A stretch of DNA of 64,000 nucleotides from positions 1-64,000 of the forward strand of contig WLPL01000001.1 of the NCBI GenBank assembly GCA_009698805.1, written 5' to 3'. This DNA comes from Actinomycetota bacterium (GTDB lineage: Bacteria; Actinomycetota; Actinomycetes; Actinomycetales; Microbacteriaceae). The translations under genes and the position numbers were made by a program. The notes beneath the pieces were generated by a model. It searched no databases. It had not been told where the DNA came from and was given only the letters and a program-made list of their open reading frames with translations. Shown one piece after another: positions 1 through 64,000 of this stretch; position 1 is the stretch's first letter, and the number at the start of each line of letters is the position of its first letter.

Positions 1-1
1 C

Positions 2-877
2 GACGAGTATGACGACCGCGCAATGTGCGGTGAGGCTTGGATCATGCCACTCAGCCGCATGGCTTCTTGGGTCGGCCCTGGTGAATACCACCAGACCTTC
101 AACTTCGGCTACATGTTTGCCGACTGGAAGAAGGAAGCCCAGCGCAAAAGCATCACCGAATCACTCGAGGCTTTCGGCAATGTCGGCGCACCGAGCACCT
201 GGGTGTTCTCGAACCACGACGTGATTCGTCACGTTTCTCGCTTCGGAATGGCCAACGGCGTCCCTCAGGGCGACGGAATCGGCCCAAACAGCGAACAACC
301 AGACGAAGCTCGCGGGCTACGTAAGGGTCGCGCGGCAACCGCCTTCATGCTCGGGCTACCCGGTGGCGCCTACCTATACCAAGGTGAAGAACTAGGACTC
401 CCGGAGCACACCACACTCGAAGGTAAGTACCGCGAAGACCCAACCTGGTTCAGAACCAACGGCGAGCGCGTCGGCCGCGACGGCTGCCGCGTTCCCCTGC
501 CCTGGGAGGCTGGCGTCAACGAGTCAAATGGTTTCTCGACCAGCTCAGGCAACGGATGGCTGCCACAGCCAGAGAGCTACAGGCGTTACGCCCGTGACAC
601 GCAAGAAGGTCAACCCGGTTCAACCCTTGAGCTTTACAAATCACTACTGAAGATTCGCAAAGCGCACGACCTCGGTGCCGGCGACTTCTCGTGGGCTCCC
701 GAGTTCGAAAACGAAAACTCGCTCGCCTACATCAACAAGGGCATCTTGGTTCTCGCAAACTTCGAAGGTCACCCGGTCACCTTGCCTGCGGGCGAGATCC
801 TGGTAACCACCCAGCACGACCTCCGCGTTGAGGGCGAGCTTGAGCACGACCAGACCGTTTGGATCAAGCTCAAGTAA
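2..877 (+). CDS. GH13 family alpha-glucosidase, C-terminal part (5' end outside window)
   Basis: ORF open to the window edge; MCGEAW, SNHDVIRH and YLYQGEELGLPEH motifs; closely resembles the complete GH13 protein immediately downstream. Confidence 0.9.
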   Translation, partial: DEYDDRAMCGEAWIMPLSRMASWVGPGEYHQTFNFGYMFADWKKEAQRKSITESLEAFGNVGAPSTWVFSNHDVIRHVSRFGMANGVPQGDGIGPNSEQPDEARGLRKGRAATAFMLGLPGGAYLYQGEELGLPEHTTLEGKYREDPTWFRTNGERVGRDGCRVPLPWEAGVNESNGFSTSSGNGWLPQPESYRRYARDTQEGQPGSTLELYKSLLKIRKAHDLGAGDFSWAPEFENENSLAYINKGILVLANFEGHPVTLPAGEILVTTQHDLRVEGELEHDQTVWIKLK

Positions 878-2541
878 TGCAATTGGTTTCGGGCGCCCAC
901 CACTCACCTTTCATCTCGAGTGAGTGGTGGCGCTCGGCCATCATCTACCAGATCTACCCGCGCTCGTTTGTCGACGGCAACGGCGACGGCATGGGCGACC
1001 TGCCCGGCATCACCTCGCGCCTAGGTTCGCTCGCCTCGCTGGGCATCGACGCCATTTGGCTATCCCCCATTATGCGCTCCCCGCAAAAAGACGCCGGCTA
1101 CGACGTCTCTGACTACACCGATGTCGACCCGCTCTTTGGCACACTTGCCGATTTCGACGCCATGGTGGGCAGGGCACACGAACTCGGGTTGAGAGTCCTC
1201 GTTGATCTCGTGCCAAACCACACCTCAGACCAACACAAATGGTTTCAAGCAGCCCTCGCAGCGCCTAAGGGCTCGCCGGAGCGCGCTTTCTACCACTTCA
1301 AAGAGGGCAAAGGCCTAGACGGCGAACTGCCACCGAACAATTGGCTTTCGATGTTTGGTGGCCCTGCCTGGACGCGCGTCGAAGACGGCTCGTGGTACTG
1401 CCACCTGTTTGATTCAAGCCAGCCAGATCTGAACTGGGAGAACCCCGCGGTTCAAGAGGCGTTCGAAGAGATTTTGCGCTTCTGGCTCGATCGCGAAGTC
1501 GACGGTTTCAGGGTTGACCAACCGCATGCGATGGGCAAGGCCGATGGCTTGCCAGACCACCCCGACGTCGACCGTGCGGGTGCCGGCTTTATTGAGGGCG
1601 AGCCGAGCCCGCCGATGTGGTTTCAAGCATCGGTTCACCCGATCTTCAGGCGCTGGCGTCAAATCTTGGACTCCTACCCCGGCGAGCGCGCAATGTGCGG
1701 CGAGGCTTACGTGCTGCCGCTTAGCTTCATGGCCCTCTGGGTTCGCAACGACGAGTTTCACCAAACCTTCAACTTTCGCTACCTCGACAGCGAGTGGAAG
1801 CCCGAGATTCTCTTTGCCACAATCAACGAATCGTTTAAGGCGTTCGATTCTGTTGGCGCCCCAAGCACCTGGGTGCTTTCGAACCACGACATCATTCGTC
1901 ACGCGTCTCGAATGGGTGGCGTAGTCGGCAGACCAACCGCCTCAGACGGCATTGGCCCGAGCGACCCACAGCCCGACCGCGAGCTAGGTCTTCGGCGAGC
2001 GCGCGGTGCGACCCTGTTCACCCTCGCACTACCCGGCTCAACCTATCTATACCAAGGTGAAGAACTCGGCCTGCCAGAGCACACAACAATCGCCCCGGAG
2101 TTTCGCCAAGACCCGACCTTCTTTAGAACCGGAGGCGAGCGAGTCGGCCGAGACGGTTGCCGCGTGCCATTGCCTTGGGAGTCTGGCGCGGGTGCCGCAA
2201 ACGGGTTCAACCAAACAGGCAAGGCGTGGATTCCGCAACCTGAGCTCTACGCCGAATACTCGCGAGACCAGCAAGAGGGCGTCGAAGGTTCGACGCTCGA
2301 AATGTATAAGCACGCACTCAGGCTCCGCAAAGTGCTGGGCCTAGGCAATGGTTCGTTCGACTGGGAGCCCGAATACACGAACGCTACGACACTCGGCTAC
2401 CGCAACGGCGGCGTCCTTGTGATTCACAACTTTGGCCAAGAAGCCATTGAATTGCCACAAGGCGAGGTCATTGCTTCTAGCGCAAATGCCGCTAGCGTTG
2501 GCATTGAGCCAGACCAGACGGTTTGGTTGAAAACCAAGTAG
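877..2541 (+). CDS. GH13 family alpha-glucosidase (oligo-1,6-/alpha-glucosidase-like)
   Basis: YQIYPRSFVDGNGDGMGDLPGI, GFRVDQPH (nucleophile D), CGEAY (acid/base E), SNHDIIRH. Start at 877 (TAATG overlap with upstream stop) preferred over ORF-track 859. Confidence 0.93.
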   Translation: MQLVSGAHHSPFISSEWWRSAIIYQIYPRSFVDGNGDGMGDLPGITSRLGSLASLGIDAIWLSPIMRSPQKDAGYDVSDYTDVDPLFGTLADFDAMVGRAHELGLRVLVDLVPNHTSDQHKWFQAALAAPKGSPERAFYHFKEGKGLDGELPPNNWLSMFGGPAWTRVEDGSWYCHLFDSSQPDLNWENPAVQEAFEEILRFWLDREVDGFRVDQPHAMGKADGLPDHPDVDRAGAGFIEGEPSPPMWFQASVHPIFRRWRQILDSYPGERAMCGEAYVLPLSFMALWVRNDEFHQTFNFRYLDSEWKPEILFATINESFKAFDSVGAPSTWVLSNHDIIRHASRMGGVVGRPTASDGIGPSDPQPDRELGLRRARGATLFTLALPGSTYLYQGEELGLPEHTTIAPEFRQDPTFFRTGGERVGRDGCRVPLPWESGAGAANGFNQTGKAWIPQPELYAEYSRDQQEGVEGSTLEMYKHALRLRKVLGLGNGSFDWEPEYTNATTLGYRNGGVLVIHNFGQEAIELPQGEVIASSANAASVGIEPDQTVWLKTK

Positions 2542-2552
2542 AGAGGTAAACC

Positions 2553-3362
2553 ATGGCTCGCAAGATCTATGACACCGATCAGCAAATCACCCGCCTGCGC
2601 AGATACAACATCGTCGCCGGCTTCATGCACCTCATTCAGGCAGTCACCTTCGGTTCGTTTCTAGCCTCGCTACCGAGCCAGGTCGACTTTCCGGTAAAGA
2701 TCCAGTACATGACCGGCCCTCCGGGTTCACCACTACCTCCAGAGACCGTGACCCTGTTCAACATCAACCTTGGAGTCGGAGTTGTCGCGTTCCTCGCGAT
2801 GTCTGCATTCTTCCACTTCTTGATCTCGTCGCCATGGTTCTTCAAGCGCTACGCAGCCGGGCTAAAACTAAACCACAACTACTTCAGATGGGTCGAGTAC
2901 TCACTCAGTTCCTCTGTGATGATCTGGCTGATCGCTCAGCTCTGTGGCGTAAACGACATGGCGGCCCTGTTCTCAATCTTCGCGGTCAACGCGTCGATGA
3001 TTATGTTCGGTGCCCTCCAGGAGAAATACGAAAAGCCTGGAAACAAGAAGGCCCTGCCTTTCATCTTTGGTTGCATGACCGGAATCGTTCCTTGGGTCAT
3101 CATCTTCATCTACACGCTGCAGCCAGGAAGCACGAGCGCTCAGAAGGTGCCAGGTTTCGTCATCGGCATCATCGTTTCGCTGTTCATCTTCTTCAACACC
3201 TTCGCCATCAACCAGGCTCTTCAGTACCGCCAGGTTGGCAAGTGGGCTAACTACCTTCGCGGCGAGCGCGCATACATCACGCTCAGCTTGGTAGCCAAGT
3301 CGATTCTTGCTTGGCAGGTGTTCTCGGGAGCAATCGTTCCTGTGCTCACCGGCACCAACTAG
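2553..3362 (+). CDS. Heliorhodopsin
   Basis: 269 aa, seven hydrophobic segments; heliorhodopsin signatures FRWVEYSLSSSVMI (E115 counterion), ANYLRGERAYITLSLVAKSILAWQVFSG (K249 retinal lysine, codon 3297-3299), conserved His26 and His88, internal NASMIMFGALQEKY; RBS-like agagagg upstream. Confidence 0.96.
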   Translation: MARKIYDTDQQITRLRRYNIVAGFMHLIQAVTFGSFLASLPSQVDFPVKIQYMTGPPGSPLPPETVTLFNINLGVGVVAFLAMSAFFHFLISSPWFFKRYAAGLKLNHNYFRWVEYSLSSSVMIWLIAQLCGVNDMAALFSIFAVNASMIMFGALQEKYEKPGNKKALPFIFGCMTGIVPWVIIFIYTLQPGSTSAQKVPGFVIGIIVSLFIFFNTFAINQALQYRQVGKWANYLRGERAYITLSLVAKSILAWQVFSGAIVPVLTGTN

Positions 3363-3384
3363 CAGCAGTTACAGCCACAAAAAG

Positions 3385-3414
3385 AAAACCCCAGCCGTGG
3401 AGGGCTGGGGTTTT
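3385..3414. terminator. Bidirectional rho-independent terminator between heliorhodopsin and tRNA-Tyr
   Basis: aaaaccccagcc-gtggag-ggctggggtttt: 12-bp perfect stem flanked by A/T tracts. Confidence 0.85.
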
Positions 3415-3416
3415 CG

Positions 3417-3498
3417 TGGCTAGTGAGGGATTCGAACCCCCGAAGGCTGAGCCGTCTGATTTACAGTCAGATCCCTTTGGCCGCTAGGGTAACTAGCC
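3417..3498 (-). tRNA. tRNA-Tyr (GTA)
   Basis: Minus-strand cloverleaf with acceptor ggctagt/actagcc, anticodon loop ctGTAaa, T-arm ggttcgaatcc, long class II variable arm; CCA not encoded. Confidence 0.93.
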
Positions 3499-3586
3499 AG
3501 TACGCCTTGGCTCACCTGTAATCAGCTGAGCCAACGCGCTTGGTCAAGAATACCCGAAGTTTTGGTGAAGATGACAATCGGACTAG

Positions 3587-3607
3587 ATTTGTAAGACGCT
3601 TACAAAT
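3587..3607. promoter_or_regulatory. Putative LacI-family operator (autoregulatory)
   Basis: Perfect 9-bp inverted repeat ATTTGTAAG-ACG-CTTACAAAT located 25 nt before the likely ATG at 3633. Confidence 0.7.
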
Positions 3608-3632
3608 ATTTCTGCAAAAACTCGAGGTTTAC

Positions 3633-4664
3633 ATGGTTGGCATTGAACAAGTTGCAGCGCTTGCAGGGGTTTCTACTGCAACGGTCTCTCGCGCACTACG
3701 CGGCAAGGAGCATGTAAGCAAGAAAGCCGAAGAGAAGGTCAAGGCCGCTGCGAAGGAGCTTGGCTACGTTGCTTCCGCCAGCGCCTCGCAGTTGGCATCG
3801 GGTAAAACCCTAAACATTGGCGTGGTTTTGCCGTTCATCGATCGCTGGTTTTTCTCGGTGGTCCTCGAAGGGATCGAAACAACTCTCATCGAGCACGGTT
3901 ACGACCTCACCCTTTACAACCTTTCTGGCGGGCCAGAGCAGCGCAAGAAGGTATTCAACGAATTCTTGATGCGCAAGCGCGTTGACGGCGTATTGACCAT
4001 TGCGGTGAACCCGTCAGACCGCGAACTCGAAAGCCTGAACCGAACCGGCAAGCCGGTCATTGGAATCGGCGGGGCGATCTCTGGAGCGAGAGCCCTAACC
4101 ATCGACGACGTGGCAGCCGGACGGCTCGCGACCGATCACCTACTCTCGCTGGGTCACAAGAAGGTAGGTTTCATCGGCGGGATTCCCGGCAATGACACCG
4201 AGTTCAACCAGCCAGACCTGCGCGAGCTCGGTTATGTGGCCGCGCTCGAGGCGGCCGGGCTCCAACTGCGCGATAACTGGATCGCCCAGGCCAACTACAC
4301 GATCGAGGGTGCCTACAGGGCGGCGAAGCAGATGCTTGGCAACCCGCGTCACGCCCCAACCGCGATTTTCTGCTCCTCAGACGAAATGGGCTTCGGCACC
4401 ATCATGGCCGCCAAGGACCTAGGTCTTCGGGTTCCGCAAGACATCTCGGTGATCGGTTTGGACGACCACGACATGTCGGAGTTCTTTGGCCTTTCGACGA
4501 TCTCGCAGTCGCCTCGGCTTCAGGGCAAGCGTGCGGCCGAGCTTCTTCTGGCGCTGATCGAGGCGGGGACGACCGGTGAAGTCAATGTCGAAGAGGTTAC
4601 CGAGTGGCCGGTTCAACTCGTCGTGCGCTCGTCAACCGCGCGCGCAACTCCACTCGCCCGCTAA
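3633..4664 (+). CDS. LacI family transcriptional regulator
   Basis: N-terminal HTH MVGIEQVAALAGVSTATVSRALRG followed by periplasmic-binding-like domain; internal start 3633 preferred. Confidence 0.93.
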   Translation: MVGIEQVAALAGVSTATVSRALRGKEHVSKKAEEKVKAAAKELGYVASASASQLASGKTLNIGVVLPFIDRWFFSVVLEGIETTLIEHGYDLTLYNLSGGPEQRKKVFNEFLMRKRVDGVLTIAVNPSDRELESLNRTGKPVIGIGGAISGARALTIDDVAAGRLATDHLLSLGHKKVGFIGGIPGNDTEFNQPDLRELGYVAALEAAGLQLRDNWIAQANYTIEGAYRAAKQMLGNPRHAPTAIFCSSDEMGFGTIMAAKDLGLRVPQDISVIGLDDHDMSEFFGLSTISQSPRLQGKRAAELLLALIEAGTTGEVNVEEVTEWPVQLVVRSSTARATPLAR

Positions 4665-5495
4665 CTAAAAATGGATCATCCTGGACGCCAAGTCGAGAGT
4701 CGTATTTTCGGAAAGCTTCTGAGGGTCGGGGCTAAAGTAGTCGACTCTGGCTTTCCAGTTTTTGGCATCGACGTTGATCTTGAAATCAAACCAACCAGAC
4801 GCGCTACCTAGCCACACTTTATTGTCAGATCCAAATGGGCTTCCGACCCCTCGGAACGTCAGTTTCTGCCCCACTATTTCAAATGGAATTTTGTTAGAGA
4901 GTACGTAACGAAGTTTGGAGAGCTCGTAATTCACCACGTCTGGCAAGTTACCCGGTCCAAACGAAAGTTCGGTAGCCATTTGAGCGCGCAGAAAGACGTC
5001 GACTGAAGGTTTCTGCACTTGGCACTGGGTTTTGAACCAAGTTCCAATGTTGAATATCTCGAAACCCCTCAGAGAACATTTGCTTGCATTGAGTCTGACC
5101 AAATTATTAGCGTAAGACACCTGCATCTTGGGGAATACATACTCGCGAGACATTTTTTTTCCCGCAGAGTTCAAGCTTTGGTAGGAAATTTCTTCGTATT
5201 TGAGCCCGTACACCCGCAGAATCTGCTGCACTGGCTTTCTATATGTGGTTAAAACATCTTCTGCGCCACGCTTTTTGTAGAACACAAGCATCGAGTCAAG
5301 GTCTGCACCCAGACGTGCAATCAACCTTTTCGCCGCGAGCTTGGATGATGGACTCCAGTGAACACCTTCCGAAACTTGCACTTCATCCGACCAATTCGCG
5401 AACCCGGAAATTGTAATGGGGTCTGAGACGGCTGGCGCTTCAAAAGTGCTACCCAAAGGCAACAAAACACAGAACAGAGCAAAAAGGAAACGCAT
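4665..5495 (-). CDS. Hypothetical secreted protein
   Basis: 276 aa ORF with N-terminal signal-like segment MRFLFALFCVLLPLGSTFEAPA; no family recognised; directly follows the CHAP gene. Confidence 0.75.
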   Translation of the reverse strand: MRFLFALFCVLLPLGSTFEAPAVSDPITISGFANWSDEVQVSEGVHWSPSSKLAAKRLIARLGADLDSMLVFYKKRGAEDVLTTYRKPVQQILRVYGLKYEEISYQSLNSAGKKMSREYVFPKMQVSYANNLVRLNASKCSLRGFEIFNIGTWFKTQCQVQKPSVDVFLRAQMATELSFGPGNLPDVVNYELSKLRYVLSNKIPFEIVGQKLTFRGVGSPFGSDNKVWLGSASGWFDFKINVDAKNWKARVDYFSPDPQKLSENTTLDLASRMIHF

Positions 5496-5499
5496 GCGG

Positions 5500-6180
5500 C
5501 TAAGGGGTTTGAAGTGGCTGCAGAGTGGCCACAGGCGGCTTCCCTATGCCTCCACTTCCGCCTCCACCTCCACCGCTATAAATCGGCAACCCAATAAAAT
5601 TATCTGGCCAGGGAATTACGCCGAGGGTTTGGTTCGCGTAAAGTATGCGTTGTGATGTGATCTTTAACCCGTAATTGTCATCAGAAATCACTATTGAAGC
5701 AACGGATCCACTGGCTGTGTAGTTGACAGCTTCAATCCACGCAACGTGCCCGAAGTTCCATTGTGCGATGTCACCGACAAAGGGAACTTTCCCGATGTTC
5801 GCAGCTGGCTCAAATTTCCTCACGTTGATGTCCCAGTCGGCTGCATCCCCAAATCGGTTGTAAGAGGCCTGGTAGTAACCCATCTCTTGATAGAACCTAA
5901 ATGCGACGTAGGAAGTGCAATTGTGCGCGATGTGTCCGCCATTCTTGTCAGTGTCGTACCCGTAAGGGCCGTCGTACCCTGCGTAACCCGTGACGCCAGA
6001 GTAATTCTTATTTGTACACGCGTATCCTGAATCCTTGCAGAGCCAATCGTTTTGGGGGATCGCGGCAAAGGCAGGAGAGCCTAGAGTCAATGCAAGCACG
6101 GAGCTGGAGAGAAAAGCGAAGAACCTGTTTGAGTTTTTCAAGATCTTCCCCTCAATATTTTGGCGAATTTGTCTTCGCAA
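5500..6180 (-). CDS. Secreted CHAP-domain (cysteine amidohydrolase/peptidase) protein
   Basis: Signal-like N-terminus; HNCTSYVAFR with catalytic Cys and GHVAWIEAV with catalytic His; Gly-rich C-terminus GGGGGGSGG. Confidence 0.8.
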   Translation of the reverse strand: MRRQIRQNIEGKILKNSNRFFAFLSSSVLALTLGSPAFAAIPQNDWLCKDSGYACTNKNYSGVTGYAGYDGPYGYDTDKNGGHIAHNCTSYVAFRFYQEMGYYQASYNRFGDAADWDINVRKFEPAANIGKVPFVGDIAQWNFGHVAWIEAVNYTASGSVASIVISDDNYGLKITSQRILYANQTLGVIPWPDNFIGLPIYSGGGGGGSGGIGKPPVATLQPLQTP

Positions 6181-6201
6181 AATAAATACTAAACTTTGGC
6201 C

Positions 6202-6690
6202 ATGGCTGATTCATCATTCGACATCGTCTCAAAAGTAGACAAAATGGAGGCGGACAACGCCCTCAACCAGGCTCAGAAAGAAATTGAGCAACGCTATGAC
6301 TTCAAGGGCGTTGGTGCCTCGATCGAATACTCTGGCGAAAAGATTCTCATGAAGGCCTCGAGTGAAGAGCGCGTCAAGGCGGTGCTCGACGTCTTTCAGT
6401 CAAAGCTGGTCAAGCGCGGAATCTCGCTAAAGAGTTTTGAAGATGGGGAGCCTTACCCTTCTGGCAAGGAATACCGGATTGAGGGAACCCTCAAGAGTGG
6501 GATCGATCAGGAGAACGCCAAGAAGATTGCGAAGATCATTCGTGAAGAGGGCCCGAAGTCGGTTAAGAGCCAGATTCAGGGAGACGAGCTGCGGGTTCAG
6601 TCAAAGAACCGCGACGACCTACAAGAGGTTATTGCGCTGCTGAGATCGACCGAGCTTCCGATCGACATTCAGTTCACCAACTACCGCTAG
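6202..6690 (+). CDS. YajQ family cyclic di-GMP-binding protein
   Basis: [36 protein letters not shown] ... [10 protein letters not shown] characteristic of YajQ/UPF0234. Confidence 0.95.
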
Positions 6691-7640
6691 GGCTTCTTTT
6701 TAGGCTTCGGGGTTTTCACTCCGGTCGGTAGCACCGTCATTCCCTGCAAGCGCCTGAGCGCTTCTTCTGCGGTTGCCAGATTGCCATCGATAAAGATCGT
6801 GTTGCCCGCGCCCTCTCGGGCTGCATCGCGAATTGTCTCTGTCCACATCGAGAAAGCGATGATGGCGGGGTCGAGCCCGTGGGTTGCCAAGAGTTCGGCT
6901 GATTCGCCAAAACCCTCGGCGAGTGCCTTGCGGAACGCGGCCAGACCTTCACCTCTTAGTCGCGCGGCAGTGGCCTCATTTTCGGCCGAGATGCGAATTG
7001 CGGCACCCTCGGCTTCGGCCTCTTTGGTTCGAGTAATAAGTAGCGCCTGACCCTCGGCTTCGGCCGCGATCTTCAGGTTGGTGGCTGCGACGATGCGTGA
7101 CATCGAGTCGGTTACGGCTTCGTCAAACGAAAGCTCAGTTACCTGGAGGTCGACCACCTGGTAACCCCAGCCCGAAAGCTGCTCATCTAGGGTCTGCTTG
7201 GCGTGGCTGACGATCTCGGCGCGAAGCCCAAGAACCTCGCTCTGCTTGCGGGTGGCGACAAACTCTCGAACGCTCGCTTCAACGGCGCTCTTGAGGGCCA
7301 CGTAAAAAGACTGGTCGTCAATGAACTTGAAGGCAACGAGTTTCACGGTGTCTGGGTCGTGGTCGCTGACGGTGAAGATCACCGTGGTGGTGAAGTGGAC
7401 CATGGCCTGGTCGTTGGTGATGGTGGTGAACTTGAGCTGCTCGGTGCGGTTCTGAATGTAGACAGTGCGGTTGATGCGCTCGAAAATTGGCACCAGAAAG
7501 TTCAGGCCAGGCCGCATGATTCGGCGATACTTGCCAAACATGGTCACGACAGCGACGGTGGCTTGGCCAACCGTGCGAAGCGAGAGCGAAAGAATAATCA
7601 GTACTAGGGCGACAATGACGCCGGTGACAATGAGTTCCAT
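6687..7640 (-). CDS. SPFH/Band 7 (slipin-like) family protein
   Basis: N-terminal TM followed by [26 protein letters not shown] and [16 protein letters not shown] band-7 features. Confidence 0.9.
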
Positions 7641-7663
7641 GTGCGCAATTCTACGCCTGAGAA

Positions 7664-8914
7664 TTAGCCTTCGAAAGTGGCCATTGGGCCGGTCGGTGGG
7701 TAGGCGGTTGCGGTCTCGTTTGCTTGCCGCTTAGACGTCTTAGCAACCACACCGGCGACTAGACCAGCGATGAAATACATCGCAATCGGAAACCCGAAAG
7801 CCCACTGCAAACCGAATCCCTGCGCGAGAGCTCCCATGAAAACCTTGGCGACCATTACTACGAGTGCGTTGACCAGGCTGATTCGGCTAAGAGCTTGAGC
7901 CGTGGACAAACCTCGGATGTGGCCGGCTGCCGAATACGAAGATGGCACCTGGGGTGCGAGGCCGAAACCGGCTAGCGCCCAGAAGAAAACCTGCACCCAA
8001 AAACCGCCGGGAATCAATGATGCGAGGACGCCGATTCCCATGGCGATTGCGCCTAAAATTCCGCCCCACTTCGAAAGCGTCGCAATGTGCCAGCGCTTGG
8101 TGAGCGCTGAGATCGAGAAGCGGCCGATCAGCATCGCACCGCCGAGTGCGGCGTATGGAACGCCGGTGAGTGTCGAGTAGGAATCCCCGTAAATCTTTTG
8201 CACGTAGAGCGAGGACCAGTCCATCACCACTAACTCGGGCCACATGCCGGCGAATAGGCCGATGGCGAGCAACCAGAGGTAGGTGGGCGACTTGAGCCAG
8301 GAAACGTTTTTGCGCTGCTTTGGTTCTGCACCGCCTCGCTCCTCTGTGTCGGAGAGCAACTTCATGCCGGCGAATTGGAACACCACGAGGCAGAAGACCG
8401 GGACGATGATCATCTGGATTTTGAAGTCGAGCTGCAGGGCAACCAACCAGCCGGAGAACCCGGTGGTGAGTGCCGCACCCAGGCTCCAGGAGCCGTGGAA
8501 TGTGCCTAGGAGCACGCGTCCTAGTTTTTTCTGAAAGGCGACCGCCTGGCTATTCAGCGCGATGTTGAAGGTGCTAAACATTAGCGCCTGGGCGAAGTAG
8601 AGCAAAAACATCAGTGCGGAACTAGTGATCCAGGGAATCGCAATCAGCACGATAGTGATTCCGAACGCCGAGAGGCGGATCACGATCGAGGTACCAAATC
8701 GGTTCACCAGTTTGTTTGTGAAGGCGAGGGGCAATAGCGCTCCCAACCCTGAGAGGCCGATGATTAGACCCCACTCGGCAAAGACCACGTTTATCTGAGT
8801 CAGAATTTCGGGGATTCGCGGCAGGGTGCTCATGGCAGCGAAACCCTGAGTGAAGAAGATCAGCATCAGCGCTGTTCGCGCCGACTTTGCTCGCTTTGCG
8901 GTGATTTCGGCCAT
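7664..8914 (-). CDS. MFS transporter
   Basis: 416 aa, about 12 hydrophobic segments; MFS-like organisation. Confidence 0.85.
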   Translation of the reverse strand: MAEITAKRAKSARTALMLIFFTQGFAAMSTLPRIPEILTQINVVFAEWGLIIGLSGLGALLPLAFTNKLVNRFGTSIVIRLSAFGITIVLIAIPWITSSALMFLLYFAQALMFSTFNIALNSQAVAFQKKLGRVLLGTFHGSWSLGAALTTGFSGWLVALQLDFKIQMIIVPVFCLVVFQFAGMKLLSDTEERGGAEPKQRKNVSWLKSPTYLWLLAIGLFAGMWPELVVMDWSSLYVQKIYGDSYSTLTGVPYAALGGAMLIGRFSISALTKRWHIATLSKWGGILGAIAMGIGVLASLIPGGFWVQVFFWALAGFGLAPQVPSSYSAAGHIRGLSTAQALSRISLVNALVVMVAKVFMGALAQGFGLQWAFGFPIAMYFIAGLVAGVVAKTSKRQANETATAYPPTGPMATFEG

Positions 8915-8919
8915 GGCGG

Positions 8920-10254
8920 CTATGACTTTGCTACGGACAAGAAGTCTTCGCGTTCAACCAGCTTGATTCGCTCGCGGCCAGCTGCTTCTCCAAGGGCGAT
9001 TTCTTGCGCATCGATCTTGAGCCACCCTGGCCAACCAACGAAGTCGACTCCGCGGCTTTCCAAGAGCTCAACGACGGATTCCTCCGAAGGTGAGGTGGGC
9101 TGCCACCAGGTTGCTTTGTCGGCCACAACCTTGCCAATGGTTTCTATGGCGTCGCTCTTGGTGTGACCAATCAGGCCGACCGGGCCGCGCTTGATCCAGC
9201 CGGTTGCGTAGACACCGGGAGCAACGCGTCCGCCTTCGTTCGGAATCACTCCATACTTCGAGTCGAAGGGCACCTCTGGCAGTTCGCTACCAAAATAACC
9301 GACAGCCCGGTAGACCGCCTGAACTGGGATTTCGCGGAACTCCCCAGTGGCGATTACGCCGCCCTTGCCGTCGAGCTTGGTTCGCTCGATCTTTAGCGCG
9401 GCGACCTTGCCGTCAACACCCACAACCTCGATCGGTGTCGAGAAGAAGTGCAGGTGCAGTCGGCGCTTGGCACCGGTGTTCTGCGGCTCTTCGCGCAGGG
9501 CCTCGAGGGTGTTAACCATCACGCGGGTCTGGTTGTTTGAATCGATTGCTTCGCGAGATGCGTCATCGTATTGGAAGTCCTCGTCGTAGACGATGCAGTC
9601 GACACCCTCGATGTGTGTGGCTTCGCGCAGCTCGAGCGGCGAGAACTTGACTTGGGCAGGGCCGCGGCGACCAAAAACGTGGACGTCGGTGACGGGCGAG
9701 ACCTTGAGGCCCTCGTAAACATTGGCGGGGATATCGGTTGCGAGCATCTGCTCAGGCAGCTTGGAGAGTACGCGCGCTACGTCGAGTGCCACGTTGCCGT
9801 TGCCGATCACGGCGACCTCTTTTGCGTTCAGAGGCCAGTTGCGCGGGAAGTCGGGGTGGGCGTCGTACCAGTTGACGAACTCGGCAGCTCCGAACGAGCC
9901 TTCGAGGTCGATGCCCGGGATGTTTAGGTCGGCGTCTTTCACGGCACCGGTCGAGAAGATGACCGCGTTGTAGTGCTGTTTCAGGTCGGCCATGGTGATG
10001 TCTTTGCCGTACTGAACGTTGCCGAAGAAACGAATGTCGCCGCGGTCGAGAACCTCGTAGAGAGCGCGGATGATGCCCTTGATGCGCGGGTGGTCGGGAG
10101 CGACGCCGTAACGAACAAGGCCGTATGGTGCTGGCAACAGGTCGAAGATATCGATCGATACCTCAAAGTCGCGAAGTTCCGACTTGATCAGAAGATCGGC
10201 AGCGTAGATTCCGGCCGGGCCGGCACCGACAATCGCGAGTCTCATCTTTGACAT
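8920..10254 (-). CDS. FAD-dependent ferredoxin/adrenodoxin-type NADP+ reductase (FprA-like)
   Basis: VGAGPAGIYAADLL, APYGLVRYGVAPDHP, NGNVALDVARVL, ATGWIKRGPVGLIGHTKSDA. Confidence 0.93.
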   Translation of the reverse strand: MSKMRLAIVGAGPAGIYAADLLIKSELRDFEVSIDIFDLLPAPYGLVRYGVAPDHPRIKGIIRALYEVLDRGDIRFFGNVQYGKDITMADLKQHYNAVIFSTGAVKDADLNIPGIDLEGSFGAAEFVNWYDAHPDFPRNWPLNAKEVAVIGNGNVALDVARVLSKLPEQMLATDIPANVYEGLKVSPVTDVHVFGRRGPAQVKFSPLELREATHIEGVDCIVYDEDFQYDDASREAIDSNNQTRVMVNTLEALREEPQNTGAKRRLHLHFFSTPIEVVGVDGKVAALKIERTKLDGKGGVIATGEFREIPVQAVYRAVGYFGSELPEVPFDSKYGVIPNEGGRVAPGVYATGWIKRGPVGLIGHTKSDAIETIGKVVADKATWWQPTSPSEESVVELLESRGVDFVGWPGWLKIDAQEIALGEAAGRERIKLVEREDFLSVAKS

Positions 10255-10264
10255 CTATGCCTCG

Positions 10265-11269
10265 TTAGTTGTTCCGGTCGACCACGGCGGTGGCGAAGAC
10301 GGTTAGCGCCTTCTTGACCGGGCCCTCGGGGAGTGGGGCGAGGGCTGTGACGGCGTCGTCTGCCCAACGTTTGGCTTCTAGGTAGGCGAGTTCGGCAACC
10401 TCGTGGTTTCGCAGCTTAGCCACGACTTCGTGCAAGACCGCGTCGTCCTCTAGATTTCCGTCGATTTCGGCGAGGAGCTCGGCCGATGCTGAGTCGGTCT
10501 TGGCCTTTTCGCGAAGAAGCAGCACGGGCAGAGTTGGCACGCCGGCGCGAAGATCGGTTCCCGGAGTCTTGCCCGATGGGCCTTCGGCCGAAATGTCGAT
10601 CACGTCGTCGATTAACTGAAACGCGACACCGATTTTTTCGCCGAACTGGCGAACCGGCTCGTCGAATTCGGCCGGAGCCCCCGAGAACAAAATTCCCATC
10701 TGAGCCGAGGCGGCGATCAGCGAACCGGTCTTGTCACCCAGCACCTGAATGTAGTGGTCGATCTTGTTGACGCCTTCGCTCGGGCCCAGGGTCTCGTGGA
10801 GCTGGCCGAGGCAGAGTCGCTCGAAGGTGTCGGCTTGCAGGGTAAGAGCCCTGACTCCGAGCTTCGAAACCAGCTGGGACGCCCTCGCGAAAAGTAGGTC
10901 GCCGGTGAGAATCGCGACGTTGTTGCCCCAGATATTTTGCGCGGTTGATACGCCTCGTCTGGTCGGGGCATCGTCCATGACGTCGTCGTGGTAAAGCGTG
11001 GCTAGGTGGGTGAGTTCGACAACGACTGCCGCATCGATCACGTCTTGGTTGGCTGCATCCCCGAATTGAGCGGTAAGCAAAACCAACACCGGCCGCAGAC
11101 GCTTGCCCCCGGCTTCGACGAGGTGGCGAATCGAAACCTTGGCAATCGGGTCGGTGTGCTCGGTCGCCTGCAAAAGCCCGGCTTCGACGCGTTCTAGACC
11201 GGCCTCGATCTTTGCAAGCAGTGCCCTGTCGGCTACGCCTCTAAGTTGCTTCGGAAGTTTGATGCTCAC
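10265..11269 (-). CDS. hepT: Polyprenyl diphosphate synthase (menaquinone side chain, heptaprenyl synthase component II type)
   Basis: GGKRLRPVLVLL, DDVMDDAPTRRG and QLIDDVIDISAE Asp-rich motifs; overlaps menG start. Confidence 0.88.
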   Translation of the reverse strand: MSIKLPKQLRGVADRALLAKIEAGLERVEAGLLQATEHTDPIAKVSIRHLVEAGGKRLRPVLVLLTAQFGDAANQDVIDAAVVVELTHLATLYHDDVMDDAPTRRGVSTAQNIWGNNVAILTGDLLFARASQLVSKLGVRALTLQADTFERLCLGQLHETLGPSEGVNKIDHYIQVLGDKTGSLIAASAQMGILFSGAPAEFDEPVRQFGEKIGVAFQLIDDVIDISAEGPSGKTPGTDLRAGVPTLPVLLLREKAKTDSASAELLAEIDGNLEDDAVLHEVVAKLRNHEVAELAYLEAKRWADDAVTALAPLPEGPVKKALTVFATAVVDRNN

Positions 11270-11970
11270 TTGCTCGCCTTTGCTGGTTTGTAGCCGACGT
11301 GCAAGGCAACGATGCCAAGAGACAGGTTCTGGTACGAAACGTTTTCGAAGCCGGCAGCCTCAACCTTGGTGGCTAGCTGGGACTGGTTGGGCCAGGCCAG
11401 GATCGACTCGGCAAGGTAGCTGTAGGCCTCCGGGGTCTTGCTGAACAGAGCCGAAAAACCAGGCAGGAGCTTGCCGAGGTAGAAGTTGTAGAAAGGCTTT
11501 AGCGCGGCAACTGGCTTGGAAAATTCGCAAATCACGATGCGGCCGCCGGGCTTGGTGACCCGAAACATTTCGGCGAGCGCCTTTGGAACGTCGACGACGT
11601 TGCGGAGGCCGAAAGAGATTGTGGTGGCATCGAATTCGGCAGAGTCGAAAGGGAGTTTCGTTGCGTCGGCAAAGACGAACTCGAGCTCTGGGTGACGTTT
11701 TCTGCCTACCGCTAGCATTCCCTCTGAAAAATCTCCGGCGACTACGCGAACGCCCTTGAGTGCAAAGACAACCGATGAAGCGCCGGTGCCGGCAGCCAAA
11801 TCGAGTACGGCTTGCCCTGCCTTCGGGTCTACCGCTTTAGCGACCTTTTTGCGCCAGTTTCGATCCTGACCAAAAGACAGCAGTGTGTTGGTCAAATCGT
11901 AGGTTGGGGCAACTTCGTCGAACATTGCGGCGACCTCGGCAGGCTTTTTGGCCAAGGATGCTTTGCTCAC
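11266..11970 (-). CDS. menG: Demethylmenaquinone methyltransferase
   Basis: FDEVAPTYDLTNTLLSFGQDRNWRKK, VLDLAAGTGASS, UbiE/MenG family motifs. Confidence 0.94.
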   Translation of the reverse strand: MSKASLAKKPAEVAAMFDEVAPTYDLTNTLLSFGQDRNWRKKVAKAVDPKAGQAVLDLAAGTGASSVVFALKGVRVVAGDFSEGMLAVGRKRHPELEFVFADATKLPFDSAEFDATTISFGLRNVVDVPKALAEMFRVTKPGGRIVICEFSKPVAALKPFYNFYLGKLLPGFSALFSKTPEAYSYLAESILAWPNQSQLATKVEAAGFENVSYQNLSLGIVALHVGYKPAKASK

Positions 11971-12009
11971 TAGTCAAGTCTAACCGCGAGCCTCTGGGGC
12001 GTATTCCGC

Positions 12010-12573
12010 CTATTTGCCACCGTAGAAGTAGTCGAATTTTTCGCCACTGCGGCGGGCCTTGATTGCCCTTGCGCCAACAACGCCTCCGAGAACCAAGGCG
12101 CCCGAACCAATCGCTCCAAGACCAAGCACAGCTGTGTCTACGAACAGATCGGTTGGGGTTTTGGTGCTCGGTACTACACGGTCTACTCGAATCGCTTCGC
12201 CGACCTTGGCGTCGCCGGAGCTAATCTGCGGTGCCCCAAGTGGGACATATTCTTCGCCGTCTTCTGGGTAAATTTGCGCCTTGCCCGAACCGGGAGCGTT
12301 GTCTTCGATATGGCCAACTACCGGCGGAACAACGAACGAGTCGTCGACGTCTCCTGCAGTGCCGTTGAAGGCGTCATCTTCTTCACCCTCATCTTCATAC
12401 TCCGAGTGGCCGCCATCTTCGCCGTCTTCTTGCCCGTCGTCGTCACCGGCGTGAAGGTTTGCGATTGCGGAAATCGGTGCCTGCTTATCAGATACGCCTG
12501 AGGCATGTGCCGCGGCGGGTAGACCGAAAAGAGTTGCCAGTGCAATGACCGCCATGAGCTTTGACTTAGACAA
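12010..12573 (-). CDS. Hypothetical secreted/membrane-anchored acidic protein
   Basis: Signal peptide, Asp/Glu-rich segment DDDGQEDGEDGGHSEYEDEGEEDD, C-terminal TM and basic tail. Confidence 0.75.
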   Translation of the reverse strand: MSKSKLMAVIALATLFGLPAAAHASGVSDKQAPISAIANLHAGDDDGQEDGEDGGHSEYEDEGEEDDAFNGTAGDVDDSFVVPPVVGHIEDNAPGSGKAQIYPEDGEEYVPLGAPQISSGDAKVGEAIRVDRVVPSTKTPTDLFVDTAVLGLGAIGSGALVLGGVVGARAIKARRSGEKFDYFYGGK

Positions 12574-12618
12574 CTGGACTCCTTTTCAAATAGTGGCTAA
12601 CAATGACTAGGTTAGAAC

Positions 12619-13884
12619 TTGAGACTTCGGCGAAAAAGTATTTTCGCCATCTTCACAGACAATACTCAGGTCAGGATTTCTTTGCTGAAACTAGAAACCG
12701 TCGAGCTGCCAGCAGCGCTTCGCGGGCCCCTGGTTGAGTTGTTGCCAGCCAACCCGACAGCGTTCATGCGCAATGGTGGGGGCATCATCGGCTTAGGAGA
12801 AACCACTCGCCTGACCGCCAAAGGGCCCAATCGAATCCGGGTTCTTGCGCAGGCTTGGCGAGAGCTAGTCGCCGACGCCGAGGTGGTCGATTCGGTAAAC
12901 CTGCCCGGCACCGGTCTGGTGGCCTTCGGTAGCATCGCCTTTGCCGACTCTTCGGAAAGCGAAAGCATTCTGATAGTCCCCGAGGTGATTATCGGGTCGC
13001 GCGACGGACGCATGTGGCTAACCTCGGTCAACGGCAAGGCGTGGCCGAAGCAGACCGCCTACCAAGCCAACGAGCCTCTAGAACTCAGGCCTGGGTCTCA
13101 GAGCAGAGTCGGTTTCGAGGCATCGGTGCAGAGCGCAATCGACGCAATCTCGGCCGCCAAAGCAGAGAAAGTGGTTCTAGCTCGAGATCTAGAAGCGCCA
13201 GTGCCAAAGAACTTCGACATTCGCCCGGTGCTCTCCAGACTCGCCGCGAAATACCCGACTTGCTGGGTGTATTCGGTTGACGGCACCTTCGGGGCATCAC
13301 CCGAACTCCTGGTCCGCGTATCGCACGGACAGGTTTCGGCGCGAGTCTTGGCTGGCACCGCTGGCCGAGGAACCGACCCCGAGGTCGATCAGGCAATTGC
13401 CACCGCCTTGGCTGGATCGCACAAGAACCTCGCGGAACACGCGTTCGCAGTCGATTCGTTCGTGCAGGCGCTCGAGCCTTTCTGCGTTCAGGTCGATGCC
13501 GACTCTGAACCTTTCAGCCTAGCTCTGCCCAACGTTTGGCATCTTGCTAGCGACGTCCACGGGGTCTTGAAGCGGGAGGCGTCGGTGCTCGATTTGGCCG
13601 AGGCCCTGCACCCGACCGCCGCCGTTGCCGGCACTCCGAGGGCTGCAGCGCAGGCGCTGATCGGGCAGCTCGAGCCTTTTGATAGAGGACGCTACGCCGG
13701 GCCTGTGGGCTGGATCGGTGCCGATGGGGATGGCGAGTGGGCAATCGCGCTGCGCGGCGGCCAGCTTGAAGAAACTAGGATTCGAGCCTTCGCCGGTTGC
13801 GGAATCGTTGCCGAGTCGGAGCCGAGCGCCGAACTTGCCGAGACCGATCTAAAGTTTCAGCCGGTCACTGGCGCCTTGAGCTAG
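12619..13884 (+). CDS. menF: Isochorismate synthase
   Basis: Chorismate-binding motifs KVVLARDL, RVLAGTAGRG, EHAFAVD, HPTAAVAGTPR, GPVGWI. Confidence 0.92.
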   Translation: MRLRRKSIFAIFTDNTQVRISLLKLETVELPAALRGPLVELLPANPTAFMRNGGGIIGLGETTRLTAKGPNRIRVLAQAWRELVADAEVVDSVNLPGTGLVAFGSIAFADSSESESILIVPEVIIGSRDGRMWLTSVNGKAWPKQTAYQANEPLELRPGSQSRVGFEASVQSAIDAISAAKAEKVVLARDLEAPVPKNFDIRPVLSRLAAKYPTCWVYSVDGTFGASPELLVRVSHGQVSARVLAGTAGRGTDPEVDQAIATALAGSHKNLAEHAFAVDSFVQALEPFCVQVDADSEPFSLALPNVWHLASDVHGVLKREASVLDLAEALHPTAAVAGTPRAAAQALIGQLEPFDRGRYAGPVGWIGADGDGEWAIALRGGQLEETRIRAFAGCGIVAESEPSAELAETDLKFQPVTGALS

Positions 13885-15452
13885 AGGCTTACCTCGATAA
13901 CGACGCGTCCAGTCTTCTTGAGCGCGATAATTAGCTGCGTCTCGTTTGCAACCAGGACGTGCTGCCAGCCGTAGGCGGCGGCCAACCCCGCGATGTCGAC
14001 GCTCTGCGGAGTTCTAAACAAGTGGTCGAAGTCACGAGCGCTCAAGGCGCCCTTCATCTCGAGCGACTCGAAAATGCTGCCGCCACCATCGCTGCCAACG
14101 ATTATTTGTAGATCCAATTCGGGGCCGGACTTATCGATAGCGAGTGACGACGCGTCGTGCAGGAAGGTTAGGTCGCCCATCAGTGCCCTGGTTTGCAGGC
14201 CGGTGGCCAAGGCGATTCCGGTGGCCGTGGCGATGGTGCCATCGATGCCCGAAAGCCCGCGGTTAGCGAATACGTTCAGCGGCTTGGCCGGAGCCCAGGT
14301 TTCGGCTTCGCGAATCAATCGTGATGCTCCGAGAACCAGGTTCTCTGCCCCGTCGGTCGCGGCCCAGACCTGCTCGACGAGCTCACGCCGAGTGAGAACC
14401 CCAGTGACTGGAGCGGATAACCGAAGCTGTTGATCGGCCAGGCGCCAGCTGGCCAACCATTCGCCGGCTGGCTCGGAATCGACCGTGACCTCGTCGACCA
14501 GAGCGGAGGCCCGCCCGCCGACGTTGAAGTGACCCATCAGTTTCGAACGAACCACGATTACTTCGACGTCTTCTCGGTAGAGAAGGCCGATGATGTCGCG
14601 GCTAAGAGTTGGTTTTCCGAAGACGATGACCCGACCGACGTTGTCGGTGAGCTCACGCTTTTCTTTGAACAAGAGCCGGTAACCGAGAATCGCGTTTTCG
14701 CCGAACCTTGCGCCCGAGGATGGTTCTGCCAGCAGTGGCCAACCGAAGGCCTCGGCAAGCTCGGTGGCTTCTGGCCCGGCCTCGGCCCCGGCAACAACGA
14801 TGGTTGGCACAGTGCCATCGAGCAGAGCAAACTCGAAGGAGTCTTCGGTCGGTTCAAACGGCAGTGGCTCGATGTTCACACTGGCCGCGTTCGGCTCAGA
14901 GCCTGAAAGTGGTTCGCGGAAGGCGATGTTGATCTGCACCGGGCCGGGTTGAGCACCGGTTTCACCGAGCGCCGAGGCAATCGCGGTGGCAACAACGTAG
15001 CGAAGTTCGTCGACCGTTGGTGACTCGTCGGTTGGCGCTTCGAGGTCAAAGCAGGTGCGGACCGCGTCGGCGAATATGCCGATTTGGTTGGTGGTCTGGT
15101 TCGCACCAACGCCTCGAAGTTCGTGTGGGCGGTCGGCGGTTAGCAAAATCATTGGCACACCCGAGTGACTCGCTTCGAGCACCGCCGGGTGCAGGTTGGC
15201 AACCGCGGTTCCGGAGGTCACGATCAGGGCTGTGGGGCTGCCAGAGGCAAGAGCAGCGCCCAGTGCGGTAAACCCGAGGGACCTCTCGTCGAGGCGCACG
15301 TGGAGCTTTAGACGACCGACATCGGCCAGCTGAGAAGCGGCAATTGCCAGTGCCTGGCTTCTGGCACCCGGGGCAAGAAAAACGTGCTCGACACCGCTGG
15401 CGCTCAAAAGCGCGAGGATCTGAGCCGCTACGCGTTGGGCGGGGCTAGACAT
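13881..15452 (-). CDS. menD: 2-succinyl-5-enolpyruvyl-6-hydroxy-3-cyclohexene-1-carboxylate synthase
   Basis: TPP-binding enzyme: LAPGARSQALAIA, LIVTSGTAVANLHPAVLEAS, LTADRPHELRGVGANQT, NRGLSGIDGT; start at 15452 (MSSPAQRV) preferred. Confidence 0.93.
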   Translation of the reverse strand: MSSPAQRVAAQILALLSASGVEHVFLAPGARSQALAIAASQLADVGRLKLHVRLDERSLGFTALGAALASGSPTALIVTSGTAVANLHPAVLEASHSGVPMILLTADRPHELRGVGANQTTNQIGIFADAVRTCFDLEAPTDESPTVDELRYVVATAIASALGETGAQPGPVQINIAFREPLSGSEPNAASVNIEPLPFEPTEDSFEFALLDGTVPTIVVAGAEAGPEATELAEAFGWPLLAEPSSGARFGENAILGYRLLFKEKRELTDNVGRVIVFGKPTLSRDIIGLLYREDVEVIVVRSKLMGHFNVGGRASALVDEVTVDSEPAGEWLASWRLADQQLRLSAPVTGVLTRRELVEQVWAATDGAENLVLGASRLIREAETWAPAKPLNVFANRGLSGIDGTIATATGIALATGLQTRALMGDLTFLHDASSLAIDKSGPELDLQIIVGSDGGGSIFESLEMKGALSARDFDHLFRTPQSVDIAGLAAAYGWQHVLVANETQLIIALKKTGRVVIEVSL

Positions 15453-15735
15453 CTTGATCTGGTTCGTCTTTGCGAAAGCGCTCGGCGAGGTTTCGCAAGA
15501 ATTCCGGGTCGTCGTCTGGCGCAACGGTCCGAGTTTTGGGGCTCTTGCCTAGTCCAACTGGTCGACCGAGGGCCAGGTAGAGGATTCCGCCAATCGGGGT
15601 CACTACGACGCACAGCAAAATCCAAGCCCACTTGGGGAGCAGGCGAACCTCGCGATGGTCGGCGCTTGCCGCAAATACCGCAACAAAGACGGTGAAAATA
15701 ATGAGAGCGCCAATACCGTAGAGCAAAAACTTCAT
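15445..15735 (-). CDS. PLDc_N domain small membrane protein
   Basis: Two TM segments and WAWILLCVVVTPIGGILYLALGRP, typical of the PLDc_N family. Confidence 0.82.
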   Translation of the reverse strand: MKFLLYGIGALIIFTVFVAVFAASADHREVRLLPKWAWILLCVVVTPIGGILYLALGRPVGLGKSPKTRTVAPDDDPEFLRNLAERFRKDEPDQDV

Positions 15736-15771
15736 GAGACCACTCTAACCAGCCCTGCTTACACTTAGAGG

Positions 15772-16005
15772 GTGAAGAATCCTTGGTTGTACATTTTGGC
15801 CCGCGTTTTTGTGTTTTCCGCACCCCTCGCTCTTCTGCTCGCGCTGGGCTTCAACCCTTTCTATTCGGTCGCAATCGCCACCGCAGTAGGTCTAACCATC
15901 TCGATTCTTTGGCTCAACCGCTACCGTGAAGAGTTCGCCAAGCGACTCTACGAAAAGTTCAACTCGAAGACTCAGGCCGAAACCGCCGAGGACGCAGACA
16001 ACTAG
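15772..16005 (+). CDS. DUF4229 domain-containing small membrane protein
   Basis: GTG start; WLYILARVFVFSAPLALLLALGFNPFYSVAIATAVGLTIS; located between menD and menA genes. Confidence 0.8.
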   Translation: MKNPWLYILARVFVFSAPLALLLALGFNPFYSVAIATAVGLTISILWLNRYREEFAKRLYEKFNSKTQAETAEDADN

Positions 16006-16916
16006 ACGATAACGACCAAGCCGTAGGTGAGCAAAAGCGCGTAGCCGAGAGTGGTGTAACTGGTCAGCTTCAACGCGAGAATGTACTCGGGCGCCGTCTT
16101 AGCCGTAAGAACGATCAGGGTCAGCGGCACGATCACAAAAGCCGTTAGATAGGCAAAAACCGTGTGCTGAAAAACCAGCGTGTAGGGGTAGAGCAAGGCC
16201 ATCGGGGTCCACAAAAAGAGTAGGTAGAGGGTCTTCGCCAACTTGCGACCGACCAATACGGCCAGCGTCTTCTTACCCGCCGATATGTCGGTGTCGATGT
16301 CTCGAATGTTGTTGATCATCAAAACCGCGGATGCAAACAACCCAACGGCGATAGCCGCGCCCGAGGTCCAGAGCAAACCGTCGGCGCTGCTGAAGAAGTG
16401 CGGCACCTGGATCGCCGCGGTGCCAAAGGTTGCCACCAGCCCGAAGAAAACGAATACGAAAATTTCGCCTAGGCCCGCGTAACCGTAAGGTCGCTTTCCA
16501 CCGGTGTAGAACCAGGCGGCAACCACGCAGGCTGCGCCGACGAGAGTTAACCACCAGAGGCCCGTCAGCACAACGATGGCGAGGCCAGCGATTCCGGCGA
16601 GCGCAAATGCGGCGAATGCGGCATTGCGCACCAGCTTCGGTTCGACTCGGCCGGAGCCGGTCAAGCGAGGCGGGCCGACCCGAAAGTCATCTGTGCCACG
16701 AATGCCGTCGGAGTAGTCGTTGGCAAAGTTCACGCCGATCTGTAGCGAAAGTGAAACCGCGAGGGCGAGCAGGGTGAGACCGAGGCTCTCCGCCTGCATC
16801 ACGCTGGCCACGCCGAAACCGACGGCAACCGGGGCGACAGCGAGCGGCAAGGTTCGCAGCCTGGCCCCTGCTACCCAGTCACCAAAGGTGACCTTTTGCT
16901 TAGCTTTCTTCGACAT
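16002..16916 (-). CDS. menA: 1,4-dihydroxy-2-naphthoate polyprenyltransferase
   Basis: UbiA family: GVNFANDYSDGIRGTDD, NNIRDIDTDISAGKKTLAV. Confidence 0.95.
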   Translation of the reverse strand: MSKKAKQKVTFGDWVAGARLRTLPLAVAPVAVGFGVASVMQAESLGLTLLALAVSLSLQIGVNFANDYSDGIRGTDDFRVGPPRLTGSGRVEPKLVRNAAFAAFALAGIAGLAIVVLTGLWWLTLVGAACVVAAWFYTGGKRPYGYAGLGEIFVFVFFGLVATFGTAAIQVPHFFSSADGLLWTSGAAIAVGLFASAVLMINNIRDIDTDISAGKKTLAVLVGRKLAKTLYLLFLWTPMALLYPYTLVFQHTVFAYLTAFVIVPLTLIVLTAKTAPEYILALKLTSYTTLGYALLLTYGLVVIV

Positions 16917-18021
16917 CGCCTCGCCTCATCTTTTCTTGAAACTCTTCAAAGTTTTTCTTCAAAAACACGAAGTCAGGTTTTCCGTTGCCGAGGCGGGGCA
17001 CCTCTGTGATGGCAGCCCAAACCGATGTGGTGGCAGCGATCCCGAACTGCCTGATGGCGTCGTCCGGGTTGATGTGACGCACGTCATCGCTCGAATAGAC
17101 CACGTAGGCGACGAAGCTTTGCCCGAACTCGGGGTTGGTGAGCGCGAGCGTCACTACGTCTTTGACCTGCGGGTGAGCGGCGACCCACTGATCAACCCAG
17201 TCGAGCGAAAGCTTGACGCCTCCCGAGTTGATGACTCGATCGGTGCGCCCGAGAATCACCAACCTGCCCTGTTCGTTGAAGTTACCGAGGTCGTTCGACT
17301 CCCACTCGGATAGCCCGTTGGCGAGGGTGGGCCCGCTGATCACGATTCGACCGTCTTCGAGCAGGCCGATGCCGACGCCGTTCAGCGCAACTCCGTTGTA
17401 GACGCAGCCGCCCGCGGTTTCGGTTGAGCCATAGGTGATCACGATTTTCACTCCGAGGCCGACGAGCATGGCAACGGTGTTCATGTTTGGAGCTTGGCCA
17501 CCAACCAAAATGGCGTCGAAGTTTCTAAGCTGCTCAAGAACGAAATCATCGGAGCTGGCCGCATTCGCAAGTCTTTGGAGCTGAGCCGGCACGATCGAGG
17601 TGTAGCGACGCTCGCCGGTCATCAGGCTGGCCGATCGAGCAAAACCTTCTGCTGTGAACGGCATCGCTGTGTTGGTCAGGACCGGTTGGGTGTCGGCCAG
17701 AAGCGAGCGCACCAAAACCTGGATTCCGGCAATGAACGTGATTGGCAGGCAAAGCAGCCATTGGCCGGGTCCGCCGAGCGAAGCCTCGCTCGCCTTGGCA
17801 CTCGCCTGCAGCGCCTTGGCCGAAAGTGGAATCATTTTGGGTACGCCGGTCGAGCCGCTGGATTCGACCAGTAGGGCGACGTCGTCTTCGACCGTCTCCG
17901 GCAAGTCCGTGTGTTCTTGATCGCAGAAGTGAATCGCGAGTCTGCCCTCGAGGGCTTCACCTAGGGCAAGCAGCGCGGCGACCGGGTCGGCAGTGCCGAT
18001 TTGTTTTAGCGGTTTAGCCAT
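16900..18021 (-). CDS. menE: o-succinylbenzoate-CoA ligase (AMP-binding)
   Basis: LLVESSGSTGVPKMIPLS, TYGSTETAGGCVYNG, LVILGRTDRVINSGGVKLS; within men cluster. Confidence 0.93.
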   Translation of the reverse strand: MAKPLKQIGTADPVAALLALGEALEGRLAIHFCDQEHTDLPETVEDDVALLVESSGSTGVPKMIPLSAKALQASAKASEASLGGPGQWLLCLPITFIAGIQVLVRSLLADTQPVLTNTAMPFTAEGFARSASLMTGERRYTSIVPAQLQRLANAASSDDFVLEQLRNFDAILVGGQAPNMNTVAMLVGLGVKIVITYGSTETAGGCVYNGVALNGVGIGLLEDGRIVISGPTLANGLSEWESNDLGNFNEQGRLVILGRTDRVINSGGVKLSLDWVDQWVAAHPQVKDVVTLALTNPEFGQSFVAYVVYSSDDVRHINPDDAIRQFGIAATTSVWAAITEVPRLGNGKPDFVFLKKNFEEFQEKMRRGDVEES

Positions 18022-18908
18022 CAGAAGTGCCAGGGAAACGCTGACCAGTTGGGTTCGCGCTTTTGCAAGAAGGCGTCGCGGCCCTCGGCTGCCTCTTCGG
18101 TGCCGTAGGCCAGACGGGTTGCCTCGCCGGCGAGAATCTGCTGACCAACCATTCCGTCATCGATCGCGTTGAACGAGTACTTGAGCATGCGAATCGACTG
18201 CGGGGATTGAGCGAGGATTCGCTCGGCCCAGGTGATGCCGGTGCGTTCGAGTTCGGCGTGAGGAACCACCGTGTTCACAACACCGATTTCGTGAGCGCGC
18301 TTGGCGTCGTACTCCTCGGCTAGAAAGAAGATTTCGCGGGCAACCTTCTGGCCAACCTGCTTGGCAAGTAGAGCGCTTCCGTAGCCGCCGTCGAACGAGC
18401 CGACGGTTGCGTCGGTCTGCTTGAACATCGCCTTGTCGCTGGCGATGCTGAGGTCGCAGATGACGTTGAGCGAGTGCCCACCGCCGGCTGCCCAACCGGG
18501 AACCAGAGCGATTACGACTTTTGGCATGAAGCGAATCAGCCGCTGGACTTCGAGAATGTGGAGTCGGCCGGTTGAAGCCGTGCCGTCGGCGTATTCGTAG
18601 CCGTCCGCGCCGCGAACCTTTTGGTCGCCGCCCGAAGAGAATGCCCAGCCGCCATCCTTAGGCGAAGGTCCGTTGCCGGTGAGCAGAACGACACCGATTC
18701 GTGAATCCTCGGCTGCATGTTTCAGCGATCTGGCTAGCTCGTCTACGGTCTGCGGGCGAAAGGCGTTGCGCACCTCGGGGCGGTTGAACGCGATGCGCAC
18801 GACACCGAGGGTCATGTGCTTGTGGTACGTGACATCGACGAGTTCGCCAAAACCTGGCACCTCGTGCCAAACCTTCGAATCGAACAGCTCAGAAACCTCA
18901 TTAGACAT
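18021..18908 (-). CDS. menB: 1,4-dihydroxy-2-naphthoyl-CoA synthase
   Basis: Crotonase fold; AFNRPEVRNAFRPQTVDEL, FSSGGDQKVRG, GGGHSLNVICDLSIAS, VGSFDGGYGS. Confidence 0.96.
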   Translation of the reverse strand: MSNEVSELFDSKVWHEVPGFGELVDVTYHKHMTLGVVRIAFNRPEVRNAFRPQTVDELARSLKHAAEDSRIGVVLLTGNGPSPKDGGWAFSSGGDQKVRGADGYEYADGTASTGRLHILEVQRLIRFMPKVVIALVPGWAAGGGHSLNVICDLSIASDKAMFKQTDATVGSFDGGYGSALLAKQVGQKVAREIFFLAEEYDAKRAHEIGVVNTVVPHAELERTGITWAERILAQSPQSIRMLKYSFNAIDDGMVGQQILAGEATRLAYGTEEAAEGRDAFLQKREPNWSAFPWHF

Positions 18909-18925
18909 ACTTCTAGACTAACAAT

Positions 18926-19810
18926 GTGACCCAACCCGACTTCAGCGAGCTCGCCTCAAAGGCGTTAGTCGTCTCGTTACCCATGAAGGTTCGGTTTCGC
19001 GGACTGACCGAACGCGAGGCGCTGCTTTTCGAAGGCCCGAACGGTTGGGCCGAGTGGTCGCCTTTTGTCGAATACGAGGACGAAGAGGCGCGCATCTGGC
19101 TCGATGGATCGCTAGACCAGGCCTTTGGGCCCAAGCGCGAAGTCGGAACCGTAAACGTCAATGCGACGCTGCCGGCCGTGGCGCCCGAAGAGGTTGCCCA
19201 GATCCTGGCCGGTTTCAAGACATTCGACACCGTGAAGATCAAGGTGGCTGAACCGGGGCAAACCATAGCGGACGACCTGGCGAGAGTTTCGATGGTGCGA
19301 ACCCTTCGACCAGACGTAAAAATTCGAATCGACGCCAACGGCGGCTTTTCGGTTGAGCAAGCGCTTGAAGTGGCCGAGCGCGTTGGCACTCTCGACTATT
19401 TCGAGCAACCCTGCCGAACGATTGGCGAACTAGCCGAGCTGCGAGTCAAGCTTCGCGGGAGCGTTCGAGTGGCAGCCGACGAATCGGTTCGAAAGGTCGC
19501 CGACCCGATGGCAGTGGTTCACGCGGGCGCTGCCGACGTCTTAGTTTTGAAGGCCCAGCCGCTCGGTGGGGTCAGCAACGCGCTTCGAATAGCCAAGGAG
19601 TGCGGGCTTCCGGTCACGGTTTCTAGCGCGCTCGAAACCAGCGTTGGCATGCGAACGGGCTTTGCGCTGGCCACGGCTCTCGGCGGCAACACCGCACACG
19701 GCCTCGGCACCGAGAACTTTTTTGCCAACCCAGAGCCTTTCGGCCAGTTGGCGAGCACCGAACGCCGCAATTGGTGGCTGGAGCGCTTGGAGCGCGTCCT
19801 GTCTATTTGA
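18926..19810 (+). CDS. menC: o-succinylbenzoate synthase
   Basis: Enolase superfamily: VKIKVAEPGQ, RIDANGGFS, EQPCRT, AADES, VLKAQPLGGV; GTG start. Confidence 0.93.
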   Translation: MTQPDFSELASKALVVSLPMKVRFRGLTEREALLFEGPNGWAEWSPFVEYEDEEARIWLDGSLDQAFGPKREVGTVNVNATLPAVAPEEVAQILAGFKTFDTVKIKVAEPGQTIADDLARVSMVRTLRPDVKIRIDANGGFSVEQALEVAERVGTLDYFEQPCRTIGELAELRVKLRGSVRVAADESVRKVADPMAVVHAGAADVLVLKAQPLGGVSNALRIAKECGLPVTVSSALETSVGMRTGFALATALGGNTAHGLGTENFFANPEPFGQLASTERRNWWLERLERVLSI

Positions 19811-20717
19811 GCCCGGAGTAAACGTGAAGCCCCTTGAAGAAGAGGTTCACGATCGTGAAGTTGAAGAGGATCGCGGCAAAGCCGACCAGTGACAACCAGG
19901 CCGACCTTCTGCCAGACCAGCCGCGCGTCGCGTTGGCGTGCAGGTAGCCGGCAAAGATTGTCCAGATTATGAAGGTCCAAACCTCCTTGGTGTCCCAGCC
20001 CCAGTAGCGGTGCCATGCGCGCTCGGCCCAGATTGCGCCGGCGATCAGCGTGAATGACCAGAGGATGAAGCCGACGACGTTGAATCGGTAGCTGAGGCGC
20101 TCGAGCTTTGCCGAGTCGGGGAATGCCTTGAGCACGCGACGAATCAAAACCGCGATTGGGCTCTTGCTCGAAGTCACCCAAGGCCAGTCGCGCAGCAGGT
20201 AGGCAACAGCTAAGGCGGCGGCGATGTTGAAGAACGCGGTGGCCAAAACTGCCACAGTGACGTGGATCACCAGCCAGTAGCTTTGCAGCGCGGGCATCAG
20301 GGTCTTGATCTGCACGTAGAAAGTCGTTGTTGCGGTACCCAGAACCAGCAGGGCAAAACCGTTGACAAAGGCCGCGATTACTCGAATCTCTTTCACCGCG
20401 AGTGCAGTCAAGAAGATCAGGACGATCAGGAACGAACCCGAAATCGAAAACTCGTACATGTTGGCCCAGGGCACTCGGTGAGCCGAGATGCCGCGCAAAG
20501 TCACGCCTGTGCCGTGAAGAAGTGCGCCAAAGCCTAGGACGAAGAACGAGGCGCGTTGCAATCGGCTAGACGAATCGCGCACGCTCTTTTTGTCGCTGGT
20601 GGCTTGAGCAATGTGAAAAACGAACATCAAAAACGAGATCGTGTAGATCGCCATGGCTGCGTAAACAAAGATCAACGAGACCGATGCCAGGTTCACATCA
20701 AGTAGTACTGGTTTCAT
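19803..20717 (-). CDS. ccsB: Cytochrome c biogenesis protein CcsB/ResC
   Basis: Heme-handling WWD-type motif WGWDTKEVWTFIIWTIFAGYLHANATRGW; multi-TM. Confidence 0.93.
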   Translation of the reverse strand: MKPVLLDVNLASVSLIFVYAAMAIYTISFLMFVFHIAQATSDKKSVRDSSSRLQRASFFVLGFGALLHGTGVTLRGISAHRVPWANMYEFSISGSFLIVLIFLTALAVKEIRVIAAFVNGFALLVLGTATTTFYVQIKTLMPALQSYWLVIHVTVAVLATAFFNIAAALAVAYLLRDWPWVTSSKSPIAVLIRRVLKAFPDSAKLERLSYRFNVVGFILWSFTLIAGAIWAERAWHRYWGWDTKEVWTFIIWTIFAGYLHANATRGWSGRRSAWLSLVGFAAILFNFTIVNLFFKGLHVYSGLK

Positions 20718-22282
20718 TTCTGCACCTTCTTCGAGACCTTGGTCGCAAGTTTTGCCTTCAGGTCGATTACTGTCTGTTCGAGCCTCGCGTCGTCACCCTT
20801 CGCGAGAGCACCAACCTCGAAACCGCCCGAAATCTTCCTTACCCACACGCGCCTTCTTGGCACCAGAAGCGAGACGATCAGGCCGGCGAGCGCGAGCATC
20901 GCGAATAGGAAGATCCAGAGCTGAGCCGGGTTGTAGTCGATATCTAACGAAGCGTAGCGTTTGGTCGAATCCCAGGTCACGGTTCCAAGGTTCTCTGGCA
21001 GCTCGACAGTTTGACCCTCTTTGGTCAACTCGACCTTCGGGTGCTTCTTACCTCCGGCAACCTGCTTGAGGCCGTGCACCTGGAGCGAGAACACGTTGGT
21101 CGGCATTCCGTTGTCGAGCCCGAGGTTGCCGACGTAAACGCTCATGGTGATCGCGGGGTTCACGTTGCCGGGGAACGCCGAGGTCAGGGCTCCGCTTTTG
21201 AGCTTTGCGACTGTTGGGTAGTAGAACGAGAGCACGCCAAATTGCTTAGGGCTGGCGTCTGGGACCTTGATGACACCGAGCGAGGTGTAGTTGGCGTCCT
21301 GCGGCAGATAGATCACGGGGCCACTGAACGAAACATCGCCGTTGGCGTCTCTAAAGGTGAGGACTGGAGCGTAGCCGTTGCCTGTCAGGTAGACGTTTGC
21401 GCCCGGCAGTTCAAGCGGCTCGTTGACCCGAATCACCGAGGTCTTTGGCTTGCCGTTCACGCCCACACGAGAAACCACGCTCGCCCTAAAGTCTGTCGGC
21501 GTGCCAACGTTGACCGCCTGCAGATCGAAGACCGCCTCAAACTTTTTGAGCTTCAACGTGAACGGGGTCAGGGAGTCTTTGGTGAAGAAGGTGCCCGGCG
21601 CGAAGGAGTCGTAGCTGCCAAGGTTGTTGACCAGGGTTTCGCCCTCAATTAGTACTCGCTGGCCGCTGTAGGACAAACCGCCACCGACAGCGACGGCGAC
21701 AAGCAGTCCGATGAGTGAGATGTGAAACACCAGGTTGCCGGTTTCGCGCAGGTAGCCACGCTCGGCCGAAACGGTCTTGCCATCGCGCACCACGCGGTAA
21801 CGTCGGGCCTTGAGCTCGGCGAAAGCTTCGTCGAGTGTGGTCGTTGAACCCTCGAAGCTTGCCTTGGCTTTTAGTCGCGTGAAGGTCTTTGGTGGGTCCG
21901 GTGGAGCTGCGACCATCGCTCTGGCGTGCACGAGCGATCGCGGCAGCACGCAGCCGATCAGTGAGACGAAAAGCAGGATGTAGATTGCCGAGAACCAAGC
22001 GGAGGAATAGACGTCGAAGAATTGGAAACGGTCGAGCCATGGGGCAAGGTCGGGCTGGTTGCTGAAGTACAGGGTGACGCCGTTAGGGTCGGCCGAACGC
22101 TGAGGATAGATCGAACCGGGCACGGCAGCCGTGGCAAGAAGCAACAGCAAGAACAGGGCTGTACGCATCGAGGTGAGCTGCCGCCAGAACCAGCGCAGCC
22201 AACCCCTAAACCCGATGTCGGGTGAGGTTATTTCTTCTGAATCAACGTGATCAGAAGGTCGGTGTGAACTGGAACCACTCAT
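20714..22282 (-). CDS. resB: Cytochrome c biogenesis protein ResB
   Basis: LTSMRTALFLLLLLATAAVPGSIYPQ, ISLIGLLVAVAVGG..YSGQ; next to ccsB. Confidence 0.93.
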   Translation of the reverse strand: MSGSSSHRPSDHVDSEEITSPDIGFRGWLRWFWRQLTSMRTALFLLLLLATAAVPGSIYPQRSADPNGVTLYFSNQPDLAPWLDRFQFFDVYSSAWFSAIYILLFVSLIGCVLPRSLVHARAMVAAPPDPPKTFTRLKAKASFEGSTTTLDEAFAELKARRYRVVRDGKTVSAERGYLRETGNLVFHISLIGLLVAVAVGGGLSYSGQRVLIEGETLVNNLGSYDSFAPGTFFTKDSLTPFTLKLKKFEAVFDLQAVNVGTPTDFRASVVSRVGVNGKPKTSVIRVNEPLELPGANVYLTGNGYAPVLTFRDANGDVSFSGPVIYLPQDANYTSLGVIKVPDASPKQFGVLSFYYPTVAKLKSGALTSAFPGNVNPAITMSVYVGNLGLDNGMPTNVFSLQVHGLKQVAGGKKHPKVELTKEGQTVELPENLGTVTWDSTKRYASLDIDYNPAQLWIFLFAMLALAGLIVSLLVPRRRVWVRKISGGFEVGALAKGDDARLEQTVIDLKAKLATKVSKKVQK

Positions 22283-22973
22283 TGACCACCTCTAGCCCCT
22301 TCGCGATAATCCAATCCCAGTTGCCAGTGACCATCAGAAGACCGACACCGATCAAAAGCACGCCACCTGCGACGTTGAAAGCGCGAATGTGACGCTTCAC
22401 AAAGCCAACCGAACGGGTCATCCAGCCGAATCCGGCAGCCACCAACATGAACGGGACGCCCAGACCGAGCGAGAAACAAATACCCAGGATGATCGCGTTG
22501 AGTGCCGAACCCTGCTGGGTCGAAAGCAACATGACGGTGCCGAGCGCCGGCCCGATGCAAGGAGTCCAACCGAAGGCAAAAGCGATGCCGAGAACCGGTG
22601 CGCCGGCCACGCCAACCTTTGGTCGCCAGCTCGGCTTGATGGTGTTCTGCAAGAAGTTGGTCATGCCCATCATCACAAAACCTAGAACAATCACCACGGC
22701 ACCGAACACGCGGTTGAGCACATCGCGATAGGCCATGATCGAACCTGCGAAACCAGAAACCAGGGTGAGCGAGACAAACACTGCGGTAAAACCGAGAACG
22801 AACAAGAACGCTCCGAGGAGCATCTTCGCCCTCGGAGCCGCAGAACCCGAAACATAACCCAGATAACCGGGGACGATTGGCAAAATGCATGGCGAGAAGA
22901 ATGTCACCAAACCGGCAAACAGCGCGACCGGCATCGCGGCAAAAAGCGAGCCACTGAGGATTATTTCGTTCAT
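22251..22973 (-). CDS. ccdA: Cytochrome c biogenesis protein CcdA (DsbD-like)
   Basis: FFSPCILPIVPGYLGYVSG, FGWTPCIGPALGTVMLLS. Confidence 0.95.
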   Translation of the reverse strand: MNEIILSGSLFAAMPVALFAGLVTFFSPCILPIVPGYLGYVSGSAAPRAKMLLGAFLFVLGFTAVFVSLTLVSGFAGSIMAYRDVLNRVFGAVVIVLGFVMMGMTNFLQNTIKPSWRPKVGVAGAPVLGIAFAFGWTPCIGPALGTVMLLSTQQGSALNAIILGICFSLGLGVPFMLVAAGFGWMTRSVGFVKRHIRAFNVAGGVLLIGVGLLMVTGNWDWIIAKGLEVVNEWFQFTPTF

Positions 22974-23563
22974 TATTGTCTCGCTATCTCGGTTTTTAGT
23001 ATCGCTTCAAGGATGTCGGGCTCTACGCGTCCGATGATTCTTGCGGCTACTCGGCCCTGGCGGTCGAGCACGATCGTGGTTGGCACTGCGTCTGGGGTGA
23101 CGATTCCGGTGTATGCGAACACAACGCTTCCGCTTTCGGCATCCATGACGCTCGGGTAACCAATCTTGTGAGTGCGCCCAAAGGCAAGTGCAGTTTCTGC
23201 GCTGTCACGCACGTCAACGCCAAGCACTAGCAAACCCTTGCTGGCGTACTTGTTCGCAAGCTTGTCTAGGTCTGGCGTTTCGGCCCGGCAGGGAGCGCAA
23301 CCGGCATACCAAAAGTTGAGCACAGCGATCTTGCCGAGTAGGTCGGAGCTTCGAATGGTTGCGCCATCAGCGGTTTTCGAAACCCAGGCAGCGCCGGTTT
23401 TTCGTGACGCAAGGTCGCGGAACTCGCTCACGGTTCCGTCGCCGGCGATGTAATTTTTGTTGTCGCCAGACTTGAACTGGTTGGCGAGTGGATCGTTAGC
23501 CCCGCAGGCGCTCAGCGTGAGCGCGAGGGTGGCTGCCAGTGCCAAGCCGATCACTCGCTTCAT
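22973..23563 (-). CDS. TlpA/ResA-like thiol-disulfide oxidoreductase lipoprotein
   Basis: Lipobox LTLSACG; AVLNFWYAGCAPCRAETPDL active site. Confidence 0.93.
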   Translation of the reverse strand: MKRVIGLALAATLALTLSACGANDPLANQFKSGDNKNYIAGDGTVSEFRDLASRKTGAAWVSKTADGATIRSSDLLGKIAVLNFWYAGCAPCRAETPDLDKLANKYASKGLLVLGVDVRDSAETALAFGRTHKIGYPSVMDAESGSVVFAYTGIVTPDAVPTTIVLDRQGRVAARIIGRVEPDILEAILKTEIARQ

Positions 23564-24195
23564 GCCGCTCCCTTGTCGCTCCGGGTGAGTTCGGCGGCGG
23601 GGTCGAGATACCCGACCTCGACGAGTCCGTCATCGGTAATTTCAAAGGTGGTGATGCTAGAAAGACCGCAGCGCCGCTTGGACGGGTTATGGGCAAGCTT
23701 TAGTCCGGCCGTGTGGCGGTGAGTAATCCAGATCGGCAGTTGGTGAGTCATCAGCACCAGGTCACCGCCCTCGGTCTTTTCGGCTAGCTCGGTCATGGCT
23801 TCAACGATTCGAGACACCACGGCGACGTATGGTTCACCCCAGCTCGGGCTGTATGGGTTGCGCAGGTGATAAGCGAGCTGCGGGTGCCTCGCGATGGTGC
23901 GAGCCGAAAGTTTGCGACCCTCGAAGATGTTGTGTGGCTCGATCAAGCGCTCGTCGGTCTTAGCGTCGATGCCAAACAGGGTTTCGATGTGCGCGGCCGA
24001 CTCCTGAGTTCTAAGTAGCGGTGAGGTGTAGATCGCACCGATCTTGACGCCGGAATCCTTGAGGGCTTTGGCTGCCAACTCGGCCATTTCGTGCCCGCGT
24101 TCGCTCAAACGGAAGTGCGGCAGGCGACCATATAGGACTCCGCCGGGGTTATGAACCTCTCCGTGACGGACGAGATGAATGCGAGCGGCAGGCAT
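23560..24195 (-). CDS. Histidine phosphatase family protein
   Basis: IHLVRHGEVHNP phosphoglycerate mutase-like signature; MTHQLPIWI. Confidence 0.92.
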   Translation of the reverse strand: MPAARIHLVRHGEVHNPGGVLYGRLPHFRLSERGHEMAELAAKALKDSGVKIGAIYTSPLLRTQESAAHIETLFGIDAKTDERLIEPHNIFEGRKLSARTIARHPQLAYHLRNPYSPSWGEPYVAVVSRIVEAMTELAEKTEGGDLVLMTHQLPIWITHRHTAGLKLAHNPSKRRCGLSSITTFEITDDGLVEVGYLDPAAELTRSDKGAA

Positions 24196-24262
24196 AAAGC
24201 CATTCTACCTCCCGCTAAACTTGACCCGAAGGGCGTTTTTAGCCCACGAAAGCAAGGAACTC

Positions 24263-25588
24263 ATGCGCGAACGCACACTCGTCAAAGACCTCGCCGCGAA
24301 GGCGGACGGCCCTGTTCTTCTGGGCGGTTGGGTCGAAAAGCTGCGCGATCAGAAGCGGATCCAGTTCATCATTCTTCGCGACGAATCTGGCGACGTCCAG
24401 GTCACCTACCCTCGCCCGGTAATCGGCGAAGAGCCTGACGAAAACGACGCCCTCGCCGCCAAGGTTTCGACTCTCACCAGCGGTTCGTTCGTTTGGGTCA
24501 CCGGACGCCTAATCCACGACGAGCGCGTTAAGCTTGGTGGCCTCGAGGTGCAACTTGACGACCTAGAAATCATCACTCTTGCCGACCCAATCAGCCCGAT
24601 CGCAGAAGACACCTCGATCGACAAGCGCCTCGACTGGCGCTTCTTGGATCTCCGACGCACCGAGATGAACCTGGTCTTCCAGATTCAGACCACAATCGAG
24701 CACGCCTGGCGCGAATACTGGGTCGAGAACAACTTCCGCGAAATCCACTCACCGAAACTGATGGCATCACCCTCGGAGTCAAACGCCGAGCTGTTCAAGC
24801 TCGAATATTTCGATGGTCACGCCTACCTGGCCCAGAGCCCCCAGTTCTACAAGCAGATGGCGATGATGGCCGGCTTCGGCAGCATCTTCGAAATCGGTCC
24901 GGTGTTTAGAGCCGACCCATCGTTCACCTCGCGTCACGCCACCGAGTTCGTCTCGGTCGACATCGAGGTTTCTTGGATCGACAGCCACGAAGACATCATG
25001 GCGATTCAGGAGCAGCTACTCGTTCGCGCGCTAAGCGCTGTCAAAGCGAAGCACGGCGACGACATCAAGCGCCTGTTCGACCTTGACGTGGTCGTGCCAA
25101 CCGTTCCGTTCCCGCGCATTCCGCTTGCCGAGGCGGTCGAGATCGTTGCCGCCCGCGGCCACGAGGTTGCTCGCGGAGGCGACATGGACCCTGAGGGTGA
25201 GCGCCAGATTGCGGCGCACGTCTTCGAAAAGTTTGGTCACGAGTTCGTCTTCTTGACCGACTACCCGTCAACCGTGCGTCCGTTTTATCACATGCGTCAC
25301 GCCGACAACGATGCGCTTACCAACTCTTACGACCTGATCTGGCGCGGCACCGAGATCACCACCGGCGCTCAGCGTGAACACCGCGTCGACGTTTTGATCG
25401 AGCAGATCAAGTCAAAGGGTCTAGAGCCAGAGGGCTTACAGACCTACGTGGACTTCTTCCGTTACGGAGCCCCAACCCACGGCGGTTTCGGCATGGGCTT
25501 GCTGCGCGTTCTGATGCTGCTTTTGCATCAGCCAAACATTCGCGAGGTCGGTTACTTGTTCCGCGGACCTAACCGTCTAGAACCTTAA
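24263..25588 (+). CDS. aspS: Aspartyl-tRNA synthetase, short type without GAD domain
   Basis: Class II aaRS motifs; FRADPSFTSRHATEFVSVDIE, LAQSPQFYKQMAM, GFGMGLLRVLML; about 441 aa; start at 24263 preferred. Confidence 0.93.
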   Translation: MRERTLVKDLAAKADGPVLLGGWVEKLRDQKRIQFIILRDESGDVQVTYPRPVIGEEPDENDALAAKVSTLTSGSFVWVTGRLIHDERVKLGGLEVQLDDLEIITLADPISPIAEDTSIDKRLDWRFLDLRRTEMNLVFQIQTTIEHAWREYWVENNFREIHSPKLMASPSESNAELFKLEYFDGHAYLAQSPQFYKQMAMMAGFGSIFEIGPVFRADPSFTSRHATEFVSVDIEVSWIDSHEDIMAIQEQLLVRALSAVKAKHGDDIKRLFDLDVVVPTVPFPRIPLAEAVEIVAARGHEVARGGDMDPEGERQIAAHVFEKFGHEFVFLTDYPSTVRPFYHMRHADNDALTNSYDLIWRGTEITTGAQREHRVDVLIEQIKSKGLEPEGLQTYVDFFRYGAPTHGGFGMGLLRVLMLLLHQPNIREVGYLFRGPNRLEP

Positions 25589-25590
25589 AG

Positions 25591-25974
25591 CTATTCGGCC
25601 CAGTTGTCGAGCTTCAGGCCCGGGATGTTTTCGAAGTCCTTGGTGTTGTTTGTAACCAAGACTCTCCCCATGGCTATCGCATGCGCGGCTATTAGTGTGT
25701 CCATCTTGTTCGAGTTTTTGCTCAACAATTTGAGGCGCGCGCCCGAGGTGGCAGCAGAGCTATCAAATGGGTAAACGCGCACGGAGTCGAGGATGGCATG
25801 GCCGATTTGGTAACTACGGCTGTCCGCTGTTTCTCTTATCAAGCCGGCTCGGAACTCGAGTTCAACGATTGACGAAATCCCAACCGATTCCTGGTTCAGT
25901 GTGCTGAGTTTCCGAGCAACTTCTTGATCCCCTTTCTGTAGGGCAATCAAAACGTTTGTGTCAAGCATGAACAC
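25591..25974 (-). CDS. vapC: PIN-domain toxin (VapC family)
   Basis: MFMLDTNVLIAL, acidic residues and KMDTLIAAHAIAMGRVLVTNNTKDFENIPGL. Confidence 0.93.
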   Translation of the reverse strand: MFMLDTNVLIALQKGDQEVARKLSTLNQESVGISSIVELEFRAGLIRETADSRSYQIGHAILDSVRVYPFDSSAATSGARLKLLSKNSNKMDTLIAAHAIAMGRVLVTNNTKDFENIPGLKLDNWAE

Positions 25975-25976
25975 GA

Positions 25977-26267
25977 TTAAGCCTCAGCCCAAGGATCTCG
26001 CCATTCAAAAGCATCTCGATCGGCGCGAATCTGGGCCATCCACTCCTTCGCCTGCTCGTTGGTGAGCCCACCTTGAATCTCGCCCGAGAGTATTTTGCTT
26101 GCGAGCTCCGCTAGCGAACCTTTGGCTGGCAATTGCTTGATGCAAACCTCGCCATTTTCGCCTCGATAAATCTCGATCTCAGCGCCTTCATCAAAACGGA
26201 ATTCGGCAGGGATACGAACAGCCTGGCTGCCGCCATTTTGGAACACTTTTGTCATGTACACCTTCAT
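25977..26267 (-). CDS. vapB: AbrB/VapB-type antitoxin
   Basis: MTKVFQNGGSQAVRIPAEFRF...EIEIYRGENGEV; immediately upstream of the PIN toxin; start may be 26255. Confidence 0.92.
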   Translation of the reverse strand: MKVYMTKVFQNGGSQAVRIPAEFRFDEGAEIEIYRGENGEVCIKQLPAKGSLAELASKILSGEIQGGLTNEQAKEWMAQIRADRDAFEWRDPWAEA

Positions 26268-26290
26268 CGAAAACCCCTCTCACGCAAAAG

Positions 26291-26308
26291 TCTATACATT
26301 TGTATAGA
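26291..26308. promoter_or_regulatory. Putative VapB operator
   Basis: Perfect inverted repeat TCTATACA-TT-TGTATAGA just upstream of vapB. Confidence 0.75.
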
Positions 26309-26323
26309 CATTGCAAGAAGTTT

Positions 26324-26620
26324 TTACGACTCGTGTTGGGCTAGGTCGTCCAAGGCCCCGCGCAAGCGGTCTGGATCGATTCGCCAGTAGTTGTGCACCT
26401 TGCCGTTAATTAGTAGCACCGGGATTTCTTCTGAATACTTTGCGGCCAATTCTTCGTCTACCAAAATGTCGTGTTCGGTGTACTGAATAGCGATGTGGCG
26501 CGCCACTCCGCGGTGAATCGACTGAAACTCGCCGAGCACAGCATTGACTACCATGCGAGCTTCATCGCAGAGGTGGCAGCCCGCCTTACCGACGAGGTCG
26601 ATCTGGATAGTGTTCAGCAC
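26324..26620 (-). CDS. Glutaredoxin family protein (DUF836-like)
   Basis: VGKAGCHLCDEARMVV with CxxC; IPVLLINGKV. Confidence 0.88.
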   Translation of the reverse strand: MLNTIQIDLVGKAGCHLCDEARMVVNAVLGEFQSIHRGVARHIAIQYTEHDILVDEELAAKYSEEIPVLLINGKVHNYWRIDPDRLRGALDDLAQHES

Positions 26621-26654
26621 CCAATCATCCTAGGCCGACCTCTAAACTTGTTCA

Positions 26655-27371
26655 GTGCCCACCCCAAAGAAACCAGAGAAGAAGAGCGCCGCGTTCTTCG
26701 ACCTCGACAACACGCTAGTGCGTGGTTCGACGACGTTTCTGTTTGGCAAAGAGGCAGTGAAACTCAACTTCTTCTCGCGCAAGGAATTTTGGCGCTTCGG
26801 GGCCCAGCAGCTGCGCTTCATCTGGCGCGGTGAATCGGCCAAGATGCTCAAGCACATCGAAGACCGCGCGATGTCTTTAGCCGCCGGCCAAAATGCGGCA
26901 GAACTTGAGAAGCTAATCGAGATCGTCTGGACTCAGCACATCTCAAAACGTCTCTGGCCCGAAACCGTTCGAATCGCGCAAGAACACGTTGCCGCCGGTC
27001 GCGAGGTTTGGATCGTCACGGCCAGCCCTTTTCAGATGGGTGAGTTCATCGCAGACAAGCTGGGTCTCACCGGCGCTTTGGGAACCGTCCTAGAAATCGT
27101 GGATGGAAAACTAACCGGCGAATTTATCGGCAGGCCACTTCACGGAAAACGCAAAGCCAAGGCGGTTCGCCACCTGGCCGAAGAGCGTGGAATCAGCCTG
27201 CGAAAGTCCTACGCATACAGTGACTCGCACAACGACTTACACATGCTTACTCGGGTGGGTCACCCAGTCGCGGTGAACCCCGACAAGGTTTTGAAAAAGT
27301 ATGCCAAGGCCGCCGGCTGGAAAATTTTTGACTTCAAGAAACGCGAACTAAAGCTCCACTGGGGCAAATAA
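26655..27371 (+). CDS. HAD-IB family phosphatase (SerB-like)
   Basis: AFFDLDNTLVRGST, WIVTASPFQM, YAYSDSHNDLHML. Confidence 0.92.
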   Translation: MPTPKKPEKKSAAFFDLDNTLVRGSTTFLFGKEAVKLNFFSRKEFWRFGAQQLRFIWRGESAKMLKHIEDRAMSLAAGQNAAELEKLIEIVWTQHISKRLWPETVRIAQEHVAAGREVWIVTASPFQMGEFIADKLGLTGALGTVLEIVDGKLTGEFIGRPLHGKRKAKAVRHLAEERGISLRKSYAYSDSHNDLHMLTRVGHPVAVNPDKVLKKYAKAAGWKIFDFKKRELKLHWGK

Positions 27372-27378
27372 CAAGAAA

Positions 27379-27408
27379 CCCGCCAACATTTTGCTGGCGG
27401 GATTTTTG
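27379..27408. terminator. Bidirectional terminator between HAD phosphatase and bS22 genes
   Basis: cccgcca...tggcggg stem followed by atttttg. Confidence 0.75.
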
Positions 27409-27421
27409 TTTAAGTAGCGAA

Positions 27422-27520
27422 CTACTTCTTATTGCGACGCTGATGGCGAGTCTTACGAAGCAACTTGCGGTGCTTCTTCTTAGACATACGCTTGCGGCGC
27501 TTCTTAATTACTGAACCCAC
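27422..27520 (-). CDS. Small ribosomal protein bS22 (AURKAIP1/COX24 domain, 32 aa)
   Basis: GTG start: MGSVIKKRRKRMSKKKHRKLLRKTRHQRRNKK; the ORF-track version (27661) is over-extended upstream. Confidence 0.92.
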   Translation of the reverse strand: MGSVIKKRRKRMSKKKHRKLLRKTRHQRRNKK

Positions 27521-27676
27521 AAAAACCTCACATCGGTTGAAAGCTCTGTGCCGAGCACAAATACTCGCCCAGTCTAGCCGAGTTTTGCCACTCGAGCATC
27601 CCCAGAATCCGCAAGGCTTCGCAATACACTCAACCCGAGCCGGTTTTTGATCGGTAACCAAACGAAAGGCACAAAA

Positions 27677-28357
27677 GTGAATCTTCCACCGCTAGTCAGA
27701 AAGATGCTGGCTGAGTTTGTCGGCGTCACCATTTTCCTCACCGCAATCATCTCTGCCGGGGCAACCTTTGGCACACCAGAAGACGGAAACCTATTTCACG
27801 CCGCTTCATTGGCAATCACGCTCGGTCTGATGGTTCTGCTCGTTGGCGGCGTAAGCGGCGGACACCTGAACCCAGCCGTCTCGCTGTACTTCTTCTCGCG
27901 CAAAGAGATGACAGCCGTTGAGTTCATCGGCTACGTTGCGGCACAGTTGCTCGGCGCCACGGCCGGCGTATCGCTCGGCGAGTACCTACACGGCTTCAAC
28001 ATCGCTGGTTTCACGAACCCGACCAGCACCCTGCCGGCAGGCCCAGCCTTTGTTGGCGAAGTCGTTGCCACCGCGGGTCTTGTGCTCCTGATCGTCACCC
28101 TGATCCAGAACAAGCAGACCCACCTGATTCCGTTCGGCCTGATGTTATGGGTCTTCGCGGCCTTCAACTTCACGCCAACCGGAGCGCAGGCAAACCCTGC
28201 GGTCACCTTCGGCCTAATGGTCGATGGCAAGCTCTCGGTAAGCGCTGGAGCCCAGCTGATCCTTGCCGAAATCGTCGGCCTGCTGGTCGGTGTTGTCTTG
28301 AGCATGCTGCTCACCTCGGCAACCGCCAAGAAAAAGGCAGCGGCCAAGAAGAAGTAA
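27677..28357 (+). CDS. MIP/aquaporin family protein
   Basis: Two NPA motifs (GGHLNPAVS, QANPAVT), six TM; GTG start at 27677 preferred. Confidence 0.92.
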   Translation: MNLPPLVRKMLAEFVGVTIFLTAIISAGATFGTPEDGNLFHAASLAITLGLMVLLVGGVSGGHLNPAVSLYFFSRKEMTAVEFIGYVAAQLLGATAGVSLGEYLHGFNIAGFTNPTSTLPAGPAFVGEVVATAGLVLLIVTLIQNKQTHLIPFGLMLWVFAAFNFTPTGAQANPAVTFGLMVDGKLSVSAGAQLILAEIVGLLVGVVLSMLLTSATAKKKAAAKKK

Positions 28358-28420
28358 ATTCTTAGCAAACAGGTCGCGCCTCGGGTAACTCACTCGAGGC
28401 GCTGCCTGCATAATGAAGAC

Positions 28421-28828
28421 ATGACTTACAAGGCATCGGTACTCTTCGTTTGCGTTCACAACGCCGGACGCTCACAGATGGCTGCTGGTTACCTTCAGCA
28501 CCTGGCCGGAGACCGGGTCGAGGTTCGTTCGGCTGGATCCGCCCCAGGCAACTCGGTAAACCCCGCAGCAGTTGAGGCAATGGCCGAAGAGGGCATCGAC
28601 ATCTCGAATGCCACCCCAAAGATTCTCACCGACGACGCCGTCGAGGCATCCGACTACGTGATCACGATGGGCTGCGGCGACGCCTGCCCGTTCTTCCCTG
28701 GCAAAACCTACCTCGACTGGGTGCTAGAAGACCCAGCGGGTCAGGGTGTTGAGGCGGTTCGCCCGATTCGCGATGAAATTCGCGGTTTGGTCGAAGGCTT
28801 AATTGCCGAAATTGACGCTAAGGCTTAG
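28421..28828 (+). CDS. arsC: Arsenate reductase ArsC (low-MW phosphatase fold)
   Basis: VLFVCVHNAGRSQMAAGY, VITMGCGDACPFFPGKTYLDWVLEDPAGQ. Confidence 0.95.
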   Translation: MTYKASVLFVCVHNAGRSQMAAGYLQHLAGDRVEVRSAGSAPGNSVNPAAVEAMAEEGIDISNATPKILTDDAVEASDYVITMGCGDACPFFPGKTYLDWVLEDPAGQGVEAVRPIRDEIRGLVEGLIAEIDAKA

Positions 28829-29295
28829 CGCTTAACCTTCGAAACAACCTTCTTGGCCTGTGATTCGGCCTGCTGCTTTGCCTCGTGGAGTTTGCGTCCG
28901 AGTTCTTTGCCAATAACCTTTGGGTCGGTCTCGATGTTCACGCGGGTGGCCAACTGCTCGGCGATCCAAGAGCCGCCGATCGCGAATAGTTCACCAAGCT
29001 TCTCGCCCAGGATGTCGATGTCTTTATCGAAGGCGTCGTCGGCACCGAGGGAGCGCAACCAGAGAGCGGCCTTGCCTAAACCGGCTGTCTTCACCGAATA
29101 GAAACGGTTCTGGCCGGCAACCTTGACGGTCACCAAATCGGCATCGCGAAGGGTCTTGAGGTGCTTTGAGACGGTCGGCTGGCCGAGCTTGGTGAGGGTA
29201 ACTAGGTCGCCCACAGACTGACCAGGGGTCTTGGCGAGTGCCTCGAGAAGCTGGCGGCGAGTCGGGTCGGCTAAGGCTGCAAATATGTCGGTCAT
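28825..29295 (-). CDS. ArsR-type winged-HTH transcriptional regulator
   Basis: IFAALADPTRRQLLEALAKTPGQSVGDLV...GQPTVSKHLKTLRDADLV; no cysteine residues. Confidence 0.9.
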   Translation of the reverse strand: MTDIFAALADPTRRQLLEALAKTPGQSVGDLVTLTKLGQPTVSKHLKTLRDADLVTVKVAGQNRFYSVKTAGLGKAALWLRSLGADDAFDKDIDILGEKLGELFAIGGSWIAEQLATRVNIETDPKVIGKELGRKLHEAKQQAESQAKKVVSKVKR

Positions 29296-29297
29296 GT

Positions 29298-30125
29298 TTA
29301 GAGATTACCTTCTGCTATTTCTTTTGCGCGAGCCAATGCCGCGGCGGTTGCCTTGTCGAATGTTGCCTTGAGGTTTGCTTCTTCGAGCACGGCGATGGCT
29401 CGCATGGTGGTGCCGTTCGGGCTGGTCACCTGGCGTCGAAGCTCTTCAGGGCTCTTGCCACTCGCGGCCAACAACTCGGACGCCCCCAGGAAGGTGTCGT
29501 GAACCATTACCTCGGCCTGTTCGCCGGTGAAGCCCATCGACACTGCGGTCGCAGTGAATTGTTCGATAAGAAAGAAAACATAGGCCGGACCGGAGCCTGA
29601 GATCGTGCTTAGGGCATCGATCTGCGATTCTTCGATTACAAGCACCTTGCCAACCGACTCGAAAACCTTGGTAGCGGTGGCCAGGTCTTCGCCGGTAGCA
29701 CGCGAACCCTTGGCAATGCCTGTGACGCCGCGACCAACCACCGAAGGGGTGTTTGGCATCGCGCGAACCACTGGGTTCGAAACGGTGGCCTCCATGGCCG
29801 CTGTGGTGATACCGGCGGCAACGCTGATCACAAGTGCATCTTCGCTGAGCGAATCGGCAACCTCATCAAGCACTTCGAGCACGTATCCGGGCTTCACGCC
29901 AACGATCACTGTGTGGGCTCCGCTCACGGCCGCGCGGTTTGCGTCCGCGTTGGTTTCGAGCGAGTAGGCGCTCACGCCGAGCTCTTCTCGAAGCGTGGCG
30001 GCGCTGGCCTCGCTCTTGGTGCTCACCGAAATGTCAGCTGCCTCGATGCCGGATGCGATCAGGCCGTGCAGAATTGCCCCGCCCATTGAGCCGGTGCCGA
30101 GAATTGCGATTCGATTGCTGTTCAC
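29298..30125 (-). CDS. proC: Pyrroline-5-carboxylate reductase
   Basis: RIAILGTGSMGGAILHGL, VRAMPNTPSVVGRGVTGI, SGSGPAYVFFLIE. Confidence 0.95.
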   Translation of the reverse strand: MNSNRIAILGTGSMGGAILHGLIASGIEAADISVSTKSEASAATLREELGVSAYSLETNADANRAAVSGAHTVIVGVKPGYVLEVLDEVADSLSEDALVISVAAGITTAAMEATVSNPVVRAMPNTPSVVGRGVTGIAKGSRATGEDLATATKVFESVGKVLVIEESQIDALSTISGSGPAYVFFLIEQFTATAVSMGFTGEQAEVMVHDTFLGASELLAASGKSPEELRRQVTSPNGTTMRAIAVLEEANLKATFDKATAAALARAKEIAEGNL

Positions 30126-30166
30126 AGTTCAAGTCTAGGGTCGGTGGTGCTTGGTAGTTTTGTCTC

Positions 30167-31498
30167 ATGGCATCTCCAAAAACCACTTTCGTCTGCGCCG
30201 AGTGCGCTTGGGTCAGCTCGAAATGGGTTGGCCAGTGCGGCGAATGCCAAGCATGGAACTCGATGCAGGAGGGCTCCGCGAGCTCGAAAGGGCTCGGTTC
30301 GGTGCGCTCAATCAAGCCGGCCAAGATCGTCGGTTCATCAAGTGCTCGGCCAATTAGCGAAATCTCAACCGAAAACGTAACGGCATGGCCAACCGGCGTT
30401 GGCGAGTTCGACCGCGTACTCGGTGGCGGCCTGGTGCCTGGCGCAGTTGTCTTGATTTCTGGTGAGCCCGGCGTCGGCAAGTCCACGTTGCTTCTAGAGG
30501 TTGCAGCAAATGCCGCCAAACGGGGCTTACGGGTTCTCTATGTTTCAGGCGAAGAGTCTGTGGGCCAGGTGCGTCTTCGCGCAGAGCGCACTGGCGCCGT
30601 TGTTGACGGCCTCTACCTCGCCTCAGAAACCGACCTCGCCAACGTGCTCGGCCAGATCGACTCGATCAACCCCAACCTTTTGGTCGTCGACTCGGTTCAG
30701 ACCATCGCTCACGGCGACCTAGACGGCGCTGCGGGCATGCCAGCCCAGATTCGTGAGGTTGCCAGCAACCTGATTCGCGTGGCCAAGGAGCGCGACCTGC
30801 CGGTGATTCTGGTTGGTCACGTAACCAAAGACGGCTCAATCGCTGGCCCTCGCGTGCTCGAACACCTAGTCGACGTCGTCTGCCACTTCGAAGGCGATCG
30901 CCAAACCGCTCTGCGCTTCGTGCGCAGCCTCAAAAACCGTTACGGCCCAACCGACGAGGTGGGCTGTTTCGAGATGACCGGCGAAGGCATCGCCGAGGTC
31001 GCCGACCCAAGCGGGCTTTTCTTGAGCCGCCCAGACTCCCCTGTCTCTGGCACCTGCGTGACCGTCGCAATCGAAGGCCGTAGAGCGCTTATCGCCGAGG
31101 TTCAAGCTCTCGTCGTGAAGTCTTCGACCCCTCAGCCGAGACGTGTGGTCAACGGCGTCGACGCTTCGCGAGTCGCCATGCTGCTCGCTGTGCTCGAGCG
31201 TCGTGCCGGCATTCGCGTTGGTGAAATGGACGTCTACGTTTCTACCGTCGGCGGGGTCAGGCTAACCGAACCAGCAGCCGACTTAGCAATTGCCCTGGCA
31301 ATTGCCTCGGCCGTACAAGACAAACCAATCGCCCACAACCTTTGCGCCTTTGGCGAGATCTCGCTCACCGGCGACCTCCGCAAGGTCACCAACGGAAAGC
31401 TTCGGGCAAACGAGGCAAGCCGACTTGGGTTTGTTCGTTCGGTCGATTCAGAGATCAAGACGGTCAAGGCAGCGCTCGCGCTAGCCCTGAACTGGTAG
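30167..31498 (+). CDS. radA: DNA repair protein RadA
   Basis: N-terminal Zn motif CAECAW...CGEC, Walker A SGEPGVGKSTLLLEV, KNRYGPTDEVGCFEM. Confidence 0.96.
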   Translation: MASPKTTFVCAECAWVSSKWVGQCGECQAWNSMQEGSASSKGLGSVRSIKPAKIVGSSSARPISEISTENVTAWPTGVGEFDRVLGGGLVPGAVVLISGEPGVGKSTLLLEVAANAAKRGLRVLYVSGEESVGQVRLRAERTGAVVDGLYLASETDLANVLGQIDSINPNLLVVDSVQTIAHGDLDGAAGMPAQIREVASNLIRVAKERDLPVILVGHVTKDGSIAGPRVLEHLVDVVCHFEGDRQTALRFVRSLKNRYGPTDEVGCFEMTGEGIAEVADPSGLFLSRPDSPVSGTCVTVAIEGRRALIAEVQALVVKSSTPQPRRVVNGVDASRVAMLLAVLERRAGIRVGEMDVYVSTVGGVRLTEPAADLAIALAIASAVQDKPIAHNLCAFGEISLTGDLRKVTNGKLRANEASRLGFVRSVDSEIKTVKAALALALNW

Positions 31499-32092
31499 CT
31501 AAACGGTCTTTACGACCCTGGCCGGGTTGCCAACCGCAACCGCTCTTGCCGGCACGTTTTTTGTAACAACAGCCCCGGCACCTATGACAGCGTTGTCTCC
31601 GATGGTGACGCCCGGCAAGATGATTGCCCCCGAGCCAACCCAGACGTTGTTGCCAATTGTGATCGGGGCTCCGGCCTCCCAGCCTTCGAGACGAAGTTCG
31701 GGGTCGAGCGGGTGAATCGGGGTCATTAGCTGAACGTTGCTACCGAGCATGACATTGTTGCCGATGCGAATCTCGGCAACGTCTAGCGCGATAAGCCCGT
31801 AGTTGGCGAAGCAGTGATCGCCCCAGTGAATGTTTTTGCCAAAGTCGACCTTGATCGGTTCGCGAAGCCAGAGACCAGCGCCCACGGTTCCGAAAAGTTC
31901 TGGGTAGAGAGCGACGGCGGCGTCTGATTGAACCGGCATCAGGTTGTTGTGCTCGTTGGCTAGCTTGTTCGCGCGGGCAATCTTTTCCCACTGCTCTGGA
32001 CCTGCCTTGTACCAATGCCCTGCGTCCATGCGCTCTTGCATCGAGCGGGTGTCGTTTGGGTCTGGTGCTGGAATGCTAGAGTCGCTGGCCAT
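31499..32092 (-). CDS. Maltose/sugar O-acetyltransferase (hexapeptide repeat)
   Basis: MQERMDAGHWY..., left-handed beta-helix repeats INPLDPELRLEG-like, VWVGSGAIILPGVTIGDNAVIGAGAVVTKNVP. Confidence 0.92.
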   Translation of the reverse strand: MASDSSIPAPDPNDTRSMQERMDAGHWYKAGPEQWEKIARANKLANEHNNLMPVQSDAAVALYPELFGTVGAGLWLREPIKVDFGKNIHWGDHCFANYGLIALDVAEIRIGNNVMLGSNVQLMTPIHPLDPELRLEGWEAGAPITIGNNVWVGSGAIILPGVTIGDNAVIGAGAVVTKNVPARAVAVGNPARVVKTV

Positions 32093-32652
32093 TAGTTGAT
32101 TATGAACTGCTCGTAGTTACCAGAAATCACGCCGTTCACTTCGGCGGTCAACGAATACGCACCCGGAACCACTGGGGTTTGGCCGACTCCACAGCCAGAA
32201 GACGACGAGCGAACCAGATACCACTCGCTCGCAGGCCAAGAAAGTGTCTCGCCAGCCTTCAGCGGAACCCAGGTGTCGACAAGTCCAGCACGGTCACACT
32301 CGCGTGAGGTCCAAATCTGCTCACTGCCGCTCTTGATAGTGAAGAAGGTGACGCGCGGGCCACCGTTGAACTTGCAAGGCACCTTGCCGACATTGGTGAG
32401 CGTGAACCAGAGAGACGGCTTGACGCCGGACGCAAAAGAAAGCTGTTCGGTCGCGCCGTCACCGATTATGGCGTTGACAGAAACCGTGCCCGGGCCGCAC
32501 TCTTGGCCAGCGCCGTCCGAAGCGGTTGGCTTTGCCCCAAAGAATGCACCAACGGCACCAACGGCCGCGACCAAGCCCCAGATGATCAGTGCAAGGATTC
32601 CGAGAACGAAGACGCGGCGAATTAGGAACACGAGAGGGCTAGGTTGAGACAT
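32092..32652 (-). CDS. Hypothetical membrane-anchored protein (DUF4232-like extracellular domain)
   Basis: N-terminal TM, extracellular domain with conserved Cys; CKFNGGPRVTFFTIKSG, LSWPASEW. Confidence 0.65.
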   Translation of the reverse strand: MSQPSPLVFLIRRVFVLGILALIIWGLVAAVGAVGAFFGAKPTASDGAGQECGPGTVSVNAIIGDGATEQLSFASGVKPSLWFTLTNVGKVPCKFNGGPRVTFFTIKSGSEQIWTSRECDRAGLVDTWVPLKAGETLSWPASEWYLVRSSSSGCGVGQTPVVPGAYSLTAEVNGVISGNYEQFIIN

Positions 32653-32678
32653 GCCTTCAAGATTAGCGAGGCGCGAGG

Positions 32679-33176
32679 CTATAGAACCTTAAGCATCCTC
32701 GTGTTGCCGAGGGTGTTCTGCTTCACGCGAGCCAGATCTAGGAACTCGGCGACGCCGTCATCGTTAGATCGAACCATCTCGGCAAATGTTTCTTCGTCGA
32801 CCGGAACGTCGCTGATTGTTGCAAAGTTGTGCTTTTCGAAAAACGAAACCTCGAAAGTTAGACAGAAGATTCGCTGAACACCAAAGCCCTTTGCCTTTTC
32901 GATTAGCGCATCAACCAGCATGTGCCCAACACCCTGGCCTCGAGTGCTTTGGTCGACTATCAGCGAACGAATTTCGGCGAGGTCTTCCCACATGACGTGG
33001 AGACCGCCTGCGCCGACAACGTGGCCCTGAGCATCAACCGCAACCATAAACTCTTGAACTCGCTCAAATAGACCCACGAGATCATGGTGAAGAAGAACCT
33101 GGCCCTCCATCGGTGCTCGCAACGCCGCGATCGCACGAACATCGTCGGCGCGGGCTGGGCGTATTAGGTAAGTCAC
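32679..33176 (-). CDS. Amino-acid N-acetyltransferase (short NAGS-like GNAT)
   Basis: IRPARADDVRAI, LAEIRSLIVDQSTRGQGVGHMLV, FCLTFEVSFFEKHNF. Confidence 0.88.
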   Translation of the reverse strand: MTYLIRPARADDVRAIAALRAPMEGQVLLHHDLVGLFERVQEFMVAVDAQGHVVGAGGLHVMWEDLAEIRSLIVDQSTRGQGVGHMLVDALIEKAKGFGVQRIFCLTFEVSFFEKHNFATISDVPVDEETFAEMVRSNDDGVAEFLDLARVKQNTLGNTRMLKVL

Positions 33177-33179
33177 CCT

Positions 33180-35633
33180 CTAAATGGTAGCGGCTTCGCG
33201 AACCTTGTCGGTGAAAACGAATTCGTCTCCAACTAGGTCAACGTCTACGTGCGATGCCGAAACCAGCTCTCCGCGAACGATCTTTTCAGACAGCTTGTCT
33301 TCGATTTCGCGTTGAACAGCACGTCGTAGCGGGCGAGCACCGAGGGCCGGGTCGTAACCCAGTTCGATCAGTCGCTGCTTGGCAGCCTGCGTCAAGGTGA
33401 TCGTCATTGCGCGGTCTTCGAGGCGCTTGCCAAGCTTTGCGATGAACAAGTCGACGATCTGAACCAACTCGAGCTGAGATAGCTGAGGGAACACGATTGT
33501 TTCGTCGACGCGGTTCAAGAACTCTGGCTTGAAGTGCTTCTTTAGCTCCTCGTTGACCTTGCCACGCATGCGGTCGTAGTCGTTCTCGGCGTTGTCTTCG
33601 AGCGAGAAGCCCATCGCACCCTTCGAGATGTCGCGGGTTCCAAGGTTGGTGGTCATGATGATCACGGTGTTCTTGAAGTCAACGACTCGACCCTGGCCAT
33701 CGGTCAGGCGACCCTCTTCGAGAATCTGAAGTAGCGAGTTGAAGATGTCTGGGTGAGCCTTCTCGATTTCGTCGAAGAGCACCACGCTGAAAGGCTTGCG
33801 GCGGACCTTCTCGGTTAGCTGGCCACCCTCTTCGAAGCCCACGAAGCCCGGAGGGGCACCGAATAAGCGTGAAACGGTGTGCTTTTCGCCGTACTCGCTC
33901 ATGTCGAGAGCGATCAGCGCGCCTTCGTCGTCGAATAGGAACTCGGCCAAAGCCTTGGCGAGCTCGGTCTTACCAACACCGGTCGGACCGGCAAAGATGA
34001 ACGAACCAGATGGGCGGTTAGGGTCTTTGAGCCCGGCGCGCTGGCGACGAATAGACTTCGAGATGGCGCGAATGGCCTCTTCTTGGCCGATTACGCGCTT
34101 GTGGAGCTCGTCTTCCATGAAGATGAGTTTCGAAGACTCTTCTTCGGTGAGCTTGAACACCGGAATACCTGTCGACTGCGCGAGAACTTCGGCGATTAGG
34201 CCTTCGTCAACAACTCCCTGAGCCGCAACGTTGCCGCTTCTGAACTGCTTCTCGAGACGAACGCGCTCAGCCGAAAGCTTCTTCTCTTCGTCGCGCTTTC
34301 CAGCGGCGACCTCGAAGTCCTGAGCCTCGATTGCCTTCTCTTTTTCGACGCGAGCGGCAACGATCTTCTCTTCGATTTCACGAAGCTCCGGTGGCGAAGA
34401 AAGTATCGACAGCCGCATGCGGGCGCCGGCCTCATCGATTAGGTCGATCGCCTTGTCTGGCAAGAAGCGGTCGGTGATGTAGCGGTCTGAGAGTGTGACG
34501 GCCGAAACCACGGCACCATCGGTGATGGTCACCTTGTGGTGCGCCTCGTAACGGTCGCGAAGACCCTTCAAGATGTTGATTGCCATCGGCAGAGTCGGCT
34601 CAGCGACGTTTACCGACTGGAATCGACGAGCCAAAGCGGCGTCTTTTTCGAAGTGCTTTCGGTATTCGTCAAGTGTGGTTGCACCGATGGTCTGAAGCTC
34701 GCCACGAGCAAGCAGCGGCTTCAAGATCGAAGCGGCATCGATAGCGCCCTCGGCAGCACCGGCACCAACCAGTGTGTGAATCTCGTCGATGAACGTGATG
34801 ATGTCGCCGCGCTGGCGAATCTCTTTGGTGACCTTCTTGAGGCGTTCCTCAAAGTCACCGCGGTAACGCGAGCCGGCAATCAGGGCGCCCATGTCGAGGG
34901 TGTAAACCTGCTTGCCTTTCAAAGTCTCTGGGACATTGCCGTGGACGATTGCCTGAGCAAGCCCTTCGACAACTGCGGTCTTGCCAACACCAGGCTCACC
35001 AATCAGAACCGGGTTGTTCTTCGAACGGCGAGAGAGAATTTGCATGACGCGCTCGATCTCACGCTCGCGACCGATTACTGGGTCGAGCTTTCCGTCGGCT
35101 GCAGCCTGAGTTAGGTTGCGACCAAACTGGTCGAGAATCGTCGAGCCCTTTTGCGGCGCGTTTGACTCGCCACCAACGTTGACGGTCTCTTTACCCTGGA
35201 AGCCCGAAAGCAACTCAACAACCTGCTGACGAACGCGGTTTGAGTCGGCTCCCAACTTGGTTAGAACCTGAGCGGCAACGCCTTCGCCCTCGCGAATTAG
35301 GCCGAGAAGAAGGTGTTCGGTGCCAATGTATGAGTGGCCAAGTTGAAGTGCTTCGCGCAGTGAAAGCTCGAGAACCTTCTTGGCGCGTGGGGTGAAAGGA
35401 ATGTGGCCGGTCGGAGGCGTTTGCCCCTGTCCGATGATTTCTTGAACCTGCTCGCGCACCGCGTCGAGGTTGATGCCGAGCGCTTCTAGAGCCTTGGCCG
35501 CAACGCCTTCACCCTCGTGGATCAAGCCAAGGAGGATGTGCTCGGTGCCAATGTAGTTGTGATTGAGCATCTTCGCCTCTTCTTGGGCGAGGACGACTAC
35601 ACGGCGGGCCTTATCGGTGAATTTCTCGAACAT
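33180..35633 (-). CDS. clpC: ATP-dependent Clp protease ATP-binding subunit ClpC
   Basis: [37 protein letters not shown]; two Walker A motifs GEPGVGKT and GPTGVGKT; 817 aa. Confidence 0.97.
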
Positions 35634-35694
35634 AAGTCGATGGTAACTGCGACCACCGACCTAATAAAGGGCTGTTCGCCCTAAGCGTTAGGAG

Positions 35695-36165
35695 CTATTT
35701 GGACTTCCTGACCAAGCTGACTCGTTCTAGAAGTCGAAATGTGAGGTAGCTGAGAGACATGAATAGGAGTATCAAAAGACCAACGCCCGCGGCGGGTAAA
35801 GATCTCTTTTGGGGCTCAATTATCCATGAAATGAGCACACCTACTCCTTGTAGAGCTAGAGGCAGTGCGGGGGACTTACCAAATTTAGCAAACCAATTTT
35901 TAGAGCCCCTAGCCGCGGTTACAGGCTTTTCAGGAACTAAAACTGCGACGACAAACCAAACAAGCAGACCTAAAACTAGAGGATTCGTTACGCTCATGTA
36001 GACGAGCAAATATAGGCCCCACCAGAAGATTGGGGAACTAAATACAGCGCTGAGACGATCTGGGATGGATTGATCCTGCGTTGAACCAGTTCCCAACGCC
36101 ATAGCAACGAGCAAGGTAACGTAACTTGTTAGCTGCAGAACGAGTAGTTTCCGTAAAATTGACAC
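35695..36165 (-). CDS. Hypothetical membrane protein
   Basis: 156 aa with about four hydrophobic segments; AT-richer than flanks. Confidence 0.65.
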   Translation of the reverse strand: MSILRKLLVLQLTSYVTLLVAMALGTGSTQDQSIPDRLSAVFSSPIFWWGLYLLVYMSVTNPLVLGLLVWFVVAVLVPEKPVTAARGSKNWFAKFGKSPALPLALQGVGVLISWIIEPQKRSLPAAGVGLLILLFMSLSYLTFRLLERVSLVRKSK

Positions 36166-36172
36166 GCGTCTC

Positions 36173-37276
36173 CTATTGCTTTTGGCTCGACAAATCGTAG
36201 GTGTTTTTGCAGTTTAAAAACCCAATGTTTACAAAGTCGGGGACAAGGCAATCAAATGAATCAAATCCGCTCTTAAGAATTGGATGCCAATCTGCGGAGT
36301 CCGATTCTTTTAGATACGCCTCATGGCTTGGAACACGAATAGCCCAACCTTGCAAGGCGTATTTACCAGTGCGCCAAATCTGCACATTAAGATCAAACTC
36401 AATACCCTGCCCCCCCAATGTTGAACAGAAGGGGTTCATTACGTTCTGGACCAAATTGAATGAAACATACGAATTGGACTGATATCTGGTCGACAGCACC
36501 ATGGAGCTATCGGACGCTCTTTGCGTCTCAAGCAGAACGTATGAATTGCCAACCTTCTCGAATAATTGGGTAGCTCCAACAGAAGTATTGGAAAGCAGAG
36601 AGCCACCTTGATCCCAATAAATCCAAGTGTCCATTCTGGTTTTGAAGCTACTCGAAAGGGCATCGAAACTGCGGTTATTACCGTTAAAGGCGTAATTTTT
36701 AAACACATTTGGGGTGCAGGCTACTCTTGCCTGCGGAGAAGTCTGATCTACATACTGCCAAGGGATGAAGGTTTGATATCTAAGGATCGAGATCGAAGGC
36801 AGCCCCGTTGCAGCGTTCGCCCTGTCCTGTGAAACCTGACCAGATTTGAGGGTGAAAGGAATACGGCTTACGCTCATTTTTGTGAATGTTTCGATCGCTT
36901 CAGCCTGGCTGATGCCATTTCGACTTGCAATCATCTCGGCTGTGTCCGCGTCAAGTTCTTGAATCGCTGTAAGTGTGAAATCAAAGCCCGTTGCCAACGT
37001 GCCGACGTCATTCATGAACAAATGGCCGGTGCCTTCACCCTCGTGAATTACTAATCCGTCCAAGGTCAATGTTGTTTTGGCAAACTCTTCAAGCTTCCAA
37101 GAAATGCTCAAATCTTCACCATCAAAATATACGTTCCAAAATCCAGACAACAAATTATTCGCTTGGCTTGCCGACGCTTTAGAGGAAATTAGAACTGGTT
37201 GAATGACGCATAACAGCAGCGCAATAATGAATGAAATTGACAAACGGGCAACTGTTTTCCCCATTTTTCCACCCAC
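36173..37276 (-). CDS. Hypothetical secreted protein
   Basis: 367 aa with signal-like N-terminus LSISFIIALLLCVIQPVLISSKASA; no family recognised; AT-rich. Confidence 0.7.
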   Translation of the reverse strand: MGGKMGKTVARLSISFIIALLLCVIQPVLISSKASASQANNLLSGFWNVYFDGEDLSISWKLEEFAKTTLTLDGLVIHEGEGTGHLFMNDVGTLATGFDFTLTAIQELDADTAEMIASRNGISQAEAIETFTKMSVSRIPFTLKSGQVSQDRANAATGLPSISILRYQTFIPWQYVDQTSPQARVACTPNVFKNYAFNGNNRSFDALSSSFKTRMDTWIYWDQGGSLLSNTSVGATQLFEKVGNSYVLLETQRASDSSMVLSTRYQSNSYVSFNLVQNVMNPFCSTLGGQGIEFDLNVQIWRTGKYALQGWAIRVPSHEAYLKESDSADWHPILKSGFDSFDCLVPDFVNIGFLNCKNTYDLSSQKQ

Positions 37277-37313
37277 GTCCTTTATCAGACGCTAACACGT
37301 CTATTTTAAGTTT

Positions 37314-37475
37314 TTACTTCTTCGACAGCTTCGCGCGCTCTTCGGCTTCGATCTTTGAATAGGTGTCGCGCTCTTTCGAGTCAACCTTGACGATGGCTCG
37401 CATGACGAGCCAGAAGATACCGCCGACCAGGAGCGGCGGGACCAGTGAGAGCAGTGCTGCTACGACGTCGTTCAT
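37314..37475 (-). CDS. Small membrane protein (53 aa)
   Basis: [53 protein letters not shown]; start codon overlaps lysS stop (TAATG); ORF-track start is over-extended. Confidence 0.75.
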   Translation of the reverse strand: MNDVVAALLSLVPPLLVGGIFWLVMRAIVKVDSKERDTYSKIEAEERAKLSKK

Positions 37476-38956
37476 TACTTGACCAGCGGGAACATGATTG
37501 TTTCGCGAATGCCGAGGCCGGTGAGGCTCATGAGTAGGCGGTCGATGCCCATGCCCATGCCGCCCGAAGGTGGCATTCCGAACTCGAGTGCCTTTAGGAA
37601 GTCTTCGTCGAGCTTCATTGCCTCGGGGTCGCCGGCTGCTGCCAGGGTTACCTGCTCGACAAAGCGCTCGCGTTGAATTACTGGGTCGACGAGCTCCGAG
37701 TAGCCGGTTGCTTGCTCGTAGCCGCGAATGTAGAGGTCCCACTTTTCGACTACGCCGGCCTTGGTCCGGTGATTACGAACCAGCGGGGACGTGTCCACGG
37801 GGAAATCGATGACGAAAGTCGGTGTGAGCAAATCACCCTTGACGAAGTGCTCCCACAGTTCTTCGACATACTTGCCGTGCTGCGGGTGTTCGATGTCGAT
37901 GTCGACGCTCTTGGCGAGCTTCTTCAGCTCGGCGATCGGAGTCTCTGGCGTGATCTCTCGCCCGCAGGCCTTTGAGAGGCTTTCGAACATCGAGATTCTT
38001 GGCCATTCGCCGCCGAGGTCGTTGATCGTGCCGTCTTCGAGAACAACCTGATGGGTGCCGAAGACGTCCATGGCTGCGTTCTGAATCAACTTCTGGGTGA
38101 GGTCGGCGATCGAGTTGTAGTCGCCGTAGGCCTCGTAGGCCTCGAGCATTGCGAACTCTGGGCTGTGGGTGCGGTCGGCGCCTTCGTTTCTGAAGTTGCG
38201 GTTGATTTCATAGACCCGGTCGATGCCGCCGACAACAGCGCGCTTGAGGAATAGCTCGGGGGCGATGCGCAGGTAGAGCTCGGTGTCGAAGGCGTTCGAG
38301 TGGGTCTTGAACGGACGCGCGCTGGCACCACCGTGGATGGTCTGAAGCATCGGAGTTTCGATTTCGAGGAATCGGTCTTCGGTGAAGGTCTTGCGCATGC
38401 TGGCCATGACCTGGGCGCGGATCTTGACGACCTCGCGGGCGCGATCGCGAACGATTAAGTCGAGGTAGCGGTGGCGAACGCGAAACTCTTCGCCGAGTTC
38501 GTTGTGCAGGTTCGGTAGCGGGCGAATGGTCTTGGCGGCCATCTTCCAGCTGTTCACCAGGATGCTGAGCTCTCCTCGCTTCGACGTGATTACCTCACCG
38601 TCGACGAATAGGTGATCGCCTAGGTCGACTAGTTCTTTGAAAAGTTCGAGTTGTTCTTCGCCGACCTTGTCGAGGCTGAGCATGGCCTGGATGCGCTCTC
38701 CAGAGCCGGCCTGAAGGGTTGCGAAGCAAAGCTTGCCGGTGTTGCGCTGGAACATCACGCGGCCGGCAATGCCAACTATTTCGCCGGTCGAGACGTCGGC
38801 CTCGAGGTCTGGGTGAGCGGCACGAACGGCGTCGATGGTGTGAGTTATTGGGAGGGCAACCGGGTAGGCGTCGTTCAATTTGTTCAGACGCTCGCGCTTT
38901 TCGAGACGAATAGCGATCTGCTCAGGCAGGTCTTCGTACTCGAGTTCTTCGCTCAT
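37475..38956 (-). CDS. lysS: Lysyl-tRNA synthetase (class II)
   Basis: [44 protein letters not shown]. Confidence 0.96.
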
Positions 38957-39795
38957 CGGTTCGGCTCCGTTAGTTCAATTTCTAGGTTGTCGATCAAGCG
39001 GGTGTCGCCGACCTTTGCCGCAACAATGGCCAGAGCCTTGCCGCGAAAGTCATCGTTGACCGGTCTGAAGATTTCTGGGTCAACAACCGCTATGTAGTCA
39101 AGTTTAGTCTCGGGGGTCGAGTCGATGAGGGTGCGCGCGGCTTCGATTGTGAGGCTGAGCGGTTGGCGCAGGGTTTTGAGTGCTTTGTAGAGCGCGGTGG
39201 CCGAGGTTTTTTGTGATTCGGTGAGGTAGCGGTTGCGGCTGCTCATGGCCAGCCCGCTCGGTTCGCGATGGGTTGGCGCGGTTACGATTTCGGTGTCTTT
39301 GTAGAGCGCTCCGGCGAGCTTTTTGATCATGAACAGTTGTTGGGCGTCTTTGGCGCCGAAAACGGCGGCGTCCGGTTGCGCCAGGTCAAACAGGCGGCCG
39401 ACAACCGTGAGCACGCCGTCGAAGTGGCCAGGGCGGCTCGCGCCTTCGAAGGTTGAGCCGACTACGCCAGCACGTTGCTCGCGAACGCCCTCGGGTGGGT
39501 AGATTTCTTCGACGCTCGGTGCGAACAAGACGTCCACATTCTTGGTCTCGAGAAGTTTGGCGTCCTCGTTTAGGGTTCTCGGGTATTTGTCGAAGTCCTC
39601 ATTGGCGCCGAACTGCTTCGGGTTTACGAAGACGCTGACCACGACGACGTCGGTCTTTTGCCGAGCGAGGTCGACCAGGGTCAGGTGGCCTTCGTGCAGG
39701 GCGCCCATGGTTGGCACGAACGCGATAGTTTTGCTGGCGGCCTTGGTTTCTTGAACGAATGCTTCGATTTCGGCGGCGGTGTGAATCAGCCTCAT
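38953..39795 (-). CDS. panC: Pantothenate synthetase
   Basis: [52 protein letters not shown]. Confidence 0.97.
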
Positions 39796-40496
39796 AGCGC
39801 CTCTGGGTCGAGAGGTTGGTGGCCCTCGGCGAGCGCTTGTTCGACGGCGGTTCTCACCACTGGCGCAAGCAGAGCGCGCGGGTTTTCAACGCCGGCCTCT
39901 TCGAGAAGCCCGATTGCCTGGTTGACCACCATCGCCGAGAAGCTAGAGGCCACCGAATAGGCTTCGGCATATTTGGCGCGGGCTTCTTCTTCGACGATCA
40001 CGGGTTCACCGCCCATTTCGATAACCAATGCCTGGGCAATCGGCAGGGCGATCTTCGGGGCGCTGACCGCGAAGTAGGCGTCTGGCAGCTTGATTAGGTC
40101 GACGCTGGTGCCGGTGAAGCGCATGGCGGGGTGGATTGCCAGTGGGATTGCGCCCTGGGCTGTGGCTGGCGATAGAACCGAGTAGCCGTATTCGGGCGAG
40201 GTGTGGGCGACTATTTGGCCCGCGTGCCAGAGGCCCGCTTCGGCGAAGCCGTTCACCGTTGGCAACAGCTCGGCGTCGGGTATTGCCAGAAGGATCAAGT
40301 CGGCGGTTTGCAGGATCTCGGCTACGTCCATCAGTGGCACCTCTGGAAGCATCGCCTCGGCGCGTTCACGGTTCTCTTGGCTGACCGCGGTGATTCCGAC
40401 AATCGCGTGACCGGCGCCGGCTAGGGCGAGGCCGAGGATCACCCCGACCGGGCCAGCGCCAATGATGCCTACGCTCAGTCGGCCGTTGGCACTCAC
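39792..40496 (-). CDS. Rossmann-fold/DUF2520 oxidoreductase-like protein
   Basis: VGIIGAGPVGVILGLALAGAGHAIVG, LLAIPDAELLP, AIHPAMRFTG. Confidence 0.88.
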   Translation of the reverse strand: MSANGRLSVGIIGAGPVGVILGLALAGAGHAIVGITAVSQENRERAEAMLPEVPLMDVAEILQTADLILLAIPDAELLPTVNGFAEAGLWHAGQIVAHTSPEYGYSVLSPATAQGAIPLAIHPAMRFTGTSVDLIKLPDAYFAVSAPKIALPIAQALVIEMGGEPVIVEEEARAKYAEAYSVASSFSAMVVNQAIGLLEEAGVENPRALLAPVVRTAVEQALAEGHQPLDPEAL

Positions 40497-40969
40497 GCTG
40501 GGGTGCCTTCGATGGTGTCATTCAGGTCGGGTGGAATCCTGAACAGGTACTCGACCACGACAGCGATTACCGTCGTGACCAGGGCAGCAGCGGCTCCCAG
40601 GATTGAAAAACCTATTGCGGGAGTGATGGTCGGTAACGTCAGTTGCACCAGCAGAATGCCGATGTGCCAACCCAAGAACAGCGAGCCCGCAATCGAGGTC
40701 GCCTTAGCGAGCACAACCACCCTGAACGCGTAAAGCGGCGGAACTCGTTTAACGTTTTTGGTCGCCTCTTTGAGCGCCTTGCGGTAGCGGGCCATTGGGA
40801 TCGCCAAAAACCCGAGAGCGATTCCGACCGAGAACAGCGTTATCGGCAGGTTTATTGGTGAAACGGGGACGGCGAAGCCGCGAGTCACGAAGGCGTGGGC
40901 TAGGACAAACGCGAAAACGGCGGCGGCGATCAGGCATGTGGCGAGTGACCAAATCTTGGTTGGCTTCAT
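40493..40969 (-). CDS. DUF3180 domain-containing membrane protein
   Basis: MKPTKIWSLATCLIAA..., YRVVVLAKA-type segment; fol-cluster context; start 40969 preferred over ORF-track. Confidence 0.82.
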   Translation of the reverse strand: MKPTKIWSLATCLIAAAVFAFVLAHAFVTRGFAVPVSPINLPITLFSVGIALGFLAIPMARYRKALKEATKNVKRVPPLYAFRVVVLAKATSIAGSLFLGWHIGILLVQLTLPTITPAIGFSILGAAAALVTTVIAVVVEYLFRIPPDLNDTIEGTPA

Positions 40970-41451
40970 CACGCCTCCCAAACTTCGCCGAGGTATGAGG
41001 CTGCCAGTTCGACTACTCGGCCACGGCCGGGAATCACGGCATCTGGTTGCATCAGCGACCAAGGGGTCAAGACGAATGAACGCTCGTGAGCTCTTGGGTG
41101 GGGAATCGTGAGTGTTGCGGTTCGCTGGTGATGGTCACCGAAGGTGATGATGTCGATGTCCAGAGTTCTAGGGCCCCAGCGCACGTCGCGGGTTCGCCCG
41201 GCAGCCGCCTCGATTCCTCGGGTCGCTTCTAGAAGTTGCTCAGGCGTGAGCTCGGTTTCGATCTCGATGACACCGTTTAGGTAACGAGGGGCGGTTTCGT
41301 CGATTCCAGATTCGGTAACGGCGAAGGATTCGACCAGGGGCGAGGTTGCGGTGACTGCTATGCCCGGGGTTTTGCCTAGCGCTTCGATGGCTTCGGTGAT
41401 CTGCTCGCGCGGGTCACCGAGGTTGCCGCCGAGCGCAAGAATCGCACGCAT
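40969..41451 (-). CDS. folK: 2-amino-4-hydroxy-6-hydroxymethyldihydropteridine diphosphokinase
   Basis: ALGGNLGDPREQI, RDVRWGPRTLDIDII, IPHPRAHERSFVL. Confidence 0.95.
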   Translation of the reverse strand: MRAILALGGNLGDPREQITEAIEALGKTPGIAVTATSPLVESFAVTESGIDETAPRYLNGVIEIETELTPEQLLEATRGIEAAAGRTRDVRWGPRTLDIDIITFGDHHQRTATLTIPHPRAHERSFVLTPWSLMQPDAVIPGRGRVVELAASYLGEVWEA

Positions 41452-41455
41452 TGGT

Positions 41456-41839
41456 CTAGTTTTCTCGCTTGGCTTTGACCGTCACCGAGACGTCTTCGAA
41501 GTCGTAAGGAATCGGCGCGTTCGGCTTGTGGACGGTGACTTTGGCCTTGGTGATCATGCCGCTGAGCGAACCGCCGCCGTAGTTCATGATCAGGTCGAGC
41601 AGGCGCTGGGCCAGGGTTTCGAGAAGGTCGACTGGATTGTTCTTGACGTTTTCGACAATCGCCTTGGCTAGGTCGCCGTAGTGAACGGTGTCGCCGAGGT
41701 TGTCTGTGAGAGTTGCCTTGGGCGAACCGACCCAGACGGTTGCGTCGATGTAAAAGTCTTGGCCGTTTTGGCGCTCGAAATCAAAAACTCCGTGGTGCGC
41801 GAAAACCCTCAACCCCTTGATCGAGATCTTCTGGGCCAT
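41456..41839 (-). CDS. folB: Dihydroneopterin aldolase
   Basis: ISIKGLRVFAHHGVFDFERQNGQDFYIDATV, DTVHYGDLA. Confidence 0.93.
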   Translation of the reverse strand: MAQKISIKGLRVFAHHGVFDFERQNGQDFYIDATVWVGSPKATLTDNLGDTVHYGDLAKAIVENVKNNPVDLLETLAQRLLDLIMNYGGGSLSGMITKAKVTVHKPNAPIPYDFEDVSVTVKAKREN

Positions 41840-41841
41840 GA

Positions 41842-42672
41842 TCACGCCTCTTTCGCTTGGTGTAGCGCCGAGACAATGCTAATCGCGTCTTCGGTGGCAA
41901 CCACGTTGTGAACCCGAACGCCCCAGAGTTTGCGCTGCATGAGCAGAGCCGTGAGCACCGCGGTGGCGAGGTCGCGCCTGCCGTTGTCGGCTTCGGACGG
42001 CGCTTCTGGAGCTATCGCGCCGGCGATGAAACGCTTTCGGCTCGCGCCGACCAAGATTGGCAGACCGAGGCTTTCGAGTTCGTCTAGGCGGGCGACAAGC
42101 TCCCAGTTCTGCTTCAGGTCTTTGGCAAAGCCGAGACCCGGGTCAATCACGATCTTGTCGCGATGAATGCCAGCCGAAATCGCTTTGTCGACCTGAAGTT
42201 GCAACTCGGCCGAGACGTCTTTGGCGATGTCCTCGTATTCGTGCTGGCTGGCGGCCCCTCTGTCGTGCCCACGCCAGTGAGAAATCACGATGGTCGCTCC
42301 GCTTTCGGCGGCAACCCTGAAAATTTCGCTGTCGGCCAGCCCGCCCGAGACATCGTTGATGATGTCGGCGCCGGCCTCGACCGCCGCCCTTGCGGTTAGC
42401 GCGTTCATGGTGTCGATGCTGACCAGAACGCCGAGTTCGGCCTTTATGGCTCGAATGATCGGGACTACCCTGGCGATTTCTTCTTGAATCGGAACTCGCT
42501 CGGCGCCGGGCCTGGTCGACTCACCACCGACGTCGATGATGTCTGCCCCGCCAATGGCAAGGACGCGAGCGTGATCGAGTGCTGTTTCTAGGGTGTCGTG
42601 TTGGCCACCGTCGCTAAAAGAGTCTGGGGTGACATTGAGCACACCCATGATTAGTGGCCGGTGGAAGCTCAT
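41842..42672 (-). CDS. folP: Dihydropteroate synthase
   Basis: MGVLNVTPDSFSDGGQ, DIIDVGGESTRPGAE, DPGLGFAKDLKQNWELV. Confidence 0.96.
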   Translation of the reverse strand: MSFHRPLIMGVLNVTPDSFSDGGQHDTLETALDHARVLAIGGADIIDVGGESTRPGAERVPIQEEIARVVPIIRAIKAELGVLVSIDTMNALTARAAVEAGADIINDVSGGLADSEIFRVAAESGATIVISHWRGHDRGAASQHEYEDIAKDVSAELQLQVDKAISAGIHRDKIVIDPGLGFAKDLKQNWELVARLDELESLGLPILVGASRKRFIAGAIAPEAPSEADNGRRDLATAVLTALLMQRKLWGVRVHNVVATEDAISIVSALHQAKEA

Positions 42673-43223
42673 TTCGAGATCAGACCCATTACTTCGGCTC
42701 TGGCCACAGGGGTCGAGTAGACGCCTCGGGCGGCCATAGTCACGGTGTTTGCTTCGGGTTGTCTGGCTCCGCGCGAGACCACGCAGTGGTGTCTGGCTTC
42801 GATTACCACTACGACGCCTTTGGCGTCGAGACCGGTTTCGATTGCGTCGGCAATCTGAGCGGTCAGGTTTTCTTGAAGTTGCGGCCTAGCGCCAATGATC
42901 TCGACCACCTTCGGAAGGCGGCCGAGGCCAACTACTCGCTCCCCTGGCAGGTAGGCGATGTGAGCGACTCCGGTGAAAGGGAGCAGGTGGTGCTCGCAGA
43001 TCGAAACGAAGTCGATGTCTTTGAGAATCACGACTTCGTTGTGTTCGGCAGGCATGGTTTCTTGAAGAACCGTTAGCGGGTCTTGACCAATGCCTTTGAA
43101 GAACTCGGAGTAGGCCTCGGCAACTTTTTGCGGGGTTGCCTTTAACTCGGCGCGGTTAGGGTCTTCGCCGATGGCGTTGATTATTTCAACGACAGCGGCT
43201 TCGACCCTCGCGCGATCAAACAA
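42669..43223 (-). CDS. folE: GTP cyclohydrolase I
   Basis: FVSICEHHLLPFTGVAHIAYLPGERVVGLGRLPKVVE, EARHHCVVSRGARQ. Confidence 0.96.
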   Translation of the reverse strand: MFDRARVEAAVVEIINAIGEDPNRAELKATPQKVAEAYSEFFKGIGQDPLTVLQETMPAEHNEVVILKDIDFVSICEHHLLPFTGVAHIAYLPGERVVGLGRLPKVVEIIGARPQLQENLTAQIADAIETGLDAKGVVVVIEARHHCVVSRGARQPEANTVTMAARGVYSTPVARAEVMGLISK

Positions 43224-43224
43224 A

Positions 43225-45135
43225 CTACTTGGTCTTTTTCTTAGGAACCGCGATCGGGCCAGCCTTGACGGGGCGGGTCTTCTTGCTGAGCCACTGGGTG
43301 CGCTTCGGCAACTTCTTCACCGTCTTGAAGATCTTCGCGATCTCCTCGTGGTTCAGGGTCTCCTTTTCGAGGAGCTCCTTGGCCAGGGTGTCGAGCACCT
43401 TGCGGTTTAGGTTCAGAGCCTTGTATGCCTCGTCCTGAGCGCTGTCGAGAATCGCACGAATCTCGGCGTCGATCACCTGAGCGGTCGATTCGCTGTATTC
43501 GGAGCGGTGGCCCATGTCGCGGCCGATGAATACCTCTGCACCGTTAGCAAATGAAACCGAACCGAGGTTCGACGAGAAGCCGTATTGAGTGACCATCTGG
43601 CGGGCGATGGTCGTCGCCTTCTCGAAGTCGTTCGAGGCACCGGTGGTTGGGTCGTGGAACACGATCTCTTCGGCAACGCGGCCACCCATCGCCCAGGCGA
43701 TTTGGTCGAGTAGCTGGTTGCGGCTTATCGAGTAGCGGTCTTCGAGTGGCATGACCATCGTGTAACCGAGTGCGCGACCGCGAGGAAGAATCGTGATCTT
43801 GGTGACCGGGTCGCTGTAGTTGAGCGATGCGGCAACAAGTGCGTGACCTGCTTCGTGGTAAGCGGTGTTCAGGCGTTCTTGGTCTTGCATGAGACGCGAC
43901 TTCTTCTGCGGCCCGCCGATGACTCGGTCGATCGCTTCGTCGATTGTCGAGGCAAGGATCTCTTTTTGGTCTTGGCGAGCGGTCAGCAGGGCTGCCTCGT
44001 TCAAGACGTTGGCTAGGTCGGCACCGGTGAAGCCAGGTGTGCGGCGCGCGACAACCGTGAGGTCGACGTCTTTGCCCATCGGCTTGCCCTTGGCGTGCAC
44101 GGTGAGAATCTGCTCGCGACCCTTGAGGTCTGGAGCGCTGACGCCGATCTGGCGGTCGAAGCGGCCAGGGCGAAGCAAGGCTGGGTCGAGCACGTCTGGG
44201 CGGTTGGTGGCCGCAATCAGAATCACGTTGGTGCGGGTGTCGAAGCCGTCCATCTCAACCAAGAGCTGGTTCAAGGTCTGCTCACGTTCGTCGTTGCCGC
44301 CACCGATACCGGTGCCGCGCTGGCGACCGACTGCGTCGATCTCGTCAACGAAGATGATCGCGGGAGCGCTCGCCTTGGCCTGGTTGAACAGGTCGCGAAC
44401 ACGCGAGGCGCCAACACCGACAAACATTTCAACGAAGTCTGAACCCGAGATGCTGAAGAACGGAACGCCGGCTTCACCGGCTACGGCCTTAGCGACCAGG
44501 GTTTTACCGGTTCCCGGAGGGCCGTAGAGCAAAACACCGCGAGGGATCTTGGCGCCAACGGCGAGAAACTTTTCTGGGCTCTTCAAGAAGTCTTTGATCT
44601 CTTCGAGCTCTTCGATTGCTTCGTCTACGCCAGCGACGTCGGCGAAGGTCACGGTGCTGGTCTCTTTGTTGACCAGCTTGGCTCGTGACTTACCAAAGTT
44701 CATCACTCCACCGCCGCCCGAGCTGGCGCGGCTGGTCAAGAACCAGAAGATGAAACCGATGAAAATGAATGGCGCGATGCTGCCTAGTAGCGAGATGTAC
44801 CAGGGTGAACTCGGGTTTGCGTCGTCGAAGCCTTTGGTGAGCTTGGCCTGTGCGATTGCGTCGGTGACAGCCACGCCGCGTGAGAACGAGAAGAAGAACT
44901 GCACGTCTTTGGTCTTGTATTTATCGTCGGCCGAAACCAGTTTTAGGTCGACTCGTTGGTCGCCGTCGTAAACCACTGCCGAGGCAACCTTGCCCGACTC
45001 GAGCAGGCTCAGACCGTAGGAGGTGTCTACCTTTTGGTAGCTGGGTGCGCCGGTTAGCGAAAAGCCAATGAACATTGCGACCAGGGCCGCCAAGATCCAG
45101 ACAGCTGGACCGCGAAGTATGCGTTTTAGATTCAT
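43225..45135 (-). CDS. ftsH: ATP-dependent zinc metalloprotease FtsH
   Basis: [26 protein letters not shown] region, HEAGHALVA zinc motif. Confidence 0.97.
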
Positions 45136-45185
45136 ATTGTTTTAAGACTACCCGCCCGTAGTGACACTAAAAAGGTTTGTTCGCC

Positions 45186-45737
45186 CTAGGAGTAGACGGC
45201 CGGCGAGAGGATCGCGACCCCGCGAAGGGTGCGATAACGCTCGGCGTAGTCCAGCCCGTAACCAACCACGAATTCGTTCGGGATATCGAAGCCGACCTGC
45301 GCCACCTCAACATAGACCTTTGCCGCGTCGGGCTTGCGAAGCAAGGCGACGATTTCTACCGAGGCAGCCCCGCGAGCCTTGAGGTTTGCGATTAGCCAAG
45401 ACAGCGTGAGACCCGAATCGATGATGTCTTCGACGATCAGAATGTGACGACCGAGGATGTCGGCGTCCAAGTCTTTAAGGATTCGAACCACGCCAGACGA
45501 CTGGGTGCCCGAGCCGTATGACGAAACAGCCATCCAGTCCATTTGCACAGGAATCTGGATTGCGCGCGAAAGGTCGGCCATGAACATCACGGCACCCTTG
45601 AGCACGCCAACCAAGAGCAGGTCTTTGCCTGCATATTTGGTGTCGATTTCGGCGGCCAATTCGGCGACGCGCTGATCAATTTGTTCGGCGGTGACTAGCA
45701 CCTCGGTGATTTCACCGGCAACCTTGTCGAGGTCCAC
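45186..45737 (-). CDS. hpt: Hypoxanthine phosphoribosyltransferase
   Basis: [43 protein letters not shown]. Confidence 0.95.
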
Positions 45738-46724
45738 TTAGCAGGCTCCTGGCTTGAGAGTTTTGGTGGTTTTTAGTTCGAGCGCTTCGCCCTTGCGTAC
45801 TACTCTAACCCCTGGCAGAGTCAGCTCCTTCTGCCCGTGCCAATCATCGATTAGCTCGTTGACGGCGAGGACGTGGACGCGCTGAGGTCGCGAACCGAAC
45901 ACCTCGAGAGCGTGCTTAATTACCCTAAAGCGCAGTGCGTTTGGGAGAGCCGCGAGTGAGGCCACCGGAAGAGTCATCGAGGTAGAACCAAGCGTCGCCA
46001 TCGAGTGGTATTCGGCGAGCGCCAGCTCTTCAAGGTAGTCGGCGTCTTCGCGCAGCTGCTCGGCAGTCCGGTTCAGAGCCTCGGCTACCCCCGGCCCGAG
46101 TTCTGCTTCTAAAACGGGCAAGACGTTTTCACGAACTCGAACCCTGGTGAACTTTTCGCTCTTGTTGTGCGGGTCGTGCCACGGGTCGAGGTCGACGCTA
46201 GCTTCGAGGGTGATAGCCCGGGTTAGCCCGAGCAAGGGTCGAAGATACCGACCGTTCGACTTCGCCATGCCGCTTAGGCTGCGCGCGCCCGAGCCCTGAG
46301 TGAGCCCGAGTAGCACCGTTTCGGCCTGATCGTTGAGGGTGTGGCCGAGTAGAACGTATTTGGCACCGAGTTCATTGGCAACGTCGTCAAGCGCCTGATA
46401 CCTGGCCTCGCGGGCAGCCGCCTCGCTCGTGCCCTGCACGGTCACCTGCCGCACGATCACGGTTTCGAAACCGAGTGCGGCAAGCTTTTCGGCGGTGTTT
46501 CGGGCCACCTCAGTCGAGACTGCTTGAAGCTGGTGATCGACAATCACGGCACCGATTTTGAGCTCTAAGCGTGGACCTTCAAAGGCCAAACCGGCGGCGA
46601 GCGCCAGTGAGTCTGGCCCGCCAGAGACGGCAACCAGCACCAAGTCGTCTTTCGAGGCCTCGGCGAGCGCATCGCGCACGGCGGAGCGAACCTGCGCAAC
46701 TGCCGGCGTGAGTCTAGGTCGCAT
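45738..46724 (-). CDS. tilS: tRNA(Ile)-lysidine synthase
   Basis: LVAVSGGPDSLALAAGL PP-loop, GHTLNDQAETVLLGLTQGSG. Confidence 0.94.
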   Translation of the reverse strand: MRPRLTPAVAQVRSAVRDALAEASKDDLVLVAVSGGPDSLALAAGLAFEGPRLELKIGAVIVDHQLQAVSTEVARNTAEKLAALGFETVIVRQVTVQGTSEAAAREARYQALDDVANELGAKYVLLGHTLNDQAETVLLGLTQGSGARSLSGMAKSNGRYLRPLLGLTRAITLEASVDLDPWHDPHNKSEKFTRVRVRENVLPVLEAELGPGVAEALNRTAEQLREDADYLEELALAEYHSMATLGSTSMTLPVASLAALPNALRFRVIKHALEVFGSRPQRVHVLAVNELIDDWHGQKELTLPGVRVVRKGEALELKTTKTLKPGAC

Positions 46725-46773
46725 CGAAATCCTTGGGTAATCTTGTTACAAGTAAGCCTATTGAGGAGAAACA

Positions 46774-47262
46774 GTGTCGCACGACGTCGTTATCGAGATT
46801 CCCCGCGGAAGCCGCAACAAATTTGAAGTCGACCACGCAACCGGTCGTGTTCACCTTGACCGCGTGCTGTTCACCCCATTCGTCTACCCGGTCGACTACG
46901 GCTACTTCGACAACACCCTCGGTGGCGATGGCGACCCGCTAGACGCGCTAGTTCTGCTCGAATACCCGGTCTTCCCGGGTGTAGTCGTGAACGTTCGCAC
47001 TGTCGGCGTCCTAGAAATGGAAGACGACGGCGGCATCGATGAGAAGCTCATCTGCGTTCTGACCAAAGACCCTCGCTGGGAGCACATCCAGGACATCGAG
47101 GACGTACCAGCCCAGATCAAGAACGAGATCCGTCACTTCTTCGAGCACTACAAAGACCTAGAGCCTGGCAAGTGGGTCAAGGTTGGTGACTGGAAGGGCC
47201 GCGAGGTTGCCGAACGTCTAATCGTCGAATCTATTGAGCGACTAAAAACTCAAAGTCACTAA
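46774..47262 (+). CDS. ppa: Inorganic pyrophosphatase
   Basis: [44 protein letters not shown] start. Confidence 0.97.
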
Positions 47263-47282
47263 AGTCTCAGCGAGCTGTAGCT

Positions 47283-48488
47283 CTATGCGGTTGGCCTTCC
47301 GGCGTATCTAAAAAGATGCCATCCGTGGCGAACCGAAACAATGCGCACGACTGCACCCGGGTGCGGGGCTTCGAGCATCAGATCATTGCCCAGGTAGATC
47401 ACAACGTGAGCCTTGTCGCCATCAAACGCGCTCTCGCTCGAGTACCACATCAGGTCTCCGCGCTGGATATCCTTTAGCGGGATCAGTTTCTGCTGGCGAG
47501 CCATTTCGCGGAACTGGTTGGTCGCCGAGTGTGTGCCGATATAGATTCCTGCTGCTGCATACGCGCCCTTGGTGATACCCGAGCAGTCCCAAACGTTCGG
47601 ACCCATTCCGCCCAGAACGTAGATTTCGCCAAGTTGCTTCTTCGCAAAGGCAATCGCAGTTTCAACCTTCGCGGTGTCTGGGTCACCAACCGAGTAAAGC
47701 TCTGGGGCCGTCATGTCGGCCGAACCCTGGTTATCGGCAGCATCACGAGCAAGTCCATCGGCTCGAAGTCTGGCGAGCTCAACCGAGGTCTTTTGCAACG
47801 AGGCGAGTTGAACCGCAAAGGTTCTCATTAGGGCTTTGTTCTGGTTTACTTTGGCGGTCAGCACGTCGGCGGCACGCTGGGCTGTGTCGTAAGCGCGCCT
47901 TGCCCTGGCAGCCTTGGCGGCGAGGTCTGCCTTAGCCACCTTGAGTTGCGAGTTGAGAGCCTCGGCGAATTTCTGAGTTTGAACCGATCGCTGGTAGATG
48001 GTTTCGCTGCTCTGAGCCACGCGCTCTTGAGCCCCGAGCTGGTAGAGCAGGTCATCGGCCTTGCCGGAGTTCAAAAACAGATTCAACGAGGTGCCCGAGG
48101 CGCCTGCTCGATACATTTGGGCGGCGATTCTGCCGAGCTGCTTTTTGGCCGAATCGGCTTGAGCGTTCGCCGAATCGGCTTGACCCTGAAGAATCCTTAC
48201 CTTGGCCGCGACCTGATCTACCTGAACCTGAGCTTGGTTGTAGACCTCACCCTTTTGCTGGGCGACCATCGATAGAGCAGCCTCGTCTACCGCGAGCGCT
48301 GCGATAATTTTGTCGAATCTTGCGATTAGCTTTTTCTTTTTTGTCACGTTGTGCTTGGCCGCATCGACCTCGCCCTGAGTCGGGTAGTTATTGGGGGCCG
48401 CCCAAGATTGCACGCTTACCAGACCGGTTGTGAGCAGCGCAAAGACCGCGAAAATCGCGGAAACGCGCAGTCGCAGTCTCGGGCTCAT
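47283..48488 (-). CDS. NlpC/P60 family peptidoglycan hydrolase
   Basis: Signal peptide, long coiled-coil, C-terminal VWDCSGITKGAY...GDLMWYSS...HVVIYLG; start 48488 preferred. Confidence 0.92.
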   Translation of the reverse strand: MSPRLRLRVSAIFAVFALLTTGLVSVQSWAAPNNYPTQGEVDAAKHNVTKKKKLIARFDKIIAALAVDEAALSMVAQQKGEVYNQAQVQVDQVAAKVRILQGQADSANAQADSAKKQLGRIAAQMYRAGASGTSLNLFLNSGKADDLLYQLGAQERVAQSSETIYQRSVQTQKFAEALNSQLKVAKADLAAKAARARRAYDTAQRAADVLTAKVNQNKALMRTFAVQLASLQKTSVELARLRADGLARDAADNQGSADMTAPELYSVGDPDTAKVETAIAFAKKQLGEIYVLGGMGPNVWDCSGITKGAYAAAGIYIGTHSATNQFREMARQQKLIPLKDIQRGDLMWYSSESAFDGDKAHVVIYLGNDLMLEAPHPGAVVRIVSVRHGWHLFRYAGRPTA

Positions 48489-48570
48489 GCTTCTAGTTAA
48501 CCCTGAGGTTGCTAAAACACCCAGTAAGCAAGTAATCTTGGCTCTTGGTGCTATGAAGTAACTCTTTGTA

Positions 48571-48646
48571 GGCCCCATCGTTTAGTGGCCTAGGACACCG
48601 CCCTTTCACGGCGGCAGCACGGGTTCGAATCCCGTTGGGGTCACCA
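48571..48646 (+). tRNA. tRNA-Glu (TTC)
   Basis: ggccccatcgtttagtggcctagg...ccctTTCacgg...ggttcgaatccc...CCA encoded. Confidence 0.95.
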
Positions 48647-48669
48647 AGGTGATGGTTTTATAGCAACAA

Positions 48670-48743
48670 GGTCCTGTAGCGCAGTTGGTTAGCGCGCCGC
48701 CCTGTCACGGCGGAGGTCGCGGGTTCAAGTCCCGTCAGGATCG
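48670..48743 (+). tRNA. tRNA-Asp (GTC)
   Basis: ggtcctgtagcgcagttggttagcgcgccgccctGTCacggcgg...ggttcaagtccc... Confidence 0.95.
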
Positions 48744-48765
48744 CAAGGCAACGAAAGTTGTCGAT

Positions 48766-48838
48766 GGCTCTGTAGCTCAGTTGGTAGAGCGAACGACTGA
48801 AAATCGTTAGGTCCGCGGATCGATGCCGCGCGGAGCCA
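48766..48838 (+). tRNA. tRNA-Phe (GAA)
   Basis: ggctctgtagctcagttggtagagcgaacgactGAAaatcgt...ggatcgatgcc... Confidence 0.94.
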
Positions 48839-48840
48839 CG

Positions 48841-48872
48841 AAAAGTCCCGAATATCGCGTTCGGGACTTTTT
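48841..48872 (+). terminator. Rho-independent terminator after tRNA Glu-Asp-Phe cluster
   Basis: aaaagtcccgaa-tatcgcg-ttcgggacttttt stem-loop with U-tract. Confidence 0.85.
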
Positions 48873-48920
48873 GCTTTCTTGTAAGAAACTATTTAGAGCA
48901 ACCGATATCGAAAGAGAAAA

Positions 48921-50522
48921 ATGACTAAAACTCGTAATCGCTGGATCGGCCTCGTCTTCATTTCGATGGCTATTTCGCTCGTCATCATCGACGGCACAAT
49001 CGTCAACACAATCTTCCCCAAGGTCATCGAGACATTGAAGCTCACTTCGACCCAGATTCAGTGGGTTCAGGAGAGCTACGTTCTCATCTTCGCTTCTCTC
49101 CTATTGGTCTGGGGTTCGGTCGCCGACCGCATCGGTCGCAGGCGCTTACTCATCATCGGTATTTTGATCTTCGTTGCTGCCTCCGTTTGGGCTGGTTTTT
49201 CGGTCGATGCAAACGGCATGATCCTCGCCCGCATTCTTCAGGGAATCGGTGGTTCGATGGTGCTACCAACAACCCTCTCGCTCGTGAACGCTAACTTCCA
49301 AGGCAAAGAGCGTGGAATCGCGTTTGCCGTTTGGGGTGCAACCATCGGTGGCATGGTTGCCGTTGGCCCGGTATTGGGTGGCTGGCTAGCAACTAGCTTC
49401 GGCGACGAGGGTTGGCGCTGGGCTTTCAACATCAACCTTCCGTTGGGTCTCCTGGTTGTTGCCGGTCTCGCCTACTGGGTAGCCGAATCTAAGCAGGATC
49501 ACCGCGAGGGTGGCATCGACGTCGTCGGTGCGGGTATCTCTGTGGTCATGTTCCTCACCTTGGTGTTCGGTCTGATTGAAGGACGCGTCTACGGCTGGTG
49601 GCTTGTAAACCAGAACCAGTTCGCAATTGGCGACTTCAAGTGGGCGACCGAAGGCATCTCGATCATTCCCATTTCGCTTGCGATTTCGGCTCTCTCATTC
49701 ACGGCCTTCGTCCTCTGGGAGCGTGCGCGCGATCGGGCACACAAAAACGTTCTGCTAGACCTAGACCTGTTCCGAATTCGTTCGTTCCGTAACGGTTCGA
49801 TCGCCGCCCTGATCATCTCGATGGGTGAGTTTGGAATCCTGTTCGCTATTCCTCTTTGGCTACAAAACGTCCAGGGACTTAGCCCAATCGACTCAGGCTT
49901 GGTGCTTTTGTGGCTCGCCGGTGGTGCGTTCGTAGCTTCGGGTATCTCTGGTGGCCTCAGCGGAAAAATTTCGCCGGTTACCGCGGTTCGAGCCGGTGCG
50001 ATTCTTGAAACCCTGGCTGTTGCTGGCATCGCACTCGTGGCCACGCCAACCGCAACCTGGGGCTCCTTTGCCCCGTTCCTATTTGTCTACGGACTGGGTA
50101 TTGGTATGGCAACCGCACAGCTAACCGGTGTGATCATGGTCGATGTTCCGATGGAGAAAGCCGGGCAGGGCTCTGGCTCGCAGAGCACCGTTCGTCAGAT
50201 TGGTTCGGCTCTAGGCATCGCCGTGTTGGGAACCCTGTTGTTCAGCATCACCACCTCGAGCGTTACCGACAACTTGAAGAACACCACCGTTCCACCAAAT
50301 TGCACGTTCGAACTTCCGGACGCCGTGGTTGACAGTGCCGGTGGCGTGATTCCTGCACTCGAAATGTGCGGCAAGGATGTTCAAACCGCTGCCGCAAACG
50401 GCTTCACCTCCGGTGTCAGCGGTTCGGCTTGGGCTGCTGCTGGATTCTTGGCACTAGGTGCAATCTCGACCCTGGGTCTCGGTTCAGCTGCCGAGCGCAA
50501 AAAGAAGGCTAAGAAGGCCTAG
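48921..50522 (+). CDS. MFS transporter, DHA2/EmrB-QacA-like multidrug exporter
   Basis: 14-TM-like, DGTIVNTIFPKVIETLKLTSTQIQWVQESYVL, WGSVADRIGRRRLLIIG, GGWLATSFGDEGWRWAFNINLPLG. Confidence 0.92.
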   Translation: MTKTRNRWIGLVFISMAISLVIIDGTIVNTIFPKVIETLKLTSTQIQWVQESYVLIFASLLLVWGSVADRIGRRRLLIIGILIFVAASVWAGFSVDANGMILARILQGIGGSMVLPTTLSLVNANFQGKERGIAFAVWGATIGGMVAVGPVLGGWLATSFGDEGWRWAFNINLPLGLLVVAGLAYWVAESKQDHREGGIDVVGAGISVVMFLTLVFGLIEGRVYGWWLVNQNQFAIGDFKWATEGISIIPISLAISALSFTAFVLWERARDRAHKNVLLDLDLFRIRSFRNGSIAALIISMGEFGILFAIPLWLQNVQGLSPIDSGLVLLWLAGGAFVASGISGGLSGKISPVTAVRAGAILETLAVAGIALVATPTATWGSFAPFLFVYGLGIGMATAQLTGVIMVDVPMEKAGQGSGSQSTVRQIGSALGIAVLGTLLFSITTSSVTDNLKNTTVPPNCTFELPDAVVDSAGGVIPALEMCGKDVQTAAANGFTSGVSGSAWAAAGFLALGAISTLGLGSAAERKKKAKKA

Positions 50523-50893
50523 AGGTTCGCTTCTGACCAAACGCGAATGGCTTCACCGATGAACTCGGTGAGGCCTTTTGCCTTAACTTCATAAAACTCG
50601 GTGAAGCGCGGGTCGGCTGAATACATTTCGCCGAGCGCGATGTATTGCTCGCGGGTCGGGCTCCAGAACAGGCACACCCAGTCGTGGTGCGCTTTGACCA
50701 GAGCCTGGACCCGGTCGGCGTCTACGGGTAACCCTGAGAGAAACAGCGGCGCTAGCTCATCGCGAATTATCTCGCCTTGATTTGCTGCCTCCGACTGTTG
50801 CGAATCGGTCAGTAACCCGAAACGCTTAACCGAAGCGCGATATTCGTTGGCCCAGAGGGCCTCGGCTTCTTTGGCGTAAGGGTTCTCAATCAC
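50519..50893 (-). CDS. Stand-alone TipAS antibiotic-recognition-domain protein
   Basis: EAEALWANEYRAS, HHDWVCLFWSPTREQYIALGEMYSADPRFTEFYE typical of TipAS fold; no MerR HTH. Confidence 0.85.
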   Translation of the reverse strand: MIENPYAKEAEALWANEYRASVKRFGLLTDSQQSEAANQGEIIRDELAPLFLSGLPVDADRVQALVKAHHDWVCLFWSPTREQYIALGEMYSADPRFTEFYEVKAKGLTEFIGEAIRVWSEANL

Positions 50894-50930
50894 GAGAAGA
50901 GCCTACCTTTTAGGAGTAAAGTCTCTCTTT

Positions 50931-52991
50931 GTGAATAATTCTTTAAAACCAAAAAGGCTTCTGCTCGGCAAGCGCCTCTCCACCCAAAAACTTGAAGGCG
51001 AACTACTGCCCAAAGTAATCGCGCTTCCGATCTTCTCGAGCGACCCGTTGTCGTCGGTCGCTTATGGCCCGCAAGAGCTTTTGATGATTCTCACACTGGG
51101 TGGGGTTTCGTTCCTTTCGTTTGCTCCGGGCATCGCCGCTGTCGTCGTCCTCTTGCTGACCATCATCATCCTCAGCTACCGTAAGGTTATTGCCGCCTAC
51201 CCTTCGGGTGGTGGCGACTACGAGGTGGCTAAGAAGAATATCGGTGAGCGCTCTGCGCTGATCGTCGCCTCGGCCCTTTTGCTCGACTACGTGATGACAG
51301 TTGCCGTATCGATTGCTGCGGGCACAGACAACCTGATTTCGGCATTCCCCGAGATCGCTCCGTTCCGAATCGAAATTGCCATCGGCTTTGTGGTCTTGCT
51401 CTGCGCAATCAATCTGCGCGGAGTTCGCGAATCTGGCGGCGCTTTTGCGGTGCCTACCTACCTATTCATCTTTAGCGTCCTGACCATGATAGCCACAGGT
51501 TTTGTGAAGTTAGCCATGGGCGCCGACATGACCGCGCCTTCGGCTCAGTACCAACTGAACGAGGACTACGCCCGAACGTTCACATCAACAGGCATCTTGG
51601 TGGTGCTCCTGATTCTCCGCGCATTCGCGTCCGGTTCGGCCGCGCTAACCGGTGTCGAGGCAATCGCCAACGGTGTCCCGGCGTTCCGCGAGCCAAAGGT
51701 CAAGAACGCTCAGAAGACCATGGCCTGGATGGGCCTCTCGGCAATCGTGATGTTCTCGGGCATCATCTTCTTTGGGCTGCACAGCAAGATCCAATACCTC
51801 GAAAACCCGATGGAGCAGATTGGCCATAGCCTCACCGACCCTCAGCAATCGGTTCTCGCCCAACTTGGTGTGGCAATTTTCGGTCAGGGCAGCTTCATGT
51901 TCTACATGTTGCAGTCAACCGCGGCCGCGATTTTGCTCTTGGCAGCAAACACCGCCTTCAACGGGTTCCCACTACTGAGCTCGGTGCTCGCCAAAGACAA
52001 GTACGCACCTAAGGCCCTTCTGACTCGAGGCGACCGCTTGGTCTTCTCAAACGGAATGCTCTCGTTGACGCTCGCCGCGGTAGTTCTGCTACTGGTCTTC
52101 AAGGCAGATGTCTCTTCGCTAATCCAGCTCTACGTCCTCGGTGTTTTCACCTCGTTCACGGTTGGCCAAATCGGTATGTTGCGCCACTGGAAGCGCGGCA
52201 AGGCCGACGGCTCGATCTCTGCCAAAGACGCCCTCAGTGGACGCCTAATTAACGGCGTAGGCGCGACGATGACCGCTTCGGTTCTCGTTATCGTGACCCT
52301 GACCAAATTCACTCACGGCGCGTGGTTGGTTTTCATCATCATGCCGACCCTCTACTGGGTGATGTACAACACCGGACGCTACTACAAGACGATCGAAGCC
52401 GAGATCGCGATCGATGAGCACACCGAGTTTGGCTCGAAGGGCGACTACGCGGTGGTCTTGATGGACAAGCTCAACAAGCCGCAGCTCAAGGCCCTCGACT
52501 ACGCGCTCTCGAGCAAGCACAACCGCATCGACGTGGTTCACATCGCCGTCGACCCGGATCGTGCAACAGCCTTCGAAAAGGAGTGGAAGAAGTTCGGGAT
52601 CAAGGTTCCGCTAAAGATCATCGACTCCCCTTACCGCGACTTCACGGCTCCGCTGACCGAGTACCTTGAAGACCACCGAGCCCGTTACGGCAGCGAGCGC
52701 ATCGCCGTCTACCTGCCGAAGCTGATCGTTGGCCACTGGTGGGAGCACATCTTCCACAACCACCGCGCGAACCGCCTGCGCAAGCGTCTGCTCTACATTC
52801 GCGGCGTCATGGTCACGCTCGTGCCTTGGAGGCTTGAGTCGGCAGAACGCTTCAACCCATTCGACCGCAAGTCGATGCCCGGCGACGTTCGCCGAGGCGA
52901 GTCGGTTCGCCCGAAGTTGCGTCGCCACCCGGAGGCGGCCAAGGCCAAGAACTCGGTGTTCCACATCAAGTCCGACGCCGACAAAGATTAG
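50931..52991 (+). CDS. APC/KUP-superfamily permease, KimA-like (putative K+ or amino acid transporter)
   Basis: SSDPLSSVAYGPQELL, LSYRKVIAAYPSGGGDYEVAKKNIGE, SIAAGTDNLISAFP, ALTGVEAIANGVPAF, TRGDRLVFSNG; GTG start. Confidence 0.87.
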   Translation: MNNSLKPKRLLLGKRLSTQKLEGELLPKVIALPIFSSDPLSSVAYGPQELLMILTLGGVSFLSFAPGIAAVVVLLLTIIILSYRKVIAAYPSGGGDYEVAKKNIGERSALIVASALLLDYVMTVAVSIAAGTDNLISAFPEIAPFRIEIAIGFVVLLCAINLRGVRESGGAFAVPTYLFIFSVLTMIATGFVKLAMGADMTAPSAQYQLNEDYARTFTSTGILVVLLILRAFASGSAALTGVEAIANGVPAFREPKVKNAQKTMAWMGLSAIVMFSGIIFFGLHSKIQYLENPMEQIGHSLTDPQQSVLAQLGVAIFGQGSFMFYMLQSTAAAILLLAANTAFNGFPLLSSVLAKDKYAPKALLTRGDRLVFSNGMLSLTLAAVVLLLVFKADVSSLIQLYVLGVFTSFTVGQIGMLRHWKRGKADGSISAKDALSGRLINGVGATMTASVLVIVTLTKFTHGAWLVFIIMPTLYWVMYNTGRYYKTIEAEIAIDEHTEFGSKGDYAVVLMDKLNKPQLKALDYALSSKHNRIDVVHIAVDPDRATAFEKEWKKFGIKVPLKIIDSPYRDFTAPLTEYLEDHRARYGSERIAVYLPKLIVGHWWEHIFHNHRANRLRKRLLYIRGVMVTLVPWRLESAERFNPFDRKSMPGDVRRGESVRPKLRRHPEAAKAKNSVFHIKSDADKD

Positions 52992-53345
52992 ATGCCTAAA
53001 GAGTTGCCGACCACTGCGCTGGTGTTCCTAGGTGGAGCACTAGGCAGTGGTCTTCGCTTTTCTTTCGGTTTGCAAATCGAACCACTGCAGTTGCTCTTTC
53101 TAGTCAATCTGCTCGGCACGCTTTTGCTCGGAGTCGTAAACGGCAAAACCTGGCCGAGCTGGGTTCACCCACTAGTTGGCACCGGAGTTGCCGGTGGTTT
53201 CACGACTCTCTCTGGGCTTTCGCTGTTCCTAAACGAACACCTCGCAACCGACCCGCTGGCAACCTTGGTGCCGATCGCGGTCATGTTTGCCCTCGGCTTC
53301 GTCGCCCACTGGGCCGGAATGAAGTTGGCGGTGATCTGGCGATGA
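52992..53345 (+). CDS. crcB: CrcB/FluC fluoride channel subunit, first of pair
   Basis: FLGGALGSGLRFSFG, LVNLLGTLLLG, GVAGGFTTLSGLSLF; four TM. Confidence 0.9.
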   Translation: MPKELPTTALVFLGGALGSGLRFSFGLQIEPLQLLFLVNLLGTLLLGVVNGKTWPSWVHPLVGTGVAGGFTTLSGLSLFLNEHLATDPLATLVPIAVMFALGFVAHWAGMKLAVIWR

Positions 53346-53665
53346 ATAATCTCGCTTGGGTCTGCGTCCTAGGTGGTTTCGGAGCAGCCGCTCGCTACCT
53401 GCTCGCAAAGTGGGACGGCTTGCTGCCCTGGGGAATCCTGCTCGGCAACTCGATTGCCGCGGTTGTTGCCACCATCGCTCTTCAAGGAACCCTCAGCGTG
53501 ATGCTGGTCGCCGGTTTGGCAGGCGGGTTGTCAACCTTCTCGACCCTGATCGCCCAAACTTCGGGGCTCTGGGTCAAATCTAAGCCGCGAGCCGCAGTAA
53601 ATCTGGCGCTCAACCTGGTTATTCCTTGCACAGTTTCTGTTGCGTGCGGGTTGCTCATCTCCTGA
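53342..53665 (+). CDS. crcB: CrcB/FluC fluoride channel subunit, second of pair
   Basis: LGGFGAAARYLLAKW, GILLGNSIAAVVATI, GLAGGLSTFSTLIAQ; ATGA overlap with preceding gene. Confidence 0.9.
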   Translation: MNNLAWVCVLGGFGAAARYLLAKWDGLLPWGILLGNSIAAVVATIALQGTLSVMLVAGLAGGLSTFSTLIAQTSGLWVKSKPRAAVNLALNLVIPCTVSVACGLLIS

Positions 53666-53720
53666 CTGCTAAAATAACCGCAGGATTTCTCATCACCCCA
53701 ACCTGTTAAGGGGGCTCGCC

Positions 53721-53990
53721 ATGGGGCGTGGTCGTCAAAAAGCTAAGAACACTAAAGTCGCACGCGAGCTGAAGTACTTCAGCCCAAACACCGATCTTTC
53801 CGCACTCGAAAAAGAGTTGGCGGTGGCCCCGGCCAACACCGGAGAGCCAGACTACGAAGACAAGTGGGCCGACCTCTACGAAGACGAGCTTGACACCGAA
53901 GAGAATGTCGAGGAGGGTAGCGCTGCCGCAGGCGAGGCCGAAGACGACGTAGACCCAGAGTCAGAGTCAGAGTCAGACGAAGAAAACTAG
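53721..53990 (+). CDS. DUF3073 domain-containing protein
   Basis: MGRGRQKAKNTKVARELKYFSPNTDL; acidic C-terminus. Confidence 0.9.
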   Translation: MGRGRQKAKNTKVARELKYFSPNTDLSALEKELAVAPANTGEPDYEDKWADLYEDELDTEENVEEGSAAAGEAEDDVDPESESESDEEN

Positions 53991-55075
53991 CTTCCGTAAG
54001 AGCCGGTGAGGCGCACAGCGCCACCGTCAGTGCCTTTGGCACCCTGAACCCAACCATCTAGGTTCTCAGGCTGCTGGGCCACCACACCGAGCTTCCAGCC
54101 ACCAATTGCGGCCGCTATTTCATCAGCCTTGTCGGCTGCAACCACGAGCGCCTGGCCGAGGCCGAGGTTCCAAGTGCCCTCGACCGATTCGAGCGAGAAC
54201 CCGCCCCAACCAGCAAGCACCGTGAATACGTCGTTTGGGGTCCAGGTGGAACGCTCAACCTCGAGAGCAACGCCTTGAGGCAGCACGCGAGCGAGATTAG
54301 CGGCGATGCCGCCACCGGTGATGTGGCTCATCGAGTGCACAGAAGAACCTAGAGGGCCTTCAAGCAGTTCGTTGAGCACACCCGTGTAGAGGCGCGTTGG
54401 TTCTAGCAACACCTCGCCGAGGCTTCTTGAGCCAAACTCTGAGACCGACTTGGTGTAGTCAAGCTTTGAATCGCTGATGATCTTGCGGACTAGCGAGTAG
54501 CCGTTCGAGTGCAGGCCGCTGGAGGCCATTCCGATGACGACATCGCCAACCTGAACCTTGTGGGCGCCGAGAAGCTTGCTCGCCTCGACCACGCCGGTGG
54601 CAGCGCCGGCAACGTCGTATTCGTCTGGGCCGAGAAGTCCTGGGTGTTCGGCCGTCTCGCCACCGAGAAGGGCAACGCCAACCTCTTTGCAGGCGTCCGC
54701 GATGCCGCGCACGATGTCGGCGATGCGCTCGGGCACAACCCGCCCGCAGGCGATGTAGTCGGTCATGAACAGGCTCTTAGCGCCCACCACGACGATGTCG
54801 TCAACAACCATGCCGACTAGGTCTTGGCCGATGGTGTCGTGCTTGTCGATCGCCTGAGCGATGGCAACCTTGGTGCCAACTCCGTCGGTCGAGGTGGCAA
54901 GTAGCGGGCGTTCGTAGCCCTTCAAGAAGCTGACGTCCATCATGCCGGCGAATCCGCCGATTCCGCCAACCACGAGTCCGTTGTGAGTGGCTGAAACCGA
55001 GCGCTTCATCAGCTCAACGGCTAGGTCGCCAGCCTCGGTGTCTACTCCGGCTGCGGCGTATGAGTTTTCGCTCAC
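53987..55075 (-). CDS. purM: Phosphoribosylformylglycinamidine cyclo-ligase
   Basis: SYAAAGVDTEAGDLAVELMKRS, STDGVGTKVAIAQ, GGETAEHPGLL, HITGGGIAANLARVLP. Confidence 0.96.
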   Translation of the reverse strand: MSENSYAAAGVDTEAGDLAVELMKRSVSATHNGLVVGGIGGFAGMMDVSFLKGYERPLLATSTDGVGTKVAIAQAIDKHDTIGQDLVGMVVDDIVVVGAKSLFMTDYIACGRVVPERIADIVRGIADACKEVGVALLGGETAEHPGLLGPDEYDVAGAATGVVEASKLLGAHKVQVGDVVIGMASSGLHSNGYSLVRKIISDSKLDYTKSVSEFGSRSLGEVLLEPTRLYTGVLNELLEGPLGSSVHSMSHITGGGIAANLARVLPQGVALEVERSTWTPNDVFTVLAGWGGFSLESVEGTWNLGLGQALVVAADKADEIAAAIGGWKLGVVAQQPENLDGWVQGAKGTDGGAVRLTGSYGS

Positions 55076-56553
55076 GCCTTTGCCTGTTCGTTCTCGCGCT
55101 CAAGCAAATTCTTGCCGAGCCGGTCTTCGGCTGGTAGCTCGATCGGGTATTTGCCCGTGAAACAGGCGGTGCACAGCTCAGACTCTTTTTGATCGGTCGC
55201 AGCGACCATGCCGTCTTTACTCAGGTAACCGAGCGAGTCTGCGCCAATGGACTTTCGAACATCGTCGACTCCGATACCGGTGGCGATCAGTTCGGCGCGA
55301 GTTGCGAAGTCGATGCCGTAGAAGCATGGCCAGGTGATCGGTGGTGAAGAGATGCGAATGTGGATCTCGGCAGCGCCGGCTTCGCGAAGCATTGCGACCA
55401 ACGCGCGCTGGGTGTTGCCTCGAACAATCGAGTCGTCGACAACGATGATGCGCTTGCCGCGAATTACCTCTTTTAGCGGGTTCAGCTTGAGGCGAATGCC
55501 GAGCTGGCGAATGGTTTGTGAAGGCTGAATAAAGGTTCGGCCGACGTACGCGTTTTTCACCAGACCGTGACCGAACGGGATTCCGGATTCCTGCGAGAAA
55601 CCAATTGCTGCCGGGGTTCCAGACTCGGGGGTCGGAATAACCAAGTCGGCCTCGACCGGGTATTCGCGTGCGAGCTGGCGGCCCATTTCGACACGAGCGT
55701 CATAGACGTTCTTGCCGTTGATCGAGGTGTCTGGGCGAGCAAGGTACACGTATTCGAAAACGCAGCCGGCGCGCTTCATCTCGGCGAACCGAGTCGAACG
55801 AAGACCGTTCTCGTCGATAGCGATCAACTCGCCAGGCTCGACCTCGCGAACAAACGAAGCGCCGACGATATCGAGAGCCGCGGTTTCCGAAGCGACGACC
55901 CAGCCGCGCTCTAGGCGCCCGAGAACGAGCGGGCGAACACCCTGCGGGTCGCGAGCTGCGTAAAGAGTGGTTTCGTCCATGAACACCAGGCAGAAGGCGC
56001 CTTTGACCTTTGGCAACAATTCGAGTGCGGTGGATTCTAGAGTGTGGTCGAGGTCGCCAGCCATCAAGGCGGTCAGCACCGCTGTATCGGTGGTGTTACC
56101 GCCGGTGATCTCGTTGTTGTCCTGGTCTGGGTAGCGAACGCTAAGCATCTCGACTAGGTCTGCGGTGTTGGTCAGGTTGCCGTTGTGGGCGAGTGCCACG
56201 GTGCCTGCTGAAGTTCGCCCCAGAGTTGGTTGCGCATTACGCCACGAGGACGAGCCGGTGGTCGAGTATCGATTGTGACCAACCGCGATGTGGCCAACGA
56301 GGCTTTCTAGCGAGCTTTCGCTGAATACCTGCGAGACCAGGCCCATGTCTTTGTAGACGAGGATCTTCTTGCCATCGGATGTTGCGATACCGGCAGACTC
56401 TTGGCCGCGGTGCTGAAGTGCATACAAACCGAAGAAAGTTAGCTTTGCTACCTCTTCACCTGGTGCCCATACGCCGAATACGCCACACTCGTCTTGCGGC
56501 CCTTTTTCGTCAGGGAGCAAATCGTGATTTAAGAGGCCGTCGCCACGGATCAA
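55072..56553 (-). CDS. purF: Amidophosphoribosyltransferase
   Basis: DECGVFGVWAPGEEVAKLTFFGLYALQHRGQESAGIA, IIVVDDSIVRGNTQRALV. Confidence 0.97.
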   Translation of the reverse strand: MIRGDGLLNHDLLPDEKGPQDECGVFGVWAPGEEVAKLTFFGLYALQHRGQESAGIATSDGKKILVYKDMGLVSQVFSESSLESLVGHIAVGHNRYSTTGSSSWRNAQPTLGRTSAGTVALAHNGNLTNTADLVEMLSVRYPDQDNNEITGGNTTDTAVLTALMAGDLDHTLESTALELLPKVKGAFCLVFMDETTLYAARDPQGVRPLVLGRLERGWVVASETAALDIVGASFVREVEPGELIAIDENGLRSTRFAEMKRAGCVFEYVYLARPDTSINGKNVYDARVEMGRQLAREYPVEADLVIPTPESGTPAAIGFSQESGIPFGHGLVKNAYVGRTFIQPSQTIRQLGIRLKLNPLKEVIRGKRIIVVDDSIVRGNTQRALVAMLREAGAAEIHIRISSPPITWPCFYGIDFATRAELIATGIGVDDVRKSIGADSLGYLSKDGMVAATDQKESELCTACFTGKYPIELPAEDRLGKNLLERENEQAKA

Positions 56554-56595
56554 AAGGGTAACCCCGTCTTTTGTTGGTGCGGTTTCTCTATAAGT

Positions 56596-56859
56596 TTAGC
56601 GGCTGACTTCGGCCTTTACGACCTTTGATTTGGTTCGAAGGACGCGGTCAAGAACGACGGCCAGGACGCACCCAAGGCCGGCCCCGAGACCGGCACAAAA
56701 AATTATTAGGTAACCGAAAATCGAGGCCCCGGTGGTCTTGGTTGCGAGTGAGTAAAGCACGACTGCGACGATCACACCCAACACCGAACCCGAGATCAGG
56801 AACGCGAGAAACTTTGGTGCCTTGCGAATGTTTAGGTCGAGAGTCTTCTTTTTGGCCAT
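56596..56859 (-). CDS. Hypothetical small membrane protein
   Basis: 87 aa, two TM segments, adjacent to sterol-carrier gene. Confidence 0.7.
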   Translation of the reverse strand: MAKKKTLDLNIRKAPKFLAFLISGSVLGVIVAVVLYSLATKTTGASIFGYLIIFCAGLGAGLGCVLAVVLDRVLRTKSKVVKAEVSR

Positions 56860-56862
56860 GAC

Positions 56863-57219
56863 TTAATTGAACCGCATGAGTGGCAGCAGTTCTGCCAGAT
56901 CGGCTCTCGTGCCAGAGGCGTGAACCTTGCCGGCGGCAACGGCGTCGGGCCAGGTCAGCTCGCCAAAAGCCAGAGCCAACCAGGTGTCGGCATCGAACTC
57001 GACCACGTTTGGCGGCGTTCCACGCTTGTGGGTCAAGCCCTCGATGCACTGCACCGCCCCGAACGGTGGAACCCGAACCTCGACCGCGTTGCCAGGGCGC
57101 AAAAAAGTGAGTTCTTCGAGAAGGTAACGAACCGCGGTCGCTTTTTGACTCTCGTCTCCGGCGCGATAAAGCGTGACGGCTTGGAGGCCGTCCTCGGGTT
57201 TGATTCTTCTGCGGGGCAC
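56863..57219 (-). CDS. Sterol carrier family protein
   Basis: GNAVEVRVPPFGAVQCIEG, TWLALAFGELTWPDAVAAGKVHASGTRADL (SCP2-like). Confidence 0.85.
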   Translation of the reverse strand: MPRRRIKPEDGLQAVTLYRAGDESQKATAVRYLLEELTFLRPGNAVEVRVPPFGAVQCIEGLTHKRGTPPNVVEFDADTWLALAFGELTWPDAVAAGKVHASGTRADLAELLPLMRFN

Positions 57220-57268
57220 TGTTCAATTCTCACAGCCTTTTATCAGCATGAGTTGTTTGACTAACGAA

Positions 57269-58024
57269 ATGACAAATGCGAAGACACTCCTGGTAAAGGT
57301 CCCTGCGGTAACCCTTTGGTTCTGGATCATTAAGATTTTCTCGACCACGGTTGGTGAAACTTTAGGTGACACCCTCAACGATGGTTGGGGCTTGGGACTC
57401 GTAAAGGCAGCCTATTTAATGCTCGGTGTCTTCGCAGTTCTTCTCGCGATTCAGTTGCTGCTCAAGAAATATGTGCCGGCTGTCTACTGGGCAACAATCA
57501 TCGCGGTGAGCACTGTTGGCACGTTGCTTACCGACAACCTGCACGACACCTTCGGTTGGCAAAACTGGCAGTCGGCAATCTTGTTTGGCGTGATCCTCGC
57601 AGCCGTCTTCGCGATTTGGTGGCTACAGGAGCGCACGCTCTCGATCAAGTCAATCAACACTCGCAAGCGCGAGGCCTTCTACTGGCTCGCGATTCTGGCC
57701 ACCTTCGGAATGGGAACCGCCGGCGGCGACATCTTCTTGGACGACTTAGGGATGCCACTCACCGTCAGCTCGCTAATGTTCGCAGGAATCATTGCGCTTG
57801 TTGCGAACCTTTGGAGAACTAAGACCATTGGAACAGTCTTCGGCTTCTGGGCCGTTTATGTTCTCACTCGTCCACTCGGCGCATCGGTTGGCGACCTACT
57901 TTCGCAGCCAAAGCCGGTCGGCTACGGTTTTGACCCAGGCCTGATCAGTTGGATCGCACTCGGTGTGATTGCCGCGCTAACCGCATACCTGAGCTTCACC
58001 AAGGTTGACGTAATCACTGAGTAG
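57269..58024 (+). CDS. COG4705-like multi-TM membrane protein
   Basis: MTNAKTLLVKVPAVTLWFWIIKIFSTTVGETLGDTL; internal repeat-like TM units; start 57269 preferred. Confidence 0.8.
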   Translation: MTNAKTLLVKVPAVTLWFWIIKIFSTTVGETLGDTLNDGWGLGLVKAAYLMLGVFAVLLAIQLLLKKYVPAVYWATIIAVSTVGTLLTDNLHDTFGWQNWQSAILFGVILAAVFAIWWLQERTLSIKSINTRKREAFYWLAILATFGMGTAGGDIFLDDLGMPLTVSSLMFAGIIALVANLWRTKTIGTVFGFWAVYVLTRPLGASVGDLLSQPKPVGYGFDPGLISWIALGVIAALTAYLSFTKVDVITE

Positions 58025-58054
58025 CCACCTCAGCGGCAGGTTAAACTTGACCCA

Positions 58055-59314
58055 ATGAAAATCTTGGTTTTGGGTTCGGGCGCCAGAGAGCACGCAATCG
58101 TCAAAGCGCTCGTGCGCACTGGCACTTCGCGCGCCAATATCGTGGTCGCGCCTGGAAACGCTGGCATCGCCAAAGACGCCACTTGTGACCCGAGCCTCAA
58201 CATGCTCGAGCCAGCCGAGGTAACCGCATACGCTCTCGCTGGTGCCTTCGAGCTAGTGATTGTTGGCCCAGAGGCCCCACTGATTGCCGGAGTTGCCGAC
58301 CCACTGCGCGCTGCCGGCATCGCCGTCTTCGGCCCATCCAAGCAAGCCGCTCAACTCGAGGGCTCGAAGTCTTTTGCCAAAGAGGTCATGGCCGCGGCCG
58401 GAGTGCCAACGGGCATGGCTCACGAGTGCGCGACGATCGAAGAAGTTATTCGAGCAATTGACCAATTCGGTGCCCCTTATGTTGTCAAGGCAGACGGCCT
58501 CGCCGCCGGCAAAGGCGTGATCGTCACGAGCGACCGTGCCGCCGCACTCGAGCACGCCGAGAAGTTCATTCACCAGGGCGTGCTGGTCGAAGAGTTCCTC
58601 GATGGCCAAGAGGTCAGCCTGTTCTTCTTGAGCGATGGCAAGACGGTTATGCCGCTAACCCCGGCTCAGGACTTCAAACGTGCGCTGAATCACGATGAAG
58701 GCCCAAACACCGGTGGAATGGGCTCATACAGCCCGCTGAACTGGTTGCCAGCTGGTTTCGTTGCCGAGGTTCAGGCCAAGGTTGCCGAGCCGACCATTCG
58801 CGAACTCGATCGATTAGGCGCACCTTTTATCGGCCTCCTCTACTGCGGTCTCATCGTTACCGATCGTGGCATCCGAGTCATCGAATTCAACGCCCGCTTC
58901 GGCGATCCGGAGACTCAGGTCGTGCTTCGCCGGCTCAACTCCTCGCTCGAAGCCTTGCTGCACAAGAGCGCGACCGGTCACCTCAATTCGATCATCGAGC
59001 CAGAGTTCAGCGATCACGTAGCGGTTGCGGTTGTTCTAGCGAGTGAGGGCTACCCAGACACTTCGGCCCCTGATCGTCCTATTCGCGGCATCGAAGAGGC
59101 CGAGGTCATCGAAGACGTTGAGGTTTGCGTCGCTGCCGCTCGCGAACAAGCCGGTGAGCTCTATGCCAACGGCGGACGCGTCCTCAGTGTGGTCGCCATC
59201 GCCAAGACCTTCCACCACGCCAGGAAACTTGCCTATCAAGGCATCGGCAAAATCAGCCTCGAGGGCTCGCACTTCCGCAGCGACATCGCGAAGAAGGTTG
59301 ACGAGCATGAGTGA
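58055..59314 (+). CDS. purD: Phosphoribosylamine-glycine ligase
   Basis: MKILVLGSGAREHAIVKAL, YVVKADGLAAGKGVIV, FNARFGDPETQVVL. Confidence 0.97.
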   Translation: MKILVLGSGAREHAIVKALVRTGTSRANIVVAPGNAGIAKDATCDPSLNMLEPAEVTAYALAGAFELVIVGPEAPLIAGVADPLRAAGIAVFGPSKQAAQLEGSKSFAKEVMAAAGVPTGMAHECATIEEVIRAIDQFGAPYVVKADGLAAGKGVIVTSDRAAALEHAEKFIHQGVLVEEFLDGQEVSLFFLSDGKTVMPLTPAQDFKRALNHDEGPNTGGMGSYSPLNWLPAGFVAEVQAKVAEPTIRELDRLGAPFIGLLYCGLIVTDRGIRVIEFNARFGDPETQVVLRRLNSSLEALLHKSATGHLNSIIEPEFSDHVAVAVVLASEGYPDTSAPDRPIRGIEEAEVIEDVEVCVAAAREQAGELYANGGRVLSVVAIAKTFHHARKLAYQGIGKISLEGSHFRSDIAKKVDEHE

Positions 59315-60173
59315 CCCGATCGAAATCGAAGGCTGGAATCACATTTACTCGGGCAAGGTGCGCGACCTATACGAGAGCCTCGACCCAGCTCACAGCGATG
59401 TGCTGTTGGTTGTCGCCAGCGATCGAGTCAGCGCCTTCGACCACGTTCTAGAGCCTGAGATTACCGGCAAGGGCATTCACCTGACCACACTGACCAACTG
59501 GTGGTTTGCTCGCCTCGGAGTGCCAAACCACATCGACAACTCGGTTGCCGTGCCCGCAGTTGTTACTGGCCGAGCAACGGTCGCCAAAAAGCTAAAGATG
59601 TTCCCAATCGAGTGCGTCGTTCGCGGCTACATCTCTGGGTCGGGCTGGAAGGAATACCAGGAGCACGGCACGGTCTGCGGAATCAAGCTCCCGGCCGGCC
59701 TCACCTTTGGCGCGCAACTGCCCGAACCGATATTCACCCCGGCATTCAAAGCCGAACTCGGCGAGCACGACGAAAATATCAACTTCGAGCGAGTGGTCGA
59801 ACTCATCGGCATGGAGCACGCAACCGAACTCCGCGAGCTTTCGCTCACAATCTTTAACCGCGCGTCCGAGCTAGCCGAAAAGGCCGGTTTGATTCTGGCC
59901 GACACCAAGTTTGAATTTGGCACCGACCCGGCAACCGGAGTCATGACCCTCGGCGATGAAGTCTTGACTCCAGACTCAAGCCGATTCTGGGCCAGGTCGT
60001 CTTGGGAGCGCGGCGAGCGCAAAGACTCCTTTGACAAACAAATTGTGCGCAACTGGTTGGCTGACAACTGGGATCAAACCGGCGAACCACCAGCTTTGCC
60101 TGCAGAGATTGTTCAACAGACCTCGGCTAAATACGCCGAACTGGTCGAGCGTCTTACTTCTGCTGTTGCTTGA
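59307..60173 (+). CDS. purC: Phosphoribosylaminoimidazole-succinocarboxamide synthase
   Basis: IYSGKVRDLYE, ASDRVSAFDHVLEPEITGKGIHLT, ECVVRGYISGSGWKEYQ, SSWERGERKDSFDKQ; start 59307. Confidence 0.96.
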   Translation: MSDPIEIEGWNHIYSGKVRDLYESLDPAHSDVLLVVASDRVSAFDHVLEPEITGKGIHLTTLTNWWFARLGVPNHIDNSVAVPAVVTGRATVAKKLKMFPIECVVRGYISGSGWKEYQEHGTVCGIKLPAGLTFGAQLPEPIFTPAFKAELGEHDENINFERVVELIGMEHATELRELSLTIFNRASELAEKAGLILADTKFEFGTDPATGVMTLGDEVLTPDSSRFWARSSWERGERKDSFDKQIVRNWLADNWDQTGEPPALPAEIVQQTSAKYAELVERLTSAVA

Positions 60174-60360
60174 GGTAGTGGACTACCGCGTTAGCGTGAC
60201 CGTGGCCCATGCCATGCGCGGTCTTTAGCCACTCGACCTGCTCCATGTGCTTGAGCTCTAACTTGCTCGCAAGCAAGTCAAACCAATGCTGCATCGACTT
60301 GCCGTAGGTCTTTTCGATCGAGGGAAAGTAGGAGGCTGGGCCTTTTACTTTCTCGGTCAC
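60154..60360 (-). CDS. DUF4287 domain-containing protein
   Basis: GTG start: TEKVKGPASYFPSIEKTYGKSMQHWFDLL...HMEQVEWLKTAHGMGHGHANAVVHYL. Confidence 0.85.
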   Translation of the reverse strand: MTEKVKGPASYFPSIEKTYGKSMQHWFDLLASKLELKHMEQVEWLKTAHGMGHGHANAVVHYLKQQQK

Positions 60361-60737
60361 TAGTAACCGTAATAGCTTGACGTAGACGCCATCACACCAA
60401 TAATGACGCCGTAGATGATCTGGAGGCCGAGGAAGCCCCAACCAATGGCAACGCCCGCGACGGCAAGGCCGCGGCCGCCCTGACCAGTTCGCTTGATCTG
60501 GCCGAGTGCAACGTGGCCAAGGATCGCTCCAACCAGCGCCGTGCACCCGAGGATCGAAAGCACGAGACTGGCGATTGCAAGTCCATTGGTTTGTCCCGCT
60601 GGAGCAGGCTGTGCGTAGTTAGGAGCTGCTGGAGTAGCCTGCGGGGCAGCCTGAGGTGCTACACCCCTAGGTGTGCCACAGTTTGCGCAGAAGCTGGTTT
60701 CGGCCGCAAGAGCGGTTCCGCAATTAGTGCAATTCAT
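60360..60737 (-). CDS. Zinc-ribbon / DUF4190 membrane protein
   Basis: MNCTNCGTALAAETSFCANCGTPRG then GLAIASLVLSILG..GAILGHVALGQIKRTGQGGRGLAVAGVAIGW. Confidence 0.88.
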   Translation of the reverse strand: MNCTNCGTALAAETSFCANCGTPRGVAPQAAPQATPAAPNYAQPAPAGQTNGLAIASLVLSILGCTALVGAILGHVALGQIKRTGQGGRGLAVAGVAIGWGFLGLQIIYGVIIGVMASTSSYYGY

Positions 60738-60788
60738 AAAAATCCCCTTTGTTGATTCTGATGAAAAGCATAGCGAATCGCGAGTTGC

Positions 60789-61826
60789 TTAGGCCATCAT
60801 CTCTCGAACCAGCGGAATCACCTTGGTGCCGTAAAGCTCGATGGACTTCATCAATTTGCTGTGGGGCATCGGGCCGTTGGAGTACTTCAGGTCGAAGCGA
60901 GTTGCGCCAACCGAGGTGAGAGCGTGAACGATCTTCTTGGCGACAGTCTCGGGTGAACCGCAGTAGACCGAGCCGTTGTAGGCCTCGTTCAAGAAGTGTT
61001 CCTTGGTCATCGGGCCCCAGCCGCGTTCGCGACCGATTCGGCCGAATCCTTCTTGGTAGTGCGGCCATAGCTCTTCGAGAGCCTGTTCGTCGGTTTCGGC
61101 GATGTGGCCGGGTGAGTGAATCGAAATCGGCAGCATCGCGTTACCGTGAAGGTCCATTTGCTCTTTATAGAGAACTGCGTATGGGTAGAAGCGCGCTGGG
61201 TCGCCGCCAATGATGGCGAGCGCTAGCGGAATGTTTAGTCGCGCGGCGCGAATCACAGATTCTGGGCTGCCACCAACACCAACACGGAGGCCCATGCGAC
61301 CGCGCTCGGTCTTTGGGTAAACCTCTTGGTTGTTGAGGGTTGGGGTGAAATTGCCTTGCCAGGTGACCGGCTTTTCGTCCCACAGCTTTACCAACAGCTC
61401 GAGCTTCTCTTCGAAAAGAGCTGAGTAGTCGCCGAGGTTGTAGCCGAACAGCGGAAACGATTCGGTGAATGAACCGCGGCCTGCTGTTATTTCGGCGCGT
61501 CCGTTCGATAGTGCGTCCAGGGTCGCAAATCGCTGGTAGACGCGAATCGGGTCTTCACTCGAAAGTACGGTTACGCCGGTGCCGAGGGTGATGTTTTTGG
61601 TGACGGTAGCGATGCCGGCGAGAACTGTGTCAGGCGCTGTGACGGCGAAGTCGTCGCGGTGGTGCTCCCCGATGTTGAAGTGATCGATACCTACTTCGTC
61701 GGCGGCAACCGCCTGAGCCACAACGTTTCTGAGTACTGCGCCCGCGGTCATCGGCTTACCGCCGTCGTCAATCGTCATGTCACCGAAGGTGTCCAAGCCA
61801 AATTTGAGTTCCGCAATGTTTGTCAT
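60789..61826 (-). CDS. LLM class flavin-dependent oxidoreductase
   Basis: FGLDTFGD, IDHFNIGEHHRDDFAVTAPDTVLAGIA, NGRAEITAGRGSFTESFPLFG. Confidence 0.93.
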   Translation of the reverse strand: MTNIAELKFGLDTFGDMTIDDGGKPMTAGAVLRNVVAQAVAADEVGIDHFNIGEHHRDDFAVTAPDTVLAGIATVTKNITLGTGVTVLSSEDPIRVYQRFATLDALSNGRAEITAGRGSFTESFPLFGYNLGDYSALFEEKLELLVKLWDEKPVTWQGNFTPTLNNQEVYPKTERGRMGLRVGVGGSPESVIRAARLNIPLALAIIGGDPARFYPYAVLYKEQMDLHGNAMLPISIHSPGHIAETDEQALEELWPHYQEGFGRIGRERGWGPMTKEHFLNEAYNGSVYCGSPETVAKKIVHALTSVGATRFDLKYSNGPMPHSKLMKSIELYGTKVIPLVREMMA

Positions 61827-61864
61827 GCTTTAAGTAAATACCCTCTTGACGAGTTTTGTTCCAT

Positions 61865-63040
61865 CTAGTGGCGAATAAGTGTTCCGTTGCCATCAAGTGT
61901 TGAGTAGTGAATCCAGTCGACGCTCATGGAAGTTTGAGTTACTCCACTGCCAATCTGGTTACCGACGAAGGCTCCGCCCATGGCAACGTTCAGAATTAGG
62001 TACTGCTCGGAGTTGAAGACCCAGGTGTTTCCGCCGATTCCGCTCGCCTTCATCTGGTGATATTGAACGCCGTCCAAGTACCAGGTGATCTGGTTTGGGA
62101 TCCAGTCGATTCGGTAGGTGTGGTAGCCAGTGAAACCTCCGGCAATCGAGGTTGTGCTTCCCTGATTAAGGTAACCGGGACCGTGCAGGGTTCCCCAAAG
62201 CATGTTCGGCAGGTCACCCTTCCACTCGGCGATATCGATTTCGCCACACTGCGGCCAGTTCACGCTCGGCTGGTTAGCGCCGAGCATCCAAATTGCCGGC
62301 CATTGGCCCTGGCCACCCGATAGCTTGGCGCGCACCTCGATGCGTCCGTATTTGAAGCCGATTTTGCCAAGGGTAATTAGCTTCGCGCTCTTCCAGGTGC
62401 AAGTGCCGTAGTAACACGAGTAGTTGTCGCCCGCGACGGTTTTGAGGGCTGGGAGAACGAGGTTGCCCTGGCCATCGGTCTTCGCGGTTGTCGGTAAATA
62501 CCACTGACGTTCGTTGTTGCCCCAGCCAGGGTTGCCGATGTCGCTGCCGTCGCCCGTGCCAAAAGGTGAGGTGAGGTTGAAGTCCGAAGAATTCACACCG
62601 GTTCCGGAGGCCTCGTTGAACTCCTGTGACCAAAGGTATGGAGACGTTGGCGGAGTCGGTGGCACAGCTGTGCCGACGGTTACGGTTTTGGTGCGCGAGG
62701 TCAGCACCTTCTTGTTTGCAAACTTGAGCGACTCGATTGCGTAGAGACTAGAACCGTTGTCGCTCGCAAAGGTTTTGAGGGCCGGGGATTTTCCGGTCAA
62801 GATCCGATGGCCGGCTAAATACCAGGCGTAAGTTCTGGTTGATTTGAGGTTGGTGACCGCTGGGGTCAAGCGAACGATCACACCTGGCTGGATCGTAGCG
62901 GGAATGATTACGGCCTTGACGATTCGAGGCGAGGCATATGCCTGAGCCGACCCGCCCGCGATGGTTATAAGGAGAGCGGCTGATACCAGTGCTGATGCAA
63001 GTTTGCGAAACAAAATAACCCTTCGGATTTCGCTTCGCAC
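61865..63040 (-). CDS. Secreted GH16 family glycoside hydrolase (beta-glucanase-like)
   Basis: Signal peptide; YLWSQEFNEASGTGVNSSDF, WPAIWMLGAN, GEIDIAEW catalytic motif (ExDxxE); N-terminal Ig-like region. Confidence 0.92.
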   Translation of the reverse strand: MRSEIRRVILFRKLASALVSAALLITIAGGSAQAYASPRIVKAVIIPATIQPGVIVRLTPAVTNLKSTRTYAWYLAGHRILTGKSPALKTFASDNGSSLYAIESLKFANKKVLTSRTKTVTVGTAVPPTPPTSPYLWSQEFNEASGTGVNSSDFNLTSPFGTGDGSDIGNPGWGNNERQWYLPTTAKTDGQGNLVLPALKTVAGDNYSCYYGTCTWKSAKLITLGKIGFKYGRIEVRAKLSGGQGQWPAIWMLGANQPSVNWPQCGEIDIAEWKGDLPNMLWGTLHGPGYLNQGSTTSIAGGFTGYHTYRIDWIPNQITWYLDGVQYHQMKASGIGGNTWVFNSEQYLILNVAMGGAFVGNQIGSGVTQTSMSVDWIHYSTLDGNGTLIRH

Positions 63041-63079
63041 AAAGCCTATATATGTACCCTAAGCCAATAGAGTGAACCC

Positions 63080-63733
63080 ATGAACTCAACAACCTTGTTA
63101 AAAACCGCAGGATTTGTGCGAATCCTCACCGCCGCATCGCTGATTTTCGCCATGGGTTGGCAGATCACCGACCGCCTAGCCCACAATGTGTTTAGGCCGG
63201 GCGAGTACTTCGCCTACTTCACGATTGATTCGAGCATGGTTGCCGCGGTTGCCCTTGCTGTTGCTGGTGTCTGGGCATTGCAAGGTAAGGCAGAGACCGC
63301 GGTTATGAACCGTGTTCGCCTATCGGTTGCTACCTACGCGATCGTGGTAGGAGTGGTCTACAACGCACTTCTTCGAGGTCTACCAGGCTCCGCCGCAGAC
63401 GCTGGCTACGTTTGGCCTCAAGCTCCGAACGAGATTTTGCACGTGTGGGCGCTGGTTTTCATTTTTCTAGACTTCGCAATCATGACCTTTGCGAACCCAC
63501 CTCGGTTCAAGCAGATGTTCTGGGTTTGGGTATTCCCGCTCGCCTGGGTCCTCTTCACAATCATCCGTGGAATCTTCACCGGCTGGTGGCCTTACTGGTT
63601 CATCGATCCAAACGACCCGGGTGGGCTGCCACAGATGATCAAATACATTTTCGGCATCATGGCCTTCATGCTGGTTTCGGCAGTGATCGCTATCGCCGCA
63701 ATGAAGACAAACCTAATAAAGGCGAGAAAGTAG
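63080..63733 (+). CDS. Pr6Pr family membrane protein
   Basis: FAYFTIDSSMVAAVALAVAG, NALLRGL, NEILHVWALVFIFLDFAI, PLAWVLFTIIRGIFTGWWPYWFIDP. Confidence 0.87.
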   Translation: MNSTTLLKTAGFVRILTAASLIFAMGWQITDRLAHNVFRPGEYFAYFTIDSSMVAAVALAVAGVWALQGKAETAVMNRVRLSVATYAIVVGVVYNALLRGLPGSAADAGYVWPQAPNEILHVWALVFIFLDFAIMTFANPPRFKQMFWVWVFPLAWVLFTIIRGIFTGWWPYWFIDPNDPGGLPQMIKYIFGIMAFMLVSAVIAIAAMKTNLIKARK

Positions 63734-64000
63734 CCGGGCATAACGCCTAGCTAAACGATCTCCTTCGACGCGCCTGCGGTCGCTTAGTTCGGCCACGTCG
63801 TTCAAACAAACGGTCAAAATGCGCCCCCGGCGAATTAGAACCTGAGCCATGCCTCCAACCGAAGTTATGTCGTTGATGGCGATGTACTTGTAGGTCGAAC
63901 CCGTTACTAGTTCTGCTCGACCATTGCCAATCGCGGCAAGATTGTGAAGCCACTCGGGCACAATTTCGGTTGAGGTTCTAAAGCGTGAAGAGCTGACCTG
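63713..64000 (-). CDS. C-terminal fragment of an unidentified protein (5' end beyond window)
   Basis: Reading frame open to window end (QVSSSRFRTSTEIVPEWLHNLAAIGNGRAELVTG...), stop at 63713-63715. Confidence 0.55.
   Translation of the reverse strand, partial: QVSSSRFRTSTEIVPEWLHNLAAIGNGRAELVTGSTYKYIAINDITSVGGMAQVLIRRGRILTVCLNDVAELSDRRRVEGDRLARRYARLLSRLY

Follow-up and report, generated by a model that had tools for sequence, protein, structure and literature searches.

The window analyzed here is a stretch of 64,000 nucleotides from contig 1 of an assembly of 1.18 Mb that is 86% complete. Near its start we found a heliorhodopsin (HeR) gene preceded by two GH13 alpha-glucosidase genes, GHa and GHb (Table 1). 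The best solved relative of GHb is the alpha-glucosidase 8yif. The GHb stop codon and the spacer that separates it from HeR read TAGAGAGGTAAACC, which includes a purine-rich stretch resembling a ribosome-binding site. The hairpin beyond HeR is listed by the scan on the minus strand, is readable both ways, and sits between HeR and a convergent tRNA gene. A scan of positions 1 to 5000 found no sigma-70-like promoters, using a model that is uninformative for this organism. From this arrangement, HeR is most likely the last gene of a GHa-GHb-HeR operon and would be co-transcribed with the alpha-glucosidase genes. An earlier note on this DNA did not include the operon context.

Table 1. Features at the heliorhodopsin locus (positions in the window)
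Feature	Position	Strand	Remarks
GHa, second GH13 alpha-glucosidase, 3' part	2..877	+	Contig begins inside gene
GHb, GH13 alpha-glucosidase	859..2541	+	560 aa from first TTG; exact start uncertain
Spacer from GHb stop to HeR ATG	2542..2552	+	11 bp
Heliorhodopsin (HeR) coding sequence	2553..3362	+	269 aa; codons for His26 (2628-2630), His88 (2814-2816), Glu115 (2895-2897), and Lys249 (3297-3299)
Strong intrinsic terminator-like hairpin	3384..3415	.	AAAACCCCAGCC...GGCTGGGGTTTT
tRNA-Tyr	3416..3498	-	Convergent to HeR
LacI-family regulator	3540..4664	+	Domain begins near 3636; may regulate the sugar locus

The gene downstream of GHb encodes a heliorhodopsin

The HeR reading frame is uninterrupted from its ATG to its stop codon. 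The protein matched the Pfam Heliorhodopsin profile (PF18761) over the whole domain with a score of 322 bits (E = 2.5e-96). The cut-off for this profile is 26.7 bits, and a chance match is thus excluded. The NCBIfam equivalog for heliorhodopsin, NF038020, gave 349 bits against a cut-off of 100 bits. Six sequences of solved structures matched the protein, and every one is a heliorhodopsin; the top match was 48C12 (E = 2e-88). The Pfam scan reported no match of HeR to Bac_rhodopsin (PF01036) at E ≤ 0.01, and the sole match to that profile in the genome is a protein on another contig.

The earlier note had named His26, His88, Glu115, and Lys249 as key residues and had placed the protein in the 48C12-like heliorhodopsin family. 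We checked the codons (CAC, CAC, GAG, and AAG, respectively) and found the helix-3 and helix-7 strings to be present as described. In the alignment to 48C12, the four residues correspond to His23, His80, Glu107, and Lys241; none of them varies across 40 relatives. HeR therefore has both the helix-7 lysine of the Schiff base and the helix-3 glutamate counterion, as well as both histidines of the polar network on the cytoplasmic side. Comparison of HeR with its relatives gave a dN/dS of ~0.1, which indicates that the gene is under purifying selection.

We built an AlphaFold model from the alignment of 40 relatives (mean pLDDT, 89.3). The model has seven helices, with a beta hairpin (strands 45-52 and 64-72) joining helices 1 and 2. 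When superposed, it gave a TM score of ~0.88 to 48C12 crystal structures (6su3) and ~0.6 to type-1 rhodopsins. 48C12, which comes from an actinobacterial fosmid (PDB 6su3, 6su4, and 6uh3), was matched over residues 8 to 265 with ~56% identity in the structural alignment. In the prediction with the N terminus inside, lysine and arginine account for 10 of 48 inner-loop residues versus 2 of 54 outer-loop residues. This charge bias, together with homology, fits the inverted topology and lends it indirect support.

The earlier note had proposed a comparison of the Heliorhodopsin and Bac_rhodopsin profiles and a superposition on 48C12, and both bear out its family assignment, as do the second curated profile and the 48C12 sequence match. 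We concluded with near certainty that positions 2553 to 3362 encode a heliorhodopsin. The PF18761 profile, the 48C12 match, the fold, and the lack of a PF01036 match at E ≤ 0.01 rule out a type-1 pump identity. We expect HeR to be a standard member of its family that would bind retinal at Lys249, use Glu115 as the counterion, and absorb green light.

Heliorhodopsins are ordinary in this lineage

The named relatives of the HeR protein at 80 to 96% identity come from MAGs of Micrococcales and Microbacteriaceae, including Rhodoluna. For this reason the genome probably lies in or near Rhodoluna and would belong to a small freshwater bacterium. We found HeR above the cut-off in 43 of the 67 genomes of the genus, a type-1 rhodopsin in 60, and a blh-type retinal-forming enzyme in 5. 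A survey of the Luna-1 subcluster gives comparable figures, with HeR in 60% of Rhodoluna genomes and blh in 4% (PMC12422013). Because HeR is carried by so many genomes of the genus and was already reported in that survey, the gene itself is ordinary for its lineage, and the earlier note's description of it as the most biologically novel element in the window does not hold.

The genome contains the carotenoid gene crtB. A search for blh in its assembly found none, which at 86% completeness is not proof of absence. Since blh was not found, retinal may need an outside source. The genome also encodes a type-1 rhodopsin (G000:C3:16742-17428, minus strand; L124), which has the helix-3 D-T-E motif and is actinorhodopsin-like.

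The GHb-HeR junction is kept in several species

We compared the junction across the genus, with the present genome designated G000. The GHb stop and the HeR ATG are 11 bp apart in six species (G000, G038, G031, G063, G035, and G053); in G051 the distance is 19 bp, and in G055 it is 49 bp. For HeR, comparison of G000 with G035 or G053 gave a dS of ~1.05 to 1.12 and a dN of ~0.13. The 11-bp junction has been kept while dS reached ~1.1, and it is therefore old. In G063, G035, and G053 the downstream side of HeR is unlike that of G000, and the junction is retained.

Elsewhere the arrangement differs. In the subclade of G005, G017, and G032, HeR lies ~430 to 880 bp from GH13, and at least two of these three genomes have a hairpin-like stretch in the spacer; HeR seems to have its own unit there. 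In one further genome, the two genes are 7 kb apart. In the genus, 24 other HeR genes have 1.5 kb or more of sequence ahead of them, and none of these shows a GH13-HeR link; GH13 pairs without HeR are common. In the tree of HeR sequences, a single weakly supported branch (63/49) separates the 13 genomes in which the genes are linked or near each other from the rest; for one of the 13, G056, the sequence ends too near HeR to show whether they are linked. Because the link is restricted to this one group, it may have arisen in a single event, at that level of branch support.

Several further features were seen around HeR. A DnaA-box-like word, TTATCCACA, stands ~40 to 50 bp upstream of HeR in G032, G005, G017, and G056 (L034, L035, L036, and L037), which are the subclade with HeR apart from, or not seen beside, the alpha-glucosidase gene; the word has zero occurrences in the window. 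In several relatives (L112, L113, L114, L115, and L116), a convergent gene for an MMPL-family transporter lies directly downstream of HeR. In G025, which lacks HeR, MFS and MMPL genes come after the alpha-glucosidase genes instead (L158). Outside the genus, alpha-glucosidase homologues lie ~0.4 to 6 kb from HeR in Aurantimicrobium and Salinibacterium (L043, L045, L054, L095, and L103), and in the Aurantimicrobium loci a tRNA-Met/tRNA-Thr pair lies between the two genes. The two genes thus share a wider neighborhood beyond the genus.

The upstream sugar locus carries an operator-like palindrome

Since the window's contig begins inside GHa, we read the maltodextrin ABC genes from another contig of the same assembly, C57, which carries the 5' part of GHa. 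The two contigs overlap by 573 bp (window 1-573 versus G000:C57:5873-6445) at 95.6% identity. As the overlap is not 100% identical, the assembly may mix strains here, and C57 probably represents the same locus from a variant strain. Upstream of GHa, C57 carries divergent genes for a solute-binding protein, two ABC permeases, and a GH13 protein cut by the contig edge. The gene order in the relative G063 is the same, and there the GH13 gene is intact; the nearest solved relatives of its product are maltodextrin glucosidases. The nearest relatives of the C57 solute-binding protein are maltose-binding proteins. The alpha-glucosidase operon is probably divergent from a maltodextrin-type ABC transporter.

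Directly upstream of GHa we found a palindrome, TGTAAACGCTTACA, that resembles a LacI-type operator. Across the assembly, the motif TGNAAACGCTTNCA matches once, at the site before GHa. In eight genomes of the genus, coordinates place this motif 43 to 115 bp ahead of the aligned GH13 starts. Based on the palindrome and this distribution, we infer that the operon is under LacI-type control. A homologue of the window's LacI-family regulator, 53% identical, adjoins an alpha-glucosidase gene in the Salinibacterium loci L095 and L103.

Discussion

We tentatively favor the reading that HeR acts as a retinal-based photosensor, is produced along with the enzymes that break down alpha-glucans, and tunes their activity or uptake in the light. 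According to this model, a LacI-type repressor would control GHa-GHb-HeR within a maltodextrin uptake and breakdown locus, so that the presence of sugar would set whether the photosensor is produced. Light would then alter the cytoplasmic face of HeR, and the altered HeR would tune a partner in the same pathway, either the alpha-glucosidases or the neighboring ABC transporter. We propose such tuning by analogy, because heliorhodopsins have been found to regulate partners encoded alongside them (PMC9529153, PMC11109279). The restriction of the link to one weakly supported group, the apparent separate HeR unit in three genomes, the frequency of GH13 pairs lacking HeR, and the failure to find blh weigh against this reading. 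A more specific form of the proposal, in which a group of Rhodoluna species has a sugar-induced light switch and illuminated HeR, made under a LacI-type repressor, acts directly to alter the activity of alpha-glucosidases or the uptake of maltodextrin, is speculative, and we consider it unlikely as it stands.

Previous work showed that some carbohydrate-metabolism genes are upregulated in light in Rhodoluna lacicola and Aurantimicrobium (PMC8591293). The same work lists R. lacicola with actinorhodopsin, photolyase, and cryptochromes and with no heR, so the light response of its carbohydrate genes need not involve HeR.

Nearly as likely is that HeR is a general photosensor whose partner is encoded elsewhere and that it hitch-hikes at the end of the operon after an insertion or local rearrangement. 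The surroundings of HeR change readily within the genus, and HeR appears to be a separate unit in G005, G017, and G032. GH13 and HeR already share a wider region in Aurantimicrobium and Salinibacterium, so a chance operon could have formed from proximity. However, six species have the 11-bp spacer, and two of these are at a dS of ~1.1, which exceeds what a recent event would leave, and the junction persists in the three genomes in which the downstream side has changed.

Compared with either of these photosensor readings, it is improbable that HeR transports protons or other ions when activated by light and so provides energy or a membrane signal. The giant-virus heliorhodopsin V2HeR3 is reported to transport protons (PMC9448325). 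In contrast, the actinobacterial AbHeR pumped no ions, PMC9529153 states that ion pumping is not seen in the heliorhodopsins it reviews, and for energy the genome already encodes the Bac_rhodopsin protein with the D-T-E pump motif. That HeR is a broken, nonfunctional copy or a misread DTE-type pump has a negligible probability, given its full-length reading frame, the presence of all key residues, the low dN/dS, and the Pfam result for Bac_rhodopsin.

Returning to HeR as a photosensor that tunes alpha-glucan breakdown, we compared it with heliorhodopsins whose partners have been proposed. The earlier note had stated that the family has no agreed function, which is overstated in view of exceptions involving glutamine synthetase, photolyase, and an ABC transporter. 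AbHeR from Actinobacteria bacterium IMCC26103 is co-encoded with glutamine synthetase and activates that enzyme in light (PMC9529153). It resembles HeR in being in an operon with a soluble metabolic enzyme; here, in contrast, the candidate partner would be an alpha-glucosidase or maltodextrin transporter. OcHeR modulates the OmrDE ABC transporter on the cytoplasmic side (PMC11109279). Like OcHeR, HeR lies beside transport genes, but these are of the maltodextrin-importer type and divergent, whereas OmrDE is a multidrug exporter. Another heliorhodopsin is reported to help photolyase (PMC9769723).

48C12, which PMC9529153 assigns to the glutamine synthetase group, is like HeR in its counterion, lysine, two histidines, and fold; HeR differs in coming from a Rhodoluna-like genome and in lying behind alpha-glucosidase genes. 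The Rhodoluna and Aquiluna heliorhodopsins of the Luna-1 subcluster belong to the same lineage as HeR and, like it, occur together with actinorhodopsin and without blh, and the accessible text of that survey makes no mention of an alpha-glucosidase context (PMC12422013). In the titles and abstracts of the literature searched, no heliorhodopsin-alpha-glucosidase operon is described. What appears new here is the alpha-glucosidase as a neighbor, and HeR itself belongs to a known family.

If the proposed tuning is true, alpha-glucan breakdown would represent a new type of partner for heliorhodopsins. Arguments about what heliorhodopsins do still depend mostly on gene neighbors, and the conserved junction would add carbohydrate breakdown as a candidate. 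It would also offer one concrete route by which light could raise sugar metabolism in some freshwater Actinobacteria.
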